From Okeania sp. SIO1I7 (lineage in GTDB: Bacteria; Cyanobacteriota; Cyanobacteriia; Cyanobacteriales; Microcoleaceae): a stretch of DNA of 54,489 nt. The stretch lies in NCBI GenBank assembly GCA_010672585.1, contig JAAHGF010000039.1, positions 1-54,489 on the forward strand. The letters are read 5' to 3'. A model generated the notes under the pieces. It searched no databases and had not been told where the DNA came from. It was given only the letters and a program-made list of their open reading frames with translations. This document shows, piece by piece, positions 1-54,489 of this stretch. The number at the start of each line of letters is the position of its first letter. Positions within the stretch are counted from its first letter, which is position 1. Made by a program: the position numbers and the translations under genes.

Positions 1-204
1 AAGACCTATTCGAAGTCTGTCAAACTGTTTGAAGGCTGGCATTTACCCAACTGTTGTTGATGATAATTGGCGTACGCTGTGGGCACAACGCCAGCTCTAT
101 GACTAACTAAGTATACCTTTTCTTCAAAAGATACCACTCAGGGGTTCTATAGATATTAGCAGCGATCGCGAATTTCTCCAATCATACCTTAATTCACCAA
201 CGCC
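1..204 (+). mobile_element. 3' end of a multicopy element, inverted copy of the window's right end
   Basis: Bases 1-165 are identical to the reverse complement of 54325-54489. After 14 divergent bases, 180-204 again match 54286-54310. The shared block holds the end of a reading frame (2-106) and stops at AATCATACCTTAATTCACCA plus ACGCC, which looks like the terminal repeat of an insertion sequence. I infer that the sequence ends here because assembly stopped in a repeated element. The IS family is not recognised. Confidence 0.6.
2..106 (+). CDS. C-terminal fragment of a probable transposase (partial)
   Basis: An open frame enters from the window edge and ends at TAA (104-106). It gives 34 residues ending in LWAQRQLYD. 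The same fragment occurs at 54384-54488 in opposite orientation. Being in two identical copies inside a repeated element, it is most likely the end of a transposase, but no catalytic motif is visible and the family cannot be named. Another multicopy protein is possible. Confidence 0.4.
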   Translation, partial: RPIRSLSNCLKAGIYPTVVDDNWRTLWAQRQLYD

Positions 205-602
205 CACACTGGAAAAGCTTACGATTCTACTAAATATAAACGCATTGCTTTGCGTATTGGAGTTGTGAATAACCGTGATTATTATAACTGCTAAATTGAC
301 AAAAAACCACATTTATTTCATTTTGATAACTCATTAATTTATTCTCATATATTTGTCTATTTTTATCTTAAATAATTAAAGTATTACAGCAGTTTTGGAG
401 TTTAGTGAATAGGGAATTTAACGAAGTCAGAAGTCAGAAGGGAATATTGGTTCAAGGCCATAATTTTTTTTATAACTGATTAACTGATTATCCGAACATG
501 ATATTACAGCAGTTTTGGAGTTTAGTGAACAGAGAATAGAAATTAGTATTAAACTGTACCTCACCTTCCTAAAAAATGCTTTCAATAATTGATAATTGAT
601 AA

Positions 603-748
603 TTACCTCTTCCTTTTAGGGAGAGGATTGAATAAAAGGAAAATTTTTTCTCTCTTGGTCGATTGGATATGGCTCCGAGACCTCGCCATCCCTCGACCGC
701 TTGTTTCTCCTTTAAAGGAGAAGTTTTAAACCTTAATTATGCTGTAAT
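603..748. repeat. M1 interspersed repeat, copy A (with 42-bp palindrome)
   Basis: It begins TTACCTCTTCC and ends near CCTTAATTATGCTGTAA. The core holds GGAGAGGATTGA and TTTCTCCTTTAAAGGAGA. Other copies lie at 3057, 3523, 8451, 10882 and 32496, most ending TTAATTATTCGGTAA. This copy carries an extra palindrome at 657-698. Confidence 0.7.
657..698. repeat. 42-bp palindromic insert
   Basis: GGTCGA and TCGACC bound a near-palindrome with an inner GGATATGGC/GCCATCC pairing. The same 42 bp sit at 3581-3622 in another M1 copy. They are absent from the M1 copies at 3057, 8451, 10882 and 32496. Confidence 0.75.
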
Positions 749-1008
749 ATTTTTCGATTATTATATAAATAATAGAGTTGTTGGGAAATAAAAATTCAAA
801 AGCCTCAAAAGCTTACTATATAAGATTTTCAGGATTGGAGGCTGAAAAAACACTATAAACGTTGACTAATAAGGGTTTTAGCCATTTTTTTAGCTTAATT
901 CCCAAAAACTCTAATATAAGTTATTTTTACTATTATACCAGTTTGATAAATATTTGCTACAAATAGCTAGGCTATTTTTTAGGAGTCAGGAGTTAGTCTT
1001 CAGGAGTC

Positions 1009-1090
1009 ATACCAGTTTGAAAAAAGAATGCTATAAAAAGTGCATCTCTATCGGATATGCTTAAAAATAACTTATCCAGTTCATTTTAGA
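1009..1090 (-). repeat. M9 repeat end
   Basis: ATACCAGTTTGAAAAAAGAA and the following bases are the reverse complement of 31486-31580 and resemble 52889-52962 (core AGATAACTATCT and AACTGG, then a pyrimidine-rich end at CGGTATA). This is a dispersed repeat family of unknown origin. Confidence 0.55.
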
Positions 1091-1706
1091 TGGTTATATC
1101 TATCGTTTTCCCTTTTTTTTCAATATTTATTCCTTCTTATTTCTTGCTTCTTCCTTATTTCTTACTTCTACTATTTGTAACAAACGTTGATAAAATTGGT
1201 ATCACACGGGAATGGCTTCAATATCATTTTTTAGGTCGAATTAGTCAAAAATACATCTCCAAAAAAGTATTTTAATTACTCAAATTATTCGTCACATTAT
1301 TTTTTAAAAATGGTATTAATTTTCTCAATAAACTGCTAAATAGTGGTTGGTGAATATTAGTTTATTCCTAGATTTAAAAGTCATAAAAATTACCAAAAAG
1401 AATCCTATACATATGCAACACTTCAATGATTAAGTAATTAGTACAGTTAAGTAAAATTAAATACGATTATCAACGACTTACTATATATTATTCATATTTT
1501 ACTACTCTCCTCGACCTCAGAACGTTGCATGGAATTTCCCTAAAACCCCTCAATAAAATATAGAAAAATTTTTGATATTTGGTATAATATTTTATGGTTT
1601 TGATAGGCGGTAAGCTAAATATCTGGCATACATAAAATTAGAGGGAAGGGAGCAAAATGATTTGGGAAAATTCACAAGAAAACAAGATAATTTTCATAGA
1701 AATTTT

Positions 1707-1911
1707 GTCAGCATTCAGCTATTAGTAGTCAGCTATCAGCTTTTGAATGTAATAACTTACTAAGGTTATTAGATAACCTTTTTCTTTTGGTGCGGAATAC
1801 GGAAGCAAACATATTTCACTCCTTGGAGACTAATTCCTCCTTCGGTGGGATAATGAGCTAATAACTCATAGCTGATAGCTGATAGCTGATAGCTGACCGC
1901 TAAATGCTTAC
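1707..1911. mobile_element. M2 MITE (IS66-like ends, 8-bp target duplication), copy 1
   Basis: The ends are GTCAGCATTCAGC (left) and GCTAAATGCTTAC (right), a terminal inverted repeat. The element is flanked on both sides by GAAATTTT, an exact 8-bp direct repeat. The arms are built of TCAGCTA/GATAGCT heptamers, and there is no gene inside. GTAAGC ends with 8-bp duplications are typical of IS66-family elements, so a non-autonomous IS66 derivative is inferred. Confidence 0.75.
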
Positions 1912-2081
1912 GAAATTTTCAAATATATTAGGTTATAGGTGGCGATCGCCTAACCTTAAATCTTCAAATATCGAACTTCCACAGTTACTTACTCCCTTCC
2001 ACAGTTACTTACTCCTGAAAGTATTCTGCCACAATAATCTGAGGATATAGATAATTTTTTTGCTGTAACTATTAAATTGCC

Positions 2082-2768
2082 ATGTTCATCCGAAAAATTA
2101 GTATATTTTTTCTTTTCTTGATTAAATTATCGATTTATATATTTTGTACTTCATTTATTTTTAGCACAATAATTTCTGCCAAAATTATATCTGTCAAATT
2201 AGCGGATCGATTTTTATATAGTTTAATTCTCTTTGGCGATTTTTTAAGAGGAATAGAAATAGTTGAACTTTTTAATATTGTTGCTTTTGCTGTTGTGGGA
2301 ATGGGTTTTGGTTTAGCAAGTATTTTTTTACCTAAGTATTTAGGTCGTTATGTGAGTGCAATTCTATTAATAATTTTAGTGCCTATAATTTTTCTCACGA
2401 CTCAAATGGTGAGATATGATATTTGGGTAGAACAGGTAGCAAATAATGAAAATTTATCTCTTGATGGAGCGGAATTACTAGCTAATTCATTTTTAAATCA
2501 AAGGGTAGGTAATGATGGTATTTATGGTTTCTATTTATATACTGCTCAGTTTCCTATTCTCCCGGATAAAAAGGTACAAATGAATAATTTAGATAGATTG
2601 GAAAAGAGTGTTAATTCAAAATTTGTGAGTTTGATAGGGGTGCCACCAGGGGTGATTTCGTGGGCAATGAGTTTGTGTTTTTGGGTAATTAGAATTTTTT
2701 ATTTTTTAGTAGCAGTAGTCACGACTGTTGCTCACTTCAGAGAAGGTTTAAGGATAGTTAAATGTTGA
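2082..2768 (+). CDS. Hypothetical integral membrane protein
   Basis: The protein has 228 residues with strongly hydrophobic stretches at about 5-35, 65-85, 88-107 and 190-217, so it should sit in the inner or thylakoid membrane. The loop between the third and last segments (about 108-185) is polar and probably forms a soluble patch. The ATG follows a spacer with no clear ribosome binding site. I recognise no family motif. The gene stands alone between repeat-rich spacers, and AATTAAT heptamers start about 18 bases after its stop. A real gene is likely because of its length and its alternation of membrane and polar segments. Confidence 0.7.
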   Translation: MFIRKISIFFLFLIKLSIYIFCTSFIFSTIISAKIISVKLADRFLYSLILFGDFLRGIEIVELFNIVAFAVVGMGFGLASIFLPKYLGRYVSAILLIILVPIIFLTTQMVRYDIWVEQVANNENLSLDGAELLANSFLNQRVGNDGIYGFYLYTAQFPILPDKKVQMNNLDRLEKSVNSKFVSLIGVPPGVISWAMSLCFWVIRIFYFLVAVVTTVAHFREGLRIVKC

Positions 2769-2820
2769 GATTTTAGGTAAGCATTTAATAATTAATAATT
2801 AATAATTAATAATTAATAAT

Positions 2821-3049
2821 TAGGGCTTGCTGATTAAATCTAAAAGTCTTTATAGATAAAGGTAAGTACCTTTTTAAGTATCAAAAAGTGCGAGGTTTTA
2901 AGTGGTAATGGTTCAAAAATTTAGGATTTTGCTCAAGATTTGGGCAGAAAAATAAAGGGACAATTCTTACTCCTACTTCCTTGCTCTTTCCCATTTCTCC
3001 TGTCTCCTGTCTCCTCCCCCTACTAAAAGACTTTTTCAGCAAACCCTAA
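2821..3049. mobile_element. M4 MITE, copy 1
   Basis: It has inverted ends TAGGGCTTGCTGA and TCAGCAAACCCTA. A related copy at 30218-30425 shares both ends, the TAAATCTAAAAGT start and the TTTCTCCTGTCTCCTGTCTC stretch. No reading frame is present. Confidence 0.7.
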
Positions 3050-3056
3050 TTAACAA

Positions 3057-3155
3057 TTACCTGTCCTTGGAAACGGATAGGATTGACGCAAAAGGGAAAA
3101 TTAATTCATTGTTTCTTCTTTAAAGGAGAGGATTTTTACCTTAATTATTCGGTAA
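3057..3155. repeat. M1 interspersed repeat, copy E
   Basis: TTACCTGTCCTTGGAAACGG to TTAATTATTCGGTAA. This copy lacks the 42-bp palindrome and is closest to the copy at 32496 (shared AAACGGATAG). Confidence 0.7.
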
Positions 3156-3522
3156 ATAGAAGAAGAGTTAATACATTAGGTGGCTAATAATCCCTTTTCA
3201 CTTTATTAAATCCTACTAATTACTTAATTCATTGAAGTCTTACATAAGTACCGCATTCTTTTTGATAAATTGTATTATACAGCAGAATTATACAGCAGAG
3301 AATTTAGCTAATTCTTGAATTTTTAGCAACAGAGAGCGCCATTTCAGTTATAGCAATTCCCAAAAAGCATGAGGTACAAAATTTTAGGTTTGAGGGAATA
3401 GGGAAAGGGAATAAAAAGACAAAAAGATAACTGTATCTCACTAATTTGAGAAACGCTATCTCAGTTATCAGTACCTCCTTTCATTAATTGATAATTGATA
3501 ATTGATAATGGATAATTGATAA

Positions 3523-3687
3523 TTACCTCTGGTTAAAACTGTTACGGAATTGAATATAAGGAAATGTTATTTCTTCTCTTGGTCGATTGGATATGGCTCC
3601 GAGACCTCGCCATCCCTCGACCGCTTTTTTTCCCTTTAAAAGGGTCGGCTTTAAACTAGAATTATTTAATTATTAATTATTCGGTAA
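3523..3687. repeat. M1 interspersed repeat, copy B (with palindrome)
   Basis: A diverged M1 copy carrying the 42-bp palindrome at 3581-3622. Its end is stretched by extra TTAATTATT before TCGGTAA. Confidence 0.65.
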
Positions 3688-3832
3688 TAAGGAGGCAATA
3701 AATATGAAATATTCTTTATTTATCTATATTTATTTATAGCGCTACGTCTTTTGGTTAAGACAATAAATTTGGATGGTAATTACCATTATTCTGACTCCTG
3801 ACTCCTAACTCCTAACTCCTAACTCCTAACTC

Positions 3833-4726
3833 CTAACTTCTGACTTCAAAATACTGCTTCAGCACGGGTAAAAGGGTAAAATTGTTTTCTTGTTTTTCTA
3901 TTAGGGAGCGTCGCTGCAATGATTTAATAATATTCAATAAGTCTGAAGCTGGTATTTGTAAATTATTTAATAAGGTTGAAATAGTTACTGGTTCGGTTGT
4001 GGTTGCTAGGTGAGAGATTACTTGTTTTTCTACTTCTGATAAACGGGAAAGTTGCTGATGTAATAATTCTTTGATGTCTGGGTCTAAAAATAGGGGGTCG
4101 TATTGAAATAATTCTGAGATATTTCCACTGAATAAGTCATTAATTGTTGTGGCAATTATATTTAACCAAGTGGGGTTGCCTTGATAAAAGTCAATTAATT
4201 TTTGCCATTGTTCGTCTATTTGTAAGTCTTGGTCTTTGAGAATTTTTTTAGTTGCTTCTTCGTCTAAACCTTTGAGGTGTAATGAGCGAATGGATGTATT
4301 TTTACTTGTACTAATTTCTCTGAGTTTTTCTCTACTAATTATTAGGCAACAACTTTGATGGGAGAGTTGGGCGATAAGTTGGAAAAATTGGCTGTAGTTT
4401 TTATGTTCTGGACTGTAATGACTTGCTAGTTTGCCACTACTAAATATTGTTTGGATGTCATCTAATATTATGAGGCAGCGGTGCTTTCTCAAATTTTCTA
4501 AAAGATGGGAGTTTTCTGAAGTTTCGAGAGTGGAATTTTGGTTGGAGATAAATTGAATGAGTCGGGTTTGAATTGTTTTGAGTGGTGGGGAGTCTCGCAG
4601 ACTTTGCCAAATTATATAGTCGAATTTATTTTGAATATTTTTGATGAGTTGAAGAGCTAATGTTGTTTTGCCAATGCCATTCATTCCGTGAAGCATCACT
4701 ATTTTTTTTGTTCTTGGAGAATCCAT
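3833..4726 (-). CDS. NB-ARC (STAND) ATPase core, C-terminal part of a frameshifted gene
   Basis: This frame carries the nucleotide-binding core of a STAND signalling ATPase: a P-loop GMNGIGKTTLA near residues 14-24, a Walker B LIILDDI near 84-90, LIISRE (about 127-132) like the NB-ARC sensor, and a winged-helix region to about 295. STAND proteins normally act as ATP-driven switches with an N-terminal adaptor and C-terminal repeats. Here the adaptor is in a second overlapping frame (4699-5208) and the C-terminal repeats are missing: the protein ends FEVRS, encoded by GAAGTCAGAAGTTAG, which is heptamer repeat DNA. The real protein is probably a fusion of both frames. The ATG at 4726 is only where this frame opens, inside the adaptor-NB-ARC linker. 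Likely nonfunctional or dependent on slippage. Confidence 0.75.
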   Translation of the reverse strand: MDSPRTKKIVMLHGMNGIGKTTLALQLIKNIQNKFDYIIWQSLRDSPPLKTIQTRLIQFISNQNSTLETSENSHLLENLRKHRCLIILDDIQTIFSSGKLASHYSPEHKNYSQFFQLIAQLSHQSCCLIISREKLREISTSKNTSIRSLHLKGLDEEATKKILKDQDLQIDEQWQKLIDFYQGNPTWLNIIATTINDLFSGNISELFQYDPLFLDPDIKELLHQQLSRLSEVEKQVISHLATTTEPVTISTLLNNLQIPASDLLNIIKSLQRRSLIEKQENNFTLLPVLKQYFEVRS

Positions 4727-5208
4727 TTTTTGAGGGTTTTTATTTCCTGGGTTCTACCATAGAATTTTTTATAGTCTGGTGCATCTGAGAGGTCTATTTT
4801 TGGTCGAGGAATAGTCTGGGGTTTGTTGATATTTGGTTGAGTCAAATTTTCAGGGTTTATAGTTTCTGATGAGGTGGAAGTTTCAGGGCAAAAATTTATA
4901 TTGTTAATTCCTATAAAGTCTTTTTCTACATTTCCAGATGAACCTATAGAAAACTGCCATCTATTAAATGTAGTGCGTAGATTAGATTTATTTACTTGTT
5001 CACCGAAAGTCTCTGAAAAAGTTTTCCATAATTCTGAAGCAACATCTCTGACATGACCATTAGTGCATTGAAATTCTTGAGCAATTTCGGAATATTTTTT
5101 ACCTTGAAAAGTACCTCGTAATATTACTTGTTGTAGGTCATCTAAATGTTTTCCTGTTTGATTAAATATGAGATGGTCAGCTAAATTTAATATTTCTTGT
5201 ATATCCAT
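4699..5208 (-). CDS. N-terminal HTH-like (vMAP-type) adaptor of a frameshifted STAND ATPase
   Basis: Residues 1-85 match the N-terminal helical domain common on cyanobacterial NB-ARC proteins (annotated vMAP): NQTGKHLDDLQQVILRGTFQ, then YSEIAQEFQCTNGHVRDVAS, which reads like a helix-turn-helix. A linker leads to LSDAPDYKKFYGRTQEIKTL, the usual run-in to the NB-ARC P-loop. The frame then stops at QEQKK. The stop follows a run of eight A; one more A would give KKIVMLHGMNGIGKT and join it to the frame at 3833-4726. Either the indel inactivates the gene, or transcriptional slippage on the A run restores it, or it is a sequencing error. The start ATG at 5208 has no obvious ribosome binding site. 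Confidence 0.75.
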   Translation of the reverse strand: MDIQEILNLADHLIFNQTGKHLDDLQQVILRGTFQGKKYSEIAQEFQCTNGHVRDVASELWKTFSETFGEQVNKSNLRTTFNRWQFSIGSSGNVEKDFIGINNINFCPETSTSSETINPENLTQPNINKPQTIPRPKIDLSDAPDYKKFYGRTQEIKTLKKWILQEQKK

Positions 5209-5403
5209 AGATAAGGTAAGTAAGAAAGTTTTGTATATTTTAGTCCGACATTGCCCTACACTATAATTTTTTTAATCAAATTTAACGACGAAACATAGAT
5301 TTTTCCATTATTAAATTCCCTACTTATGCCGACTATTTCCAACTGACAATAGAAAAAATTTGTGATGGAATTGAAGAATAGCAAAAATTAAGTAACTAGA
5401 TTT

Positions 5404-5943
5404 ATGACTGAAGAATCAGAGCTAGTTCAATTAATTCTAGAGAATTTTTCTGAGATTCTGAGATATTTACAGCAACAATATGATGAGTTACCTCCCGAAC
5501 TGAAAAAGGTCGTTGAAAGTATACCTGATGTTTTAAGTGACGTTGAAGCAGATAGTGAACTTATTAACAAACGGGAAGTTTATGAAATTATTAGCAAATT
5601 TCTGCAAGAAAACTTAAATGAAGAACTACCTTTATGTATAGATGCTACCCATATTATTTGCCGGGAAGATGACCCAAGGTTATTACAAGAAAGAACTGGA
5701 AATGCAAAAAAAATTGCTGAGGATGCCAAAGAATTAATTGTGACTATTAAAGTGCATTACGAGCTATTAAAAAATCTCACATATAATCGGAGAACTGAAA
5801 TTTTTTATAAGAAAAAAAATCAACCAGCAGTAAAAAAAGTAGAAGAGAAATTAGATTGGGATAGAGCACCTAATGATGTACGTTCAGGATATTTAATTGA
5901 AGGGAAAAAAATATCAACTTTTAAACTTTATCCAAAGGAGTAA
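5404..5943 (+). CDS. Small soluble protein with shared C-terminal WDxxPxDVR motif (1st of three)
   Basis: The product is 179 residues, acidic and mostly helical by composition, with no membrane segment or signal peptide. I recognise no family. Near residues 152-163 it carries LDWDRAPNDVRSGYL, a motif that recurs near the C-terminus of the next two genes and, weaker, of the AAA ATPase at 7372-8427. It lies 195 bases from the divergent STAND gene and 6 bases before the next gene, whose ribosome binding site (AAAGGAG, 5934-5940) is inside this gene. The three genes therefore look like one operon. A role as subunit or client of the AAA protein is inference. Confidence 0.75.
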   Translation: MTEESELVQLILENFSEILRYLQQQYDELPPELKKVVESIPDVLSDVEADSELINKREVYEIISKFLQENLNEELPLCIDATHIICREDDPRLLQERTGNAKKIAEDAKELIVTIKVHYELLKNLTYNRRTEIFYKKKNQPAVKKVEEKLDWDRAPNDVRSGYLIEGKKISTFKLYPKE

Positions 5944-5949
5944 AAAATT

Positions 5950-6438
5950 ATGCCAATTCCAACATTTATATGGGCTATAGCAGGTATTTTAGGAGGTGGA
6001 GTAGCCTTAGCATTAATATTTTGGAATCAAATTTTAGAGTGGGCACAGTATAATCTTTTTCCCTGGATTCAAAATAATATTCCGTCAATTGAAAGTCAAG
6101 TAAGAGAAGCATTTAGTGCTGTAGATAATGTTGCTACTTCTACCCGCTATCTTATCCGTAAAGCTTGGAAAAAGTTGCGTGAATATTTGCTAAAGCAAGT
6201 AGTAAAACTAGAGCGACAATCATCAGGTAAATGGAAAATGCAAGTCACATCTTGGGTTATTAAAAATCTTCTTGAACCAGAAAAGGTTTCAGAAGTAGTT
6301 ACAGAAAAAGATGTAGATTGGGAAGACCTACCTCCAGATGTCCGTGCAGAGTGGTTAAAACTAGAGAAAAGTAAGGCTGAAATTGATGTAACTGAGTATC
6401 GCGATCAGCAAATTGATGAAATGGATATGTCTGCTTAG
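5950..6438 (+). CDS. Single-span membrane protein with WExLPPDVR motif (2nd of three)
   Basis: The product is 162 residues. A hydrophobic segment near 7-27 (IWAIAGILGGGVALALIFW) should be a membrane anchor. A basic helical middle follows (about 55-105). Near 122-135 sits DVDWEDLPPDVRAEWLKLE, the clearest copy of the motif shared with its neighbours. The start is supported by AAAGGAG at 5934-5940, nine bases upstream. The tail after the motif is acidic. There is no named family, and function is unknown. It is translated directly after the gene at 5404 and 49 bases before the gene at 6488. Confidence 0.75.
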   Translation: MPIPTFIWAIAGILGGGVALALIFWNQILEWAQYNLFPWIQNNIPSIESQVREAFSAVDNVATSTRYLIRKAWKKLREYLLKQVVKLERQSSGKWKMQVTSWVIKNLLEPEKVSEVVTEKDVDWEDLPPDVRAEWLKLEKSKAEIDVTEYRDQQIDEMDMSA

Positions 6439-6487
6439 TCAAATAGTATTTTTAACTAAAAAAGTCTGACTATTCAGGATAAAAAAA

Positions 6488-6934
6488 ATGGATAATATTA
6501 CAAATGTTTTGCTTTCTATTTCTGGAATTATAGGTTTAGGTTCTGGAGCATTTTATTTTTTAAGCAAGCAGAATGAAACAGAAACTCGCAGCAATATTGA
6601 TAGATGGTTTGAGGAAAGATTAGCAATTTCATTAGCAGAAAAATTAGACGAATCTGCTGAAGAAATTTTAGCAACGCTTCAAGGTACATCAAATTCTATA
6701 ATTGCCGATAAAATTCGTGAAATAATTGATTCTGCTAGGTTAACTTTTACAAGAGAAAAATCTATTGATGATATAGAGATTCGTCTAAGTGTAGATTACA
6801 TTAATGGTCAATCTTTATCGGTAGCTACTAACTGGAACTGGGATGAATTACCAGGAATAATTAGGTCTGAATTTATCAAAAGTGATAGTAATACTTTGAG
6901 TCGCCCGTGGTATTTTCCCTGGGATAACCAATAA
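6488..6934 (+). CDS. Single-span membrane protein with WDELPxxxR motif (3rd of three)
   Basis: The product is 148 residues with a probable N-terminal anchor at about 5-25 (VLLSISGIIGLGSGAFYFL) and a helical acidic middle. Near 116-129 it carries WNWDELPGIIRSEF, aligned with the motifs of the two preceding genes. It has the same plan as the gene at 5950: short anchor, helical body, motif near the end. This suggests duplication within the operon, although the bodies are too diverged to align by eye. The ribosome binding site is weak (CAGGA). The next gene in the same direction, the AAA ATPase, begins 437 bases downstream after a repeat-bearing spacer. Confidence 0.7.
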   Translation: MDNITNVLLSISGIIGLGSGAFYFLSKQNETETRSNIDRWFEERLAISLAEKLDESAEEILATLQGTSNSIIADKIREIIDSARLTFTREKSIDDIEIRLSVDYINGQSLSVATNWNWDELPGIIRSEFIKSDSNTLSRPWYFPWDNQ

Positions 6935-7371
6935 ATATTATCTCATTAATCCTATATATCAATTCTCATAAAGAGTGATGTATTAATTTCTAGGTTTGAG
7001 GTAACAGAAAACAGGAAAGATAACGAAGTCAGAAGTCAGAAGTCAGAAGTAATTTTTATAACGGCGTGAGCAACTCTCCAAAAATATTGCACCTTAAAAG
7101 GCAGGGTTTTAGACCTACATTATTTTGATAAAAATTGGCAGATAAAATTTAGTAAAGTAATGAAGATTGCTTCGTCGTTCCTCCTCGCAATGACATTTTA
7201 CCTTAATTAAACTTACTAGACTGACACAATGGGGGGAGGGACGGGTTTATCTAAATTTAATGTTGAGCAAGATGAATTTAATGTGGAACCCGCCTCTACT
7301 ATTCCAACATTTTAGGCGTGTCATGCCACTACTTATATTTATATTTTTAATTAACTAAGGAGAATTAATTT
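6935..7371. other. Spacer with heptamer and dispersed repeat
   Basis: No gene is seen. AGTCAGA heptamers lie at about 7024-7050. The segment 7076-7134 (CCAAAAATATTGCACCTTAA and onward through GGGTTTTAGACC) recurs almost exactly near 28400-28450. AAGGAG at 7357-7362 serves the next gene. Confidence 0.6.
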
Positions 7372-8427
7372 ATGCCTACAGGATGGGAAAGAGTAATAAA
7401 TAGAGAAGAAACAAAAAATACAAATTCAAACAAACCTTCCGAACAAACTCCCGCTAATAACTCCTCTGATAAAACAACTGAAATAAACAGAATGGAAATG
7501 TTTATTCCAGAAGAACCTCAGAAAAGTTTAAAAAATCTAATAGTTCCCTCAACTGTCAAAAATAGAATTAATACAGCACTGAATAGAATTAAATATCACG
7601 ATATTTTATATGACCAATGGAACTTAAAAAGTATTGACCCCCGTGGTAAGCGTACCGCAATTAACTTATTTGGACTACCAGGTACAGGTAAAACCTTTTG
7701 TGCAGAAGCGATCGCTCACTTTTTAGGCAAGAAAATTATCAAAGTTAACTATGCAGAAATTGAGTCTAAATATGTGGGTGAAACGCCAAAAAATATTACG
7801 GCAGCTTTTAACAAAGCGAAAGAAACTGACTCAGTTTTATTCTTTGATGAAGCTGACTCTATCCTGGGAAAAAGATTAACTAATGTCACTCAAAGTTCCG
7901 ACCATGGAGTTAATGTTAGTCGTTCTGTAATGTTACTTCAATTAGATAAATTTGATGGAGTTGTAATTTTTGCCACTAACCTCGCCAAGAATTATGATGG
8001 TGCATTTGTGCGCCGAATTTTGGCACATATTGAATTTGAATTACCAGACAAAGAATGTCGCATTAAACTATGGGAATATCTACTACCAAAAGAAGTACCA
8101 ATTACAGAAGATGTTAATCCAGAATGGTTAGCAAATGAATCAGAAGAACTTGCCGGAGGTGATATTTTAAATGTTGTAATTGCAGCAGCAAGTCGAGCAG
8201 TGATGAGAGAAGGAAAAGCTCAAAAAGTTTCCCCTTTTGACTTAGCTGAAGAAATCAAATTTGTACGAGAAGCAAAGACAAAAATTGGTTCTCCTCACTA
8301 TCAAACTAATCAACAAAAACCCAAAATTAAGGAGACAATAATAGAACCAGATAATTTATCTCCAGAACTTCGCGATCGCTACGATAAAGCTATTTCTGAA
8401 ATAGATAAATCTGATTCAAGAATTTAG
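7372..8427 (+). CDS. AAA-family ATPase
   Basis: The protein has 351 residues. An N-terminal low-complexity stretch (1-50) is followed by a classic AAA module: Walker A GLPGTGKT at 101-108, a pore-loop-like segment ESKYVGETPKN at about 130-140, Walker B LFFDEAD at about 157-163, sensor 1 FATN near 200, and paired arginines VRRI at about 213-216 as candidate arginine fingers. The small helical lid carries LAGGDILNVV. Such ATPases form rings that pull on or remodel proteins. Near 326-338 the tail EPDNLSPELRDRYDKA resembles the motif of the three upstream small proteins. The start is supported by AAGGAG nine bases upstream. The last codons and the stop lie at the start of an AGAATTT heptamer run (8419-8452). 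Confidence 0.88.
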   Translation: MPTGWERVINREETKNTNSNKPSEQTPANNSSDKTTEINRMEMFIPEEPQKSLKNLIVPSTVKNRINTALNRIKYHDILYDQWNLKSIDPRGKRTAINLFGLPGTGKTFCAEAIAHFLGKKIIKVNYAEIESKYVGETPKNITAAFNKAKETDSVLFFDEADSILGKRLTNVTQSSDHGVNVSRSVMLLQLDKFDGVVIFATNLAKNYDGAFVRRILAHIEFELPDKECRIKLWEYLLPKEVPITEDVNPEWLANESEELAGGDILNVVIAAASRAVMREGKAQKVSPFDLAEEIKFVREAKTKIGSPHYQTNQQKPKIKETIIEPDNLSPELRDRYDKAISEIDKSDSRI

Positions 8428-8452
8428 AATTTAGAATTTAGAATTTAGAATT
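8419..8452. repeat. AGAATTT heptamer tandem repeat overlapping the AAA gene's stop
   Basis: About four to five AGAATTT units. The first supplies the last codons and TAG stop of the AAA gene, and the run leads straight into M1 copy C. Confidence 0.8.
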
Positions 8453-8546
8453 ACCTCTTCTTATAAAATAAGAGAATTGGATCAAAGGATTTTTTTTTCT
8501 TTTTTCTCAATGAATGGAGAGGTTTTATACCTGAATTTTTCGGTAA
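8451..8546. repeat. M1 interspersed repeat, copy C
   Basis: TTACCTCTTCTTATAAAATA to TTTTTCGGTAA. This copy lacks the palindrome. The remaining spacer 8547-8745 is mostly pyrimidine heptamers (TTCTTGC at about 8693-8720, CTTCCTT at 8725-8784). Confidence 0.65.
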
Positions 8547-8745
8547 AAGGAGTAGGGGAGTGGGGAAGTTTGGGAAAAGTATAGCAGTCGAAGGAAAGGT
8601 TAGGACAAATCAAAAGCTTCAAACTAAAACAACATAAGATTTTTCCTTCTTTCTTCTCCCTTCTTGATTAAATAATTCCATAAAATTTATTAACTTCTTG
8701 CTTCTTGCTTCTTGCTTCTTCAATAACTTCTTCCTTTTTCCTTCT

Positions 8746-10182
8746 TCAATAACTTCTTCCTTCTTCCTTCTTCCTTCTTCCTTCAAATAATTCTTGTTGT
8801 AAACGATAGATAATTGTATCCGGTTCAACCTGATTTAAAATATCCTGAATAACGATATCTTGTCCTAATGGTCCCCAAGTACAACCCTTTTCCAAATAAA
8901 CCTTAGTCGCTCTACCAATAGCATAAATTCCATAAGCTGCAATAGAAGCTTGAGTAATAGCAACTCCTGCATAAGAAGTAACACCAACCTTTCCTAAACC
9001 TAATAATAAACTACTACCCAACTCCCCTAATAACATACCACTTTCACTGAATATAATTACTTTCCAAAGTTTACCTGCTTCATAGCTAGTCATGGGCAAA
9101 TTATAGAGACGAGACAAAGAACGAATTAAAGCTAAATCTATTACAGTAGTTCCCATCACATCAATAATAGCAACAGGATTAATAGCAACAGCTAAAGCTT
9201 TATACTTAGCAAAATCCCAGATTAAATCATCAGCTTCATCTTGTTTAATCTTAACAGTTTTATGAGCAATAGTTACCTCAGCTTCTCTTGCTTGTACTAA
9301 CGCATTTAACGCTAAAAGTGACCGCCCTTCCCGCTCTAAAATAGTAATTATTTTTTGTTTCAAAGGATCTATTTGAGGCGATGGAGTTTCCCATTCGTGA
9401 GTCACATTACCATCAGGCCATTCAATTCTTACAGGTATAGGAGCTGGTTCTGCTGAGACCATTACTACTTCTGTAGGAGGATAAATATCTTCTAATTCTT
9501 CTGATTTATCCACAACAATATTTTGCAAATTTTGATAAATATCTTCTCGTTCCGCTTCTGGATATAAATCAATTTTATTAAACACTAAAATTAGCGGTTT
9601 TTTAGCCTTCCTTAATTCACGCAAAGCATCATATTCAGTGCGAGTAAGATCCCCAGAAACAACAAATAGAATTAAATCTGCTTTGCGAGTAACTTCCTTA
9701 GCCATTTCTCCACGAACTTGACCTGCTACTTCATCTAATCCAGGAGTATCTATTAAATCTATTTTTGCTTTCTCTTGTTGATGAGAATTAATAAAAATAT
9801 TAGGTGTCCATCTAATAGCACGAGGCCATTGAGTCACGCCATTTAGAGGACCTGTTTCTAATATTTTTTCACTTAATAAAGCATTTAAAACTGCTGATTT
9901 ACCACGACTTACAAGACCAAAAACTGCTATTTGGATTACTCCTTGGTCTAGCTTATCAATGTTGGATTTTAATAAATCTAATTGAGTTTTTAAGGAGGAT
10001 GAAAATTCAGAAGTTTTTGTTTTTTGTGCCGTATTTTGCAAAGCAGAGTATCTATTTAGAGCTTTTCGTAAACTTGCTCTAGCACGTTTCCAATGTTGTT
10101 TACCTTGTTTTTGGTAACTTTCTGGAGATTGAGAATATTCTGTCACTATTTCTGAGTAAATATCTGAGTTAGTCAAGGTCAT
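8746..10182 (-). CDS. Era/dynamin-like GTPase with DUF697-type C-terminal region
   Basis: The product is 478 residues: a helical N-terminal 80, then a TRAFAC GTPase with G1 GLVSRGKS (89-96), G3 DTPGLDEV (145-152), G4 NKID (202-205) and G5-like SAE (about 252-254). Residues about 330-450 carry the AINPVAIIDVMGTTVIDLAL region and glycine-rich hydrophobic helices typical of DUF697 GTPases, which probably associate with membranes. The last residues EGRRKKEEGRSY are encoded by CTTCCTT heptamers, so the natural tail seems replaced by repeat DNA. The start is also odd: the ATG and next base triplet lie at the end of a (CTGATAA)n repeat whose consensus includes CTGAAATGACC. There is no ribosome binding site. 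It lies tail to tail with the AAA ATPase. Its cellular role is unknown. Confidence 0.85.
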   Translation of the reverse strand: MTLTNSDIYSEIVTEYSQSPESYQKQGKQHWKRARASLRKALNRYSALQNTAQKTKTSEFSSSLKTQLDLLKSNIDKLDQGVIQIAVFGLVSRGKSAVLNALLSEKILETGPLNGVTQWPRAIRWTPNIFINSHQQEKAKIDLIDTPGLDEVAGQVRGEMAKEVTRKADLILFVVSGDLTRTEYDALRELRKAKKPLILVFNKIDLYPEAEREDIYQNLQNIVVDKSEELEDIYPPTEVVMVSAEPAPIPVRIEWPDGNVTHEWETPSPQIDPLKQKIITILEREGRSLLALNALVQAREAEVTIAHKTVKIKQDEADDLIWDFAKYKALAVAINPVAIIDVMGTTVIDLALIRSLSRLYNLPMTSYEAGKLWKVIIFSESGMLLGELGSSLLLGLGKVGVTSYAGVAITQASIAAYGIYAIGRATKVYLEKGCTWGPLGQDIVIQDILNQVEPDTIIYRLQQELFEGRRKKEEGRSY

Positions 10183-10586
10183 TTCAGTTATCAGTTATCA
10201 GTTATCAGTTATCAGCTTTATTACCTTTAGTTGATAACTCAAGTACGTTGTTTTTGTACTTCAATTCTGTGGTTGGAAATGTAGTAAAACTAGCAGCATT
10301 CCGCAGGAAATGCTTACAGGAAATCAAAGTATCATTAGTTAATGATATAGCAATATGATTTTAGTTGTGATATATTGGATATTTTTGTTCTAGGGAATAG
10401 GGAATAGGGAAGAAACTAATACATAAGAATAAGATAACTGCTATCTTCTATGCTTTAAAGGAACACCTCAATTCTCACATCTGACTCCTGATTACTATAT
10501 AATTTTATCAAATCAATTGGCATAATTTATTAAATACTCCTAATTGAGTCTAGGGAAGAAAATTTATAATTGGTATAAGTTTATTT
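10183..10586. other. Spacer with TCAGTTA heptamers
   Basis: TCAGTTA units occupy about 10186-10214, directly upstream of the GTPase start on the minus strand. GCAGCATTCCGCAGGAAATG plus CTTAC (10290-10314) resembles an M2 MITE end and recurs near 15468-15492. No other gene is seen. Confidence 0.6.
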
Positions 10587-11264
10587 TTGGAGATAAACAT
10601 GAGTGAAAATTCCAATAATTTAGAGTTGGCAATAGTGATAGATAGTCAATCTACGAGCGTTCTGAAATGTCTATCAAATTGGGAAAGTTTGGTAAGAGTT
10701 GAGATTAAACAAATTCTCAAAAAAATAATTATCAAATTACTCAGAGTAAAAGAAGAAAAGATTTTTTCAGACAGAGTGTTTAGCAATAGATATTGAGCGA
10801 GAAAATTTTGAGAATTTGGTAAGTCTCAGAAATTGGGAAGAATTTTTCAACAATTAATAATTAATTATTAATAATTAATTATTACCTCTTCTTTTCAAGG
10901 AGAGGATTGAGGCGGTAGGGAAATTTTTTTCTTGTTTCTCCTTTAAAGTAGACGCTTTAAACCTTAATTATTCGGTAAGAGGTAAAATCAAAGAAATTAT
11001 CAAAGAAAATTATGCTCAAATAGATGAATATAGCTCCTATGACTTTAGACCGAGTTTATTGGAAGTAGCAATCAATGAAGAAGACTATGAAAATTTGATA
11101 CAAAAAATTGGGAACAATTATTAAGGGATAAAGTTGACAAAGTTATTGATTAAAATTATGATAAAATCTCCGATATTCAAGACTTAATGTACGAAGAGAG
11201 TTGACAACCACTTCCTTATACTGACTACCCAGGTAGTGATGGTTCACCACTCACACCTGATTAA
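10587..11264 (+). pseudogene. Decayed repeat protein with NWE motifs, split by an M1 repeat
   Basis: An open frame of 69 codons at 10587-10796 starts MEINMSENSNNLELAIVIDS and contains LSNWESLVRVEIKQIL. Past its stop, other frames continue with related text: NFENLVSLRNWEEFF (about 10805-10850), then an M1 repeat (10882-10978), then GKIKEIIKENYAQIDEYSSY and LEVAINEEDYENLIQ (to about 11105). A frameshift follows, then KNWEQLLRDKVDKVID, a stop, NYDKISDIQDLMYEES, a stop, and PLPYTDYPGSDGSPLTPD to the stop at 11264. The recurring NWE-plus-helix pattern suggests an original protein of about 40-residue repeats. Two frameshifts, internal stops and the insertion mark it as dead. A terminator-like hairpin follows at 11284. 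Family unknown. Confidence 0.65.
10882..10978. mobile_element. M1 interspersed repeat, copy D, inside a decayed gene
   Basis: TTACCTCTTCTTTTCAAGGA to TTAATTATTCGGTAA, preceded by ATTAATAATT repeats (10853-10880). Coding-like sequence of the same decayed gene lies on both sides, so this copy behaves as an insertion. Confidence 0.7.
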
Positions 11265-11283
11265 TTAATTGTAGAACAGATGT

Positions 11284-11316
11284 AAAGAGTCTGTACATAT
11301 TAGTAGACTCTTTTTT
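11284..11316 (+). terminator. Rho-independent terminator
   Basis: The stem AAAGAGTCT (11284-11292) pairs with AGACTCTTT (11305-11313), with a 12-base loop and a T run to 11316. It lies 20 bases after the end of the decayed gene, in its direction. Confidence 0.8.
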
Positions 11317-11483
11317 GCTTTTCTACTAAATGTGTTTCAGCAATTCTCAGTTGTTCTTTGTCTGAATAGGTAAAATTATTTGTAAATTTACCATTGAGTC
11401 ATATTTTTATTTATCAGTAGCTTGTTAGATACTCCCTAAAAATTCCAAATTTATTGATTATCTAGCACAGGTATCTATTTCCT

Positions 11484-13056
11484 ATTGCCATATTATTGTG
11501 CCGGAGTTGAGACAAATTCATTTCTCAATTTTCACAAAATTAACTATCTGTGGAAGTAGGGAAATATTTTGCTCAGTTCATATCTGTTAGTCTTCTCAGA
11601 TAATAGTCGCCTCTGAAAAATTCTCAATATACTAATTTCTCAACTTTCACAAAATTAATATCTGTGGAAATATAGAAATATTTTGCTCAGTTCATATCTG
11701 CTAGTCTTCTCAGATAATAGTTGCCCCTAAAAAATTCTCAATATACTAATTATTCAGCAGAGGTACTTAACTATTTATTGCAGAATTTCTCCTAATTTCT
11801 CAACTCTCACAAAAATTAGTATCTGTGGAAATTTTTGAGGATTAGGGAAATGTTTTGAATGATTTTTCCTAATTTCTCCTAATTTCTCAACTTTTACAAA
11901 ATTAATATCTGTGGAAATAGGGAAATATTTTGTTCAATTTATATCTGCTAGTCTTCTCAGATAATAGTCGCCCCTGAAAAATTCTCAATATACTAATTTC
12001 TCAACTTTCACAAAATTGACTATCTGTGGAAGTAGGGCAATATTTTGTTCAATTTATATCTGTTAGTATTCTCAGGTAATAGTTACCCCCTAAAAAATGC
12101 TCAATATACTAATTATTCTACAGAGGTAATTAACTATTTATTGCAGAATTTCTCCTAATTTCTCAGCTCTCACAAAAATTAGTATCTTTGGAAGTTTTGT
12201 GGGAGTGGGAAAATATGTTGAATAATTTTTCCTAATTTTTCAACTTTCACAAAATTAACTATCTGTGGAAGTAGGGAAATATTTTGTTCAATTTATATCT
12301 GCTCGTATTTTCCGGTAATAGTCGCCTCTGAAAAATTCTCAATATACTAATTTCTCAACTTTCACAAAATTAATATCTGTGGAAATATAGAAATATTTTG
12401 CTCAGTTCATATCTGCTAGTCTTCTCAGATAATAGTTGCCCCTAAAAAATGCTCAATATACTAATTATTCTAAAGAGGTAATTAACTATTTATTGCAGAA
12501 TTTCTCCTAATTTCTCAACTCTCACAAAAATTAGTATCTGTGGAAATTTTTGAGGATTAGGGAAATATTTTAAATAATTTTTCCTAATTTCTCAACTTTC
12601 ACAAAATTGACTATCTGTGGAAGTAGGGAAATATTTTGCTCAGTTCATATCTGTTAGTCTTCTCAGATAATAGTCGCCTCTGAAAAATTCTCAATATACT
12701 AATTTCTCAACTTTCACAAAATTAATATCTGTGGAAATATAGAAATATTTTGCTCAGTTCATATCTGCTAGTCTTCTCAGATAATAGTTGCCCCTAAAAA
12801 ATTCTCAATATACTAATTATTCAGCAGAGGTACTTAACTATTTATTGCAGAATTTCTCCTAATTTCTCAACTCTCACAAAAATTAGTATCTGTGGAAATT
12901 TTTGAGGATTAGGGAAATGTTTTGAATAATTTTTCCTAATTTCTCAACTTTCACAAAATTAATATCTGTGGAAATATAGAAATATTTTTCTCAGTTCATA
13001 TCTGCTCGTATTTTCCGGTAATAGTCGCCTCTGAAAAATTCTCAATATACTAATTA
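11484..13056. repeat. Higher-order tandem repeat, period about 352 bp
   Basis: The landmark CTCAAYTTTYAC starts at 11524, 11886, 12239 (as TTCAAC), 12591 and 12943, so the large period is about 352-362 bp with just over four units. Each unit holds two related subunits of about 115 bp (TCTGTGGAARTAGGGAAAT, then TTCTCAGATAATAGTYGCC, then TTCTCAATATACTAA) and a third subunit with ACTTAACTATTTATTGCAGA. The left edge (11484-11516) is a copy of the last codons and stop of the GTPase gene at 13195 (VSTPAQ stop on the minus strand). The third subunit resembles that gene's 3' flank. I see no reading frame. Confidence 0.85.
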
Positions 13057-13058
13057 TT

Positions 13059-13161
13059 AGACATCTCCTCCAAAAGAAGGAACAGGCAACAAGGAACAGG
13101 GAGAAATAATTGATAATTTATAGATAATAATTGATTTTATTTTGGATTTTTGGAGATGTCT
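13059..13161. mobile_element. M3 MITE, copy 1
   Basis: AGACATCTCC (about 13059-13068) and GGAGATGTCT (13152-13161) are inverted ends, with ATT flanking on both sides as a 3-bp target duplication. Related copies lie at 37705 and 49446. It sits between the tandem array and the GTPase gene. Confidence 0.75.
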
Positions 13162-13194
13162 ATTTACCAGAGACACTTACTATTTATTGCCATG

Positions 13195-14661
13195 TTATTG
13201 TGCTGGAGTTGAGACAACTTCTGATTTTTTCTCCTCTGGCAAAATATGACTCATTACCTGAGTTACAAAAGACTTCAAGAAATTATTTTGCTGAGTTTGG
13301 CTAAATACACTTTGTATAATTTTGCTTAATTTATCTATATTCATAGAATTACTATTTGTTTGAGTTTGAAAATATTCTACTAAACTAATACCTGCAACTC
13401 TTGTTAGATAAGCAGCACTTACAGCTTGAACTGCACCGCCAGCTACAAAAGTTACAGTATTACTTTTCAGAATAGTAGTTAATGTTTTTGTCGAAAGTTC
13501 TACTAAGCCTAATTTTAGCATTAGCTCTGCAATAGTTCCTGCTACTTGTTTGCCTTGTTCGAGGGAAAATTTTTGCTCATATATAGCACTTAAATCTACT
13601 ATTAACTGAGAATTTATAGCTGCCGTTGCTAATAAGTCTAAAGCTGGAACTGGATTAGCAAATGCTGTTGCTGCAGCGATCCATTGATACTGTTCAATTA
13701 TCGGAATAGCACGTTCTCGCCTGACCTGATTTAATATACTCTTGGCTTCCAGTGTAACTATTTGTGCTTTTCTTTTAGTAGTTGCCCAGACTAATTTTTC
13801 TGTTTCTTTTTCTAATGTTTGATTCAATTTTTCTATCAATCCAGATATTTCTGGTAATGGTTGTTCTGTAGATTCTTGAATACTCCCATCTTGCTGATGT
13901 TTTCGTACTTTTACAGAGTTAGGTTTTGCAGAAATTCCTACTAAATTTTCTTCTGAGTTAATAGTAGATAATGTCTCTTTCAGTTTCTGTAATATCTGGG
14001 GTTTTTGGTCTGGTAAATATTGGTCTTGTTTATTCCAAACGAGGATAAAACTTTGACCGAGAGATGCTAGTTTTGATAAAGCTTGAAATTCTGAATCTGT
14101 TACGTCACCTGTAATAACAAATAAGATGAGGTCGTAAGTTGAAAGAGGATTAAGTTGAATATTTTCATCTGTTGTTATCCATTCTTCCTGCCATGTTGAA
14201 TCGCTAATTTCTAACTTTTTAGAATTAGTGGATAGCCATTGAGAATTCAATATTTCAGCTACAGAAGTTTTACCTACTCCTCGATAACCAGTCACTACCA
14301 TACTTAATTCTTTTCTTTCTAATTCATTAGTAAGTGTGGTTGCTTGCTGACGTAATTGACTAATTTTTTCAGATTTATTAGTACTTTTTATTTCCTGAAA
14401 AACCTTATCTATAGTAATAACTGATAAAGCGATCGCTTCCTCTGCTGCTTCTTTTGTTGGTGGTGCAATTATAGTAGGTTTCTGGAGTGTTTTAGACTTT
14501 GGTTTTTTTAACAACAAAACTCCTAGACCTGCTGCTATAATTCCTAACATAGTAGCTCCGCCAAATTCTGCCACTGAATGTTGGACACTATCTAATAACC
14601 ATAACAGTAGAGATAATCCGATCCCTCCTACTAATATTGGTCTTTGTAATTTTATAGCCAT
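13195..14661 (-). CDS. Membrane-anchored DUF697-type GTPase with degenerate G3
   Basis: The product is 488 residues. Two hydrophobic segments (about 8-24 and 34-52) should anchor the N-terminus. G1 is GYRGVGKTS (125-133) and G4 is NKQD (210-213). The expected DxxG of G3 is not seen between them: the region reads ENIQLNPLSTYDLILFV, so hydrolysis may be impaired. Residues about 330-430 (NPVPALDLLATAAINSQLIV and the following helices) match the DUF697-type region. It resembles the GTPase at 8746 in plan but is diverged. The gene's 3' end, coding VVSTPAQ, is duplicated at 11484-11516 beyond a tandem array. Its function is unknown; membrane-associated GTPase activity is inferred. Confidence 0.83.
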   Translation of the reverse strand: MAIKLQRPILVGGIGLSLLLWLLDSVQHSVAEFGGATMLGIIAAGLGVLLLKKPKSKTLQKPTIIAPPTKEAAEEAIALSVITIDKVFQEIKSTNKSEKISQLRQQATTLTNELERKELSMVVTGYRGVGKTSVAEILNSQWLSTNSKKLEISDSTWQEEWITTDENIQLNPLSTYDLILFVITGDVTDSEFQALSKLASLGQSFILVWNKQDQYLPDQKPQILQKLKETLSTINSEENLVGISAKPNSVKVRKHQQDGSIQESTEQPLPEISGLIEKLNQTLEKETEKLVWATTKRKAQIVTLEAKSILNQVRRERAIPIIEQYQWIAAATAFANPVPALDLLATAAINSQLIVDLSAIYEQKFSLEQGKQVAGTIAELMLKLGLVELSTKTLTTILKSNTVTFVAGGAVQAVSAAYLTRVAGISLVEYFQTQTNSNSMNIDKLSKIIQSVFSQTQQNNFLKSFVTQVMSHILPEEKKSEVVSTPAQ

Positions 14662-15588
14662 TTTTTTTATCCTCGGAAATTTCCTTAGTTGTTCATTTTA
14701 TCATGTTCAGCTTATTACTATCTTAACTCTTCTTCTCGGTGATTTTTATAATCAATCTATGATTAAGTTATTTAGCTGTATTGATAAATGTTTGCTACAA
14801 ATAGCTAGGGTATTTTTGAGAAGTCAGTCCTCAGGAGTCAAAATGAAACTTCAGTACCATTTTTTAGCTAGGAAATACTCTTTTTTTGTAAGCATTCAGC
14901 CGTCAGCCATCAGCTATCAGCTATTGCTTTTAGTTTAGGGGAAAAATTTTATGAACCGTCTTACTACAAAAGTTGCCTCCCTGGTCCTTAAAGTCAGTTG
15001 TTAATTTAAACACCGTCCTTTAAGTAGAGAGTCTTGTAGCTGATAGCTGACTGCTAATAGCTGAATGCTTACCTTTTTTTTCAAAGATAAATCTCCTGCA
15101 CTTGTCTTTTAATCACACTTATTATTCGTAAAATTATTTTTTCATGCATAGTATTAGTTTAATTTTAACGAGCTAATACCAAGGATAAATGTTTGTTACA
15201 AATTGTAGATTGTAGGGATGTTGCATGGAACGTCTGTAGGTAACTTCAATTATCAGTACCTCCTACTGAAGCAGGAGGCTTGAAATCTGGTATAAAAGAT
15301 ATACTATCAAGCGGATTTTACACTTTGCTGCTTTTTCTGGTTTTCCAGAAAGCGGGAAAACTAACACACTATTAATAGATTAATATTAGAGTTATTAACT
15401 AATTCCTGAAGACGACGTAATTGCTGGTCAGTAATAGCTGATAGCTAATAGCTGACCGCTGTTTGCGCAGCATTCCGCAGGAAATGCTTACCTATCAAGA
15501 AGATGTAGCAAGACTGTTGAGATTTGGTATTAGTACATAAAATCTATAGAACAACCTACTCAACTATCTGCAAATATCCCCTTTAATT
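14662..15588. other. Spacer with an M2 MITE and repeat fragments
   Basis: No gene is seen. It contains GATAAATGTTTGCTACAAAT (about 14782) and a relative near 15183, an M2 MITE (14888-15072), and an M2-like end with GCATTCCGCAGGAAATGCTT (about 15468-15492). Confidence 0.6.
14888..15072. mobile_element. M2 MITE, copy 2
   Basis: GTAAGCATTCAGC (14888-14900) and GCTGAATGCTTAC (15060-15072) are perfect 13-bp inverted ends. CTTTTTTT flanks both sides, an 8-bp direct repeat. The arms consist of TCAGCTA-type heptamers and no gene is inside. IS66-like by end sequence and duplication length. Confidence 0.8.
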
Positions 15589-16170
15589 CTAACCAAAATA
15601 AGATGGCTCATTACCTGGTTTCCACTTAATATTACAACCTATACTTGGCTTTTGTTCTTCACCTACAGATTTTTCTGCTAAAACTGCATCTAAAGCTGCT
15701 CTTAAATCACTTCCTGTGACTGGTTGATTATTACTAGGACGACTATCATCTAATTGTCCTCTATATACTAATTTAAAATCAGCATCAAATAGGAAAAAAT
15801 CTGGAGTACAAGCAGCAGTATAAGATTTTGCAACTTCCTGAGTTCCATCAAAACAGTAGGGAAAATTAAACCCTAATTCTAATGCCATTTCCTTTAGTTT
15901 ATCTGGAGAATCATCAGGATGAGTTTCAGTATCATTGGAACTAATAGCTACAATTCCTAAATTTTTTGGAACGTAATCTTCTCCAATTTTAGCAAGTTCT
16001 AATTGAACGTGTTTCACAAAAGGACAATGACGGCAAATAAACATAATTAAGAGTGCTTTTTTTCCCTCAAATGTTGATAGGGAAATGATTTGCTCGGAAA
16101 CTACATCTTGTAACTGAAAATTTGGAGCTGGAGTTGCTAATGTCAGCATTGTAGAAGCGGTTAAAACCAT
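15589..16170 (-). CDS. Thioredoxin-fold (AhpC/TSA-like) family protein
   Basis: The product is 193 residues. LATPAPNFQLQDV near 11-23 is the usual start of a peroxiredoxin/redoxin fold. ALLIMFICRHCPFVKHVQ near 39-56 holds a CxxC (CRHC) redox site followed by the conserved PFVKH. The TPDFFLFD segment near 117-124 carries the cis-proline of the fold. The C-terminus ends SIGCNIKWKPGNEPSYFG, typical of this cyanobacterial family. It should be a cytosolic thiol-disulfide or peroxide reductase; the substrate is unknown. The start ATG has AGGA a few bases upstream. It stands alone between repeat-rich spacers. Confidence 0.85.
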   Translation of the reverse strand: MVLTASTMLTLATPAPNFQLQDVVSEQIISLSTFEGKKALLIMFICRHCPFVKHVQLELAKIGEDYVPKNLGIVAISSNDTETHPDDSPDKLKEMALELGFNFPYCFDGTQEVAKSYTAACTPDFFLFDADFKLVYRGQLDDSRPSNNQPVTGSDLRAALDAVLAEKSVGEEQKPSIGCNIKWKPGNEPSYFG

Positions 16171-16659
16171 AGTTATTCCTGTATATTTTTCTTTCTAAAA
16201 AAACTATAGCAGGGAACAGGCAACAGGCAACAGTGGGAAAAGCATTCCTTTGTCTAAAGTTCATCATCAATATAAGTCAAACACCAACTCGTTTCTTGCC
16301 ATACCACATTTTTACCAACTTAATCAAAACTAAACAATTTTTATCTTGAGAACTACTGAAATTTTTTTGACTACAACAAATCTCTAATACCAATTATTGC
16401 CCCATGAATTCCACAAAAAATTTACGAGAGATTTCTTTTGATAAAAAGCCAGTATCCATCATATTTTCTATCTGTAATTTATAGATTTACTCACTTTATT
16501 TCTTATTGCTTATTACTCGAAAAATATTTGAGATAATTAAGGTACTAAGCTATTCCTTCTTCCTTCCTCCTTACTTCTTCTTCCTTACTTCTTCCCCCTT
16601 ACCTCTTCCCTCTTCCCTCTTCCCTCTTCCTTCTTCCTTCTTCCTTCTTCCTTCTTCCT
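16171..16659. other. Spacer with CTTCCTT heptamers
   Basis: No gene is seen. Pyrimidine heptamers (TTCCTTC/CTTCCCT) fill about 16553-16663 and run up to the stop of the histidine kinase. GGGAACAGGCAACAGGCAAC at about 16211 belongs to the loose short-repeat background. Confidence 0.6.
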
Positions 16660-18207
16660 TCAAGATACTCTTTGTAATGGAATTTCAACTCTGAAAGTAG
16701 TTCCTTTGCCTACTTCACTTGCAAAATCTATTGTTCCACTATGAAGCTCTACACACTGTTTAACAATTGCTAATCCTAATCCTGTTCCTGCTATTTTACC
16801 TACATTACTTGCTCTGTAAAAAGATTCAAACAATTTTTTTTGATTTTCAACTGGAATACCTATTCCTTTGTCTTCGATCAGAAAAATAGCTCTTCGATCG
16901 TTTAAAGTTAACTGAAAATTAACCTCACCTCCTGTAGGTGAATACTTAATAGCATTTGATAATAAATTATTTAAGATATGCCGAATTAGTTTCTCATCTA
17001 TTAAGAAGAAAATCGCATCATTCTTGTTCGACTTAGGTGGAGATTTCTGTTTGAATTTTTTGTTAATTGTGAAACTTATTATATGCTTATCGCTAGCAGT
17101 AACTTTGATAGATTCAGTAATATGAGAACAGACTTTAATCAAATCAACAGGTGCTGGTTTATATTTCAGTTTTCCAGCATCTGCTTTACCAATAAATCGG
17201 ACATCATTTAGCAATTCAAGCATTTCTTGTGTAGACTCTTCAATATACACTAAATATTGATCTTTTTCAGCTTCAGTAATTTCAGATTCATAGGATCTTA
17301 GTAATTGACTAGATAATAATACTGTATTTAGAGGATTACCAAATTCGTGAGTCACCATTGAAAAAAAACGACCCCTTAGTTCTCTTAAATCTCGTTCTTG
17401 TTCTAAAGCTTGACGTATTTCCTCTTCCTCTTTTTTGCGTTCTGTAATATTTCGACCTATATAAACAAAATTATGTATTCCTTCTACATTTGTTTGAATC
17501 ACTGAACAAGAAAGTTCAACAATAATTTTATCACCTGTTTTATTCTGACAAATTAATTCTACATCTTGAGAAATTTGTTCTTTTAAAAATAAATATTTTT
17601 GGCGTGCTTTATGTAGTAATTCTTCCTTGGGAATAACCATAGAAATATTTTGACCTACCAATTCTTCTTTTGTATAATCAAACAAAATTTCGGCTGCACG
17701 GTTAACAGTTTTAATTACCCCCGAATTTGTTGTTACTAATAAAGCATCCGCCATAGAAGTAATAATTTTATTGATATAATCCTCAGAAGCAGCTAAAGAA
17801 CTTAATAAAAGATTAGATTCATTTGAATTTTGAACTAACTGCTGCTGCATTACCATTTTTTCCGTTACATCTTCGACGAATACAAATAAGTTTTTTTCTC
17901 GAATATTTTCATTAAAATCTGCAATTATAGATATATTGATATACAGAGGAGATTTCTTTTCCAAAAACCTAGCAACTCCTTCATATTCAAAACTTTCTCT
18001 TTGCCCATTAATCACTTCCTCCAGAAATTCTTCAACTCCTGCTAATTCTGGAAAACTATGACGAATATCTTCACCTAAAACTGCTAATTTTGGAGGAGCG
18101 GCAAATCTGTTTAACCCATAAGATACCTCTAAAATTTTTAACTCGGAATTAATTATCAAATACTCAGTTTGACGAGATGCTAAAAGTTTTTTTAATAGGT
18201 TAATCAT
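16660..18207 (-). CDS. PAS-domain sensor histidine kinase
   Basis: The product is 515 residues with no membrane segment, so it should be cytosolic. Residues about 10-120 form a first PAS-like sensor region, and about 145-255 a second PAS (SMADALLVTTNSGVIKTVNR, ending YIGRNITERK). A coiled linker leads to the dimerisation domain with the phospho-accepting histidine in SMVTHEFGNPLN (about 283-294). The catalytic domain has an N box HILNNLLSNAIKYS, G1 IEDKGIGIP and G2 GTGLGLAIV. It should autophosphorylate in response to an unseen signal; no response regulator is adjacent. The ATG is preceded by an M5 repeat ending in (CTGATAA)n about 15 bases upstream, so its promoter or leader is repeat DNA. 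Confidence 0.92.
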   Translation of the reverse strand: MINLLKKLLASRQTEYLIINSELKILEVSYGLNRFAAPPKLAVLGEDIRHSFPELAGVEEFLEEVINGQRESFEYEGVARFLEKKSPLYINISIIADFNENIREKNLFVFVEDVTEKMVMQQQLVQNSNESNLLLSSLAASEDYINKIITSMADALLVTTNSGVIKTVNRAAEILFDYTKEELVGQNISMVIPKEELLHKARQKYLFLKEQISQDVELICQNKTGDKIIVELSCSVIQTNVEGIHNFVYIGRNITERKKEEEEIRQALEQERDLRELRGRFFSMVTHEFGNPLNTVLLSSQLLRSYESEITEAEKDQYLVYIEESTQEMLELLNDVRFIGKADAGKLKYKPAPVDLIKVCSHITESIKVTASDKHIISFTINKKFKQKSPPKSNKNDAIFFLIDEKLIRHILNNLLSNAIKYSPTGGEVNFQLTLNDRRAIFLIEDKGIGIPVENQKKLFESFYRASNVGKIAGTGLGLAIVKQCVELHSGTIDFASEVGKGTTFRVEIPLQRVS

Positions 18208-18345
18208 GGGTCTTTTCAGTTATCAGTTATCAGTTATCAGTTAGCCTCCTTGGGAGGAACTAAACTAACAGTACCTCTGCAATAAGGAGGCTTGACATTA
18301 GGAATCTTCTCTTTCTTTTATCCCCTTAAAAAGGGAAACTTTAGA
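18187..18345. mobile_element. M5 repeat between kinase and GTPase genes
   Basis: On the minus strand it runs from GGTCTAAAGTTTCCC through AAGCCTCC and GCAGAGGTACTG to (CTGATAA)n and AACTGAAAAGACC. A second copy is at 49887-49990 on the plus strand with the same order. The outermost bases GGTC/GACC are inverted. The edges are approximate. Confidence 0.6.
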
Positions 18346-18396
18346 CCACAATTTATCAGTGATTTACATTATTTATATTGGCAGAGATAATTTTAT

Positions 18397-18927
18397 TTAT
18401 CCTATTTTTTCTAGCATTCTATATGATAATTTTTCAAATATCTCATCTACATTCTCCCCAGTTTTAGCTGATGTAGAATATGTTGCTATAACCCTTTCAT
18501 CTTCCTGAACCTCGAATTTTGATAATAGTTGATTGATTATTTCTGCATCAACTAAATCAGATTTATTTAAAGCCAATATAGCTACACTTTTAGGATTTAC
18601 TGATAAAAATAAATCTAATCTTTCCGAAAGATTTTCGATAGTTTCTTGGCGAGTGACATCTGCTACAACTATTGCCCCACTAGCTCCTTTTAAATAATTA
18701 GGAGCGATCGCCTTAAATTTAGTATGACCTTCTAGATCCCAAATTAATAGCTGCAAAAAATTATTTTTTTCTACTTCTATTTTGGGTAAATCAACTTTTT
18801 TACGAGAAATTTTTACCCCTACCGTAGAAAGATATTGGTCACTAAACTGTCGATCGACAAACTTACGAATAAGGCTAGTTTTTCCTACACCAAAATCACC
18901 AACAAGACAAATTTTTTTCGATATCAT
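18397..18927 (-). CDS. Rab-like small GTPase
   Basis: The product is 176 residues, a Ras-superfamily GTPase of prokaryotic Rab/MglA-like type: G1 GDFGVGKTS (about 9-17), switch I threonine in YLSTVGVKI (about 33-41), G3 WDLEGHTKF with WDxxG kept but a histidine where eukaryotic Rabs have the catalytic glutamine, G4 NKSD and G5 TSAKTG. There is no prenylation signal. It begins 8 bases after the OmpA/BON gene, so the two are co-transcribed. The large partner carries a roadblock-like domain, the type of domain that regulates MglA, which suggests it controls or senses this GTPase. That link is inference from domains and spacing. Confidence 0.9.
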   Translation of the reverse strand: MISKKICLVGDFGVGKTSLIRKFVDRQFSDQYLSTVGVKISRKKVDLPKIEVEKNNFLQLLIWDLEGHTKFKAIAPNYLKGASGAIVVADVTRQETIENLSERLDLFLSVNPKSVAILALNKSDLVDAEIINQLLSKFEVQEDERVIATYSTSAKTGENVDEIFEKLSYRMLEKIG

Positions 18928-18935
18928 ATTTCTAG

Positions 18936-21900
18936 CTAGTTGTCTTTTTCACTTGGTTCAAACAAATCAAATGTTACGCACCTACTCAATAATAATGGTT
19001 GATTGTACTCCACACCTTGAGGAGAGTTTGTTTGTCCAGTTACTTCTAATCGTCTGGCATCTACTCCCTGTTTTACCAAAGCATCCCTGACTGTATATGC
19101 TCGTTCAAGGGCCAATTGCTCGTTGATATTGGGATTGCCAGTACGATCTGTATGACCTACTATCCTAAGATGTTTTTGAGGATATTGGGTAAGAAATTCT
19201 TGAATCTGGGCCATTGTGTCTATGTATACAGGCTTAAGTTCGGCTGAATCCAGCTCGAAGTAGATGCGGGTTTTCAGTTTGAGTGGGCTGAGTTTAGTTG
19301 TGCTGATTACTGATTGTACTCCAGGAACTTGCTCAATTTTACTAATAATTATTTGAGAATCTGCCATATCCATCACTGTTCCTTTGACTGTCACTCTACC
19401 TTTTCCATATTCAGTGCTGATGGACACACCTTCCATTTGATTTAATACTCTTGTAAGTCTATCTACTTCATCGCTGATTTCTGAAGGTCTTCTCACAGCT
19501 ATTATTTGATTATTTACTTCTATTTGATTATTTACTTCTAAATTGTAGAGACTAGCTTCTTTTTTAGCTATTTTTGCTGCTTTATTTCGTAGATTTTTAT
19601 TTGGCAGTTGTCCAGTTAAAATTAAGGAACCTTGCTCTACTTTTGTATCTATTCTATAAATAGCGAACTCTGGAATATTAGACCAAGCTTCCCTAGTTCT
19701 TGCTTCAATACCACGATAAAGTCTACTGTAATATTGATGGATACCCCAAGGTATGAATATTAAGCCCAAAATTAATCCACAAACCATTAACAAAGCAGTG
19801 GGAGTTTTGGAAACTTGTAATTTCTGATTTTCTTGTACATCTTCTGTTTCAATTAATGACTTTAATAACAACTGAATTGAGGGAGGAATAGTATCAGGGT
19901 CTCCTGCAAAATTTTTAATATATTTACCATAATCAATAATAATGTTACTCAGGACTTGTCGTAATTCTTTGATAAATGATTTGTTTGTTTGCCCTCTTAT
20001 TACTACTGCTAAATAACAATATCCTGCAACTTCTAAGATGATTTTTGAATCTCCATATTCAATTTCATTTAGTTCAGAAAGATCTCCAGACTGAGCAATA
20101 CAATCATTCACAAAACTCTGAATAGCTGTTAACATTCCTGCTAGCATTTCTGATTCCAATCTATCTCGTCCATAACGTTGAGCTTCAGAAATTACTAAGC
20201 CAGATTCTTTGTGGATCAGAAACACTGCTTGGACAGTAAAAATCATTACTTCTGATATGATTAATTCTGCCTCTGAAACTCCTTGGAAAGTTGCTTGAAT
20301 TTTGCGTCTTATTCCTTTGAAACTAAAGGTATCTGAAATTTTGTCGTTAATTTCTCGAATTGCTTCTGCCATATATTTAGAAATGGTACTGCCAATTACA
20401 GGATATAAAGCATCTACTATAGAATTTTGCTCTAAAGTAATTTGATCTTTGATTGCTCTACCCATTTCTGGTGCTAATGCTTGAGAAATTTGTCGCCTAT
20501 CTATTCTAATTTGCTCTCTAATTGCTGCTCCCATTTCTGGTGCTAATGCTTTGGCAATTTCTTGGGGATAATTCTGTATGGCAGCAGAAATTGCTACTGG
20601 CAATAATGGTGCTAATACTTCACTAATTGCCTGTTGGTCTTGCTCTGCTTTTTTGGTAATAATGATGTCTATGATTGGTGCTATTGCATCTGCTATTACT
20701 TGAGGTTCTTGTTGAATTTGTGTTTCTATTGAAGGTGCTAATAGTGGTGCTAATGATGAAGTTATTGCCTGTTTGTCTTGTTCTGTTTTTTTGGTAATAA
20801 TGATGTCTATAATTGGTGCTACTGCATCTGCTATTACTTGAGGTTCTTGTTTGATTTGTGCTTCTATTGAAGGTGCTAATAATGGTGCTAATGATGAAGT
20901 TATAGCTTGTCGATCTTGTCTAAATCTTTTTTGTATAGCTTGTTCAATAACTGGGGCAATTGTCTCTATAACTTCTGCTTCTGTTTGGCCTAAATGTAAG
21001 TTTTCTGATAATAAAGGAGTTAGTACATTATTGAATTCATCTTGATTAGAATTAAAATTTTTTACTCCCTGGCTAGTATTTAGTTTCCGAATTAACCTAG
21101 CTAACTGAGAACCAAATAAAATATTTTGTAAAGTTTCAAATGCTTCTAGCTCTGTATCATATTCTTGGCGATTATCTGATAATTCTGACAATTTTTGCGG
21201 GACAATTAGTTGTTTTTCTATACCTAGTTTTTGTCCTTGATTATTAGCAGATTTACCTTCTACATCAATAATATTCTGCTGATTTTGTTCTGGTTCTTTT
21301 GTGATGCTCTGATAGATTGAATTCTGATTATTTTCTGTTTGATTAACTTCAGTAATTTCCGGATAATCTATATTTTCTTGAGAGGTAATAGATTCTTCTA
21401 TTAATTCTAACTGAAAATCAATAATATTGTGCTGATTTTGCTCTGGTTCTTTTGTGATGCTCTGATGGATTAAATTCTGATTATTTTCTGTTTGATTAAC
21501 TTCAGTAGTTTCCTGATCATCTATATCTTTTTGAGAAGTGATAGATTCCTGAAAATCAATAACATTATGCTGATTTGACTCTAGTTCTTTTGTGATTCCC
21601 TGATAGATTGAATTCTGATTATTTTCTGTTTGATTAACTTCAGTAGTTTCCTGATCATCTATATCTTTTTGAGAAGTTATAGATTCCTGAAAATCAATAA
21701 TATTGTGCTGATTTTGCTCTAGTTCTTTTGTGATTCCCTGATAGATTGAATTCTGATTATTTTCTGTTTGATTAACTTCAGTAGTTTCCTGATCATCTAT
21801 ATCTTTTTGAGAAGTGATAGATTCCTGAAAATCAATAACATTGTGCTGATTTTGCTCTGGTTCTTTTGTGATGCTCTGATGGATTAAATTCTGATTATTT

Positions 21901-22106
21901 TCTGTTTGATTAACTTCAGTAGTTTCCTGATCATCTATATCTTTTTGAGAAGTGATAGATTCTTCTGTAAAATCAACTAAATTTAAATCCGCCAATAAAT
22001 TCAGCAAGCGTCTTAACTGTTCAACCGTTTCTGTATTCAGTTCAACAGATTGATTATTATTTATATTTTGTGAATTATTAGTTGATTTTCCGTTTAAGTA
22101 AGCCAT
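18936..22106 (-). CDS. Large OmpA-BON protein with roadblock-like and helical repeat regions
   Basis: The product is 1056 residues. Order: polar linker with five copies of a 46-residue repeat (about 55-285; core ITSQKDIDDQETTEVNQT); a short motif LQNILFGSQLARL near 325; helical repeats of the pattern ALAPxxxxAI (about 360-600); a roadblock/longin-like region (about 614-720; VFLIHKESGLVIS and SEMLAGMLTAIQSFVND); one membrane segment (about 768-788); two BON-like domains (about 795-940); and a C-terminal OmpA domain (about 945-1050; IVGHTDRTGN), which binds peptidoglycan. The middle and end match a family found next to Rab-like GTPases. The protein should span the inner membrane with the OmpA part in the periplasm, connecting the cell wall to the cytosolic GTPase. 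It lies between a coiled-coil gene (40 bases upstream) and the GTPase (8 bases downstream). Confidence 0.85.
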   Translation of the reverse strand: MAYLNGKSTNNSQNINNNQSVELNTETVEQLRRLLNLLADLNLVDFTEESITSQKDIDDQETTEVNQTENNQNLIHQSITKEPEQNQHNVIDFQESITSQKDIDDQETTEVNQTENNQNSIYQGITKELEQNQHNIIDFQESITSQKDIDDQETTEVNQTENNQNSIYQGITKELESNQHNVIDFQESITSQKDIDDQETTEVNQTENNQNLIHQSITKEPEQNQHNIIDFQLELIEESITSQENIDYPEITEVNQTENNQNSIYQSITKEPEQNQQNIIDVEGKSANNQGQKLGIEKQLIVPQKLSELSDNRQEYDTELEAFETLQNILFGSQLARLIRKLNTSQGVKNFNSNQDEFNNVLTPLLSENLHLGQTEAEVIETIAPVIEQAIQKRFRQDRQAITSSLAPLLAPSIEAQIKQEPQVIADAVAPIIDIIITKKTEQDKQAITSSLAPLLAPSIETQIQQEPQVIADAIAPIIDIIITKKAEQDQQAISEVLAPLLPVAISAAIQNYPQEIAKALAPEMGAAIREQIRIDRRQISQALAPEMGRAIKDQITLEQNSIVDALYPVIGSTISKYMAEAIREINDKISDTFSFKGIRRKIQATFQGVSEAELIISEVMIFTVQAVFLIHKESGLVISEAQRYGRDRLESEMLAGMLTAIQSFVNDCIAQSGDLSELNEIEYGDSKIILEVAGYCYLAVVIRGQTNKSFIKELRQVLSNIIIDYGKYIKNFAGDPDTIPPSIQLLLKSLIETEDVQENQKLQVSKTPTALLMVCGLILGLIFIPWGIHQYYSRLYRGIEARTREAWSNIPEFAIYRIDTKVEQGSLILTGQLPNKNLRNKAAKIAKKEASLYNLEVNNQIEVNNQIIAVRRPSEISDEVDRLTRVLNQMEGVSISTEYGKGRVTVKGTVMDMADSQIIISKIEQVPGVQSVISTTKLSPLKLKTRIYFELDSAELKPVYIDTMAQIQEFLTQYPQKHLRIVGHTDRTGNPNINEQLALERAYTVRDALVKQGVDARRLEVTGQTNSPQGVEYNQPLLLSRCVTFDLFEPSEKDN
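21265..21990 (-). repeat. 138-bp coding tandem repeat in the OmpA-BON gene
   Basis: Five in-frame copies of about 138 bp (46 codons) encode TSQKDIDDQETTEVNQTENN and neighbours. Several copies differ by only a few bases, which points to recent expansion. Confidence 0.85.
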
Positions 22107-22146
22107 CTATCTTCTCATCTCTATCTTCTCATCATTGATGATGCTT

Positions 22147-22746
22147 TTATGACGTTAAAAGCTCTTTTTCTAAATCTTTATCTGCTGCTTCCTTGAGTTC
22201 ACTGACAAACTCAGTTTTTTTCATTCTCATGCCAACTTCAAACATAATTTCTGCTAAGTCGTCCCGTGATACTTTCACATCATTAAGCAAAGAAAAGCGC
22301 TTTTCAAGTTCTTCAAATATTTGGGTTTTCAAATAACTAACATCATTCTGTAATTTCTCTCTTGTTTGTGATAAATCTTCCCGTAGAGAACTTGTTTGAT
22401 TATCAATAATTTCATTTAATGCTTCTTTAGTCGTAATAATTTTGCGATTTACTCGCTCAATTTGTTGCTTAGTTTCAACAACATCTTCTTGAGTATTTTG
22501 AATATTCAAATTAATATTACTAATCTTTTTCTCTATAGAATCTACTTTAGCCTGAAGTTCCGTAGAAAAAACACTTTTAACCTGTTCTATTTGATTTTTA
22601 GTTTCTTGTTTCGCTAAAGATAATTCTGATTCTAGCTTTTCAAAACGATTTTCGTACTCTCTGAGCTTAGAACCAAAGATTATATCACGAATTTTGTCAA
22701 TATTTCCTAGTCTCTCACGCATTTCTTCTTTGCTTAATTCGGCCAT
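22147..22746 (-). CDS. Coiled-coil protein of the Rab/OmpA operon
   Basis: The product is 199 residues, almost entirely heptad-like coiled coil (about 25-165) with no membrane segment. Near residues 18-28 it has IRDIIFGSKLREY, which resembles LQNILFGSQLARL in the following OmpA-BON protein, so the two may share a docking or dimer element. It starts with AAGGGG about seven bases upstream of the ATG and is first in a tight three-gene operon with the OmpA-BON protein and the Rab-like GTPase. The family is not otherwise recognised. A structural or scaffold role is inference. Confidence 0.8.
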   Translation of the reverse strand: MAELSKEEMRERLGNIDKIRDIIFGSKLREYENRFEKLESELSLAKQETKNQIEQVKSVFSTELQAKVDSIEKKISNINLNIQNTQEDVVETKQQIERVNRKIITTKEALNEIIDNQTSSLREDLSQTREKLQNDVSYLKTQIFEELEKRFSLLNDVKVSRDDLAEIMFEVGMRMKKTEFVSELKEAADKDLEKELLTS

Positions 22747-23270
22747 ATTTTCCCCTTATGTTACGAACTGCAAAAGTTCTGGATAAATCTTAAAAATATA
22801 CTTTCTGATTTTACCACTTAGTTTAGTCTTTTACCGGATTGATCTATTTACGATATTATATTAAGGTTAGTCATATTTTTAACTTTAACTGTACAGCTTA
22901 ATAATGACCAGGAAAAATGAAGAATAAAAAATAACAGGAAAAAAGGTGAAACTTTTACATCCATATTAATGTCTATTCCAATACAATTTTTTGACAACCT
23001 ATGAGACAGATTTAAAACATTGCTTGAGACAGACGCAAGCGGTCGTTTTGCTGGCCCATAGCTTTCCTATCGGAATACCACTAACGCTAAAAGCTGGCGC
23101 ATAACTATGTTAACTGTGAGCTTCTTACAAAAGAAGGACGAGAGCTTGAAAGCCATGCCTTTTTAAAGCATGGATGAAAAGCGAACGGGCGGTTTCAACC
23201 GCCTGTAAAAAAGTTGTCATTTCCTAACTTTTAATGTTATAATGTTATCGTAGACCAAAACGATAAAATC
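22747..23270. other. Operon upstream region and left end of a tnpB element
   Basis: The first half should hold the promoter of the minus-strand operon; no sharp motif is seen. From about 23000 the sequence fits the left end of the tnpB element, with hairpins CCATGC/GCATGG (about 23152-23173) and GGCGGT/ACCGCC (23188-23203). Confidence 0.5.
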
Positions 23271-24488
23271 ATGCTTGTTTATGAGATGAAGTTAGAAGGA
23301 GAAGATGTCCAATACGAAAAGCTGAATGAGGCTATTCGTACTGGTCGTTTTGTCCGTAATAGTATCATCAAAGCATGGATGAACGGGGAAATTAAAAGTC
23401 GGAATGAAGCCTACAAATATTGCAAAAATTTAGCAGATAATCCTGAGTTTCCCTGGGCAAAAAAACTTAATTCAATGGCAAGACAAGCTCATGCAGAAAG
23501 AGCTTGGTCAGCCATAGAAAGGTTCTACAAAAACTGTAAAGCAAATGTCCCTGAAAAAAAAGGATATCCTAAGTTTAAAAAATATCAGGTCAGAGTATCA
23601 GTTGAATACAAAACTTCTGGTTGGAAACTGTCCGAAGATAGACGTTATTTGACTTTAAGTGATGGGTTTGAAGCTGGTACTTTTAAACTCTGGGGAAGTC
23701 GCGACCTTCACTATTATCAAATCAAACAAATTAAACGAGTTAGAATAGTCAGAAGGCATGACGGTTATTATGCTCAGTTTGTAATTGACCATACAAGGGA
23801 GGAAAAAAAAGATTTAACCGGAAAACAAACTGGTTTAGATGTAGGTTTAAATCATTTCTACACCGATTCTGAAGGTCTGAAAGTTGATAATCCTCGGTTT
23901 TTGAGAAAGGATGAACGCAAAATCAAAAAGCTACAGAAGCGTTTATCTCGAACTAAAAAAGGTAGCAAAAATAGGATAAAAGCAAGGAATCGGTTAGGTA
24001 GAGCGCATCTTAAGGTATCACGCAGACGTAACGACTGGGTTTGTAAAGAAGCACAGCGCGTCATACAGTCTAACGACTTGGTAGCCATAGAAGACCTAAA
24101 AGTGCGTAACATGGTGAAAAACCATCATTTAGCCAAGTCAATTAACGATGCTGCTTGGTATAAATTTAGGGAGTGGTTGGAATATTTTGGCAGTATTTAT
24201 GGAGTTCCACTTATCGCAGTTGAACCTAAAAATACATCTCAAAACTGTTCAAATTGTGGTCAGAAAGTTAGCAAAACTTTAAGCACTAGAACCCATAAAT
24301 GTCCTCATTGCAGCTATGAAGCAGACAGGGACGAAAATGCTGCAATTAATATTCTTCAATCTGCCCTCAAGCAACTATCAACTACCCTGGGGCGCAGGGA
24401 AAGTAACATCTCTGGAGAGACTGGCCTCTGTCTGGATGGGGAAACTCAGACAGGTAAGCTGGCTCGACGAAAGAGAAAGTCTAAATAG
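23271..24488 (+). CDS. tnpB: RNA-guided endonuclease TnpB (element 1)
   Basis: The product is 405 residues, the usual size. RuvC-like catalytic residues are in place: D in GLDVGLNHF (about 190), E in AIEDLKVRNMVKNHH (about 273) and D in DRDENAAINIL (about 353). A zinc finger has CSNCG and CPHC. TnpB proteins use an RNA made from the 3' end of their own gene to cut DNA and help the element persist. It is intact by eye. It is clearly different from the second tnpB at 36195 (different N-terminus), so the two elements are not recent copies. There is no tnpA beside it. Confidence 0.92.
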   Translation: MLVYEMKLEGEDVQYEKLNEAIRTGRFVRNSIIKAWMNGEIKSRNEAYKYCKNLADNPEFPWAKKLNSMARQAHAERAWSAIERFYKNCKANVPEKKGYPKFKKYQVRVSVEYKTSGWKLSEDRRYLTLSDGFEAGTFKLWGSRDLHYYQIKQIKRVRIVRRHDGYYAQFVIDHTREEKKDLTGKQTGLDVGLNHFYTDSEGLKVDNPRFLRKDERKIKKLQKRLSRTKKGSKNRIKARNRLGRAHLKVSRRRNDWVCKEAQRVIQSNDLVAIEDLKVRNMVKNHHLAKSINDAAWYKFREWLEYFGSIYGVPLIAVEPKNTSQNCSNCGQKVSKTLSTRTHKCPHCSYEADRDENAAINILQSALKQLSTTLGRRESNISGETGLCLDGETQTGKLARRKRKSK

Positions 24489-24533
24489 CGATATATTAGA
24501 ATCCCCGTCTCTTTAGAGCGGGGAGAACGTCAA
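24370..24533 (+). ncRNA. Probable omega RNA of tnpB element 1
   Basis: In this family the guide scaffold overlaps the 3' end of tnpB and stops at the element's right end. Here a GC-rich structured stretch runs through the tnpB 3' end, then the TCCCCG/CGGGGA hairpin, then GTCAA. The 5' edge is a guess; the guide would be the flanking bases after 24533. Confidence 0.5.
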
Positions 24534-25999
<1,466 letters not shown>

Positions 26000-26130
26000 T
26001 AATAAGCTAATAATAATTTACCTTTGAAATCCGCTACTGTAATAGCAATAATATTAATCAGGTATTTATAGCATCTATAATAGCTTTTTCAAATTACTTA
26101 AAGAGAAAACAATAATATACCTACTAACTA

Positions 26131-26290
26131 CTGAGAGGATATCTGAAAAGTTTTTTGATACTGAATTTTGCCCCCCTAGCCCCCCAACTTTGGGGGGAAC
26201 AAGAGCCAATTTGCTTCTAAAAAGTCCCCCAATTTTGGGGGATTTAGGGGGCCTGGATGTAGCAAATTGGACTTCTCAGACAACCTCTGA
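26131..26290. mobile_element. M8 inverted-repeat element (MITE-like)
   Basis: CTGAGAGGATATCTGAAAAG and the reverse complement of CTTCTCAGACAACCTCTGA are similar ends. Inside are paired G/C-rich blocks (CCCCCCAACTTTGGGGGG and CCCCCAATTTTGGGGG). It is probably a non-autonomous element. Confidence 0.6.
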
Positions 26291-26385
26291 AATTTTCAGC
26301 TATTGTTATCAAAAAAAATTCCCTGTTCCTTATGCAGGAGACTTGACATGATGTGATTTGAAATTGAAAAAAATAATCTTAGTCG

Positions 26386-26420
26386 GGGGTTAAAAGTTTT
26401 TCTAGTCAACTTTTAACCCC
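26386..26420 (+). promoter_or_regulatory. Perfect 13-bp hairpin upstream of the HTTM gene
   Basis: GGGGTTAAAAGTT (26386-26398) pairs exactly with AACTTTTAACCCC (26408-26420) across a 9-base loop, 46 bases before the ATG. There is no clear T run. It could be a leader structure or the end of a repeat. Confidence 0.55.
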
Positions 26421-26466
26421 AATTTTCATTAATATATTTACATACATTAAAAGGGTTGATTCTGCG

Positions 26467-28278
26467 ATGAGTTCCAGAGAATATCCATTGCCAACATATA
26501 CCTTAGCAACACGAGAAGAGTTATTAGGTTTAGACTTACGATCGCTAGCTTTATTTCGAGTTGGTTTAGCTTTAATTATTATTGTCGATCTAATAGAACG
26601 TTTTGGCGATCTAAAAGCTCACTATACAGATTTTGGTGTCTTACCCCGTGCAGTACTAATTGAAAAATTTTTAAATTCTTCGGTTTGGTCGCTTCATCTT
26701 TTTAGTGGCAATATTTTATTTCAAGGAATACTTTTTGTAGTTGCTTTTATTTGTGCTTTAGCACTTTTAGTTGGTTATCGAACTCGCTTATTCACAATTT
26801 TATCTTGGGTTTTACTCGCTTCTTTGCATAGTCGTAATCAGATGATTCTCAATGCAGGAGATGCTGAATTGCGTCTCCTTCTATTTTGGGCAATATTTTT
26901 ACCTTTAGGAGCATATTATTCAGTTGATAGTGCCTTAAATTCTGAATCAAAACCTTTTCCTAAATCAATTATTTCAGGTGGTACTATCGCTTTAACTCTA
27001 CAAATATGCTTTGTTTATTGGTTTACGGCGATGTTGAAATCTCATCCTATTTGGTGGGAAGAAGGAAGTGCTGTTTACTACGCTTTAAATATCGATCAAC
27101 TTGCTACTCCTCTAAGTAGCTTCATGTTGCAGTTTCCCAAATTTTTAGTATTTGCTAATTTCGCTACTCTCTGGATTGAATTATTAGCACCTTTTTTATT
27201 ATTTGTACCAATTAAAAATAGTTTTTTTCGTTGCTTAACAGTATTTATTTTTATTGGTTTACATATTGGTTTTCGGCTTGGCTTAGTTTTAGGCTTATTC
27301 CCTTATGTATGTATTATTTCTTGGTTAGTGTTATTGCCTAGTGATTTTTGGGATTGGTTAACTGATAAATTACAATTTAAACAGATTGAAAATATTAAAA
27401 TTTATTATAATCCTGATGCTAGTACATACCAAAAAATCTTAAATTTACTTTGCTGCTTTTTGTTTTTACCAAGAGAATTAGTTTTCTCAGCCAAAACCCA
27501 ACCAGAAATTTATACGGCAATAAAAAACAGTAATTCATGGTTATTAGTCGAACATCAAGGTAATCGATATATTCAATTTCAGGCATTGATTTATCTGTGT
27601 AATCTTTCTCCTGTATTTCGACCTCTAACTTTAGTTTTGAGTTTACCTATAATTACAACTATAGGCAAAAAAATATGCGCTGAACTAAATAATGTCAATA
27701 GTAATTTTCATCAATTTATTTCCAAATTACAGTATCGGAAAAATTCAGTTTATCCAGCTAATTATCAGAATATTATTGCTTTATTACTTCTAGCTTTCGT
27801 ATTGCTCTGGAATCTTAATAGTATTTCCCCCAAAATATTTCCTATCCCCAAAATAGTCAGAGCAACTAATTTAATTTTCAGATTAGACCAAAGATGGGGT
27901 ATGTTTGCTCCTTATCCCTCACGGGAAGATGGTTGGTATGTCATTCCAGGTAAACTTAAAAATGGTAAAGAAATTGATTTATTTAAAAATGGTCAACCTG
28001 TGATTTGGGATAAACCATTATTAGTTTCATCAACTTATCCTAATGTACGCTGGCGTAAATATATGATGAAAATCTGGTTGAAGCGTCATGCTGCTCATCG
28101 TCTTTATTATGGTAAATATTTGTGCCGTGACTGGAATAGTAAATATAAAGGTGAAGAACAACTTGATAATTTTGAAATATTTTTTATGTCAGAAAAAACT
28201 TTGCCAAACTATCAAACTCCTGAAGTCAAAAAAGTTTCGATTCATCAACATTATTGCTTTAAGAAACCCAAGGGTTAA
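26467..28278 (+). CDS. HTTM-domain membrane protein (vitamin K-dependent carboxylase-like)
   Basis: The product is 603 residues. Residues about 20-300 form an HTTM region: SLALFRVGLALIIIVDLIER, a conserved loop YTDFGVLPRA, and several membrane helices, with HSRNQMILNAGD between helices. The family is related to eukaryotic vitamin K-dependent gamma-glutamyl carboxylase, but the bacterial members have no settled reaction. Residues about 300-430 are more polar, one further membrane helix lies near 440-460, and a C-terminal domain (about 470-603) includes WGMFAPYPSREDGW. The stop is followed within two bases by AGTCAGA heptamers. The gene stands alone in its orientation. Confidence 0.85.
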   Translation: MSSREYPLPTYTLATREELLGLDLRSLALFRVGLALIIIVDLIERFGDLKAHYTDFGVLPRAVLIEKFLNSSVWSLHLFSGNILFQGILFVVAFICALALLVGYRTRLFTILSWVLLASLHSRNQMILNAGDAELRLLLFWAIFLPLGAYYSVDSALNSESKPFPKSIISGGTIALTLQICFVYWFTAMLKSHPIWWEEGSAVYYALNIDQLATPLSSFMLQFPKFLVFANFATLWIELLAPFLLFVPIKNSFFRCLTVFIFIGLHIGFRLGLVLGLFPYVCIISWLVLLPSDFWDWLTDKLQFKQIENIKIYYNPDASTYQKILNLLCCFLFLPRELVFSAKTQPEIYTAIKNSNSWLLVEHQGNRYIQFQALIYLCNLSPVFRPLTLVLSLPIITTIGKKICAELNNVNSNFHQFISKLQYRKNSVYPANYQNIIALLLLAFVLLWNLNSISPKIFPIPKIVRATNLIFRLDQRWGMFAPYPSREDGWYVIPGKLKNGKEIDLFKNGQPVIWDKPLLVSSTYPNVRWRKYMMKIWLKRHAAHRLYYGKYLCRDWNSKYKGEEQLDNFEIFFMSEKTLPNYQTPEVKKVSIHQHYCFKKPKG

Positions 28279-28688
28279 CGAAGTCAGAAGTCAGAAGTCA
28301 ACCCACCCCTAACCCCTCCCAGGAGGGGAAGTCAGAAGTTAACCCACCCCTCGCCCCTCCCCCTCCCAGGAGGGGAACTAGGGGATTTAAGCCCCGCTCC
28401 AAAAATATTGCGCCTTAAAAGGCGGGGTTTTAGACCCATATTATTTTGATAAAATGGCCATTCGCCCCTACAGTGGTCTACCAAAATAAAAACCGCTGTA
28501 ATTCCCATATTATCTACTTTGTACGGACGTTGGATGCAACGTCCCTACTACTCCCTACTCCGTGAGGGATTAATGAGTCAGAAGTCAAAAATTAGAAGTT
28601 AGTTGGCGATTATTATGAAAAATCTCAATCGCTGTACACTAGAACTATTGACTTTTAAATTTTAACTTTTGACTTAATTCAAAAATCT
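28279..28688. other. Spacer with heptamers and dispersed repeats
   Basis: AGTCAGA heptamers at 28280-28305. Two CCACCCCTAACCCCTCCCAG-like blocks (28305-28380) also occur at 49722-49748. The block CCAAAAATATTGCGCCTTAA (28400 onward) recurs near 7078. No gene is seen. Confidence 0.6.
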
Positions 28689-30173
28689 ATGACTACAACT
28701 GTACAAGTAAAAACAGAGTATGAAGCAATAATTGGTCTAGAAACCCATTGTCAACTTAGTACCCAAACCAAAATTTTCTCCGCTTCATCCACAGAATTCG
28801 GTGCCCCACCAAATAGCAATATTGACCCAATATGTATGGGAATGCCTGGAGTATTACCCGTACTTAATCAAAAAGTCCTAGAATATGCGGTAAAAGCAGG
28901 ACTTGCCCTAAATTGTCAAATAGCACCCTATAGTAAATTTGACCGTAAACAATATTTCTATCCTGACTTGCCCAAAAATTATCAGATTTCTCAGTATGAC
29001 CTACCCATAGCGGAAAATGGTTGGCTAGAAATAGAAATAGTAGATGAAGATGGCACTGCAACTCGTAAAAAAATCGGCATTACCAGACTACACATGGAAG
29101 AAGATGCGGGTAAATTAGTCCATGGAGGTAGCGATCGCCTATCTGGGTCAACCTATTCAATGGTGGACTATAATCGTGCAGGTGTACCATTAGTAGAAAT
29201 TGTATCAGAACCGGATATGCGTTCTGGACTAGAAGCGGCAGAGTATGCTCAAGAGCTACAGCGAATTGTCCGTTACCTTGGTGTGAGCGATGGTAATATG
29301 CAGGAAGGTTCTCTACGATGCGATGTGAATGTTTCTGTACGACCTGTGGGCCAAAAAGAGTTTGGTACAAAGGTAGAAATCAAAAATATGAATTCCTTCA
29401 GTGCCATACAACGGGCGATCGAATACGAAATTCAACGGCAAACTGAAGCTATTGAAGCAGGGGAAAAAATTGTTCAAGAAACTAGACTCTGGGAGGAAGG
29501 TTCTCAACTTACTATTAGTATGAGGGTTAAGGAGGGTTCTAGTGATTATCGTTATTTTCCTGAACCGGATATTCCACCTATTGAAGTTTCGACTCAGCAG
29601 TTAGATGATTGGAAAGCTGAGTTACCAGAGTTACCTGCACAAAAACGTCACCGTTATGAAAGTGAGTTAGGTTTATCTGCTTATGATACTCGCGTGCTTA
29701 CTGATGACTGTAAGGTAGCAGAATATTTTGAAGCAACAGTTGTAGCGGGAGGAAATGCAAAACAAGCAGCTAACTGGGTAATGGGAGATATTACTGCTTA
29801 TTTGAAAAATGAAAAAATTAGCATCACTGATATTGACCTTAAACCAGAAAATTTGGCCGAGCTAACTACAATTATTGAAGATGGTACTATCAGTGGCAAA
29901 ATTGCAAAGGATATTCTGCCAGATTTATTATCAAAAGGTGGTTCTCCTAAACAATTAGTAGAGAAAAAAGGTCTAATTCAAATTTCAGATACTAAGGCAA
30001 TAGAAGCAATGATTGATGAAGTTTTAGCAGCACATCCAGAAGAGTTGGAAAAATATCGTGGTGGTAAAACTAAACTTAAGGGTTTCTTTGTTGGGCAAGT
30101 AATGAAGAAAACTCAAGGACGTGCTGACCCGAAAATGACAAATCAATTAATTTCTAAGAAGTTAGAAGGGTAA
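28689..30173 (+). CDS. gatB: Asp-tRNA(Asn)/Glu-tRNA(Gln) amidotransferase subunit B
   Basis: The product is 494 residues, the normal GatB length. It begins [20 protein letters not shown], the family signature, and carries [20 protein letters not shown] and [20 protein letters not shown] in the cradle domain. The C-terminal YqeY-like domain (about 350-494) ends with [20 protein letters not shown] and [13 protein letters not shown]. GatB is the kinase-like subunit that activates misacylated Glu-tRNA(Gln) or Asp-tRNA(Asn) for transamidation together with GatA and GatC, which are not adjacent; that is usual in cyanobacteria. The gene is complete. AATTAAT heptamers and an M4 MITE begin directly after the stop. 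Confidence 0.97.
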
Positions 30174-30175
30174 AT

Positions 30176-30217
30176 ATTAATTAATAATTAATAATTAATA
30201 ATTAATAATTAATAATT
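30176..30217. repeat. AATTAAT heptamer tandem repeat
   Basis: About five AATTAAT units between the gatB stop and an M4 MITE. The same heptamer precedes the M4 copy at 2821 and the M1 copy at 32496. Confidence 0.85.
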
Positions 30218-30425
30218 TAGGGCTTGCTGATTAAATCTAAAAGTATTTACAGACAAAGGTAAGTGCCTGGTTTTTAGCTCTTCATGCTGAAAAAGTTAGT
30301 ATTTTAGGCAAGACTTGGGCAGCAAAATTATTCTTACAATTTTTACTCCTACCTCCTCGCTCATTCCAATTTCTCCTGTCTCCTGTCTCCTATCCTTACC
30401 CATAATACTTTTTCAGCAAACCCTA
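30218..30425. mobile_element. M4 MITE, copy 2, forming the end of the next gene
   Basis: TAGGGCTTGCTGA and TCAGCAAACCCTA are the inverted ends. The right end (CTA at 30423-30425) supplies the TAG stop codon of the minus-strand VTT gene. Related to 2821-3049. Confidence 0.75.
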
Positions 30426-31154
30426 ATTAATACTTTCTTCTAAAGCCTTTTTCGCTAGTCGGGTTAAATAAATAGTTATGGCAACTGTGGCAATTAAACC
30501 AACTATATTAATTATCCATTTAGTTAATTCTACAGTAGAATTTGTTGGTTGTTGAGAAGTACCAATTAAAGTAATATCACCTGCTATAGAACCAATATAA
30601 ACATACATTATTGTTCCTGGAATCATTCCTAGAGAACCCAAAATATAATCTTTTAAAGAAACCTGCATTACACCAAAAGCATAATTCAAAAGATTAAAAG
30701 GAAATAAAGGGCAAAGTCTAGTTAAAAAAACAATTTTAAATCCTTCTTTCACCACAGCTAGATCGACGACTTGAAATTTTGGATGTTGATGTAATTGTTG
30801 GTAAACCCAATCGCGAGATATATACCGTCCGATAATAAAAGCTATTGTAGCGCCTAAAGTTGAAGCAAAAAAAACATAAATAGCTCCCCAGAGAACTCCA
30901 AATATTACTCCTCCTCCCATAGTTAAAACCAAACCAGGAATTAATAGTAAAGTAGCTAAATTATAAATAATTATGAAAGCGACCGGACTCCAAATACCGA
31001 GAGTGTCAATCCAGATTAATATATTTTTTAAAAGTTCCGGTAGGTTAAAATATTTGGCTGCAATAATTAAACTTATAACTACAATAAATAACAAAAAAAA
31101 CTTGCAAAGTTTTTTGAATTTTCTCTGGGTATGAGTATTTGTAAATATATTCAT
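30423..31154 (-). CDS. TVP38/TMEM64 (VTT/DedA-like) family membrane protein
   Basis: The product is 243 residues with about five to six hydrophobic segments. LVLTMGGGVIFG and TLGATIAFIIGRY near 75-115, RLCPLFPFNLLNYAFG near 150-165 and GMIPGTIMYVYIGS near 177-190 are the conserved VTT (SNARE-associated) features. Members are inner-membrane proteins thought to act in lipid scrambling or envelope homeostasis; the exact substrate here is unknown. It converges on gatB. Its stop codon is the terminal CTA of an M4 MITE, so the natural C-terminus may have been altered slightly. The length is normal for the family. Confidence 0.9.
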   Translation of the reverse strand: MNIFTNTHTQRKFKKLCKFFLLFIVVISLIIAAKYFNLPELLKNILIWIDTLGIWSPVAFIIIYNLATLLLIPGLVLTMGGGVIFGVLWGAIYVFFASTLGATIAFIIGRYISRDWVYQQLHQHPKFQVVDLAVVKEGFKIVFLTRLCPLFPFNLLNYAFGVMQVSLKDYILGSLGMIPGTIMYVYIGSIAGDITLIGTSQQPTNSTVELTKWIINIVGLIATVAITIYLTRLAKKALEESIN

Positions 31155-31886
31155 TTCTAAATATTACCGAAAAAAATCCATGAATATTTCTGAATATTTC
31201 CCGTAAATGTCTTGATGAAGTTTCCCGACTTTACTGATTTTTTATTCCTTCTTCAATAACTCATAACCAAACTTTTAATGTGAATAAATTATAAAATATC
31301 ATGCTCAAATTATTCTTGTCTTAGTTAACTATGAATTTTTACTGAGAATAATTACTGGAGAAATAAATAATACCAAGCGTGATAAATATTTGTTACAAAT
31401 GGTAGGGAGGTTGCATAGTCCGTACGAAAGAAGGAAGAGGGAAGAAGGAAGAAGAGGTAAATATTGAAAAAAATGGAAAAAAGATAGAGATAACTATCTT
31501 AAATGAACTGGAGCAGCTATTTTTAAGCATATCCGATCAATATCTACCTTTTTGTAGCATTCTTTTTTCAAATCGGTATAACTAAAATCATCCCTCTCCA
31601 TAGCTTAGTTTCATAAAAATACAATTGCTATACCTAAAATAATTATCACTACCTGTGCAAAATTAGTTGAACATTTGTAAGTAGGGAGGAGGGAGTAGGG
31701 CATAAAAAATATGCTGAAATACTGAATTTTAAGAATATGTGATTAGCGATCGCCTTCGTTAAAATTATCAATTCAAGCAGAGAAATTTAATTATAGTAAA
31801 TCTTTAACCAAAACTTAAATTGATTTTAATTATTATATGTTATTGTAATAAATAAATTTATATATATGTGGAAAAAAATTAATTAA
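31155..31886. other. Spacer with M9 repeat
   Basis: No gene is seen. TACCAAGCGTGATAAATATT (31372) begins a repeat that holds GAAGGAA heptamers and ends CAAATCGGTATA (31569-31580), a fuller copy of the M9 family. An HIP1 site is at about 31746. Confidence 0.55.
31372..31580. repeat. M9 repeat, longest copy
   Basis: Its ends TACCAAGCGTGATAAATATT and CTTTTTTCAAATCGGTATA are loosely inverted. The right part matches the reverse complement of 1009-1090 and resembles 52889-52962. Confidence 0.55.
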
Positions 31887-32438
31887 ATGAATTTATATTA
31901 TCGTATTTTCTGGAGTACAGCCTTAACATTAGCAAGTATATTAACCACAGATATAACTGCCTTAGCTTCTGCAAAAAATACCAGCCTTTTGATTGACTCT
32001 AATAATAATAACTCTTATAAAAGTCTTGTAGAACAAGCAGAAAATTTAGCAAAAAATACAATCAATCAAGAATTTAAAAATAATCCAGAAATCACAGAAA
32101 TTACTATCACTATATTAGGAGAGCGTCAGAGTCAAATAGTACCTATTCTACGTTCAAACATATCTCGTGCTGAATGGCAAAAAAATTCAGAAATTGACAA
32201 TTTGACGAGATATTTTGCCGATGCCAAATATTTACTAAAATTTGGTAATAATAATCAAGATACACCCAAAACTCAACCTCAAACTCCTGACTCTTCTCCT
32301 CAAATTCCAGCCCCACCTCCACCATCACCCAATACTCAACCTATAGTTCCTCAGCCTTCAAAAAAATCTCCCACACCACCTACATCTAAACCTCCAATAT
32401 TTCCTTCTGATGAAGACGATTCCAAAATAGACGATTAA
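31887..32438 (+). CDS. Secreted hypothetical protein with proline-rich tail
   Basis: The product is 183 residues. A signal peptide is likely (1-27, TALTLASILTTDITALASA). The middle (about 45-105) contains ITEITITILGERQSQIVPIL and SNISRAEWQ, a conserved-looking beta-alpha segment that I recall from cyanobacterial hypothetical proteins. From about 130 the tail is rich in proline, serine and threonine and ends very acidic (SDEDDSKIDD). It is probably periplasmic or outer-membrane associated. No function can be assigned and no operon partner is visible. The start is the first ATG before the signal sequence; no clear ribosome binding site. Confidence 0.75.
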   Translation: MNLYYRIFWSTALTLASILTTDITALASAKNTSLLIDSNNNNSYKSLVEQAENLAKNTINQEFKNNPEITEITITILGERQSQIVPILRSNISRAEWQKNSEIDNLTRYFADAKYLLKFGNNNQDTPKTQPQTPDSSPQIPAPPPPSPNTQPIVPQPSKKSPTPPTSKPPIFPSDEDDSKIDD

Positions 32439-32495
32439 TAGTGGGGGAGCAGGGGAGTATTTAACAATTAATAATTAATAATTAATAATTAATAA

Positions 32496-32839
32496 TTACC
32501 TCTCCTTGAAAACGGATAGCATTGACTCAAAGGAAAATTTTTTATTGTTTCTACTTTAAAGGAGAGGCTTTAAACTTTAATGTAAGCAATCAGCTATCAG
32601 CTAGCCTCCTATGGTCGGAACTACGTTATCAGCTATCAGTTTTTAAGTCATATCTAATATATTTCCTGCTACAAAATTGCTTATGTTAATAACTCAGACT
32701 TCTAGTCCTACTGCTTCAATTTATGAGTGAAAAATGTAGTAGAAGTTAAAAGATAAATTCCTTGATTAAAAAGCTGAACTCAAGTGCATTTTATAGGAAG
32801 AGCTGACCGCTTAATGCTTACACCTTAATTATTCGGTAA
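32496..32839. repeat. M1 interspersed repeat, copy F, interrupted
   Basis: TTACCTCTCCTTGAAAACGG up to CTTTAAACTTTAAT, then after the M2 insertion ACCTTAATTATTCGGTAA completes the M1 end. Confidence 0.75.
32582..32821. mobile_element. M2 MITE, copy 3, nested in an M1 repeat
   Basis: GTAAGCAATCAGC and GACCGCTTAATGCTTAC are the ends. ACTTTAAT before and ACCTTAAT after form an 8-bp duplication with one mismatch, taken from the M1 sequence. Confidence 0.8.
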
Positions 32840-33127
32840 ACATAAGAATAATGTACACTTAATGGCTAATAATCGCTCAAATTCATTTTCTCCAAGAGAA
32901 CTAAAACCTTCTTAAACAAGTTCAATAACTAGACTTCATATAACATTATAACTTCATAACTGGGTGCATCTCATATCTACAAAAATACTTTTTCCCTATT
33001 CCCTATTCCCTATTCCCTATTCCCTAAAAGCGATAATTTTTTGGTTTTATTCAAAATTGAGATGCACCCGATAAAATTGAGAGAAAATGTCATCAAATAT
33101 CTTCCTAATATTGACTAAATTAAATAA

Positions 33128-33189
33128 GTTAACCAAAAATTAAACAAGGCTTTAACTAAACTTAAACAAACAATAAACTAACTATAAAT
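33128..33189 (+). promoter_or_regulatory. PHO-box array upstream of the PhoX-like gene
   Basis: TTAACC (33129), TTAAAC (33140), TTTAAC (33151), TTAAAC (33162), ATAAAC (33173) and a weak ATAAAT (33184) repeat at exactly 11-base steps. PhoB/SphR sites of cyanobacteria are 8-bp TTAACC-like repeats with 3-bp gaps, the same period. The array ends about 140 bases before the phosphatase ATG. Confidence 0.8.
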
Positions 33190-33328
33190 TTATTTAGATA
33201 AACTTCTGAAGGCAGTATCAAAAAACTAACTATATAAATACAGTTTCTAGGTAAAAAATACTGCTAGCAATAGATTCAAAAATCGTAATCTACCAGCTCT
33301 TACAAAGAAGAGAACTAAATAAAGTTTT

Positions 33329-35689
33329 ATGTCCAGACTAACTCGTAGAAAACTATTAATGTTTTTCGGATGTAGTGCAGCAGCGACAGCACTATCACCA
33401 AAAATTGGCAATTTTTTAGGTAGTAGCTCCGAAATAGCTCAAGCTCAAACCGGGGGTCTGAGTTTCACACCACTAAAACTGGCACATCCTTTAGAAGCTT
33501 ACCTAAGTAACCCTAGCTTTGTACCTTTAGGAATAGGTGGAGAAGGAGGTACTATAGAAGCAGGTGTAGATGTAGCACTACAATCCTATCAATACTTCGA
33601 TGATGTAATAGTACCTCCGGAATATGAAAGGTACGTAATAGTTAGTTGGGGCGATCGCGTATTTCCTAACCCAGAAGAATACTTTGGTTATAACTGCGAC
33701 TATGTAAGCTTTATCCCTATTAATGGTAATCCTGATGATGGCTACCTATGGGTTAACCATGAGTATGTCTCTTATCCCATATCCTCATTAATAGGTGGTG
33801 ATGACCTAGCTGGTTTCCCCACAACAGACCAACTTGTACTAGGTTTAGATTTATCTCAAGAGAGCTCCTTCACCCGTGGGGAATTTGCTTATAACCAAGG
33901 TGGATCTATTGTCAGAATTAGAAAAAGTAATGGTCGTTATGCTCCTGTAGCAGATGATACTAACCGTCGAGTACACCTATTATCTGGACTAGGAATTAAC
34001 TCTGAACGTTCAGATGGTTATCAAAGCGTTACATCTTGGGGTCCAGCTAGCTATCAGACTGGAGACCAAAACTTCTTAATAGGTACTGGACCTGCTGCTA
34101 CTGATGTATTTCCTCTAAGTTCTGATGGACTTGGTAATCGAATTATTGGTACAGCCTTCAATTGTTCTGGTGGTACAACTCCTTGGGGCACAATTTTGAC
34201 TGCTGAAGAAAACTTCCAAGGTAGCGTTACAGAAGGCGTATTACCTAACGGTACTCAAACTGGTTATGATGAAGATGAAGAGATAGGTTTTATCTTTGGT
34301 TTAGTCGGTGAAAAATATGGCTGGATGGTAGAAATTTCTCCAGCAGACCCAAGTTTCCAGAACAGAAAACATACAGCTCTAGGTCGTTTCCGCCACGAAA
34401 ATATTGCATTTCGAGTAGAAGCAGGTAGACCATTAGTAGCATATATGGGAGATGACCGTCGTGGTGGTCATACCTGGAAGTTTGTAAGTAGTGGCATAGT
34501 TTCCAGTCCAACCGATCCAAATAATAGCCAATTATTTGAGAGTGGGACCCTTTATGCTGCACGATTAAATCCTGATGGTTCTGGTCAGTGGATACCCTTA
34601 GTTCCTAGCACTCCCACTAATCCTCTGTCACCAAGTGAAATTGCTGAAGCTGAATTAAATGCTTTTGGTGAAGCTCAAAGAGATGGCCGGATTCGCTTAC
34701 CTCAGCGTGCTGGTATTCCTGGAGCAGAACAGAATGGTGGGTCTTTCATTGTAGACCTGACAAATGAAAGCGTATTATCTAATTATCAGGGAAGGACTCT
34801 AGGAGATTTTTACACTAGCCAAGGTGCTATTTTATGTGATGCTTTCTTAGCTGCTAATTTAGTAGGAGCTACTCCTACTTCTCGTCCTGAAGATGTAGAA
34901 GTTCACCCTGGTGATGGTAGTGTATTTATTGCCTATACAGATAATGCACCTGGTGGAGATGGATATCCAGATTCCAGAATATTTGTTGTGAGTAAATACT
35001 CAGCAGATATTAATGCCGTTCAACAATTTGGCGGTCTGTACCGAATTATTGAAACGAACAGCGATGCTACAAGTCTCACCTTTAGTTGGTCAGTTTTTGA
35101 GCAAAGCGGAGAAGATGGTGCCATCAATGGTGCAGGTTTTGCTAATGTAGATAACCTAGAGATTGATACTCTGGGTAATATCTGGGGTGTAACAGATATG
35201 TCTACCAGTAATCACAATGGTTTCCGAACTGGTGCTGCTGGAGAGCTAAGAGATATTGACCATACTGCTACTGGAAATGTTTCTAGCTTAACAGGGGTAT
35301 TTGGTAACAACTGGTTGTTCTACATTCCTGTTGTTGGGCCTAATGCTGGATTAGTTGTACCTTTTGCTTATGGCCCTCCTCGTTGCGAAATGACTGGACC
35401 ATACTTGATCAGAAATAGTAGTGGTGTAGACGAAACTCTACTATTAGCTGTACAACACCCTGGTGAAAGTGTTCCTATTGGAGATGGAGTTCAACTAGGT
35501 CGGGATATTGAAATGTTAAGTCTGGATGGCACAAGTTTATTCACTCAGCAGCGAAGTGTACCTCGTGGTAGTAACTGGCCTAGTAATATAGGATATATAG
35601 GTACCCCTGGAGGTAGTTTTAATGGTTTGTTACCGCCAAGACCTTCTGTAATTGGTGTTACTCGTAGAAACGGTGGTGCGTTTGTTTAA
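33329..35689 (+). CDS. phoX: PhoX-like (DUF839) exported alkaline phosphatase
   Basis: The product is 786 residues. The N-terminus MSRLTRRKLLMFFGCSAAAT is a twin-arginine signal with cleavage likely after AQAQ near 40, so the enzyme is exported folded with its metals. The body matches the DUF839/PhoX family: WGDRVF, VNHEYVSYP (about 146-154, a metal-site glutamate region), SGGTTPWGTILTAEENF (about 277-293), and VEVHPGDGSVFIAYTDN. PhoX enzymes use calcium and iron to release phosphate from organic esters. Length fits. A six-step PHO-box array upstream supports induction by phosphate starvation. phoX is the best name by family; some DUF839 proteins are not proven phosphatases. Confidence 0.85.
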   Translation: MSRLTRRKLLMFFGCSAAATALSPKIGNFLGSSSEIAQAQTGGLSFTPLKLAHPLEAYLSNPSFVPLGIGGEGGTIEAGVDVALQSYQYFDDVIVPPEYERYVIVSWGDRVFPNPEEYFGYNCDYVSFIPINGNPDDGYLWVNHEYVSYPISSLIGGDDLAGFPTTDQLVLGLDLSQESSFTRGEFAYNQGGSIVRIRKSNGRYAPVADDTNRRVHLLSGLGINSERSDGYQSVTSWGPASYQTGDQNFLIGTGPAATDVFPLSSDGLGNRIIGTAFNCSGGTTPWGTILTAEENFQGSVTEGVLPNGTQTGYDEDEEIGFIFGLVGEKYGWMVEISPADPSFQNRKHTALGRFRHENIAFRVEAGRPLVAYMGDDRRGGHTWKFVSSGIVSSPTDPNNSQLFESGTLYAARLNPDGSGQWIPLVPSTPTNPLSPSEIAEAELNAFGEAQRDGRIRLPQRAGIPGAEQNGGSFIVDLTNESVLSNYQGRTLGDFYTSQGAILCDAFLAANLVGATPTSRPEDVEVHPGDGSVFIAYTDNAPGGDGYPDSRIFVVSKYSADINAVQQFGGLYRIIETNSDATSLTFSWSVFEQSGEDGAINGAGFANVDNLEIDTLGNIWGVTDMSTSNHNGFRTGAAGELRDIDHTATGNVSSLTGVFGNNWLFYIPVVGPNAGLVVPFAYGPPRCEMTGPYLIRNSSGVDETLLLAVQHPGESVPIGDGVQLGRDIEMLSLDGTSLFTQQRSVPRGSNWPSNIGYIGTPGGSFNGLLPPRPSVIGVTRRNGGAFV

Positions 35690-36054
35690 TATTTTAGCTT
35701 GACCCTAGAAGGTCTAGTAGTAGACCGACACAGTTGAAATAGCACTCAGCAGTCAGCGGTCAGCTCTCAAGGCGTATGATGGGGGATTCTCAAGAGAAGT
35801 CGCTCCGCGTCTACAAACCTCCATCAACGCACACCACGCCCTTTTTAAAATAAGCTTGGGGGATGTCGAACCCGCCGATTTTAGCTGTTTGCGTAGCATC
35901 CCGCAGGGAAGCGCTGATAGCTTGTTAAGCTTGACGCGCCAGTAGTTTCAAACTTATTCCTGGAGATATTTAATCAAAAAAAATATATATATGATTATTT
36001 CACTAAAAGTAGTATCATATTAAGATTGATAACTTGTAACAGAAGGAAAAACAA
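35690..36054. other. Spacer with repeat fragments
   Basis: A small hairpin GGTCTA/TAGACC (35711-35726) lies just past the phosphatase, without a T run. Bases 35748-35930 hold M2-like heptamers (CAGTCAGCGGTCAGC) and GCATCCCGCAGGGAAGC. No gene before 36055. Confidence 0.5.
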
Positions 36055-36194
36055 ATGGAACTATCTGATTTCATCTCAACGTTGGTTGGAGACCCGCGCT
36101 CTCCCGTAGGGGAGCGTCGGGAGGAAAACCAATCAATCTTGCGTTTTTACAGAAAGTATGTTACAGTTTAACTCTTTAGTCAGTAAACACATAG

Positions 36195-37400
36195 ATGGTT
36201 GAAAAAGCGTATAAATTTAGGTTTTACCCAACTTCACAACAGGAAAATCTGTTGCGGAGGACGTTGGGATGTGTACGCCTGATCTACAACAAAGCTTTAG
36301 CTGCCAGAACTCAAGCTTGGTATGAAAGACAAGAACGGGTAGGATATGCCCAAACTTCAGCTATGCTTACCAACTGGAAAAAGCAGGAAGACTTAAAATT
36401 TTTAACAGAAGTAAGCTGTGTGCCACTACAGCAAGGCTTAAGACATCTACAAACTGCTTTTACTAATTTTTTTAGTAAACGTGCTAGATATCCTAATTTC
36501 AAAAAAAAGCGGAATGGTGGTAGTGCTGAGTTCACCAAGTCTGCATTTAAGTGGAAAGATGGTCAAGTTTACCTAGCTAAATGTGCTGAACCATTAGCTA
36601 TCAGATGGAGTAGGCAATTACCACCAGGTTGTGTACCTAGTACAATCACAGTCAAACTTGACCCCTCTGGTAGATGGTCTGTGTGTTTGAGAATTAATGA
36701 CACCAGAGATTTAAAACTCAAGCCAACTAAGAAACAAGTAGGCATTGACTTAGGAATTACTAACCTATTAACTACAAGTGATGGAGAAACATTTGCTAAT
36801 CCTAAGAATCTCAACAAATTGCACAAAAAACTGAGATTAGCGGGGAAGTCTCTATCTAGAAAAACCAAGGGTTCTAATAACTATCAAAAAGCCAGACTAA
36901 AATTAGCCAGGATACATGCAAAAGTTAAAGATTCAAGGCTTGATTACACCCATAAGTTAACCACTCAACTAATCAGAGAAAATCAAACTGTTGTAGTTGA
37001 GGATTTGGCAGTAAAAAACATGGTGAAAAATCACAAATTAGCCAGAGCAATAAGCGATGCCAACTGGGGAGAGTTAGTCAGGCAGTTAGAATACAAGGCT
37101 GAATGGTATGGACGGGAATTAGTCAAGATTGATAGATATTTCCCCAGTTCCAAGCGTTGCTCTGAGTGTGGATATGTACTAGATAAACTACCTTTAAATA
37201 TTAGAGAGTGGGATTGTCCAGAGTGTGCAGCTCACCATGACCGTGATATCAACGCAAGTATCAATATTTTGGCTGCGGGACTCGCAGTGTCAGTCTGTGG
37301 AGCGACCGTAAGACCCGAGGGGAGTAAATCTCCGAAGGCGGGTGCTATGAAACAGAAAGCCCCTAGCAGTGATGTTAAGGAATCCCGCGCTGTCTCGTAG
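36195..37400 (+). CDS. tnpB: RNA-guided endonuclease TnpB (element 2)
   Basis: The product is 401 residues, intact. The N-terminus MVEKAYKFRFYPTSQQENLL is the usual OrfB start. RuvC residues: D in GIDLGITNLL (about 182), E in VVEDLAVKNMVKNHK (about 268), D in DRDINASINIL (about 348). Zinc finger CSECG and CPECA. The C-terminal tail after about 362 is encoded by the structured right end of the element. It shares only the core motifs with the tnpB at 23271, so it belongs to another lineage. It would act with an RNA from its own 3' end. Confidence 0.93.
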   Translation: MVEKAYKFRFYPTSQQENLLRRTLGCVRLIYNKALAARTQAWYERQERVGYAQTSAMLTNWKKQEDLKFLTEVSCVPLQQGLRHLQTAFTNFFSKRARYPNFKKKRNGGSAEFTKSAFKWKDGQVYLAKCAEPLAIRWSRQLPPGCVPSTITVKLDPSGRWSVCLRINDTRDLKLKPTKKQVGIDLGITNLLTTSDGETFANPKNLNKLHKKLRLAGKSLSRKTKGSNNYQKARLKLARIHAKVKDSRLDYTHKLTTQLIRENQTVVVEDLAVKNMVKNHKLARAISDANWGELVRQLEYKAEWYGRELVKIDRYFPSSKRCSECGYVLDKLPLNIREWDCPECAAHHDRDINASINILAAGLAVSVCGATVRPEGSKSPKAGAMKQKAPSSDVKESRAVS

Positions 37401-37422
37401 AGCAGCGTCGGGAGGATGTCAA
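37280..37422 (+). ncRNA. Probable omega RNA of tnpB element 2
   Basis: GC-rich structured sequence over the tnpB 3' end (GTGGAGCGACCGTAAGACCC and following) leads to the terminal hairpin (37383-37413) and GTCAA. By family rule this is the guide scaffold, and the guide begins at about 37423. The 5' edge is a guess. Confidence 0.55.
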
Positions 37423-37704
37423 TGAGAAGAAATTGAATGATTATGCAAAATCTATAATTGAGGGAAGTGCAAAAAAAGATGAAATTGCCCTAGGTGAAAT
37501 GACTTTCTACATGACTTTACGTAGAGCATTAACTGGAAAGGCAACCCTTCAAGATATTGGTATGTTGGATGCCATTAACGATACCTTACAAGAAAAAGGA
37601 GTTATCGAACCAGGAAAATCCTTCTACAAATAAAATTTTCAAAGGTTTTATCTGCTGGGGGGAATTTAGAGATTAATAATGCCACTCCTTGAATTTTGCA
37701 TTAG

Positions 37705-37812
37705 ACATCTCCAGAAAAGAGGGAGTAGGCAGTAAGCAGTAGGCAGTAGGGAGAAATAATTGATAATTTCTGTGTGATAATTGATTTTATTTTTGATTTT
37801 TGGAGATGTCTA
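37705..37812. mobile_element. M3 MITE, copy 2
   Basis: AGACATCTCCAG and TTTGGAGATGTCT are inverted ends flanked by ATT on both sides. Inside are CAGTAGG-type heptamers and GAAATAATTGATAATT, shared with the copies at 13059 and 49446. Confidence 0.75.
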
Positions 37813-37900
37813 TTAGAAAAAAATGGTGAAATTTTGCCATTGCGCAGTTTTAACTTTGTCAGTCTGCTACTTTTGACTTTAAGCACCTAACTAAAATATA

Positions 37901-38680
37901 TTATTTATCCTTAACCTCTTCTTTCATAGGTACAGGAAGTTGAGAAAAATCGGGTAATTTCACAAGTTCCTTTTCTTTTTCTGTAATTGCCAATGGTAGA
38001 CGTAGAGGTTCAGATTTTTCTTCAATTAAATAAGTAGCTACAGGTAATGTTCTTTCTAAATCATCCAATGGTCTAGGAATTACCATTACAGCATTTAATT
38101 CTCCAATTCTTTCTGCTTCGTGCATTCCAGCTTCCACTGCCACTGCCACATTAGAAACCGAACCCCGGACAATCGCAGTACATAAACCTGCACCTGTCGT
38201 TTCATAAGAAGTCAACTGCACATCACCAGCTTTGAGCATTGCGTCACAAGCTCCCACCATTGCAGGAAACCCTCTAGTTTCTATCAGACCCACTGCCTTA
38301 TTTTTAAACTGAGCTGACACTCTACCTTGACACAACTGAAATAAAAGACTGCCAATAGGTAGTACAGCTTCTAAATTAGCTAAAGGTCGAGGAATCACAG
38401 TATGAGAAATAAGTTGTCCAAATTCTTTCGCTGTTTCTGCTCCAGAGTCTATCGCTAGACGAACATCAGCAACACCACCACGAACTACCGCAGTACAATA
38501 TCCACTACCAATTTTTTCGTATCCTACCAGAGTAACCCCAGATGACTTGAGCATCATATCAGCAGTACCAACTATGGCAGGAAAACTCCGAGTTGTGATT
38601 AAACCAAGAGCTGAATCTCCAAAGTTGATTGGGGATTCAAGAGATTCTAGATTATGGTTATTGTGGGTTTGTATTTTCAT
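37901..38680 (-). CDS. ccmO: Carboxysome shell protein CcmO (tandem BMC)
   Basis: The product is 259 residues with two BMC domains: about 23-112 (ALGLITTRSFPAIVGTADMM, GSGYCTAVVRGGVADVRLAI) and about 125-212 ([40 protein letters not shown]). CcmO forms pseudohexameric trimers in the beta-carboxysome shell and is needed for its assembly. A polar tail follows (213-259). The start has AGAGG upstream. It lies 439 bases downstream of ccmN on the same strand, so it is near but perhaps not in the main ccm operon; in many cyanobacteria it is separate. Confidence 0.93.
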   Translation of the reverse strand: MKIQTHNNHNLESLESPINFGDSALGLITTRSFPAIVGTADMMLKSSGVTLVGYEKIGSGYCTAVVRGGVADVRLAIDSGAETAKEFGQLISHTVIPRPLANLEAVLPIGSLLFQLCQGRVSAQFKNKAVGLIETRGFPAMVGACDAMLKAGDVQLTSYETTGAGLCTAIVRGSVSNVAVAVEAGMHEAERIGELNAVMVIPRPLDDLERTLPVATYLIEEKSEPLRLPLAITEKEKELVKLPDFSQLPVPMKEEVKDK

Positions 38681-39119
38681 TTTCTACCTCTTTATTTCGG
38701 CGTAGCAGTGAACCCACCTAAACTCTCTTCAAAATTCTAGCTGATGGTCTTTAGAGCTACTCAGGAAATTTTTATATGAAATTAAAAATATAAATTATTA
38801 TAGTTTACCTGATTAGACTTCACCTGAAAAAGACAAAGAGACTTTAAATAATTTTTTGTCCCTGGATGAGAGTCAAGTTTTATCAGTTAGGTCTCTACGT
38901 TTATCAAATTATATTATATTTTTTTTGAAATTAGCAAGCCCTCTAATATCAAAAAATAGTTGTATTGTCAACTATACAATCGTTGTTTATCTGCTAAAAA
39001 TATGCTGCTCTAAATCAGATTTTTTAGTTTATCTCAACTAGCATTAATAAACAGTAACAAAAATTTCTATGATTCTAGGCGTCTGCTGCCTCTGTGTTTC
39101 CCTTCTCGCTATTACTTGT
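38681..39119. other. Spacer between ccmN and ccmO
   Basis: AT-rich sequence. I see no gene, no known repeat and no clear terminator. It may hold a promoter for ccmO. Confidence 0.5.
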
Positions 39120-40274
39120 CTAATCTTCTTCATCAGGAGGAGAGCTAAGAGAATTTTTATGAGGAAATAAAGTTTTCATCATCCTATTTACATGATTTTG
39201 TCCGTAAATTGGAGTCTTAGTGGTTTCAGGTGTTTCTTCTTGTAATTGAGTTTTAGCCTGCTCAATTTTATTTTGAGTTTCCTCTTCATTTTTAATTTTT
39301 TCTTGGTCTGGTGATGAAGAAGTATTTGTTAATTCTTGATTAACTAGAGCATTAGAATTATCATTTTCAGGCTCAGTTTTTTTGAAAAATTGATAATTAC
39401 TGTTTAGTCCTTGATTATTACTTGGATAATTAAAAGTACTTGTTTGAGCAATATTTTCTTCATCCAATTCAGAAATACTGCCTAATTCCTGATGATTATC
39501 TGGATAATTAAAAGTACTTGTTTGAGCAATATTTTCTTCATTCAATTCAGAACTACTGCCTAATTCCTGATGATTATCTGGATAATTAAAAGTACTTGTT
39601 TGAGCAATATTTTCTTCATTCAATTCAGAACTACTGCCTAATTCCTGATGATTAACTGGAGAATTAACTGGATAATTAAAAGTACTTATTTGAGAAATAT
39701 TTTCCTCACTCAATTCAGAACTACTGCCTAATTCCTGATGATTAACTGGAGGATTAACTGGATAATTAAAAGTACTTATTTGAGAAATATTTTCTTCGCT
39801 CAATTCTGAATTACTGCTTAATTCCAGATCTACTGACAAATCATCATTGCTGTTAGTAGTAGTTGTTATTTGTGGTGTTAAAACTGTTTGAGATAGAGCT
39901 GTAGTAGAATTTTCTAAAATTTGTCGTCCAGACTCTCCTATAATAGAAGTCGGTGGTACAACTTGATTGGGTTCAATATCATGTTCTAAAATCGTTGCCA
40001 CTGAACCAATACAAGCATTAGCCCCTATGTTACTTTTACCAACCACTAAAACTCCTGCACCAATGGTGACTCCTGACTCAACTTCAATGTTGCCCTGGTA
40101 AGCATGGAGAATAACCCCCATACCAATACAAACTCCTGTAGCAATAACTATCTGACAATCAGTAGCAGCTTGGAGAATGACACCAGATGCGATCGCCACA
40201 TTTGGATCGATTTTTACATCACCACTCACAAAAGGCTCATTATTTTCAATAGGTTGTAGTGGTGTAAACTGCAT
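39120..40274 (-). CDS. ccmN: Carboxysome assembly protein CcmN
   Basis: The product is 384 residues, longer than usual. Residues about 1-125 form a left-handed beta-helix of hexapeptide repeats (VAIASGVILQAATDCQIVIA, GVTIGAGVLVVGKSNIGANA) that binds CcmM. A linker (about 150-290) contains five copies of a 26-residue repeat (core IAQTSTFNYPDNHQEL). The C-terminal peptide IYGQNHVNRMMKTLFPHKNS (about 356-375) is the encapsulation peptide that binds the CcmK shell. CcmN thus joins the CcmM-Rubisco core to the shell. The repeat linker is unusual and probably lengthens the tether. AAGGAG lies about 17 bases before the ATG, rather far. Confidence 0.93.
   Translation of the reverse strand: MQFTPLQPIENNEPFVSGDVKIDPNVAIASGVILQAATDCQIVIATGVCIGMGVILHAYQGNIEVESGVTIGAGVLVVGKSNIGANACIGSVATILEHDIEPNQVVPPTSIIGESGRQILENSTTALSQTVLTPQITTTTNSNDDLSVDLELSSNSELSEENISQISTFNYPVNPPVNHQELGSSSELSEENISQISTFNYPVNSPVNHQELGSSSELNEENIAQTSTFNYPDNHQELGSSSELNEENIAQTSTFNYPDNHQELGSISELDEENIAQTSTFNYPSNNQGLNSNYQFFKKTEPENDNSNALVNQELTNTSSSPDQEKIKNEEETQNKIEQAKTQLQEETPETTKTPIYGQNHVNRMMKTLFPHKNSLSSPPDEED
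39420..39830 (-). repeat. 78-bp coding tandem repeat in ccmN
   Basis: Five in-frame copies of about 78 bp encoding GSSSELNEENIAQTSTFNYP and neighbours. Two middle copies are nearly identical at DNA level; two have 12-base insertions coding PVN-type residues. Confidence 0.85.
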
Positions 40275-40478
40275 ACATACTGCTCCATAAAACTCCTTTC
40301 AACTATCGGACTGAAAGCCAAAAGTCATCACTTTGAACTTTTGACTTTCTGTTTTTTTGGCATTGCATAATTGCGGGATGATTTTATCAGAGAGGATCAA
40401 TTATAATCCCCGTGTCTCCGTGTCCCCGTGTCTCCGTTTCAGCCTCAATCATCCCAGTATTCAGCAACGCCGTTTTCT

Positions 40479-42851
40479 TTACTTAGCTTTACCGTTAGGT
40501 TGCTGAATAATCATTTCTAAAACACGGCGTTTAGCTTGAGGGTCGATACCAATTAAGCGGACATATTCTCCCTCGTGTTGAGCTAGAGTTTCCTCAATAG
40601 CTGGGAAAACATCAGCATCACGTTTGCCATTAATTTGAGTATCAGTTTTCCAAGAGCTAGTCTTGAAACGGCGTTGGTCTGCATACTCTGTACCTATTTT
40701 GTAGCCACTCGCAATCAAAGAGCGGACTTGTTCTACAACCTCTTGAGTTAGCTTCTGGGTACTAGCAGTAGCTGTAACACTACTATATGGTTGATAACTA
40801 TTACCTACTCCATTGGAAGTAGTAGCTTGAGTGGCAGGAACTACTTGACGTTTGCCATTTGGCTCCTGAATCAATACTTCTAACACCCGACGTTTGGCCG
40901 CGGTATCAACACCAATTAAACGTACATATTCCCCACTATACTGTGCCAAAGCTGCTTCTAATTCCTCTATTGCTTGTGCAGTAGTCTGTGCGGATATGGG
41001 AGCGCTCTGCCAAGAGCTAGTCTTAAAGCGACGTGCATTAGCGTGTTCTATACCGATGCGATGTCCTTGATTAAATAGTGAACCTACTTGAGTTAAAACT
41101 TCCTGACTTAATCCTGTATTCGCACTACCTTGGCTTGATACACTAGCTTGAGCAGTATTATAAATAGGAGGCTGACTATTGCCTACTCCATTAGAAGTTG
41201 TAGCAACTCCTTGGCGTTTGCCATTGGGTTCCTGAATCAATACTTCCAAAACCCGACGTTTGGCAGCAGGATCAACACCAATTAAACGTACATATTCCCC
41301 ACTATACTGTGCCAAAGCTGCTTCTAATTCCTCTATTGCTTGTGCAGTAGTCTGTGCGGAGATGGGAGCGCTCTGCCAAGAGCTAGTCTTAAAGCGACGT
41401 GCATTAGCGTGTTCTATACTGATGCGATATCCTTGATTAAATAGTGAACCTACTTGATCTAAAACTTCCTGACTTAATCCTGTATTGACCGCACTACCTT
41501 GGCTATTTGCAGTGGTTTTAGCAGTGAAAGAGGCAACAGCAGATTGCTTAATAGGGCGATCGCCTGGTTGTTGAACTAATGTTTCTACAACACGACGTCT
41601 AGCTACAGGGTCAACACCTATCAAACGTACATATTCACTGCTATGTTCTGCCAAAAACTGTTCTATAGCTGGCAATACTTGTGAGGCACTGGTTTCTGAA
41701 ATAGTCGGACCATTTTGCCAAGAGCTAGTTTTAAAGCGACGTTCATTGGCATACTCAGTGCTAATTTTGTATCCTTGAGATAGCAAGGAGTTTACTTGGC
41801 CTGCAATTTCTGGAGTTAATCCTGTGGTATTTGTTGTAGCAGACTGACCACCAAAAGCAGCGGGAACACTATAGTTACCAGTAGTCGATTTTTGAGTAAT
41901 TTTTTTGCCATCAGGCCGTTGAATCATAATTGGAGAAATTCGGCGTTTGGCTTTGGGGTCAATACCAAATAGACGTACATACTCTCCAGCGTGTTCTTCG
42001 ACACAAGCTTCTAAAGCTGTTATTACTTCTGAGGAATTTTTGCTTTGAATTGGAGAACAAGTTTTCCAGGAACCAGTTCTGAAGCGACGAGCATCAGCGT
42101 GTTCTGTGCCAATATCGTATCCCTGGGATACTAGCTGTCTTACTTGAGCAACTACTTCTGGGCTTAAAGAACCAGTTGCTACAGAAGATTTGTAACTGTA
42201 ACCGTTACCGTTACCGTAATTACTATTCATTTCAGTTTTAATAGGTGTAATACAGGAGACATTGTCTGCACAGAGATAACCTTGTCGTAAAGATTCGTTA
42301 ATTCCCACCACATGATGGCTAAATTCTAGATCTGCTGGTTGTACGTCTGGCAAACGGTCTGCTTGCTGTTGATTTGTAATAATTGCTCCTGAAGGTACAT
42401 ACTTACCGGGAGCAATTTCTACGTCTTGGATGAGAGCATGGAGCATCACGATGCAGCCTTCACCAATACGGGCATTAAATACCGTAGAGCGAAAGCCGAT
42501 AAAAGACTCATCCCCGATATAGCACGGGCCGTGAATTAGAGCTTTGTGGGTGATAGAAACATCTTTACCTATCCATACAGAATAGTGTTGGTTGTCGTCT
42601 CCTACTACTCTTCCTTGTTCTAGGCCGTGGATCACTACTCCATCTTGGATATTGGTTCCTGCACCGATAAAGAAGGGAGTTCCTTCATCAGCACGAATTG
42701 ATGTACCGGGAGCTACTAATACATGGGAACCGATACTAACATCTCCAATTATGTTAGAACAGTAGTGAACGTAAGCTGTCTTATCAATCTTGGGCTTCGC
42801 CAAGTCTTTTGACCAGGGGGTCGGTGGAGCCGCTTCGTTGCGACGTGGCAT
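40479..42851 (-). CDS. ccmM: Carboxysome scaffold protein CcmM with five Rubisco small-subunit-like modules
   Basis: The product is 790 residues. Residues about 1-200 are a gamma-carbonic anhydrase-like beta-helix ([40 protein letters not shown]) that binds CcmN. Five small-subunit-like modules follow (about 230-320, 345-435, 455-545, 575-665, 695-785), each with a core such as [19 protein letters not shown]; the modules bind and condense Rubisco. Modules 3 and 4 are nearly identical, a recent duplication. A shorter form starting before module 1 is known in other species; ATG near 42228 ([11 protein letters not shown]) is a candidate internal start, without a strong ribosome binding site. The main ATG has AAGGAG nine bases upstream. 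Second to last in the ccm operon. Confidence 0.96.
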
Positions 42852-43374
42852 ATTTTTTTTTCTCCTTAAGCTAAATGTTGGGTGTTGGTATATTTAAGTA
42901 AATGTCTTGCAGTTCAAGATTTCAACATCCAACTGTTAAGTTTTAGACAGCATTTTCCTAGACATTTATCGACAACTGTGGACAAAATGTAACGGAAAAC
43001 GTCTAAATACAGAAGCTCTGCCCGAATTTAGCAACCTACGAGCAACAGTTGGTGTGCAAGGTTGTAATGGTTTTTTGTTTGTATCTATGACAAAAACGTA
43101 ATTAGTATTAGACATTGTGGTGTCTATTCCTTTTCAGTAAAGTGTTCTTCGATCATGTTGGCCAGGCTTGTTCATGCTTCTGATACTATCGGTACAAAAC
43201 CCACTTCCGATTATCGCACTTTAACGATTTCCTTAATCAGGAGCGACTATGAGTATGTTGGAGTTCGCATACGGTATTCGTGACCTGCCAACGTAGTCAG
43301 TACTGACTCGATCTGCAACCTTTGAGAGACAATCTTAGAAATGTCCTTTCTTTGGCTAGGTTTTTCAAAGGTGT
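42852..43374. other. Spacer between ccmL and ccmM
   Basis: 523 bases with no gene seen and no MITE. AAGGAG near its minus-strand end serves ccmM. The length suggests a separate promoter or leader for ccmM. Confidence 0.45.
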
Positions 43375-43677
43375 TTAACGATATTGGTCTTTTTTACCGT
43401 AGATCATGCTATTGTCCACTGTGACTGTGTCAATAATTGCGACTACTCTGGCATCTATAGGCAGTTGTTCACTACGAGGTATTTCACGAGCTGCTCCGCC
43501 GCGGCTAACCAGAACCCATTCATCTATTCCGGCTCCGACATTATCGGCAGCTACTTCATATTTAGGCAGTGAATGGCCTTTTTCGTCTATGAATTGCAGC
43601 AGAAGTAGCTTTGTTCCTTGTAAACTAGGCTCTTTTTGGGTGCTAACAACAGTGCCACGAACTTTGGCAATTTGCAT
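43375..43677 (-). CDS. ccmL: Carboxysome vertex protein CcmL
   Basis: The product is 100 residues, the typical EutN/CcmL length. It begins MQIAKVRGTVVSTQKEPSLQ and contains ADNVGAGIDEWVLVSRGGAA with the conserved glycine-rich turn. CcmL forms pentamers that cap the twelve vertices of the shell. It is between ccmK1 and ccmM in the usual order. The start has TAGAGA upstream. Complete and unremarkable. Confidence 0.95.
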   Translation of the reverse strand: MQIAKVRGTVVSTQKEPSLQGTKLLLLQFIDEKGHSLPKYEVAADNVGAGIDEWVLVSRGGAAREIPRSEQLPIDARVVAIIDTVTVDNSMIYGKKDQYR

Positions 43678-44226
43678 GATCTCTAATTTAATTACATGAT
43701 TTCAGATATTAGATTTTAGATTGAAACCTCAAAAGTTGTTCTTCACTCTCAGTTTGATTATGTGCTAGAATTTATTCACTAATATTTCCTGCTTCTACCC
43801 AGAAGTGCCAATTTTTTCTAGTCTGTAGGAAGTCATGGTCATGCTTGACTGCCATAACATACCTTTCAGCTTTCAGTCAATATTGACTAATAATCACTGA
43901 AGGCTTTGATATATTAATAGCTGCATCCTTAAGATATTTATCACATCTGAAAAATTGCAGCTTTCAGCGATCGGACTAAAAACAGAAACTATTTTACAAT
44001 TCTACAATCAGGATTGAGGATTTAATAAAATCCAGAAGTTCACTAATGGAACTATATCTGTTGAAGGTATACTCCATTTAACTCTTGTAGATAATAAAAT
44101 CCTCATTCCCAAGAATACAGCTTTTCAAAGTAGGAAACTTATCTACTGCTGTTTTACTCTAGGAAACACTTTCTAGGTAAATTATCTTTTTCAGTTCAAT
44201 CTCAAAACCTGCTATCCACAATCAAG
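43678..44226. other. Spacer between ccmK1 and ccmL
   Basis: 549 bases without a gene or a recognised repeat family. Long for an operon spacer; a promoter or processing site is possible but none is evident. Confidence 0.45.
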
Positions 44227-44568
44227 TTATGTTCTGTTTACTGGACGAATAGAAGATGTGCTGTCACGAAATTGTTCTACTTCTTCTGTATAACGAATAG
44301 GTAAAACATACTCTAGGTTTTCATGGGGACGAGCGATGATATGGGTAGACATTGTTTGGCCTCCATTCACCCGCTTGACGTTATCAACTCCTGCTGCTAC
44401 TGAAGCTTGTACTTCAGATACATCTCCGCGAATGATTACAGTTACCCGACCACTACCAATTTTTTCATAGCCAACAAGGGTGACTCGTGCAGCTTTCACC
44501 ATTGCATCTGCTGCTTCTACGACTGCTGGAAAGCCTAGGGTTTCTACCATCCCGACGGCAATTGACAT
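44227..44568 (-). CDS. ccmK1: Carboxysome shell protein CcmK1
   Basis: The product is 113 residues, one BMC domain ([20 protein letters not shown] to [17 protein letters not shown]). The pore motif KIGSGR and the basic edge residues are present, as in shell hexamers that form the carboxysome facets. The C-terminal extension [13 protein letters not shown] resembles that of CcmK1 rather than CcmK2. GGAG lies upstream of the ATG. It is about 434 bases downstream of ccmK2 and co-directional with ccmL, M and N. Confidence 0.93.
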
Positions 44569-45002
44569 TATTCTTACTCCGTGATATTCTTTTACTTTAC
44601 TTGTATATGTATTGACTTTTCCTAGCTATAGTTATTTGGAATAATAATTGCTTTTCCAAATAATACCTTAAGTTGGGGAGCGATTAATTCCTAAATTTAC
44701 TAGAATTTTAGATGATAATTTTTGCATGCTTTCCCTGGAATGGGCAATCTCTTGATAATGATTGCCCTAAAATCTTAGGGTAAAGTTGGTGTTTTTTTCT
44801 CACAGAACCTAAAGCACGATCTTAAAGCTTGTGAAACTCAAGCATTTTTAGTTACAGATGTATATGTTTTGATCTGCAAAATTACTTAGCTCTAAGACTT
44901 TAATCATTATTTTTACTTTTATCTGCAAAAAAAATTTTTTATCTACCAGTTCTAGTCAAAATATTTGTAGTAATTCTCCCTGCCTCAAATGAGTCTTTCT
45001 CA
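44569..45002. other. Spacer between ccmK2 and ccmK1
   Basis: 434 bases with no gene or known repeat seen. GGAGTAAG near the end serves ccmK1. Confidence 0.45.
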
Positions 45003-45314
45003 CTAATAAGTTCGGAACTGATCGACTTCTTCAGTATATCGAATTGGCAATACATATTCTAAGTTTTCGTGGGGACGAGCGATGATATGAGTTGATACTA
45101 CCTCTCCACCGTTAACTCGTTTGGCTGATTCTATACCTGCAGCAACAGAAGCTTGTACTTCCGATACATCTCCTCGGACAATTACTGTTACACGAGCGCT
45201 ACCAATTTTTTCGTAACCTACCAGAGTAACTCTAGCCGCTTTAACCATCGCATCAGCAGCTTCTACTACTGCTGGAAATCCTCTAGTTTCAATCATTCCT
45301 ACCGCAATTGGCAT
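45003..45314 (-). CDS. ccmK2: Carboxysome shell protein CcmK2
   Basis: The product is 103 residues, one BMC domain ([20 protein letters not shown] to [13 protein letters not shown]). KIGSAR replaces the more usual KIGSGR at the pore, a small change. The short C-terminus fits CcmK2, the major facet protein. AGGAG lies eight bases before the ATG. First gene of the ccm operon and divergent from ndhF, with 393 bases between. Confidence 0.93.
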
Positions 45315-45707
45315 TTTTTTTTCTCCTATTGACCAATAGTTAACTTAAGCATTGAGGCCAGTGTTGTCTCCAGATAGTTTTCAAGGGAATTCCCATTATT
45401 ATGATTAAATCTATCAAATGCTATAGTTTTAGCATAGAGAAACATGGCATCGTTGACAATAGCAACTATCATCATAATTCATAATTGCAGCTATATAGAA
45501 AAATAAATTTCCTAAGATTGAAATCTTTGGACTTAATTATGAATTCAGCGATCCTCAACCTCCACAGACCAATCCTAAATTTTTTTTTATTACTTTTGAA
45601 ACCAACCTCCGTAAGCAGAAAAAAATCAGTATATATACTCACTAATAAGTAGAACCTATGTTAATAATATATATTTATTTTTAACAGTAAAAGTAAATAA
45701 ATAATAA
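45315..45707. promoter_or_regulatory. Divergent ccm / ndhF promoter region
   Basis: The two divergent carbon-acquisition genes face away from this 393-base gap, so both promoters should lie here. It is AT-rich and free of the MITEs common elsewhere. LysR-type regulators (CcmR/NdhR, CmpR) act at such sites in other species, but I cannot point to a specific operator. Confidence 0.5.
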
Positions 45708-47552
45708 ATGATAGAATTTCTGACTGAAAACTGTTGGTGGATACCTTTTTATGGCTTAGTTGGAGCAATTTTGACTATACCCTGGTCAACAGGGATGATC
45801 CAACGCACGGGACCACGGCCAGCGGCTTATTTTAATATCTTGATGACTTTAGTGGCCTTTATTCATGGTTCCATTGTTTATCAAGCTGTCTGGAACCAAG
45901 AACCACGAGAAATCATATTCAACTGGCTACAAACGGCAGACCTCAACTTGTCTTTTGCCTTTAATATCTCATCTGTAACCGTTGGAGCAATGGATGTTGT
46001 GACGGGTTTCAGTCTATTAGCCCAACTTTATGCCTTGGGATATTTAGAAAAGGATTGGGCATTAGCCAGATTTTTTGGACTAATGGGATTTTTTGAGGCA
46101 GCAATGAGTGGCTTAACAATTAGCGACTCTTTGTTCATTTCCTATGCTTTGCTGGAAATGCTGACTCTTTCTACTTATTTGTTAGTAGGTTTCTGGTATG
46201 CTCAACCCCTGGTCGTAACAGCAGCTAGAGATGCTTTTTTAACGAAGCGGGTCGGAGATGTTTTACTACTTATGGGAGTAGTTGCCATATCAGCTTTGGC
46301 TGGCAGTATGAATTTTACTGACTTATATGAATGGGCTGAAAGAGTAGAACTTTCTCCGATTACAGGTAATTTGTTAGGATTGGCTTTGATTGCGGGGCCA
46401 ATAGGTAAATGCGCTCAATTTCCTCTGCATCTATGGTTGGATGAGGCCATGGAAGGGCCAAATCCAGCTTCGATTTTGCGGAACACTGTGGTGGTTGCCA
46501 TTGGAGCTTATGTACTGATCCAAATGCAGCCGATTTTAATTATTGCCCCTATAGCTCTAGATGTATTAGTGGCGGTTGGAACTGTAACGGCGATCGGAGC
46601 TTCTCTAGTTGCTTTGGCTCAAATTGACCTGAAGCGTGCCTTGTCTCATTCTACCAGTGCTTACCTTGGTTTAGTATTTATTTCTGTTGGTACACAATGG
46701 ACTGGTTTTGGCTTGCTATTACTTTTGGCTCATTGCATTGCTAAAGCACTATTATTTATGAGTGCTGGGGGTGTAATATTGACTACTAATAGCCAAGACC
46801 TTACAGAGATGGGGGGGTTGTGGTCTCGAATGCCAGTTACTACAAGTTCTTTTTTAGTAGGCACTGCTGGTTTAATAGGGTTATTACCTTTAGGGGGTTT
46901 CTGGGCGTTACGCCAAGGTTTGGATGTGTTTTGGATTATCGATCCTTGGGTTGTACCTGTTTTGTTATTTGTTAATTTCTTGACTGCTTTAAATTTAACC
47001 CGTGTTTACCGTTTGGTGTTCTTGGGTGAATCTCAGCCGAAAACGAAACGCGCACCAGAAGTTCCCTGGCCGATGGCTGTGCCTATGGTATCTTTAATTA
47101 TCATTACTCTACTAACACCGATAATAATGCAACGGTTATCACTATTACCTGACTGGGGTTATATTAATTTAGCTGTTGTCATTTTGTTAGTTGCATCTGG
47201 TTTGATTGGTGTTATTCTTGGCAGCGTGATGGAGTTAGGTAGAAGTTGGTCTCGACCAATATATGCTCCTTTGCGTTTTGTTCAAGATTTGCTTGCTTAT
47301 GATTTCTATATCGCTCGCTTCTACAATGTAACTGTGGTATTTGCGGTTAGTCAACTCTCAAGGTTAAATGCTTGGGTTGACCGTTATATTGTTGATGGAG
47401 TTGTTAATTTAGTTGGCTTGGCAACGATTTTTAGTGGGGAGGGTTTGAAGTATGGGGTGTCTGGTAAAGGTCAATCTTATGTGCTTACTATTTTGATAGG
47501 GGTTGGTGTATTGGGGGTTTTGGCGCTGTGGTTGATTGATTTTAGTTTTTGA
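45708..47552 (+). CDS. ndhF: NDH-1 subunit NdhF of CO2-uptake type (NdhF4-like)
   Basis: The product is 614 residues with many membrane helices of the complex I antiporter fold: SDSLFISYALLEMLTLSTYL, ARDAFLTKRVGDVLLLMGVV, GKCAQFPLHLWLDEAMEGPN and LAQIDLKRALSHSTSAYLGL carry the conserved lysines and glutamates of the proton path. It is shorter than respiratory NdhF1, as for NdhF3/NdhF4, which with NdhD3/4 and CupA/B convert CO2 to bicarbonate at the thylakoid membrane. The position divergent from ccmK2 matches the ndhF4 arrangement I recall from filamentous species. Unusually, no ndhD or cup gene follows; repeats and an MFS gene do. No clear ribosome binding site. GAAGGAA heptamers start directly after the stop. 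Confidence 0.88.
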   Translation: MIEFLTENCWWIPFYGLVGAILTIPWSTGMIQRTGPRPAAYFNILMTLVAFIHGSIVYQAVWNQEPREIIFNWLQTADLNLSFAFNISSVTVGAMDVVTGFSLLAQLYALGYLEKDWALARFFGLMGFFEAAMSGLTISDSLFISYALLEMLTLSTYLLVGFWYAQPLVVTAARDAFLTKRVGDVLLLMGVVAISALAGSMNFTDLYEWAERVELSPITGNLLGLALIAGPIGKCAQFPLHLWLDEAMEGPNPASILRNTVVVAIGAYVLIQMQPILIIAPIALDVLVAVGTVTAIGASLVALAQIDLKRALSHSTSAYLGLVFISVGTQWTGFGLLLLLAHCIAKALLFMSAGGVILTTNSQDLTEMGGLWSRMPVTTSSFLVGTAGLIGLLPLGGFWALRQGLDVFWIIDPWVVPVLLFVNFLTALNLTRVYRLVFLGESQPKTKRAPEVPWPMAVPMVSLIIITLLTPIIMQRLSLLPDWGYINLAVVILLVASGLIGVILGSVMELGRSWSRPIYAPLRFVQDLLAYDFYIARFYNVTVVFAVSQLSRLNAWVDRYIVDGVVNLVGLATIFSGEGLKYGVSGKGQSYVLTILIGVGVLGVLALWLIDFSF

Positions 47553-47733
47553 AGTAAGGAAGAAGGAAGAAGGAAGAAGGAAGAAGGAAGAAGGAAGAAG
47601 GCAGAAGGCAGAAGGGTTAGAGCTGAATTTGAAAACGTTTTGGTATTATTGCTTTTACCCAAGTTCTTATCCATAAATATTCAAACATTTCTTCCTGTTC
47701 CTTATTCCCTATTTTCTGGAGATATCTATTATC

Positions 47734-47825
47734 AGGACTTATGCAGTAGAACGTATTTCCGTCCGAAGCGACCGACAGGGAAACAATCTCAAATACTACT
47801 TTTTTGTATCTCGTGCGTAAGTCCT
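47734..47825. mobile_element. M6 inverted-repeat element (MITE-like)
   Basis: AGGACTTATGCA (47734-47745) and TGCGTAAGTCCT (47814-47825) are 12-bp inverted ends with one mismatch around a 68-base core. I recall similar AGGACTTACGCA ends in cyanobacterial repeats. Confidence 0.65.
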
Positions 47826-47966
47826 ATTATATTAAACCTAAGTTTTGAGTCTTTATAAAGGTTTTCACATAGGTAAACTACAAAACTTGTGCTCTCTGCT
47901 TTTAAGCCAAAATCTCTGTATTTTATGTTAATTAAAACTGTCTACTCCCTAACTCCCTACTCCCTA

Positions 47967-47982
47967 TTTTCTGGAGATGTCT
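47967..47982 (+). promoter_or_regulatory. MITE-derived ribosome binding site for the MFS gene
   Basis: TTTTCTGGAGATGTCT equals an M3 MITE end. Its GGAG (47973-47976) lies seven bases before the ATG of the MFS gene, the right distance for a Shine-Dalgarno. Confidence 0.6.
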
Positions 47983-47983
47983 T

Positions 47984-49378
47984 ATGAATAACTTTTCCTC
48001 TCAAACTGAAAAACTTAACTTTTGGACGAAATTAGCTTATGGTGCTGGCGATCTAGGTCCAGCAATGTGTGTTAATATCCAGGTATTTTTCTTATTATTT
48101 TTCTTTACTAATGTTGCTGGTTTACCTGCTGGTATTGCGGGTAGTATTTTGATGATTGGTAAAATTTCTGATGCTATTAATGACCCGATAATTGGAGTGA
48201 TGAGCGATCGCACTGTTCATCCTTGGGGTAGACGTTATCCTTGGATGGTTTTTGGTGCTATTCCTTTTGGGATTTTATTTTTTTTGCAGTGGATAGTTCC
48301 TAGTACGAATCAGTCTTTTTTATTTTGGTACTATATAATAATTGCTATTTTATTTAATATTGCTTATACAGTTGTTAATCTTCCCTACGCTGCTCTAACT
48401 CCAGAGTTAACACAAAATTACCATGAACGAACAAGTTTAAATAGTTTCAGATTTGCTTTTTCTATTGGTGGTAGTATTTTTTCTTTGGTTCTTGCTCAAT
48501 TAATTTTTTCTCTTTTCCCAGATAATCCTATTCAACAATATTTAGTGTTGGGTATTGTCTGTGCAATAATTGCTGTTTTACCTATTTATTGGTGTTTTTT
48601 TGGGACTCGTAAACGGACACTTTCTGCTAAGAAAAAACAGGAGGAAGATAATAATACTAATTTACCTATTGTTGAACAAATTCGGGTAGCTTTTAATAAC
48701 GGTCCGTTTTTATTTGTGATTGGTATTTATCTGTGTTCTTGGTTGGGGGTGCAATTAACGGCTTCGATTTTGCCTTACTTTGTAATTAATTGGATGGGGC
48801 TACCAGAAGCGACTTTTCCTCAAGTGGCGATCGCTGTTCAAGGTACTGCTTTAACTATGTTATTTGTTTGGAGTTTTGTTAGTAAAAAACTGGGTAAGAA
48901 AGCTGTTTATTTTATGGGTGTTTGTTTGTGGATAATTGCTCAGGGCGGGTTATTTTTTGTTCAACCTGGACAGGTTGGTTTCATGTATTTTTTGGCAATA
49001 ATGGCTGGTTTTGGAGTATCAATTGCTTATTTAGTTCCTTGGTCAATGATTCCTGATGTTATTGATTTGGATGAGTTAAATACTGGGCAAAGAAGGGAGG
49101 GGATTTTTTATTCTTTTATGGTTTTTTTGCAGAAGGTAGGGTTAGCTATTGGATTGTTTTTGGTAGGGGTAGCTTTGGATATTGCTGGGTTTATTGAAAG
49201 TGTTCCTGGGGAGACTCCACCTATTCAACCGGAGTCTGCTCTTTTGGCAATTCGGGTGGCAATTGGTCCGTTACCTACTGTGTTTTTAATTGTTGGATTA
49301 TTGTTGGCTTATTTATATCCTATTACGCGGGAAGTACATGATGAAATTTTGTTGAAATTGAGGGAAAGGAAAGAATAA
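47984..49378 (+). CDS. MFS transporter of the GPH (sugar:cation symporter) family
   Basis: The product is 464 residues with about twelve membrane helices. The start LNFWTKLAYGAGDLGPAMCV, then GKISDAINDPIIGVMSDRTV, then GRRYPWMVFGAIPFG are the signature of the glycoside-pentoside-hexuronide:cation symporters (MelB-like). IPDVIDLDELNTGQRREGIF near 350-369 is the conserved second-half loop. It should import a sugar or related solute together with a cation; the substrate cannot be predicted. The start codon is served by GGAG from an M3 MITE end. No sugar-metabolism gene is adjacent. Heptamers of GGTTTTA type follow the stop. Confidence 0.9.
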   Translation: MNNFSSQTEKLNFWTKLAYGAGDLGPAMCVNIQVFFLLFFFTNVAGLPAGIAGSILMIGKISDAINDPIIGVMSDRTVHPWGRRYPWMVFGAIPFGILFFLQWIVPSTNQSFLFWYYIIIAILFNIAYTVVNLPYAALTPELTQNYHERTSLNSFRFAFSIGGSIFSLVLAQLIFSLFPDNPIQQYLVLGIVCAIIAVLPIYWCFFGTRKRTLSAKKKQEEDNNTNLPIVEQIRVAFNNGPFLFVIGIYLCSWLGVQLTASILPYFVINWMGLPEATFPQVAIAVQGTALTMLFVWSFVSKKLGKKAVYFMGVCLWIIAQGGLFFVQPGQVGFMYFLAIMAGFGVSIAYLVPWSMIPDVIDLDELNTGQRREGIFYSFMVFLQKVGLAIGLFLVGVALDIAGFIESVPGETPPIQPESALLAIRVAIGPLPTVFLIVGLLLAYLYPITREVHDEILLKLRERKE

Positions 49379-49445
49379 AAAGGTGTTAGGTTTTAGGTGG
49401 TAGGTGGTAGGTTTTAGGTTTTAGGTTTTAGGTGGAAAGTCTAAT

Positions 49446-49540
49446 AGATATCTCCAGAAAAAAGGGAATAGGGAATAGGGGGAAATAATTGATTATTTAT
49501 GCCTATAATTGATTTTATTGTTAATTGTTGGAGATGTCTA
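49446..49540. mobile_element. M3 MITE, copy 3
   Basis: AGATATCTCCAG and TTGGAGATGTCT are inverted ends flanked by AAT on both sides. Core shared with 13059 and 37705. Confidence 0.75.
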
Positions 49541-49886
49541 ATAGGCATCTGGTGAAAAATAAATAAACCTTTTAATTAGAGCAAGCTTTGGAAAGAAAAA
49601 TTTACCCTAAAAAAACATTTTTCGTGTCTTTTTAGTCAACAGATCTTACCGAAGATTTGTGGTATAAAACCTAATTAATAAATATTTGCTACAAATAGCT
49701 AGGATATTTATTAGGAGTCAACCCACCCCTAACCTCTCCCAGGAGGGGAAGTCAGGAGTCAGGAGTCATAATAAATGGCTTCAGTACCATTTTTAGGTCG
49801 TAAATCATCCTTTTCGTCAAAGGGTATATCCTGTAAAATATTTTTATTTATCTTACTACTCGTAACATTATTTTTTAAAATTGGTC

Positions 49887-49990
49887 TAAAACTTCCCTTT
49901 TTAAAGGGATAAAAAAAATAGACTATTCCTAATGTAAAGCCTCCTGATTACAGAGGTACTGATAACTGATAACTGATAACTGAAATGACC
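49887..49990. mobile_element. M5 repeat upstream of the ATPase gene
   Basis: GGTCTAAAACTTCCC through AAGCCTCCTG, ACAGAGGTACTG and (ATAACTG)n to AAATGACC; same order as the copy at 18187-18345 on the other strand. Confidence 0.65.
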
Positions 49991-50037
49991 TGTTGCCTAC
50001 TCCTGCAAAAAATCTATATCTTTTTCGGAGAAGTCTG

Positions 50038-51294
50038 ATGCTGAAACAAATAACTTTAGAAAATTGGAAAAGTTTCCGTCATGCTGAGTTATATATTGAC
50101 CCTTTAACAGTTTTAATTGGTACTAATGCTAGTGGAAAATCTAATGTTGTTGATGCTTTGGATTTTTTGAATAGTATTATGCAAGGTACTTCAGTAGAAG
50201 CAGTATTAACAGGTGATCGCTTTACTTCAGGTATTAGAGGTGGAGTTGAGTGGGCAGTTAGAAAACCTGAAACAAAATTTAGTTTTCAAGTATTAGTAGA
50301 TGGCGAAAATGAAGCGGGTGATTATCTTTATAAAATTACTATAGAAACTCAACCTACTATACAGGTAATAGATGAATATTTAACTTTGATTGATAGTCAA
50401 AAACTCTCAGATAGTAATTCATTTCAGCAACTTTTTTTTATCTCTTCAACTTTGATACCAGACGGGGTAAAGTATCAGCTTTATGAGGCAAATAAAGAAT
50501 TTATCAAAAAATTTTATCCTACTCCTAATCCTTGGTTGGGTCGTTTTACAACCAAGATTCCTTTCTATGAATTTGATGATCTTAATCAAATGATGTTTGC
50601 TCAAAGTATAGTACCAAATATCCTCAAAAAGATTTTTATTTTAAATCCCATACCTTCCCAAATGCGTGATTATTCACCTCTATCAAAAAGGTTAGAAAGA
50701 GATGGTTCTAATATTGCGGGAGTTTTAGCAGCATTACCAGAAAAACAGAAAGCTGAAGTAGAAGAATACTTATTAAAATATCTGGCAAAATTACCAGAAG
50801 GAGATATGAAAAAAGTTTGGGCTGAAACTGTAGGAAGACTAGGTCGCGATGCCATGCTTTACTGTGAAGAAATCTGGCATCCTAATCAACAATCAATGAT
50901 AGTTGATGCTTGTGGAATGTCAGATGGAACTTTACGATTTTTGGCAATTTTAACAGCTATGTTAACTCAGCCAGAAAAAAGTTTAATTGTTATAGAAGAA
51001 GTAGATAATGGTTTGCATCCTTCTCGTGCCGGATTACTTTTACAAATGTTAAGAGAAATTGGAGATCAGCGCCAAATTGATGTTTTGGTTACAACCCATA
51101 ATTCTGCTTTATTAGATGAACTAACTCCAAAATTTATTCCTTTTGTGATGGTGACTTATCGAGATAAACAAACTGGAGAAAGTCAGTTAATTCCTTTAGA
51201 GGATATTGAAGATTTACCGAAGTTAATGGCATCAGGAACTTTAGGAAAAATTGCCAGTAAGGGTTTGATTGAGAAGAGTCTCAAAGCAGATTAG
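50038..51294 (+). CDS. AAA15/21-type (ABC-like) ATPase paired with a PIN-like protein
   Basis: The product is 418 residues from the ATG at 50038, chosen because GGAG lies seven bases upstream; an upstream TTG (49993) is in repeat-derived sequence. It begins LKQITLENWKSFRHAELYID, then Walker A GTNASGKSN (about 28-36), an ABC-signature-like SDGTLRFLAIL (about 297-307), Walker B LIVIEEVDNGLHPS (about 319-332) and a switch histidine in VTTHNSALLDEL (about 351-362). This is the RecF/OLD-like ATPase fold used by many defence modules. The next gene, a PIN-like nuclease, begins five bases after its stop, so they form a two-gene unit. Defence or toxin control is inference. Confidence 0.87.
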   Translation: MLKQITLENWKSFRHAELYIDPLTVLIGTNASGKSNVVDALDFLNSIMQGTSVEAVLTGDRFTSGIRGGVEWAVRKPETKFSFQVLVDGENEAGDYLYKITIETQPTIQVIDEYLTLIDSQKLSDSNSFQQLFFISSTLIPDGVKYQLYEANKEFIKKFYPTPNPWLGRFTTKIPFYEFDDLNQMMFAQSIVPNILKKIFILNPIPSQMRDYSPLSKRLERDGSNIAGVLAALPEKQKAEVEEYLLKYLAKLPEGDMKKVWAETVGRLGRDAMLYCEEIWHPNQQSMIVDACGMSDGTLRFLAILTAMLTQPEKSLIVIEEVDNGLHPSRAGLLLQMLREIGDQRQIDVLVTTHNSALLDELTPKFIPFVMVTYRDKQTGESQLIPLEDIEDLPKLMASGTLGKIASKGLIEKSLKAD

Positions 51295-51299
51295 AAAGT

Positions 51300-51815
51300 A
51301 TGAAAAAAGTGCTAATTATTGATACTTCAATTCTCTGTGTTTATTTGGGTATACCTGGGAAGGAAACTTGTGGGTCTGAAGATAATAAATGGGATAAAGT
51401 TAAAGTCTATGAAATCTTGGAAAAAGAGGAGAAAGCAAAGACTATTTTTGTTTTACCTTTAGCCACAATTATTGAAACAGGTAATCATATTGCCCAAGCA
51501 AATAGTAAGCGTTATGAAATAGCTAAAGAATTAGGAAATTTGATGAAACTAACTGCAGATAATCAAACTCCTTGGGCAGCATTTATAGAACAGTCAAAGT
51601 TATGGGATGCAGAAAACTTGAAGCAGTTAGCTGATGAATTTCCAGATTTTGCTAGTCGAGGGTTTGCATTGGGAGATGCTACAATTAAACGGGTTGCTGA
51701 CTATTATGCTAAGTCAGGATTTGATGTAGAAATTATCACTGGAGATACAGGTTTAAAATCTTATGAACCTCCAAAACCTGAACTAATTCCTCGACGCAGA
51801 AAATACAAAAAATAA
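51300..51815 (+). CDS. PIN-like nuclease partner of the ATPase
   Basis: The product is 171 residues. Acidic residues fall where a PIN fold needs them: LIIDTSILCVYLG at the start (D about 8), ATIIETGNHIAQAN (E about 60), ALGDATIKRVADYY (D about 130) and EIITGDTGLKSYEP (D about 152). PIN proteins are metal-dependent RNases, often toxins or effectors. The basic tail RRRKYKK may touch nucleic acid. It starts five bases after the ATPase stop and surely belongs with it. It could be the effector of an ATPase-gated system. Assignment is by motif only. Confidence 0.75.
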   Translation: MKKVLIIDTSILCVYLGIPGKETCGSEDNKWDKVKVYEILEKEEKAKTIFVLPLATIIETGNHIAQANSKRYEIAKELGNLMKLTADNQTPWAAFIEQSKLWDAENLKQLADEFPDFASRGFALGDATIKRVADYYAKSGFDVEIITGDTGLKSYEPPKPELIPRRRKYKK

Positions 51816-52088
51816 AGCAACAATATTGACATTTTTTATAGATTAATTAGATTTTATTTTTAGCCATAAGTATGATAAAACTATCGTCGATCTAATATTA
51901 AGTTCGGTTAAATATTTATAATAAAAAAATGACACTTTGTAGGTTGGGTTGAGGTACGTTAGTGGAGCTTATCCGGAGGATAAACCCAACAATCATATTG
52001 TATGTGTTGGGTTGCGCGATCGCTTAATCCAACCTACTGTATTATAATAGTTGAAAAAGTTGGTTTAAAGATTCAGGAGTAAAGATGA
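51816..52088. other. Spacer with M7 element
   Basis: It contains the M7 inverted repeat (51939-52037). AGGAG at 52075-52079 serves xisH. Confidence 0.6.
51939..52037. mobile_element. M7 inverted-repeat element (MITE-like)
   Basis: GTAGGTTGGGTTGAGG and the reverse complement of TTAATCCAACCTAC are the ends, with two further internal copies of the AACCCAACA/TGTTGGGTT core. I recall this GTAGGTTGGGTT repeat as common in cyanobacteria. Confidence 0.7.
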
Positions 52089-52505
52089 ATGCCAGCTAAA
52101 GACTTCTATCACGATATAGTAAAAAATGCCTTGATTAAGGATGGATGGACGATTACTAATGACCCCTATATTTTGAGTATTGGAAAAAGAGATTTGTTTG
52201 TTGATTTGGGAGCAGACAAATTACTCTCTGCTGAAAAGGGTTTGAAAAAAATTGCTGTGGAGATTAAAAGTTTTACCAGTTTATCGCGAGTTAATGACTT
52301 AGAAAAAGCATTAGGTCAATATATTTTATACTACGATATTATACAAGATATTGAACCGGAGCGGTTACTATATTTAGCGATTACAGAAAGTATTTTCGAG
52401 GAGTTTTTTACTGAACCTATTGGTCAAATATTATTAAAAAATCAAAGGCTGAGTTTAATGACTTTTGATGCTAAACAGGAGGTTATTTGTCAATGGATAC
52501 AATAA
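52089..52505 (+). CDS. xisH: XisH family protein (fdxN element excision controlling factor-like)
   Basis: The product is 138 residues. MPAKDFYHDIVKNALIKDGW, DLGADKLLSAEKGLKKIAVE, IKSF and LGQYILYYDII are the family landmarks; the D...ExK pattern fits a PD-(D/E)XK nuclease-like fold. In Anabaena XisH and XisI are needed for excision of the fdxN element, but cyanobacteria carry many xisHI pairs without such an element, and their general role is unknown. AGGAG lies nine bases upstream of this ATG. It overlaps xisI by 13 bases. No recombinase gene is seen here. Confidence 0.93.
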   Translation: MPAKDFYHDIVKNALIKDGWTITNDPYILSIGKRDLFVDLGADKLLSAEKGLKKIAVEIKSFTSLSRVNDLEKALGQYILYYDIIQDIEPERLLYLAITESIFEEFFTEPIGQILLKNQRLSLMTFDAKQEVICQWIQ

Positions 52506-52828
52506 ATAATTATCATCAAATTATTACTAAAATTTTGGGAGAATATGCTAATTTACCTTATGCTCATGGTAACTTAGAACGAAAGTTTATTGTTGGTGAA
52601 GACCACAAAAATTATTTATTATTAACAGTAGGATATTTGAAGGGTAAAAGAGTTCATGGTTGTGTGGTTCACTTGGAAATTATTAATGAGAAAATCTGGA
52701 TTCACGAGGATGGATTAGAAGATGGAATTGCGTTAGATTTAGTTATGGCAGGTATTCCTAAAAATAAAATTGTATTAGGGTTTCATCCACCAGAGGTGCG
52801 ACATTTAACAGAATTTGCAGTGAATTAA
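52493..52828 (+). CDS. xisI: XisI family protein
   Basis: The product is 111 residues from the ATG at 52493, chosen for AGGAGG (52477-52482) ten bases upstream. It contains NYHQIITKILGEYANLPYAH, VHGCVVHLEIINEKIWIHED and a C-terminal KIVLGFHPPEVRHLTEFAV, all typical of XisI. It partners with XisH. The start codon lies inside the last codons of xisH, so translation is coupled. GAAGGAA repeats begin shortly after its stop. Confidence 0.93.
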   Translation: MDTINNYHQIITKILGEYANLPYAHGNLERKFIVGEDHKNYLLLTVGYLKGKRVHGCVVHLEIINEKIWIHEDGLEDGIALDLVMAGIPKNKIVLGFHPPEVRHLTEFAVN

Positions 52829-53286
52829 TGGTAGAAATAAGAAGGAATAAGCAAGAAGGAAGAAGGGGTTGATTTTGAAAAAAAGGGAAAAACGATAGAG
52901 ATAACTATCTAAAATTAACTGGGACCGCTATTTTTCAGGATTCTTTTTTCACCCTTGGTACAACAGGCAATGAAGACATAAATCTTTGAAGACTTTTACT
53001 GAAGCAATGGATGCTTTTCGTACAGTTATTTCTTTCCGTTTTTTTCGATTGATTGATTAATAATACTGATTTATTTACCTCTGATATCAAATCCGGTTAA
53101 TTGCACATAAAATCCTGTTATATAATATCTGTCTATTAATTCTATAAATCTATTAATTCTATAAATACTTCAATATTTAATCTCCCCTAACTCCCCTACT
53201 CCCCTACTCCCCTACTCCCCTACTCCCCTACTCTCCTACTCCCCTACTCCCCTACTCCCCTACTCCCCTACTCCCCTACTTCCCCC
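52829..53286. other. Spacer with M9 repeat end and CTACTCCC octamers
   Basis: GAAGGAA-type heptamers near 52840-52868; an M9-like end (52889-52962); AT-rich sequence; then about twelve CCTACTCC octamers (53183-53283) that reach the stop of the SH3 gene. No gene is seen. Confidence 0.6.
53183..53283. repeat. CCTACTCC octamer tandem repeat
   Basis: About twelve units of CTACTCCC with few changes, directly downstream of the minus-strand SH3 gene. Confidence 0.9.
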
Positions 53287-53967
53287 TTAATCACACTCCA
53301 CTAAATTACCAGCAGAAACAAACCCTGACAAAGGAGAAGTAATTTCTACCCACTTACGTTTTTCTCCATTTCGGTCGGGAATTAAACGATAATTTTCCAC
53401 AAGGGTAAGCTGACTATCAACAGGAACTTTTCCTTTATATTCGGATCGTCTAGTAGCATTTGTCCGCACTGCTAAACCCCGTGGTGCTTTTTTACTATCA
53501 ATTTGACGACATAAATTTCGATCTACTTGTGATGTGGACTCTGTCGGAGAAGGTGTTTCTGTGGGCAAATTATCAATAGAAGTATTTTGATCGGAAGGTT
53601 CCGTTGGAGTTTCTGCTGCTACTTCAGAACATTCTATTAAATTATTTTCATTGCCTGGAAAACCTCTAGACACAAACCCTGAAATAGGAGCAGTAATTTC
53701 TACCCAAGTTCGACCTGCTGGACCTCTAATATTGCGATAACCCTCTATTAATTTCACTTGTTGATTTGCATCTACAGTACCTACTGTGGGAGAATTTGGG
53801 GTTGGTCTTTTTTGAACGATTAAACCTTGTTCGTCATTAACTTGACGACATAAACTAGCAGTTTCTTGAGATACTTGAGCTATTTTAATAGTTGTAGCGA
53901 TCGCTCTTTTGGGAACACCGAGGGCGATCGTTAGTATTAATGTTAGCAATGCAACTGGTTGACGCAT
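53287..53967 (-). CDS. Exported protein with two bacterial SH3 domains
   Basis: The product is 226 residues. A signal peptide is likely (about 1-25, PVALLTLILTIALGVPKRAI). Two SH3b-like units follow: about 38-113 (LCRQVNDEQGLIVQKRPTPN to WVEITAPISGFVSRGF) and about 152-225 (LCRQIDSKKAPRGLAVRTNA to WVEITSPLSGFVSAGN), joined by a polar linker rich in T, S, P and E. Such domains bind peptidoglycan or cell-wall peptides in the periplasm. The repeated unit is a clear internal duplication. There are two HIP1-like sites near the start. Function beyond wall association is not known; no operon partner is seen. Confidence 0.85.
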   Translation of the reverse strand: MRQPVALLTLILTIALGVPKRAIATTIKIAQVSQETASLCRQVNDEQGLIVQKRPTPNSPTVGTVDANQQVKLIEGYRNIRGPAGRTWVEITAPISGFVSRGFPGNENNLIECSEVAAETPTEPSDQNTSIDNLPTETPSPTESTSQVDRNLCRQIDSKKAPRGLAVRTNATRRSEYKGKVPVDSQLTLVENYRLIPDRNGEKRKWVEITSPLSGFVSAGNLVECD

Positions 53968-54285
53968 ATTTACTTTCGGCGTTTCTGAATAGCGTGTATG
54001 ATATTAATCTTAATTACTTAGGAGTCAGTCCTCAGGAGTCAGGAGGAAATAGAATCACAAAGACTTAGCAATAAGTGTAGTAGCGCGTCAAGCTTGAAAT
54101 AGTGTTTTAGGAAAATTCTCCAAACCTTAGTCATAGCAAGAATTATACTAAAAAATTTGGCGTTGGTGAATTAAGGTATGATTTGAGAAAAGAGCGATCG
54201 CTAATTATAGCAATGAGCGCTGGTGTATTTACATACTACTATTGTATTTAAAATAGTACAAAGCCCTGCTACATGACAGATATTT
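53968..54285. other. Spacer with an extra copy of the terminal repeat end
   Basis: GGCGTTGGTGAATTAAGGTA (54159) and the next bases to GCGATCGCT repeat the element end seen at 54286, 127 bases apart and in the same orientation. GGAGTCA heptamers near 54020-54042. No gene. Confidence 0.6.
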
Positions 54286-54489
54286 GGCGTTGGTGAATTA
54301 AGGTATGATTTGAGAAAAGAGCGGTCGCTGCTAATATCTATAGAACCCCTGAGTGGTATCTTTTGAAGAAAAGGTATACTTAGTTAGTCATAGAGCTGGC
54401 GTTGTGCCCACAGCGTACGCCAATTATCATCAACAACAGTTGGGTAAATGCCAGCCTTCAAACAGTTTGACAGACTTCGAATAGGTCTT
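54286..54489 (-). mobile_element. 3' end of a multicopy element, inverted copy of the window's left end
   Basis: Bases 54325-54489 are the exact reverse complement of 1-165 and 54286-54310 of 180-204. The probable element end is GGCGTTGGTGAATTAAGG. See the left copy for interpretation. Confidence 0.6.
54384..54488 (-). CDS. C-terminal fragment of a probable transposase (partial)
   Basis: Mirror copy of the frame at 2-106: 34 residues ending LWAQRQLYD, entering from the right edge of the window. The two copies are identical, as expected for recent copies of one mobile element. The family is not recognised. Confidence 0.4.
   Translation of the reverse strand, partial: RPIRSLSNCLKAGIYPTVVDDNWRTLWAQRQLYD

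Follow-up and report, generated by a model that had tools for sequence, protein, structure and literature searches.

RESULTS

Organization of the locus

The window, that is, the whole stretch of 54,489 nucleotides from Okeania sp. SIO1I7 that was analyzed, carries on its plus strand three genes for small proteins, designated P1, P2, and P3, followed by a gene for an AAA ATPase; all four genes and their motifs lie where the preliminary description had located them. P1 (179 amino acids; positions 5404 to 5943) has no stretch hydrophobic enough to suggest a membrane helix and carries the motif WDRAPNDVRSGY at codons 5857 to 5892, matched with an E value of 2.9e-4 by a profile built without close relatives. 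P2 (162 amino acids; 5950 to 6438) consists of a single N-terminal hydrophobic helix, a helical middle part, and a C-terminal domain with the motif WEDLPPDVRAEW (codons 6319 to 6354; profile match E 8.7e-7). P3 (148 amino acids; 6488 to 6934) also has a single N-terminal hydrophobic helix, and its C-terminal region, with the motif WDELPGIIRSEF at codons 6839 to 6874 (profile match E 5.4e-4), resembles the P1/P2 domain by profile. The ATPase (351 amino acids; 7372 to 8427; Pfam AAA E 2.6e-26) carries the motif PDNLSPELRDRY at 8347 to 8382, 14 residues from its C terminus, which is weak alone and clear in some orthologues.

Orthologous operons often have a fourth small gene, P4, at the place that corresponds to the plus-strand gap from 6935 to 7371; a tblastn search of the window with four P4 proteins found no remnant of it at E ≤0.01. 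The neighboring gene on the minus strand (3833 to 5208) encodes HTH and NB-ARC (STAND) domains and is split in the window between two reading frames that overlap, whereas it is one open frame in three related loci (L012, L020, and L024). The databases that were searched contain no credible family entry for P1 to P4: none of the four gave a credible Pfam or NCBIfam match, P1 had none in PADLOC, and 15 P2 homologues yielded no credible Pfam family. A literature search short on subscription papers found no paper on the gene set.

A shared element in P1, P2, and P3

Near their C termini, P1, P2, and P3 share the element W[DE]xLPx[DE]VRxx[FWY], which is retained in homologues with only about 30% overall identity. 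When the 9.48-Mb genome was searched with a profile from which the window, close-relative, and AAA sequences had all been left out, P1, P2, and P3 were the sole matches below E 1 (E 9e-7 to 5e-4), and the next-best match had an E value of 1.1; the element is rare in this genome, and the AAA tail of the window was itself not found below E 1 by that search. Tail profiles built without one family were then applied at E ≤0.1 to 3812 stop-to-stop open reading frames of the collected loci, many of them duplicates. The omitted family was recovered in all 12 P1 sequences (E 8e-8 to 0.04), in 13 of 15 P2 sequences (E 7e-10 to 0.07; L028 and L032 were missed), and in all 9 P3 sequences (E 5e-5 to 0.007). 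Even at E 10, the tail profile misses P1 of the deltaproteobacterial locus L034, P1 and P2 of the Streptomyces locus L054, and the small protein of the Moraxella plasmid L057. The sharing of the element by P1 to P3 is confirmed to exceed chance, and the cross-family recovery and the genome profile search together largely rule out a chance pattern for these three.

The preliminary description had held that the bodies of the proteins do not look alike, which is only partly right, since profile comparison relates P1 to P2 (E 9e-9), P2 to P3 (E 8e-7), and P1 to P3 (E 3e-7), with the likeness reaching upstream of the motif, and the predicted structures of P1 and P2 agree in their C-terminal element order. 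In P3 the motif is the most conserved 12-residue stretch of the protein (rank 1 of 137). The near-C-terminal position is kept in homologues, and the element goes with the AAA gene: in all three convincing P2/P3 matches that were found without the ATPase (G153, G280, and G362), an AAA gene adjoins.

At L034, five consecutive genes bear the element, and both the Trp and the Arg of the motif are lost in all of P1, P2, and P3, a pattern that would fit components recognized by one and the same partner; this joint loss represents one lineage. Among cyanobacteria, 6 of 14 P2 sequences have lost the Trp, which P1 of the same loci retains.

The AAA ATPase and its tail

The ATPase scored 93.1 bits against a Pfam PF00004 cut-off of 21.2, which places it in the classical AAA family, and by eye it has Walker A and Walker B motifs, an aromatic pore loop (Tyr134-Val-Gly), and paired arginines at 214 and 215. 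Its best NCBIfam match was IetA (NF042959; 102.5 bits), followed by CdvC (93 bits); IetA was also its best PADLOC match (117.3 bits), and among PDB chains it scored best with CDC48/p97. The protein is distantly IetA-like.

The motif had been proposed for all four proteins, and it is on the ATPase that the proposal is weak. The tail in the window scored 0.1 bit and was equaled or beaten by 51 of 1000 shuffles of itself, which rules it out as strong stand-alone evidence. It aligns column by column, however, with the tails of orthologues that beat all 1000 shuffles (L026, L028, L029, L030, L032, and L034; 6 of the 14 scored, the other 8 falling short), and the tail is clear in Scytonema, Nostoc, and Lujinxingiaceae. 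L013 has no such tail and L035 has lost it, although the small proteins of both retain the motif, and the tail is not canonical in the plasmid-borne ATPases of Comamonas (L056) and Moraxella (L057), each encoded beside a motif-bearing small protein. No AAA tail carries the motif Trp, and conservation of the tail is below that of most of the ATPase (rank 211 of 323). Two small-protein profiles, those of P4 (E 5e-4) and P2 (E 6e-4), match the ATPase exactly at its tail and nowhere else, and the resemblance covers the strand-plus-helix part of the shared domain alone, without the rest of the domain. The AAA motif is secured only via orthologues and is the weak member of the four. Taken together, the sequence comparisons support the view that one shared element unites the proteins of the operon.

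P4 and predicted membrane topology

P4 is a membrane protein of 109 to 116 amino acids, present in seven loci (L012, L013, L015, L028, L029, L030, and L035). An initial P4 profile of narrower scope matched P2 and P3 weakly and away from the motif; a wider P4 family matched P2 over most of its length (E 4e-10). The motif is degenerate in cyanobacterial P4 proteins, which lack both its Trp and its Arg, and six of seven tails were not distinct from shuffles. A single N-terminal hydrophobic stretch was present in all full-length P2, P3, and P4 sequences and in none of 12 P1 sequences, so that two of the three small proteins of the window, P2 and P3, are predicted to be located in the membrane.

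Predicted fold of the shared domain

The AlphaFold2 model of P1 (mean pLDDT 82.7) has a helical N-terminal part and a domain at residues 112 to 176, in which strands at 112 to 121, 126 to 137, and 140 to 151, a helix at 157 to 166, and a strand at 170 to 176 form a beta-beta-beta-alpha-beta arrangement. The best P2 model, with a mean pLDDT of 71.5 against 50 to 63 for the other four, reached middling confidence and showed a C-terminal beta-beta-beta-alpha-beta(-alpha) domain at residues 80 to 160, with an element order identical to that of P1. Both models place the motif at the strand-to-helix corner between beta3 and alpha1 of the folded domain, with a further strand after it. Neither P1 nor P2 gave a PDB fold match at E ≤0.001. 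On the reading that we favor, the motif marks a small beta-beta-beta-alpha-beta domain at the C terminus that is present in P1, P2, and P3 and diverged in P4. The preliminary description had taken the motif for a docking peptide or assembly tag. That reading is only partly borne out: a short linear peptide is set back by the models, which build the motif into a folded domain, with better confidence for P1 than for P2.

Distribution and genomic neighborhood

Orthologous operons are sporadic, occurring in cyanobacteria, one deltaproteobacterium, and one Streptomyces plasmid, and convincing matches were obtained in 2 of 386 genomes of the phylum. Weak matches were seen in the phylum genome search for G012, G154, and G329 (E 0.001 to 0.007) and, with P2/P3, for G292, G388, and G528 (E 0.001 to 0.006). 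When plasmids were searched, P2 and P1 of L035 retrieved the Streptomyces record only, P2 of L054 retrieved only itself, and the L057 protein retrieved only itself and its L056 counterpart. In viral contigs the ATPase had one distant relative among the matches listed; the L057 small protein had no relative there and none in phages. Small membrane proteins of a Planktothrix plasmid (L055) and of a paralogous locus in the genome of the window itself (L002) have a similar layout, but we do not claim a link, their profile matches being E 0.023 with the P4 set and E 0.0025, at an unrelated place, with P2.

A STAND, CHAT, or EAD gene was found nearby in 12 of 16 loci, in 11 of them as a STAND or CHAT gene in the flank and in the twelfth (L027) as an EAD10 gene; outside the window, neighbors were scanned in part. 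In G831 the sole CHAT match of 6.2 Mb sits on the contig of the operon. CHAT adjacency is weak evidence in cyanobacteria because CHAT genes are common there, with 39 matches in G000 and 47 in G832. CHAT proteins are tied to bacterial immunity and programmed death. Passages of one published survey link STAND and EAD proteins to the same processes (PMC8195603).

DISCUSSION

A putative AAA-remodeled assembly

A single shared element links P1 to P4 with a classical AAA motor, in the vicinity of STAND, CHAT, and EAD genes. A conflict-system role is probable because the genes often adjoin genes of these three kinds, and the operon probably belongs to an immune-type module of bacteria. We tentatively favor, with slightly less than an even chance of being right, a hetero-oligomer whose small subunits, mostly anchored in the membrane, are joined by the shared domain; the ATPase would remodel it, and it would serve as the switch of a conflict system. 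P2, P3, and P4, each with one N-terminal membrane helix, would sit in the membrane and expose the shared domain to the cytoplasm, whereas P1 has no such helix; the domains may pair with one another and with that of P1 to build the hetero-oligomer. Where the tail is present, the ATPase could dock by mimicking a subunit through the strand-plus-helix corner and might then thread or remodel the assembly, which in turn may act as a threshold switch or as a membrane-acting effector of an immune-type system. The shared element provides a handle for finding further such operons and offers a direct test of how an AAA motor recognizes an assembly whose element it copies.

The element might instead be a linear docking peptide or degron-like tag for one receptor, such as the AAA ring, with the copy on the ATPase being self-regulating. 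Its place near the C terminus in P1, P2, P3, and the ATPase would suit such a tag, as would the fact that the ATPase bears the strand-helix stretch without the remaining domain and is matched by the P2 and P4 profiles at its tail only; against this, the models fold the motif of P1 and P2 into a domain with a strand beyond it, and the similarity of P1, P2, and P3 continues upstream, so that we think this reading unlikely, if still a serious contender. It is also unlikely, and slightly more so, that the small proteins are themselves membrane-acting effectors or toxins, kept disassembled by the ATPase until a STAND or CHAT signal arrives, with the shared domain serving as their oligomerization part. 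The presence in one operon of two or three small proteins with membrane anchors, the STAND, CHAT, and EAD neighbors, and the sporadic distribution in the phylum are consistent with that idea, but no toxin or pore-forming family matched the small proteins with a credible score in Pfam, NCBIfam, or PADLOC.

An ESCRT-like device, in which a Vps4/CdvC-like ATPase recycles small helical proteins bound to the membrane, appears improbable: the ranking of IetA and then CdvC among NCBIfam matches and of CDC48/p97 among PDB chains points that way, and the partners are membrane bound, partly helical, and equipped with a C-terminal element, but Pfam reveals no MIT domain in the ATPase and no ESCRT-III family for the partners, a single P1 sequence resembling EAP30/Vps36 at E 0.011 only. 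Least probable, though by a small margin, is coincidence, with a common helix-start pattern (LPxxVR) of separate origins, for although the pattern is short and the AAA tail of the window is not significant alone, its genome-wide rarity, the recovery across families, and the same position in the predicted fold all argue otherwise.

Comparison with known systems

IetA is the AAA protein of the IetAS anti-phage pair, in which it is partnered with the subtilase IetS. The ATPase described here, at 102.5 bits, falls far under the NF042959 equivalog cut-off of 510, and in place of a subtilase, of which no family was among the matches listed for its neighbors in the window, it has several small membrane partners. 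Vps4 and CdvC work with ESCRT-III, and the Vps4 type has an N-terminal MIT domain. The likeness to our operon lies in a classical AAA protein related to CdvC and in small partners, bound to the membrane, that bear a C-terminal element; unlike in those systems, no ESCRT-III relative was found, no MIT domain appeared among the 15 Pfam families at E ≤1 for the ATPase, and the ATPase itself bears the element. Closer in content are plasmids of Comamonas (L056) and Moraxella osloensis (L057), where an AAA protein of 41% and 40% identity, respectively, is adjoined by a P4-like membrane protein; these have one motif-bearing small protein rather than three or four, along with their noncanonical AAA tails, and the small-protein motif is clear in L056 (1 of 1000 shuffles) and discernible by eye only in L057 (212 of 1000).

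ATPase-based switches of multicellular bacteria include, in the passages available to us, MoxR-vWA ternary systems and STAND systems with effector-associated domains, and small adaptor domains recur there across the proteins of one locus (PMC7159879, PMC8195603). Our loci share with them the STAND neighbors and the EAD10 gene of L027, but the ATPase belongs to the classical family, neither vWA nor MoxR was among the Pfam matches listed for eight proteins of the window (the best 25 of 37 families for the NB-ARC protein), and the present gene set is absent from those passages of the two descriptions.

COMMD proteins, according to parts of a published account, combine divergent helical N-terminal parts with a C-terminal domain of three strands and a helix that builds hetero-oligomers (PMC10187114). 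The P1 model has a similar element order, with three strands and then a helix after a helical N-terminal part, and chains of the COMMD/CCC complex made up 6 of the best 22 Foldseek rows for P1, at E values of 0.18 to 0.61 and TM-scores of ≤0.17. The COMM helix is C-terminal, whereas a strand follows the helix in P1, and COMM forms an obligate dimer and a hetero-oligomeric ring; the models considered here are of single chains. COMM was not matched by sequence in Pfam (P1 to P4 families) or in PDB profile searches, and given Foldseek E values of ≥0.18 we do not adopt COMMD membership. A bolder and doubtful reading is that the operon might encode an undescribed machine in which three or four small proteins, mostly anchored in the membrane, form a COMMD-ring-like hetero-oligomer through an unnamed beta-beta-beta-alpha-beta domain, and an AAA protein carrying a piece of that domain inserts into the assembly and dismantles it, as an immune switch connected to STAND and CHAT proteins that serve as sensors or effectors.

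Results

The reading frames of three small proteins, P1 (5404-5943), P2 (5950-6438) and P3 (6488-6934), and of the AAA ATPase (7372-8427), all on the plus strand, lie where the preliminary description put them, as do their motifs, W[DE]xLPx[DE]VRxx[FWY] or similar, near the C-termini. Window P1, P2 and P3 gave nothing near a cut-off in Pfam or NCBIfam and nothing in PADLOC. Families of P1 (13 sequences), P2 (15), P3 (9) and P4 (9), scanned member by member, yielded no Pfam match better than E 0.001 (best values of 0.0023, 0.0012, 0.0038, and 0.0023, respectively, each mostly from one member); Aurora-A_bind matched five of nine P3 proteins, with window P3 at 14.2 bits against a cut-off of 21. 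P4, a membrane protein of 109-116 residues encoded between P3 and AAA, was found in loci L012, L013, L015, L028, L029, L030, and L035 and had no NCBIfam match better than E 0.0056; no trace of it was seen in the window, where a gap spans 6935-7371, nor was it found in L020, L022, or L024. The C-terminal part of the L028 copy (5656-5985) contains an in-frame stop. By Pfam, AAA belongs to the classical AAA ATPases (E 2.6e-26); the nearest NCBIfam model is IetA, yet it scores far under cut-off (102.5 versus 510 bits). Read by eye, the alignment shows that AAA keeps the Walker motifs, a pair of arginines, and a pore loop of sequence Tyr-Val-Gly. The protein starts with MP..W in 13/13 cyanobacterial alignment rows (window 7372-7386), which is perhaps a second contact site.

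Searching 291 genomes of the order with P2 gave matches in three, one of them the window's own, and the P2 profile reached E 0.01 in 5 of 386 genomes of the phylum, two of them convincing (G000 and G153). Five of 388 genomes of the class matched the P3 profile at E 0.01; besides the window, G362 was convincing and three further matches were weak (E 0.001-0.006). The P2 and P3 searches led to operons in G153, G280, and G362, and the AAA gene adjoins the small genes in all three of these genomes, found without an AAA query. Scanning genome contigs for AAA gave 31 loci, 16 of which (L020-L035) had at least 52% identity; P1, P2, or P3 lies upstream in 14 of these (L020, L021, L022, L024-L032, L034, and L035), and small genes were sought there and not seen in L023 and L033. 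L025, L027, and L031 are the same contigs as those of G280, G362, and G153, respectively. L034 belongs to the family Lujinxingiaceae (Bradymonadales, Deltaproteobacteria), and its genome, G831, is alone among 57 genomes of its class in matching P2. The plasmid search added a Streptomyces locus (L054) with P1, P2, AAA, and a CHAT gene, and loci with AAA and a small membrane protein in Comamonas (L056) and Moraxella osloensis (L057). L020 retains a tail (WDEIPPDVRAEWL) in a broken second P2 copy (4681-4872), the Pseudanabaena operon of L027 has two tandem P2 genes (2698-3696), both with the motif, a transposon-like gene pair, identified by eye, separates P2 from P3 in L024 (3437-4721), and a partial second copy of the AAA gene's own start precedes that gene in L021 (1263-2691). 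A second arrangement of AAA and small membrane protein occurs on a Planktothrix plasmid (L055, 3055-6002) and in the window's genome (L002, 991-2451), the small proteins sharing another C-terminal pattern that ends in ID-EL---H----VIY or alike.

For each of P1, P2, and P3, a tail profile made from the other two families was searched at E ≤0.1 against 3812 stop-to-stop ORFs, which include many duplicates of one locus, and recovered the left-out family in 12/12 rows for P1, 9/9 for P3, and 13/15 for P2 (L028 and L032 missed); the other matches were the AAA genes of L028, L029, L030, L032, and L034, more small genes of L034, and the broken P2 copy of L020. At E 10, the profile of all three families matched the L056 protein (E 3.3) and left L034 P1, L054 P1 and P2, and the L057 protein unmatched. 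The motif is rare in the window's genome: a profile of 15 tails, excluding those of the window, its close relatives (L020-L024 and L031), and AAA, found P2 (8.7e-7), P1 (2.9e-4), and P3 (5.4e-4) as the sole matches below E 1 in the window's 9.48-Mb genome, the next best having E 1.1. With AAA and window tails included, which is partly circular, the four genes alone fell below E 1. Profile-profile E-values, from one comparison each, were 8.9e-9 for P1-P2, 3.3e-7 for P1-P3, 7.7e-7 for P2-P3, and 3.7e-10 for P2 with the broader P4 family (A22); AAA gave 5.9e-4 with P2, 5.0e-4 with P4 (A22), and 0.032 with P1. A narrower, earlier P4 set (A13) matched P2 (0.0011) and P3 (0.027), both away from the motif.

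The motif proline is kept in 11/12 P1, 15/15 P2, and 9/9 P3 rows, the arginine in 9/12, 14/15, and 9/9, and the tryptophan in 11/12, 8/15, and 9/9. Among 12-residue windows, computed after removal of any row with more than 70% identity to one retained (leaving 6/12 P1, 12/15 P2, 4/9 P3, and 5/14 AAA rows), the motif ranks first of 137 in P3, 12th of 151 in P2, 25th of 168 in P1, and only 211th of 323 in AAA.

A tail aligning with the motif is present in 13 of 14 aligned AAA proteins and lacking in L013; in L024 the motif is interrupted by eight inserted residues. The alignment leaves out L035, whose C-terminal part is lost, and the L012/L031 protein is cut off by a contig end. When each tail was compared with 1000 shuffles, none reached the score for six of the 14 proteins (L026, L028, L029, L030, L032, and L034), 14 to 42 did so for L023, L027, and L021, and 51 did so for both the window and L020; L022 (517), L024 (373), and L013 (195) were not significant. 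No tail stood out among eight other AAA genes, paralogous or plasmid borne (lowest, 92/1000). The tail is thus a trait of part of the family, distinct in some lineages and eroded in that of the window.

All five genes are present in L034 and all bear the element: VTLEDLPQAVNEAFL in P1, VMLDDLPADVQSSFL in P2, LALDDLPSPVQQAFL in P3, VAYDDLPDDVQKQL in P4, and VELSELPEDVRQRAL in AAA. P1, P2, and P3 have here lost both Trp and Arg, which homologues elsewhere mostly have; P4 has neither, and AAA, whose tails all lack Trp, retains Arg. In this one lineage, the joint loss fits a common partner of the three proteins, but in cyanobacteria 6/14 P2 rows lack Trp at loci whose P1 retains it. The Streptomyces locus, where by eye the motif of both P1 and P2 looks degraded and AAA is tailless, is consistent with a pairing of motif and tail. 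L013 speaks against strict pairing, since its AAA is tailless although P2 and P3 keep the motif.

AlphaFold2 models reached a mean pLDDT of 82.7 for P1 (13 sequences) and 71.5 for P2 (15 sequences), with the other four P2 models at 50 to 63. The P1 model has strands at 112-121, 126-137, 140-151, and 170-176 and a helix at 157-166; that of P2 has strands at 80-91, 94-104, 113-123, and 142-146 and helices at 129-138 and 148-160. In both models, the motif begins where the third strand ends and extends into the helix. Foldseek found nothing in the PDB at E 0.001 or better for either; chains of COMMD or CCC complexes made up 6 of the first 22 rows for P1 (E 0.18-0.61; TM-score ≤0.17), which serves as a lead only.

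Every full-length P2, P3, and P4 row shows a single, strongly hydrophobic stretch near its N-terminus (best 19-residue Kyte-Doolittle means of 1.5 to 3.1, versus ≤1.04 in 12 P1 rows), absent from the truncated L025 P2; because of this stretch, P2, P3, and P4 are predicted to be membrane anchored.

Small genes and AAA occur together in 16 loci (the window, L012, L013, L020, L021, L022, L024, L026-L030, L032, L034, L035, and L054), and 11 of these have, in the flanking sequence covered, a STAND gene, NB-ARC or nSTAND1 (the window, L012, L020, L024, L026, and L035), or a CHAT gene (L028, L029, L032, L034, and L054). CHAT matches are common in G000 (39) and G832 (47); the single one of G831 shares the operon's contig. 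L027, a 7.3-kb contig, carries an effector-associated domain 10 (EAD10) gene (3-512, minus), a transposase, and a phage-type integrase (6182-7132, minus), and this region may be a mobile island. No STAND, CHAT, or EAD gene was seen in the flanks of L013, L021, L022, and L030; flank genes of the first three were scanned in part. L022 is a 4.7-kb contig, and L013 ends 330 bases past AAA. The window's HTH and NB-ARC gene (3833-5208, minus) is in two overlapping frames and forms a single open frame in L012, L020, and L024. A slr1306-like GTPase gene with DUF697 adjoins AAA in the window (8746-10182, minus), as does a gene similar by eye in L020 and L024.

Discussion

Gene neighbours and sporadic distribution, and these only, suggest a link between the operon and conflict systems. 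MoxR-vWA ternary, FtsH-containing, and STAND systems, as well as small adaptor (effector-associated) domains, are described in PMC7159879 and PMC8195603, the available sections of which do not describe the P1-P4 and AAA gene set; our literature search found no publication on it.

We suggest that the shared domain would lie in the cytoplasm, where several different proteins bearing it could form a hetero-oligomer, and that a motor carrying the strand-helix corner of that domain might dock by mimicry. AAA could act as a threading motor, a role that its pore loop and catalytic motifs would fit. The proposed assembly would be built as the COMMD ring is: the N-terminal helical domains of COMMD proteins are divergent, and the proteins form obligate dimers and a hetero-decameric ring through a C-terminal domain of three strands and a helix, according to the part of PMC10187114 available to us. 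That ring is a hetero-oligomer of different proteins sharing one domain, and the putative counterpart here is the domain shared by P1-P4.
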